Source: Gemmatimonadota bacterium | GTDB lineage: Bacteria > 4572-55 > J002 | Length of the DNA: 11,511 nt | Reading direction: 5' to 3' | NCBI GenBank assembly: GCA_003697105.1 | Contig: RFFQ01000165.1 | Coordinates: 1 to 11,511, forward strand | Shown here: positions 1-11,511 of the stretch, piece by piece | How the letters are laid out: every line of letters begins with the position of its first letter | How positions within the stretch are numbered: the first letter of the stretch is position 1 | Made by a program: the position numbers and the translations under genes | Notes under the pieces: model-generated | Databases searched by the model: none | Seen by the model: only the letters and a program-made list of their open reading frames with translations | Told to the model about the DNA's origin: nothing

Positions 1-748
1 AATAGGTATCGTTTCATTTTTCGGCAGGTTTACAATACCCTGCCAGAGCGTATCCGCCGCCCAGCCAGTGCTATCCTGCGGGACTACGGTCACCTCCTGC
101 CCGTCATGGTGCAACAGCCGAACGTGCGCCGGGAGAAGAAGGGCAAGCGCATCCCGCGCTGTCCCAAAGCCACGTGCGGGCTGCTCATGACCGCCAACGG
201 GTACGATGAACAGCGCGAGCGGCTGACCTACACCTCCAAATCACGAGATCAAAGTTTAGAGTTGAAAGTTCAAAGATATAAGCCGAATCCGGCTCCAAAT
301 CACACTCCAACTCACGAGATCAAAGTTTAGAGTTGAAAGTTCAAAGATATAAGCCGAATCCGGCTCCAAATCACACTCCAACTCACGAGGTAAGGTGGCT
401 CATTTTTATCTGAAAGATGATCTGATGGTCTTCAGCCCGATCCCGCGCGGGTCCGCCACGGAAAAGGACGCGCAAGGGCTTCGTTCCGGCTCGGAGCGAA
501 TCAATTCCATGATGAAAGGCGTCAACGGCGACCGTTGTACGCTGCATTCGGGCTCGGCGGTGATCTGCTGGGGCATCTTCTGTATGGCCGCTATTCTCGT
601 TAGAAAAGTGTGGTATTTCATGGTGAAAGTCCGGAACCGGCTGCGGTGGGCGCAACACTTCCACCTCCCGTGGCATCGCCTTAAATTTAATAGAGAAGTA
701 CCGCGGTGGCTTCAGCGCTTCTTCAAAGACAAGGTGACGGATACCTGA
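1..748 (+). pseudogene. Decayed DDE-type transposase, 3' part, split by a 142-bp repeat insertion
   Basis: The frame is open from the window edge to base 240, and the gene's 5' end lies outside. A second open frame runs from 383 to the TGA at 748. Deleting 241-382 (142 bp) joins the two into about 201 residues. The first part holds a Cys-containing stretch (CPKATCGLLMTANGYDEQRE) of the kind seen between catalytic residues of some IS transposases. The second holds YLKDDLMVFSPIPRGS followed by RSGSERINSMMK, which resembles the C-terminal motif of DDE transposases in which the Glu of SER.N is the third catalytic acid. The C-terminus is rich in Arg, Trp and Phe. The split frame argues against an active gene. 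I infer a transposase from the motif pattern only; the IS family is not identified, and no terminal inverted repeat was recognised. Confidence 0.6.
241..389. repeat. Tandem repeat, two 71-bp copies plus 7 bp
   Basis: Bases 241-311 and 312-382 are identical by eye, and a third partial copy (TCACGAG, 383-389) follows. Each unit starts TCACGAGATC. It contains degenerate heptads (AGTTTAG, AGTTGAA, AGTTCAA), then a short hairpin AGCCG-AATC-CGGCT, then a CCAAATCACACTCCAAC tail. The 7-bp TCACGAG at each edge could be a target-site duplication or simply the tandem register. The block interrupts the transposase frame, and the total insert of 142 bp shifts that frame by one base. Confidence 0.9.
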
Positions 749-772
749 GGTAGCTAAGGATAAATACGCTCT

Positions 773-801
773 TTGACAGTTAATAACATATTATTTATGA
801 G
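773..801 (+). promoter_or_regulatory. Possible sigma-70 promoter (TTGACA-17-TATGAG)
   Basis: A perfect -35 box TTGACA (773-778) stands 17 bp from TATGAG (796-801), which matches four of six -10 bases. The predicted start near 808 lies directly at the terminator hairpin, so the product would be a roughly 45-nt RNA. It may be a chance match or a leftover from the neighbouring transposase region. Confidence 0.25.
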
Positions 802-809
802 GGGATTAT

Positions 810-851
810 AAAAAAACAGACCTTCCTGAATAGGGGGAGGTCTGTTTTTTT
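810..851. terminator. Strong bidirectional rho-independent terminator
   Basis: A perfect 14-bp inverted repeat (810-823 with 838-851) encloses a 14-nt loop. The stem core is ACAGACCT/AGGTCTGT, and its outer end is an A7/T7 tract, so a U run follows the hairpin on either strand. On the minus strand it would end transcripts coming from the 1084-1112 promoter, and perhaps read-through from the chemoreceptor gene ending at 1205. On the plus strand it would end anything from the transposase region. Confidence 0.85.
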
Positions 852-940
852 AACCGGATGGGTTCAAATTAGGGCTAAAATAATTAGAAAAGCCGTGCTT
901 CATGGGCTGGAAGGCATAAAAAAAGAGCCATTGATACAAA

Positions 941-1025
941 TAGGGGTCTCGGGAATACGGGAAAACCGGCAGTGATGAGCAATGTCCGTAAACATTGGCG
1001 AGTCAAACGGCGAAACAGACCCCTA
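941..1025 (-). ncRNA. Candidate structured RNA segment, unrecognised class
   Basis: A perfect 9-bp pairing, TAGGGGTCT (941-949) with AGACCCCTA (1017-1025), closes an 85-nt segment. Inside is a second perfect hairpin (980-985 with 992-997, 6-nt loop) and a small CGG-GAAAA-CCG-type hairpin (958-960 with 966-968). On the plus strand the loop CCGT (986-989) could pair with ACGG (1007-1010) as a pseudoknot. The minus strand is preferred because a promoter, a ribosome-binding site and a terminator are all placed for that direction. I compared it from memory with cyclic-di-GMP, cobalamin, fluoride and hammerhead consensus patterns and found no match. Confidence 0.4.
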
Positions 1026-1052
1026 CAGGTTTTTGACGCAACGACGATACAT
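1023..1052 (-). CDS. Possible 9-codon small ORF or leader peptide (MYRRCVKNL)
   Basis: ATG at 1052 is preceded by a perfect AGGAGG (1063-1058) with 5-nt spacing, one of the best ribosome-binding sites in the window. The frame encodes MYRRCVKNL and ends in UAG at 1025-1023. That stop codon is itself one side of the base of the 9-bp stem closing the structured segment. After the UAG the same frame stays open for 40 more codons, to a TGA at 902-900. It could be a true tiny gene, a leader whose translation affects the following RNA fold, or the 5' end of a small gene broken by a nonsense change. No family is recognised. Confidence 0.3.
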   Translation of the reverse strand: MYRRCVKNL

Positions 1053-1083
1053 GGAATCCTCCTATGGGATAAGAAAAAGCCTA

Positions 1084-1112
1084 AATATATCAATAACTTG
1101 CGTAATATTCAA
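1084..1112 (-). promoter_or_regulatory. Sigma-70 promoter with extended -10 for a small minus-strand unit
   Basis: On the minus strand TTGAAT (1112-1107) is separated by exactly 17 bp from TATATT (1089-1084), and a TGA triplet sits just upstream of the -10 box as an extended -10 element. Transcription would begin near 1077, about 15 nt before AGGAGG, and run through the small ORF and structured segment to the terminator at 851-810, giving an RNA of about 270 nt. Confidence 0.5.
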
Positions 1113-1204
1113 GTAAAATAATATGCATAATGGGTTCAAACTAAACGAGTTACCCCTACTTGGGTATAAACTTTAGTCTTGAGATAACGTCTTTTGCACG
1201 CTTG

Positions 1205-3010
1205 TTAATCGGTTGTCCCCGATTTAATTTTAAATTGCCGCACATGCATTCGCAGTTGTTCTGCCATATCTGCTAATATTTGGCTAGACGCGCTCATTTC
1301 TTGCATGGATGCCGTTTGTTCTTCAACGACGGAGGAGACGTTCTCGGAATTGGAGGCGTTCTCTTCCGCGATAGTAGCAATTGCTTCAATGGCGGTGACC
1401 AGCTCTTGAATTTCGTTCTGTTGATTTTCCGCCGATTGTAAAATTTTACGCACCATCACACTACTCCGTTGGACTTCATCCGCAATATGTTTCAGCACAT
1501 TTCCGGCTGATTTGATCACTTCTTCGCCGTAACTGACTTCTTTTGAGACGTTTTGAATCCCATTGACGGTCTGTTCGGTGGCTTGTTGGATTTCTTTCAC
1601 CAGTTTGCTGATTTCTTCTGTTTTTTGTTTGGTGTCATCTGCCAAAGAGCGGATATTAGAGGCAAGTACCTTAAATCCGCGTCCATGTTCTCCGGCGCGG
1701 GCGGCTTCGATGGCGGCGTTGAGTGAAAGCAGGTTGGTTTGCTGCGAAATACTGGCAATGGTACTGACAATCTTCCCAATTTGTTCGGATTTTTCACCTA
1801 AATTACTAACTAATTGTACGGTGTTATAGGTGACTTGGGAGATAGCGCTCATACGATTCAGCGCTTGTTCTGCAGAGGCGGTGGCTTCTCCGGCGGAGGA
1901 TGAGACTTCTCCCACGACCTGATCGGCCTCGCGAGCACTTCCGGCCATTTCCATGGCGGAATGGGAGACCTTCTCGGAATTGGACATCACGGAAATCAGT
2001 TGTTCCGATTGGCGATACGCGCCTTGAGCAATTTGCTCAATGGAACTGGACATTTCCTCTGTACTGGCAGTCACTTCTTCTGAAGAGGCAGACAGTTCCT
2101 CGGCGGTTGATGCCACTTCATTGGCGATCTGCGAAACGCGTTCCAAAATCAATGATATGTTTTCTAACATGGCGTTGAAGTTACTCTGGAGGTCGCCGAT
2201 CTGATTATGCGAGGTCACTTTGGCTCGAATTGTCAGGTCGCCGCTTCGTGCCGCTTTCATAATTCGTGACATTTCCGTGATCGGGTTGATGACCCACCAA
2301 ACGGTCATCAGGGGCACGATAATCCCAAATGCCAACAAGACCAGAGCAAAAATGGAAAGTGCCCACAGCATGGACTCCCGGGTTTGTTCGTTGACTTCAT
2401 TCAAAGAGTACCCTACCCGGACGATCCCAATGGGTTTATCTTCTGTGATGGGTTCGGCTTCCGGTTCGGTGTAGCTTTCATCTGTGTAATAGGTTGTGAT
2501 CTCATCCAGATAGGTATTTTCCGTGTCGAGTGCTGTTGTCGATTCGATTTGGACAAGATAGGCCATATCCAGTAATTTTTCCCCATCGGGGCTTTCTTCG
2601 ATGTTAATATATTGTTTGTCTAGGGTGACGGCGCGCAAGATGTCTGGGTCGATCGTGCGTTGCACAATTGGGCGGTAAAACTCGACATTTTCACTTTCTT
2701 GGATAGGTTCGGCGGGGGTATAGGTGTAAAAAATAATATACCGGATGTTTGTATCCCACGCGGTACCTACGATCAGACTTTGCAGATCGGCAGTGTTATG
2801 GCTGTAAACGGCGTACCAACTATTATGAGCTAAATTGCGAGTGATGGATTTTGCCCGGATTTCCAACTGCTTCTGGATAATATTTTTGCCTTTCACAATG
2901 GTTGCCGCACCGACCAGAACACTGGTTAAAAAAACCCCGACCAGCATCGTCAGAAAAAAGACGATGACCAGATTCTGAGTAAACCGATTGCGTTTCTTTT
3001 TTTTCGCCAT
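1205..3010 (-). CDS. Methyl-accepting chemotaxis protein with periplasmic sensor, HAMP and signalling domains
   Basis: This is a complete inner-membrane chemoreceptor of 601 residues, which would pass ligand signals to CheA/CheW. In order (numbered from the ATG): a basic N-terminus, membrane helix about 14-38, a periplasmic domain of about 175 residues with an acidic stretch near 165-195, membrane helix about 215-240, HAMP about 240-290, then a long coiled-coil hairpin. The tip holds [16 protein letters not shown] near 431-446. Just after it the usual VVA(D/E)E(I/V)R is replaced by VLASNIR. No C-terminal NWETF-type CheR tether is present. ATG at 3010 is preferred over the TTG four codons upstream because TGAGG lies 6 nt before it; it sits 8 bp after the binding-protein gene, so the two are surely co-transcribed. 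The ligand is unknown; the paired binding protein is the obvious candidate for presenting it. Confidence 0.93.
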
Positions 3011-3018
3011 TAGTTGCC

Positions 3019-3981
3019 TCAATGTATCTCTGAATTGGTTTGGATCGTTGGGGGAAGCTCAATATTCAAATATTTGGCGGTATTTTCATTGATATGCCGG
3101 AATCCGCGGGCACTGACATAGGGAATCTCAGCCGGCGGAGTTCCTTTCAAAACCTGATCGACCAATTCCGCGGCTTGTTTGCCCATGTCTTTATGATCCA
3201 CGGTGAGGGCGGCAAAGGCACCTTCCTTGACCTGAAAGTCGGCATAACCAAACAAGGGTATCTGGTTTTGCAAGGAAAATTTCATGATAAATTTCCAAGA
3301 TTCTTTACCGACGGGTTTTGTCCGATTTGCCACATTCAAATCAGGGATGACCCAGATGGCATCGACATTCCCTTCCAAATCCCGGAAAGCTTGCGGAACT
3401 TCCGCTTCATCCCGAATCTGTTTAGCGACCAGTGTTATACCTAAATCGGTAGCGATGGTTTTGGCGTTTTCAATCAGGGGGATATTGCGTTCACTATAAA
3501 CGACACCCACGTTTTGAACCGAGGGCAGAACGCGTTTAATATCTTGTAATTTTTCCGCTACCGGGATTTCCATATCCACCCCCGTCACATTTTGGCGATC
3601 CTCCGCAAAAATACGTTCCGGGTGGAGGAGAACCACAAACACAATCGGTATCTCTGGCGGGAGGTGTTTCTTAGCCAACATTGCCGCATGTCCGCCGATG
3701 GCGACCACTACCGATGCCGGAATGTCCTGAATCTCCTTCACATATTGGATGCCTTTCTCTTTATCACGATTCATGTCAAAATAGCTGATGCGCATATTTT
3801 CGCCATCTGTGTAACCCATTTGACGGATGGCATTGACAAATCCGCGTTCGGTTTCATCATAATCCCGTCGGGATTGAAATTTGAGGATCGCAATTTCATG
3901 CTCATAGGCAGGTAAGGTCTCGGCAAAAATCGAAAATAGAAGAACCAAAGGTACGATTCGTGAAAATAACCGGTTATGCAT
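3019..3981 (-). CDS. Periplasmic ABC-type substrate-binding protein (ABC_sub_bind, PF04392-like)
   Basis: The protein has 320 residues. A basic start and hydrophobic stretch (about 8-22) ending in TLPAY suggest a cleaved signal peptide; there is no lipobox Cys, so it should be soluble in the periplasm. The mature part looks like the two-lobed type-1 binding-protein fold of the family often annotated as ABC transporter substrate-binding: [19 protein letters not shown] near 47-66, [10 protein letters not shown] near 91-100, TGVDMEIP near 133-140, [19 protein letters not shown] near 241-259 and a helix [20 protein letters not shown] near 269-288. No permease or ATPase gene is adjacent; instead a chemoreceptor gene follows 8 bp after its stop codon. 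I infer a ligand-presenting sensor role rather than uptake, although a transporter could be encoded elsewhere. The ribosome-binding site before ATG 3981 is weak. Confidence 0.88.
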
Positions 3982-4055
3982 GATTTAATAACCTATAGGC
4001 AGTTTGAAAATCGGGTGGAGATTGGATAAACCGCAGATTGTCCGTGTTTACGCCA

Positions 4056-4084
4056 AGAATACCATATTTTTAGAGGTTGTGCAA
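4056..4084 (-). promoter_or_regulatory. Possible promoter of the binding protein-chemoreceptor operon
   Basis: On the minus strand TTGCAC (4084-4079) lies 17 bp from TATTCT (4061-4056), with a TG one base upstream of the -10 box. The -35 match is poor (three of six), but the extended -10 helps. The predicted start near 4049 leaves a leader of about 68 nt before ATG 3981. Confidence 0.35.
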
Positions 4085-4240
4085 GGAATTTATTCGCTTT
4101 GGAACAGGAGAGATCGGGGGCAGTGGTTTTCACCAAATTTGCCCGTATGGATGGTGAATTGGCTGAAGACGTTGGTATTAGGGTAGCTCTTTGGTTTGGG
4201 TTAAAAGAGGTGTCACGGTGTGGCAGGAAACCGCTGGGAG

Positions 4241-4280
4241 TCCATGTGCGACGCAAGTGTAAACCGGCACCGCACATGGA
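4241..4280. other. Perfect 10-bp stem-loop after the TonB-dependent receptor gene
   Basis: TCCATGTGCG (4241-4250) pairs with CGCACATGGA (4271-4280) around a 20-nt loop. It begins 24 bp after the receptor stop codon, so it may shield the 3' end of that mRNA or help end transcription. No U tract follows on either strand, so it is not a classical rho-independent terminator. Confidence 0.6.
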
Positions 4281-4304
4281 ACTATTTAAGAAAAATTGGC
4301 GGGT

Positions 4305-6416
4305 CTAAAACCGGTATCCGATCGTGGCTAAAAGCCACCGACCCGGTTGGGGATACGGGTGAACCACACTCCCTCCCTGCTCGTACTCCTCATCGAGCAG
4401 GTTATAGATACGGAAGTCAACGGATACCCCGCTATCATGGATATTGTTATAACGGACGCCCGCATTGAAGAGCACAACCGCATCCACTTCGTTTTCTGGA
4501 AAATTATAGCTCACTTCGGGTGAGGCTACAATATTGATCGGGGAGAGTTGTTTCCCCACATAACGTGCCGTCAGATTCACCCATAAATCGCGTTCTTGAC
4601 GGTAAAATGGTTTCACGTCCACAATAAGATTGCCAAACAGATTGGGGACGTTGTGGATTTGTTCGTCGGTTACAGCATAATTGACGGCATCCACTGCCCG
4701 TTGGTAGGTAAAATTTGCCCGAATTTTATAGGCGGGGTGGAGATAATCGATTTCGCCTTCAATGCCCCAACTTTCCAAACTACCGGCGTTTTGATATTTA
4801 ATTTCTGCCTCTGGATCGTTGTTTCGCCAGATAAAATCGGTCAATTCGCTGTAATATAGATTTAAGCGGTTGACCAGCCGTCCGTTCCACCACCGGAAGG
4901 TGGGGGTCAGTTGGTAGGCGGTCAAATATTCCGGTTTCAGGGATTCTGCGCCTTGATAGCTTGCAAGGGAATTATATCGGTACCAGTACGGACCATCCAC
5001 AAAGGATTCGGCGTAGGATGCCCGAATTTCCATCTGGTCAGATGGCAGAAAAATCAGTGCCAAACGCGGTGAAAAATCCGTGAGATTGTCTCCTTTGTGC
5101 CGGTCTTTATTATCAAACCGGAAGCCGGTGTTGAGAATCCATCGGTCGTTAAACCGGTGTTTGATCTGACCAAAACCGGAATACACGACCTCCTCACCCA
5201 GTTCTAAAAGGGGGTTCTGGCTATTTCCGATGAAACCCGACCATTCCCCCGGATTTTCAGCATCGTTTCCGATAGGGAAACTGCTATCATAGACGCGCAT
5301 TTTATCAATTTGCGCACCGAGCAGGACATTACCGGAGCCGAGGCGCCACTGGTAATGTCGATTCAACTGAAGTGTGCCGCCGGTACTGTATTCATCCCAG
5401 CGAGGTCCCGCGTACATTTTGACCGCCGGAGCTAAGATCAACACCGTGTTTAGATGATTCAGATTGTAGTAGGTTTGGACATCCACGCTCATCATCTCTG
5501 AAAGCTGTTTATGGTACTCTAGCCCGAAATGAGCGGATTGGGAGCTTAAGCCTGGACCTTCACCATCAAGGGTATTATAATCCGCGTAATGATAGAGTTG
5601 ACCAGTTGCGCCGCCACCGGAAAACGGTTCGATGTAATGGTTGTAGCGTTGGGTGGCTAATAATTTGAAGTCCCCAAAGCGATATTTAACGCCCACATCA
5701 TAAGCGGGGCGGTCTGTGACGCCACCGACAATTGCCTCTCCTCCCTGCGGATTTGCGGTGTAGTCCTTTTCGGCAGGAACATCCACTTTTTCCCCTTTGG
5801 CTTCATAAAACGTACCCCACAGCAGAACCTCATGGGACGCATCAAACGTTTTGCCGCATACAAAACTTCCTCTTTTTTGCCCGTAATTGCCGGCACTAAC
5901 CGACACCTGTGTCCCGTTTAGATCATTACCGGATTTGGTGATGATATTAATCACCGCGGTGAGTGCCACGTTGCCGTATAGTGGGGAGCCGGGTCCGCGC
6001 AGAATTTCAATCTGTTTGATTTTATCCAAACTGATGGAAAAATCCGGGTTGGCTTCGGAATAGGCACGGGAATTCAATCGAAAACCATCCAAAAAGATGA
6101 GGACTTTTTGCTGGGAGGAGGCGTAAATACCGCGCATAGCAATATTAATCTCATTATGATCCTGACTGAAGCTGAAGCCCGGGACATAAGTGATCAGCAA
6201 ATCTTTTAAGGTTAATGCTCCGCTATTCTGGATCATCTCACTGGTGATAACGGTTACCGGCACCGGGACTTCTTGCACCGGTTCGCTCTGTTTAGATGCC
6301 GTCACCACAACGACTTCTTCCACAACTTCTAATAATTCATCCCAATCATCCTGGGCGAGACCCCCCACAGGAAACGCCAACCCACTTATTAGACATATTA
6401 ACACAAGACGTAACAT
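4305..6416 (-). CDS. TonB-dependent outer-membrane receptor
   Basis: This is a ligand-gated outer-membrane channel of 703 residues, energised through TonB-ExbB-ExbD. Signal peptide about 1-22 (MLRLVLICLISGLAF then GGLAQ), TonB box EEVVVVTAS about 33-41, plug domain about 45-163 with TLKDLL, MRGIYASSQQKVLIFLDGFRLN split over 94-115, and RGPGSPLYGNVALTAVINII near 140-159. A beta-barrel with many aromatic strands follows and ends YRF, with the terminal Phe recognised by the outer-membrane assembly machinery. ATG 6416 is chosen over an upstream in-frame start at 6542 because GGAGG lies 9 nt before it, a signal peptide begins there, and the longer form would overlap the preceding gene. That gene ends 43 bp upstream, so it is the third gene of the chemoreceptor operon. 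The substrate (siderophore, cobalamin, saccharide or other) cannot be read from the sequence. Confidence 0.93.
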   Translation of the reverse strand: MLRLVLICLISGLAFPVGGLAQDDWDELLEVVEEVVVVTASKQSEPVQEVPVPVTVITSEMIQNSGALTLKDLLITYVPGFSFSQDHNEINIAMRGIYASSQQKVLIFLDGFRLNSRAYSEANPDFSISLDKIKQIEILRGPGSPLYGNVALTAVINIITKSGNDLNGTQVSVSAGNYGQKRGSFVCGKTFDASHEVLLWGTFYEAKGEKVDVPAEKDYTANPQGGEAIVGGVTDRPAYDVGVKYRFGDFKLLATQRYNHYIEPFSGGGATGQLYHYADYNTLDGEGPGLSSQSAHFGLEYHKQLSEMMSVDVQTYYNLNHLNTVLILAPAVKMYAGPRWDEYSTGGTLQLNRHYQWRLGSGNVLLGAQIDKMRVYDSSFPIGNDAENPGEWSGFIGNSQNPLLELGEEVVYSGFGQIKHRFNDRWILNTGFRFDNKDRHKGDNLTDFSPRLALIFLPSDQMEIRASYAESFVDGPYWYRYNSLASYQGAESLKPEYLTAYQLTPTFRWWNGRLVNRLNLYYSELTDFIWRNNDPEAEIKYQNAGSLESWGIEGEIDYLHPAYKIRANFTYQRAVDAVNYAVTDEQIHNVPNLFGNLIVDVKPFYRQERDLWVNLTARYVGKQLSPINIVASPEVSYNFPENEVDAVVLFNAGVRYNNIHDSGVSVDFRIYNLLDEEYEQGGSVVHPYPQPGRWLLATIGYRF

Positions 6417-6459
6417 GCGATATAACCTCCTTTTCCCCTTTGAAGTGGACAAAATACAG

Positions 6460-7029
6460 CTATTCACAGCCGTTTCCGGTGAAATACGGCTTACTACGGA
6501 GCTTTTTGGAGTATGACAATGGTGAAATTTCACAGTTGGCAATCAATTTGACCAATCGCCAACGCTCGATGGTGGGATCATCACTTTTGTTTTCATATAT
6601 CAACGTGGTGAACAAAAAATTTTGGTAGTTTTCGTCCAACATTCCGATGGTAAAAATGCCTTTTTCGGTGTACGTTTTCAATAACTTCAGGGATTTCGGA
6701 GTGGCATCCAAGACCCAGATGATTTGTCCTTCAAATGTTTCGAGGGTTGTTGCCTGCAATGGAATGACTTCAATGTGGTTATGCTGGGTTACGTTCTGCA
6801 CCAATTCCGCATCCCACGTTTTTAAGGATTTAAAGACATCTAAATCCGCGGCGGGAACGTCCGATTCGCTAAATACGCCAATTGTCAGTGTGTCCGTCTG
6901 ACTTTGGATGCCGGCAGACGCGGCGAATACCGGCAGGCTGTTGGCGAAGCGTTCCAATGTGTTTGCCGGTGCGCCAGCGAACCAGACCAGGACGAGTAGT
7001 CCGACGTTGAGGATTCGTAATATTGCCAT
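6460..7029 (-). CDS. Small exported protein, probably YfiR/DUF4154-like
   Basis: The product has 189 residues. The N-terminal hydrophobic stretch (about 5-20) followed by GAPA looks like a signal peptide. The core TLTIGVFSESDVP (about 47-59) and a helix-strand alternation around IEVIPLQA, GQIIWVLDA and GIFTIGML follow the alternating order of the YfiR/DUF4154 family. The C-terminal RLVKLIANCEISPLSYSKKLRSK resembles that family's ending, in which an Asn-Leu strand is followed by a final Ser-x-x-Leu helix. Two Cys near the C-terminus (166, 188) could form a disulfide. ATG 7029 has GGAGG 6 nt upstream. It lies 23 bp after the chemoreceptor gene and 43 bp before the TonB-dependent receptor. In Pseudomonas YfiR is a periplasmic repressor of the HAMP protein YfiN; here a similar adaptor role toward the chemoreceptor is an inference. 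The family call rests on weak similarity and context. Confidence 0.6.
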   Translation of the reverse strand: MAILRILNVGLLVLVWFAGAPANTLERFANSLPVFAASAGIQSQTDTLTIGVFSESDVPAADLDVFKSLKTWDAELVQNVTQHNHIEVIPLQATTLETFEGQIIWVLDATPKSLKLLKTYTEKGIFTIGMLDENYQNFLFTTLIYENKSDDPTIERWRLVKLIANCEISPLSYSKKLRSKPYFTGNGCE

Positions 7030-7052
7030 GATACGCCTCCACAGATGGGGGA

Positions 7053-8630
7053 TTATACCTTAAATTTGTCTATTAGTGCCGCTAACTTTTGCGCACATGC
7101 CACTGTGTTTTGGACCCGGATGCGAATATCGGTCATCGAAGTGGTTTGGTGTTGGGTGGCGGTGGATACATGTTGTGACAAATTGAGGTTGGTTTCTGCG
7201 GATTGTGCCACATTTTCTAAGGTTTTCACAAACGTTTGCACCATCTCTTTTTGCTGTGCCGCTAATTCACTAATATGGTGGATCACCTGAGCGGATTGAT
7301 CGGTTTCGGAGGCAATGGTTTGGAAGATGACGGTTGTTTCTTCAATGGCTTTTTTTCCTTCGCTGACTTTTGCGGTGACCACATCGGTTTGTTGCACCGT
7401 TTCGGCAGAGATTTTCTCAATTTCTTCGATGTAACGGGCAATATCTTGGGTAGCGTGTTCGGTTTGACTGGCTAAACGCCGGATTTCTTCAGCGACCACG
7501 GCGAACCCCCGCCCTTGTTCGCCGGCATGTGCCGCTTCTATGGCGGCGTTGAGGGCGAGCAAATTGACTTGCCGCGAAATGTCATCAATGACGCGCACAA
7601 TCGATTGAATCCGGCGGGATTTCTCGCTTAATGCTTTTACGGTATGCACTGCTTGATGAGAGACCTGCGACATATCCGCTATTTTCTGGGCAAGCGTCTG
7701 GATCGCCGTTGACCCGGATGATGCCGATTGGGTCACCGTCACCGAAACCCGCTGCGCTTCCTGTGCCGAGCGGTTGACTTGATCCGAAAATCCAGAAAGA
7801 TGACCTGAATCCTGAAGCATGTGTTCCACCCGGCGGGATTGCTGTTCCGCCCCGGCTGAAATGGATTGAACAACTTGGGTAACTTCTTGGGATTCCTCAC
7901 TAAGTTGGCTACTCGTTTGGCTCAAATCTACCATATTCTGGGTGATGGTTTCCGAGACGCTCACGACTTCCTGCACCAGTGCTTGCAAATGTGTCATAAA
8001 TTCATCAAATGTTTTTGCTAATAGCCCAATTTCATCGCGGGAATCCATATTTAACCGTTGGGTGAGATCGCCTTCACCTTTGGCAATTTCGCGTAAGCGT
8101 CTTATCACCTGCATAATTGGTTTGACGGCGATCAGGTTTAAAAATAGGGATAAGATGATTGCTACGATTAAGGTTGCCAGCGCCCCATAGCCCATAAATT
8201 TGAGTTCCGTGAGCCAAATTGAGCGGAAATCGCGGCGAAGTTTAACCCACAATGCGGTGCCACTCTCCGGGAGATAATGCTGGAGGATCACCTCTTCACC
8301 ATGATAATAGACCGTATCTTGCGGGACAATTGTCCTCTCAAAAGAACCCCAGTCTCCGGCAAGGGCAATACCCGGCTCAAACTCGGAATCAAACGCTACG
8401 GCAATATTCAGACGTTCGGCGGTCGTTTCCAGACGAATCTGTATCTCATCATATGCCTCAACATTGTACAACCCCTCGGCAATGTCTCCCAGTAGTAAGG
8501 CCTGGCTCATTCCTTCAGTGATGGTGCGTTCCCGTAAATTGGTAGCACCTTCAAAAAGACGAATCCCGTGCAGCACCAATAGGGTGAGAAACATGCCGCA
8601 AATGGTGGCTAAACTGATCTTTAATCGCAT
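7053..8630 (-). CDS. Methyl-accepting chemotaxis protein, first gene of the TonB-receptor operon
   Basis: A 525-residue chemoreceptor. Membrane helix about 6-25, a compact periplasmic domain of roughly 120 residues, membrane helix about 146-169, HAMP about 166-219 ([20 protein letters not shown]), then a coiled-coil hairpin with about 150 residues on each side of the tip. The tip is canonical: [20 protein letters not shown] near 357-376 followed by [11 protein letters not shown]. The helices are rich in Gln, Ser and Glu as expected for methylation sites; there is no CheR-binding pentapeptide at the end (IDKFKV). ATG 8630 is preferred to the TTG one codon upstream. Its periplasmic part is short, like the sensor of YfiN-type proteins, which fits regulation by the YfiR-like protein encoded 23 bp downstream. 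It differs clearly from the other chemoreceptor in this window outside the tip, so the two are not a recent duplication. Confidence 0.94.
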
Positions 8631-8678
8631 CAAACCATCCGGTTAAAGGCAACTATAGTCTGTATCTCCGTCTATTTC

Positions 8679-8707
8679 ACCGTATCATAAATTTCGTATT
8701 TCGTCAA
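8679..8707 (-). promoter_or_regulatory. Promoter of the chemoreceptor-YfiR-TonB receptor operon
   Basis: On the minus strand TTGACG (8707-8702; five of six) stands 17 bp from TACGGT (8684-8679), with TGA directly before it as an extended -10. The predicted start near 8672 gives a leader of about 40 nt to ATG 8630. The -35 box touches the U tract of the terminator of the preceding operon. Confidence 0.5.
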
Positions 8708-8740
8708 ATAAAAAATATCGCTTCAAGCCAAAAAGCGATA
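8706..8740 (-). terminator. Rho-independent terminator after the metallo-hydrolase gene
   Basis: On the minus strand an 8-bp stem (8740-8733 with 8723-8716, TATCGCTT/AAGCGATA) with a 9-nt loop is followed by TTTTTTATTT. It would close the gpmI-hydrolase operon about 110 bp after the hydrolase stop codon. Confidence 0.8.
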
Positions 8741-8788
8741 GAGGCAAGAAGCGAATTATGTCCCGAATTCCACGGGCGGTGTTGGTGG

Positions 8789-8826
8789 GTGAGCCTGCCG
8801 AACTCTTCGTTAAAATGGCAGTTCAC
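8789..8826. repeat. Imperfect inverted repeat between hydrolase stop and terminator
   Basis: GTGAGCCTGCC (8789-8799) pairs imperfectly with GGCAGTTCAC (8817-8826), flanked by GGTGG-rich sequence on both sides. It looks like a dispersed palindromic intergenic repeat, but only one copy is present in this window. Confidence 0.35.
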
Positions 8827-8854
8827 TGGTGGCGGTTAGGTGGTACGTTTGATC

Positions 8855-9700
8855 CTAAAATGTAATATTGTCTCCAATTTCCATCCCTTTTTTACCCTTT
8901 TTCAAGCGGACTGCAGGGGTATGGGGGTCATGTTCGGAGAATAAAATCCAGTTTTTTTCGAGAGCTTGGGGGAGTATCGCTTTTTTTTCGGCGAGGGTTA
9001 CCAGCGGGCGCAAATCATACCCCATAATCCACGGATAGGGCAGATGGGCAAAGGTTGGGATCAGATCACCACAATAAAACAGGGTAGTTTCGTCGTCAAA
9101 AATAATGGGATGCTGTTGGGCGGCGGTGTGACCATAACAGACCTTGACCCGAATGTTCGGAAAAATTTCTCCTTCACCCTCGATGAGGTTGACCATGCCT
9201 TCCGCGCCGAGGGGGGCAAAATCTGCTTTCAGGTAGCTGGCTTGATCGCGTTCTGTGGGATTGTGTGCCCATTCCCAGTTTTCCTTTTGAACATGATAGG
9301 TGGCATTGGGGAAGGTGGGGATCAGATTCCCGACGGCATCATATTGGGTCGATCCGCCGGCGTGATCAAAATGGAGGTGGGTCAAAATGACGTCGGTGAT
9401 GTCCGCTGGAGTGAGTCCGTGCTCGGCTAATGCGGAGGTGAGGGAGCATTGGTGCGGGTCGATCTTGTAAATTTGAGCGAGTTTTGTTGTCCATTTATCC
9501 CCACAGCCATTGTCGATCAAAATCTTCCGGTCTGGACTGATCAGCAACAAGTTGCGGGTGGCCAATGGAATTCGGTTCCGTTCATCCGGGGGGGATGTCC
9601 GTTCCCAAAGCACTTTGGGGACCACGCCAAACATGGCGCCGCCGTCCAGCGCAAAACGTCCACTATCCACAATTTTAAGTTCGTAATTGGCTATTTTCAT
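8855..9700 (-). CDS. Metallo-beta-lactamase-fold hydrolase (lactonase/glyoxalase II-like)
   Basis: The 281-residue protein is cytoplasmic, with no signal peptide. It has the dinuclear zinc site of the metallo-beta-lactamase superfamily: THLHFDHAGG gives His108, His110, Asp112 and His113; GHTAAQQHP gives His191; YCGDLIPT gives bridging Asp212; FSEHDPH gives His257. Length and the pattern (RNLLLISPDRKILIDNGCG near 49-67, then HxHxDH) are like the N-acyl-homoserine-lactonase branch and related uncharacterised hydrolases, but the substrate cannot be assigned from this. ATG 9700 has AAGGA about 8 nt upstream. It follows gpmI by 15 bp and is clearly in its operon, which need not imply a shared pathway. 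A separate terminator lies downstream. Confidence 0.9.
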   Translation of the reverse strand: MKIANYELKIVDSGRFALDGGAMFGVVPKVLWERTSPPDERNRIPLATRNLLLISPDRKILIDNGCGDKWTTKLAQIYKIDPHQCSLTSALAEHGLTPADITDVILTHLHFDHAGGSTQYDAVGNLIPTFPNATYHVQKENWEWAHNPTERDQASYLKADFAPLGAEGMVNLIEGEGEIFPNIRVKVCYGHTAAQQHPIIFDDETTLFYCGDLIPTFAHLPYPWIMGYDLRPLVTLAEKKAILPQALEKNWILFSEHDPHTPAVRLKKGKKGMEIGDNITF

Positions 9701-9715
9701 TGATCTTATCCTTAT

Positions 9716-11272
9716 TCAGGGGTTCGGGATTTTGTTCCGTTTAACGAGCAAACTTTCTCCGGTCATCTCTTGGGGTTGTTGGATGCCCATCAGCTCAAGC
9801 ATGGTGGGGGCGATATCGCCTAATTTTCCCGGTTTGAGGGTTCCCTGATATTCATCGTCGATCAGGATCAAGGGGGTGAGGTTGGTGGTATGAGCCGTCC
9901 ACGGTTTGCCGGTTTCGTAATCGAGCATTTTTTCGGCATTCCCATGATCTGCTGTAACAAGGACGATCCCACCTTGTCGCCGGACTTCCTCAATGATCCG
10001 GTTTGCGCATTCATCGACCGCTTCCACGGCTTTTACAGCGGCTTCCAGCACTCCGGTATGGCCGACCATGTCCGGGTTGGCAAAATTGAGGATCACGACA
10101 TCATATTTTTCGGTTTTTAGCTGATTGAGGGTGGATTCTGTTAGTTCGTAAGCGCTCATTTCGGGCTTCATATCGTAGGTGGGTACTTTCGGCGACGGGA
10201 TGAGAATCCGGTCTTCACCTTCAAAAGGGGTTTCTTCGCCCCCATTAAAAAAGTAGGTTACGTGGGCGTATTTTTCGGTTTCTGCCGTGCGGAGTTGGTT
10301 TAACCCGTGGGCGGCGACAACTTCTCCGAAAATCCGGGATAAACTTTGCGGCGGAAATGCCACCGGTAGATCGAATGTGTCCTCATATTGGGTCATCATC
10401 ACGTAGTGTACGTTGGGGTGTTGGGGGCGTTCAAACCCGTCAAAATCCGTATCTACCAAGGCATGGGTGAGCTGCCGTGCCCGATCCGCACGAAAATTGA
10501 AGAAAATGATACTATCCTGATCCCCAATGGTACCGGTTGGCTGGTTTTGCTCATCCACAATGACAATCGGGTGGGCAAACTCATCGCCCCGAGGGTCTTT
10601 GGTGTAAAATTCCCGGATGGCTTGTACCGGCTGGGTGGCTTTCGTACCCAGACCTTGAGTCATGAGATCATATCCCAATTTTGTGCGTTCCCACCGTTTG
10701 TCCCGATCCATCGCGTAATAGCGTCCTACAATAGATGCAATTTGACCCACACCAATTTGATGGATTTGATCTTGTAATGCGCGCAGATACGCTTCTCCTC
10801 CGGTGGGAGAGGTATCGCGCCCATCCATAATGGCGTGGATATAGACGCGGGTCAGCCCCTGCGCTTTTGCCAATTTGAGGAGCGCGTAGAGATGATCTTG
10901 ATGGCTATGAACACCGCCATCCGAGAGTAAACCAATCAGATGCAGGGCGGAATGATGGGCTTTGGCATGTTCTATCGCCCCCAAAAGTGCCGTATTGTGG
11001 AAGAATGAACCATCCTTGATTGCTAGGTTGATGCGGGTAATGTCTTGATAGACGATTCGCCCCGCGCCTAAATTAAGATGTCCAACTTCCGAGTTGCCCA
11101 TCTGTCCCTCCGGTAGTCCCACATCATAACCGGAACACCGGATTGTGGTGTGGGGGTAACTGTTTCGCCACTGATGCCAATGCGGCAAATTCGCTTGTGC
11201 GATGGCGTTGTGGTCGGGATTATCGCTCAGCCCCCAGCCGTCAAGAATCATCAACATAATGGGTCGTCGCAC
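9716..11272 (-). CDS. gpmI: 2,3-bisphosphoglycerate-independent phosphoglycerate mutase
   Basis: Interconverts 3- and 2-phosphoglycerate in glycolysis and gluconeogenesis in the cytoplasm, using two metal ions and a phosphoserine intermediate. The 518 residues match the usual family length of about 510-520. Visible active-site elements: LDGWG with metal ligand Asp11, GNSEVGH with the phosphorylated Ser61, SDGGVHSH with His122, MDGRDTSP with Asp150 to Asp153, FFNFRADRAR with Arg261 and Arg264, FANPDMVGHTG with Asp401 and His405, TADHGNAE with Asp442 and His443, and TAHTTNLTP with His461. The gene is complete and looks functional. The start is GTG at 11272, with GGAG 8 nt upstream; the N-terminus MRRPIMLMILDGWG fits the family. 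It is the first gene of an operon with the metallo-hydrolase. Confidence 0.98.
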   Translation of the reverse strand: MRRPIMLMILDGWGLSDNPDHNAIAQANLPHWHQWRNSYPHTTIRCSGYDVGLPEGQMGNSEVGHLNLGAGRIVYQDITRINLAIKDGSFFHNTALLGAIEHAKAHHSALHLIGLLSDGGVHSHQDHLYALLKLAKAQGLTRVYIHAIMDGRDTSPTGGEAYLRALQDQIHQIGVGQIASIVGRYYAMDRDKRWERTKLGYDLMTQGLGTKATQPVQAIREFYTKDPRGDEFAHPIVIVDEQNQPTGTIGDQDSIIFFNFRADRARQLTHALVDTDFDGFERPQHPNVHYVMMTQYEDTFDLPVAFPPQSLSRIFGEVVAAHGLNQLRTAETEKYAHVTYFFNGGEETPFEGEDRILIPSPKVPTYDMKPEMSAYELTESTLNQLKTEKYDVVILNFANPDMVGHTGVLEAAVKAVEAVDECANRIIEEVRRQGGIVLVTADHGNAEKMLDYETGKPWTAHTTNLTPLILIDDEYQGTLKPGKLGDIAPTMLELMGIQQPQEMTGESLLVKRNKIPNP

Positions 11273-11322
11273 GATTATCTCTCCATCTTGATAGGGTTAA
11301 AATAGTTCTCAATGTTGCTAGT

Positions 11323-11351
11323 ATTGTATGCTTTTTAGGGAGGATTGTCAA
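11323..11351 (-). promoter_or_regulatory. Promoter of the gpmI operon
   Basis: On the minus strand a perfect TTGACA (11351-11346) is separated by 17 bp from TACAAT (11328-11323; five of six). The predicted start near 11316 leaves a leader of about 44 nt to the GTG at 11272. This is the clearest minus-strand promoter in the window and suggests strong expression, as suits a glycolytic enzyme. Confidence 0.75.
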
Positions 11352-11432
11352 ATAAATACCGTTTCACCCATGTGATCTTTTTTAACAGGTCGTCAATTTC
11401 TACCGCACTTCAGGATACGCCCGGAAAATCAC

Positions 11433-11461
11433 TTGACATTTAACGCGTTAAAAAACATAAT
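11433..11461 (+). promoter_or_regulatory. Divergent rightward promoter for a gene beyond the window
   Basis: TTGACA (11433-11438) lies 17 bp from CATAAT (11456-11461; five of six). An alternative -10, TAATAT at 11458-11463, would give a 19-bp spacer. The start would fall near 11468. No start codon with a ribosome-binding site is seen before the window ends, so the regulated gene is outside. Confidence 0.65.
11439..11452. promoter_or_regulatory. Operator-like 14-bp perfect palindrome inside the rightward promoter
   Basis: TTTAACGCGTTAAA fills most of the spacer between the -35 and -10 boxes. A perfect even palindrome with a central CG in this position is typical of repressor operators, for example those of LacI-family regulators. 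A MerR-type arrangement is also possible if the 19-bp spacer is used. The regulator is not in the window. Confidence 0.55.
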
Positions 11462-11511
11462 ATATATCATAATATACCTCCCTGTCTGATATACCCGAAT
11501 CTTGTTGCGGA

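Follow-up and report, generated by a model that had tools for sequence, protein, structure and literature searches.

A cassette of three minus-strand genes from a poorly known candidate phylum encodes, in order, the chemoreceptor MCP1, a small secreted protein with a predicted YfiR fold and a TonB-dependent receptor, an arrangement which suggests that the machinery for steering movement receives reports of what is imported across the outer membrane. The cassette lies in a window of 11,511 nucleotides, the whole of contig C44 in a 4.2-Mb draft genome (G000). Its closest comparison genome, G001 (recorded as Candidatus Cloacimonetes bacterium 4572_55), shares only its class and is the only other genome of the candidate phylum in the comparison set. 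Why should a transporter of the outer membrane be encoded with a chemoreceptor? We lean towards reading the cassette as a sensory path, in which a TonB-supplied ligand would lead a YfiR-fold adaptor to dock on MCP1, which would signal through CheA, with type IV pili or some other Che pathway as the output. Apart from the FecA/FecR sigma-factor route, little is known of whether, and by what means, TonB receptors signal their transport activity to the cytoplasm. If this reading is true, three genes would suffice to test transport-linked taxis directly, with a YfiR-fold adaptor placed between TonB receptor and chemoreceptor.

The three-gene order and the close spacing of the original prediction were borne out, with gaps of 23 bp between MCP1 and the small gene (7030-7052) and 43 bp between the small gene and the TonB receptor gene (6417-6459). 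The second gap holds only with ATG 6416, which is preceded by AGGAGG, as the start of the TonB receptor; the start given in the open reading frame listing, an upstream TTG at 6542, would overlap the small gene. MCP1 starts at ATG 8630. It is preceded by a terminator-like hairpin and T run (8716-8740, read 8740-8716 on the minus strand), one of two such sites found in the region where 0.3 are expected; lying between the metallo-hydrolase gene and MCP1, the hairpin sets the cassette apart from that gene and from gpmI, both upstream. An Rfam search returned no matches. Given the small gene, a rough estimate puts the chance of an MCP gene upstream and a TonB receptor gene downstream on the same strand at ~5e-6, taking ~3,500 genes, 11 MCP genes and 22 Plug genes in G000.

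The small protein (189 aa; 6460-7029, minus strand) has an evident signal peptide, MAILRILNVGLLVLVWFAGAPA. It has no match in Pfam at E<=1 and none in NCBIfam, YfiR models included; single-sequence searches of PDB, PHROGs and Pfam yielded no useful match, and a PDB profile search with its family gave no meaningful match. DUF4154 (PF13689), the domain of YfiR, matches none of the nine family members, and a PF13689 search of G000 and G001 misses them all. The small protein is thus outside DUF4154 as defined. Its fold tells more. An AlphaFold2 model built from an alignment of eight members (pLDDT 88, pTM 0.81) has Pseudomonas YfiR as its top PDB match in Foldseek (E 5.1e-4). YfiR is also first in VIA-align (Z 11.8, rmsd 3.0, 139/147 residues), where the top group consists of YfiR entries (Z 11 to 12 over ~139 residues) and a single-lobe "substrate-binding protein" of Rhodothermus marinus, and unrelated folds appear only at Z 7.7 and below. 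Aligned profile to profile by hhalign, the family scores 34.4 against DUF4154, while the maximum among 60 column-shuffled controls is 18.3. A profile-profile comparison with 26 DUF4154 domains (P 1.5e-4) recovers the register seen in the structure comparison, joining the signature helix, the first strand, and the segments GQIIW and GIFTIG of the small-protein family with cHILF and pVLTVG of DUF4154. The predicted likeness to YfiR therefore holds at the level of fold, by Foldseek and VIA-align, and between profiles; it fails for membership of DUF4154, where the Pfam and NCBIfam searches were negative.

From the model and the profile comparison, we consider the small protein YfiR-like in fold and probably homologous to YfiR; with its relatives it forms an unrecognized YfiR-fold family, which implies that YfiR-fold proteins reach well beyond the DUF4154 profile. 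The only cysteines of the small protein are C166 and C188, invariant in the eight intact members, and the conserved cysteine pairs of P. aeruginosa YfiR, 71-110 and 145-152 (PMC4655355), are not kept. C166 and C188 probably form a disulfide unlike those of YfiR. An invariant WRL...NC..S segment is also present in the family.

MCP1 (525 aa; 7053-8630, minus strand) is a HAMP methyl-accepting chemotaxis receptor by its Pfam matches (PF00015 (MCPsignal), 2.5e-36; PF00672 (HAMP), 1.4e-9). It consists of two TM helices, a periplasmic domain of ~120 residues, HAMP and a cytoplasmic signalling domain with its hairpin tip (7203-7691, minus strand). The periplasmic sensor domain (residues ~24-145; 8196-8561, minus strand) is probably PAS/Cache-like, judging from a weak model (pLDDT 65) whose match to an extracytoplasmic PAS domain has Z 9.8. 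Is it a CHASE8 domain, as in YfiN? Pfam gives no CHASE8 match and hhalign gives P 0.02-0.07, which is not significant; with the model as weak as it is, CHASE8 identity is not established. We also set aside a match of MCP1 to NF053592, the sensor model of a YfiR-associated kinase, because it covers residues 127-216, the TM/HAMP end only, as in controls, MCP2 among them. The MCP1 homologue of G001 matches NF053592 over profile positions 10-222 of 223 (E 1.3e-6). Moreover, the sensor domain of MCP1 carries IAVAF, and its G001 homologue NAVVF, where YfiN has AAVVF, the proposed YfiR-binding motif (PMC3375315). The motif likeness and the profile match of the homologue are no more than suggestive. 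G000 also holds a full-length MCP1 paralogue (L072 3999-5606, G000:C115), 39% identical, with no small periplasmic gene adjoining.

Bona fide DUF4154 genes were surveyed for their neighbors in about 386 sampled genomes and in one genome of the phylum of G050. Among 37 further loci, the neighbors include a histidine kinase in 22, a TonB receptor in 20, an MCP in 3 and a GGDEF-motif protein in 1. The partners of DUF4154 genes vary among TonB receptors, kinases, MCPs and a GGDEF-motif protein; a second trio with an MCP was not found. One operon of G000 itself (G000:C24, L034 4147-11213) has the order TonB receptor, DUF4154, CHASE8-HAMP kinase, response regulator and hybrid kinase, and lies beside pilus assembly genes. 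Four genomes have a DUF4154 gene as the immediate upstream, or at least adjacent, neighbor of a HAMP chemoreceptor gene (L035 7887-10124, L132, L135 and L136), namely G001 (C106, where the spacing is 57 bp), G050, G052 and G194, and no TonB receptor adjoins these pairs. The sensor domains of the four chemoreceptors align with kinase sensors (P 1.5e-15); two are above the Pfam cut-off for CHASE8 and a third narrowly misses it. Most of these receptors carry CHASE8 (YfiN-type) domains. No known YfiR-MCP pairs were found on plasmids. The idea that a chemoreceptor takes the place of YfiN in the window cassette is made plausible by these four genomes, in most of which the receptor is of the CHASE8 type; the lack of a significant CHASE8 match in MCP1 itself counts against it.

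What would such a receptor control? The chemotaxis genes of G000 include 11 for MCPs, two candidates for CheA and a CheW-CheY-CheA-CheC cluster, and several PilT proteins of this genome score above the cut-off. Flagellin was not found in G000 or G001, which makes flagellar taxis unlikely. If MCP1 drives motility, its output would probably pass to type IV pili rather than to flagella. In the path that we favor, the TonB-dependent receptor would bring a ligand into the periplasm, and the YfiR-fold protein would recognize that ligand, or a state that it causes. The adaptor may then dock on MCP1 at its PAS-like periplasmic domain and shift the output of HAMP and the signalling domain to CheA, with type IV pili, or some other Che output, as the most likely target of the response.

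The TonB-dependent receptor (703 aa from ATG 6416; 4305-6416, minus strand) has barrel and Plug matches (PF00593, 4.5e-31; PF07715, 2.9e-19), and its plug region most resembles those of Cir and BtuB. A version close to the original prediction would give it the role of YfiB, with receptor occupancy altering its contact with, or sequestration of, a YfiR-like protein by which the chemoreceptor is otherwise kept in one state; the small protein would not need to bind a ligand. There is precedent in Pseudomonas, where the outer-membrane lipoprotein YfiB sequesters YfiR (PMC4655355, PMC4887326), and the 20 of 37 DUF4154 loci with an adjoining TonB receptor fit this scheme as well. We nevertheless think it unlikely. 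No FecA-type N-terminal domain or extra periplasmic signalling domain was detected in the window receptor, the open literature searched contained no mechanistic link of YfiR to TonB receptors and no contact between the two, and the fold of the small protein also occurs in solute-binding proteins.

The distribution of the small-protein family bears on the remaining alternatives. There is one copy in G000 and there are eight in G001, one of them broken, and the small proteins of the two genomes share 39-49% identity; no relatives were detected beyond the phylum in 58 other sampled genomes, nor in genome contig records besides those of G001. One G001 copy lies 36 bp upstream of the MCP1 homologue, which is 44% identical to MCP1 over the sensor half, with no TonB receptor adjoining. 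Others lie directly upstream of TonB receptors on contigs C51 and C1, in one case by 30 bp. On G001:C1 (L015 7915-16379), three YfiR-fold genes are interleaved with three TonB receptors, a cluster which suggests local amplification of adaptor/receptor pairs. At least three copies are solitary, with neither an MCP nor a TonB receptor as neighbor (L013, L014, L016); that at L016 8198-8692 (G001:C27) is cut short by a stop codon and is apparently decaying. Only the pairs recur: each pairing is present in G001, where copies adjoin an MCP or a TonB receptor and never both, and all three genes together, with a chemoreceptor as sensor, are seen in the window only.

Could the small protein be a partner of the TonB receptor and of nothing else, perhaps a periplasmic carrier or an uptake accessory, with the chemoreceptor merely sharing the transcription unit? 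In G001, copies beside TonB receptors, the cluster of three included, outnumber the one beside an MCP, and a fold related to solute-binding proteins would suit a carrier. We regard this as rather improbable in view of an independent second case, in which the small protein is paired with a homologous chemoreceptor and no TonB receptor adjoins, and of the DUF4154 relatives, whose partners are MCPs or kinases much more often than transporters alone. That the neighborhood is a product of chance or a remnant of reshuffling, with three proteins acting independently, is very improbable, for although the exact trio was seen once and several G001 copies are solitary and one broken, the genes are tightly spaced on a single strand with a chance estimate near 5e-6, and both pairings recur in a relative whose small proteins are only 39-49% identical. 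The sensory path from TonB receptor through adaptor to MCP1 is supported by the fold of the small protein, the pairings in G001, the DUF4154 pairs and trios, the NF053592 match of the G001 homologue, and the presence of CheA and PilT. It is weakened because MCP1 has no significant CHASE8 match, the trio occurs once, G001 has solitary copies and the MCP1 paralogue at L072 is without a small protein.

A second pair of this kind lies downstream of the cassette. The gene of a periplasmic ABC_sub_bind protein (PF04392, Pfam 6.9e-45; 3019-3981, minus strand), whose fold is related to that of YfiR, overlaps by 4 bp the gene of the chemoreceptor MCP2 (1205-3022, minus strand), and no ABC permease adjoins the pair (1205-3981). 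The order TonB receptor, ABC_sub_bind, MCP recurs at G001:C109 (L070), and ABC_sub_bind with an MCP at G000:C143 (L071). In the YfiR structure paper, the fold closest to YfiR is an ABC_sub_bind protein, entry 3LFT (PMC4655355). The window ABC_sub_bind protein has matches to 3LFT (1.3e-20) and to the R. marinus protein (~1e-4); therefore, the two periplasmic partners in the window share a fold, and this favors a ligand-binding role for the small protein. Weak binding of Trp and of vitamin B6 is on record for YfiR (PMC4887326). More tentatively, and with somewhat less than even confidence, we propose that the YfiR-fold family, multiplied in this phylum, provides interchangeable adaptors linking TonB uptake to chemoreceptors for type IV pilus movement, and that the ABC_sub_bind-MCP2 module would do the same task with a related fold.

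How does the cassette compare with known systems? Solute-binding proteins that report to chemoreceptors are familiar from maltose-binding protein with Tar, and both that pair and the window ABC_sub_bind-MCP2 module have a periplasmic protein reporting to a chemoreceptor. The small protein differs from such proteins in having one lobe and no adjoining ABC transporter. In YfiBNR of P. aeruginosa (YfiR, PF13689/DUF4154, NF053586), as in the window, a YfiR-fold gene adjoins that of a HAMP inner-membrane receptor whose periplasmic domain is PAS-like, probably so in MCP1, and an outer-membrane component is part of the system. The output there is a diguanylate cyclase rather than a chemoreceptor, the outer-membrane partner is the lipoprotein YfiB rather than a TonB receptor, and YfiR lies inside DUF4154 with two cysteine pairs, whereas the small protein lies outside the model with an invariant C166 and C188. 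Replacement of the GGDEF domain by MCP domains is on record in divergent YfiN homologues (Malone et al. 2012, PMC3375315). The DUF4154-CHASE8 MCP pairs of G001:C106, G050, G052 and G194 likewise place a YfiR-type protein beside a HAMP chemoreceptor; they differ from the window in having a true DUF4154, mostly CHASE8 sensors, no adjoining TonB receptor and another gene order. The nearest curated relative is an NCBIfam trio with consecutive accessions, the TOL_0244 TonB receptor (NF053590), the TOL_0243 YfiR-like protein (NF053591) and the YfiR-associated histidine kinase (NF053592), which shares with the window an adjacent TonB receptor, YfiR-fold protein and HAMP sensor. Its sensor is a histidine kinase where the window has an MCP, NF053591 does not detect the small protein, and the window order of sensor, adaptor and TonB receptor differs, although one kinase version is so ordered (G080:C242). 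Relatives with other outputs were thus already known, and new here is that a single cassette unites a member of an unrecognized YfiR-fold family with a TonB receptor and with a chemoreceptor as the output.
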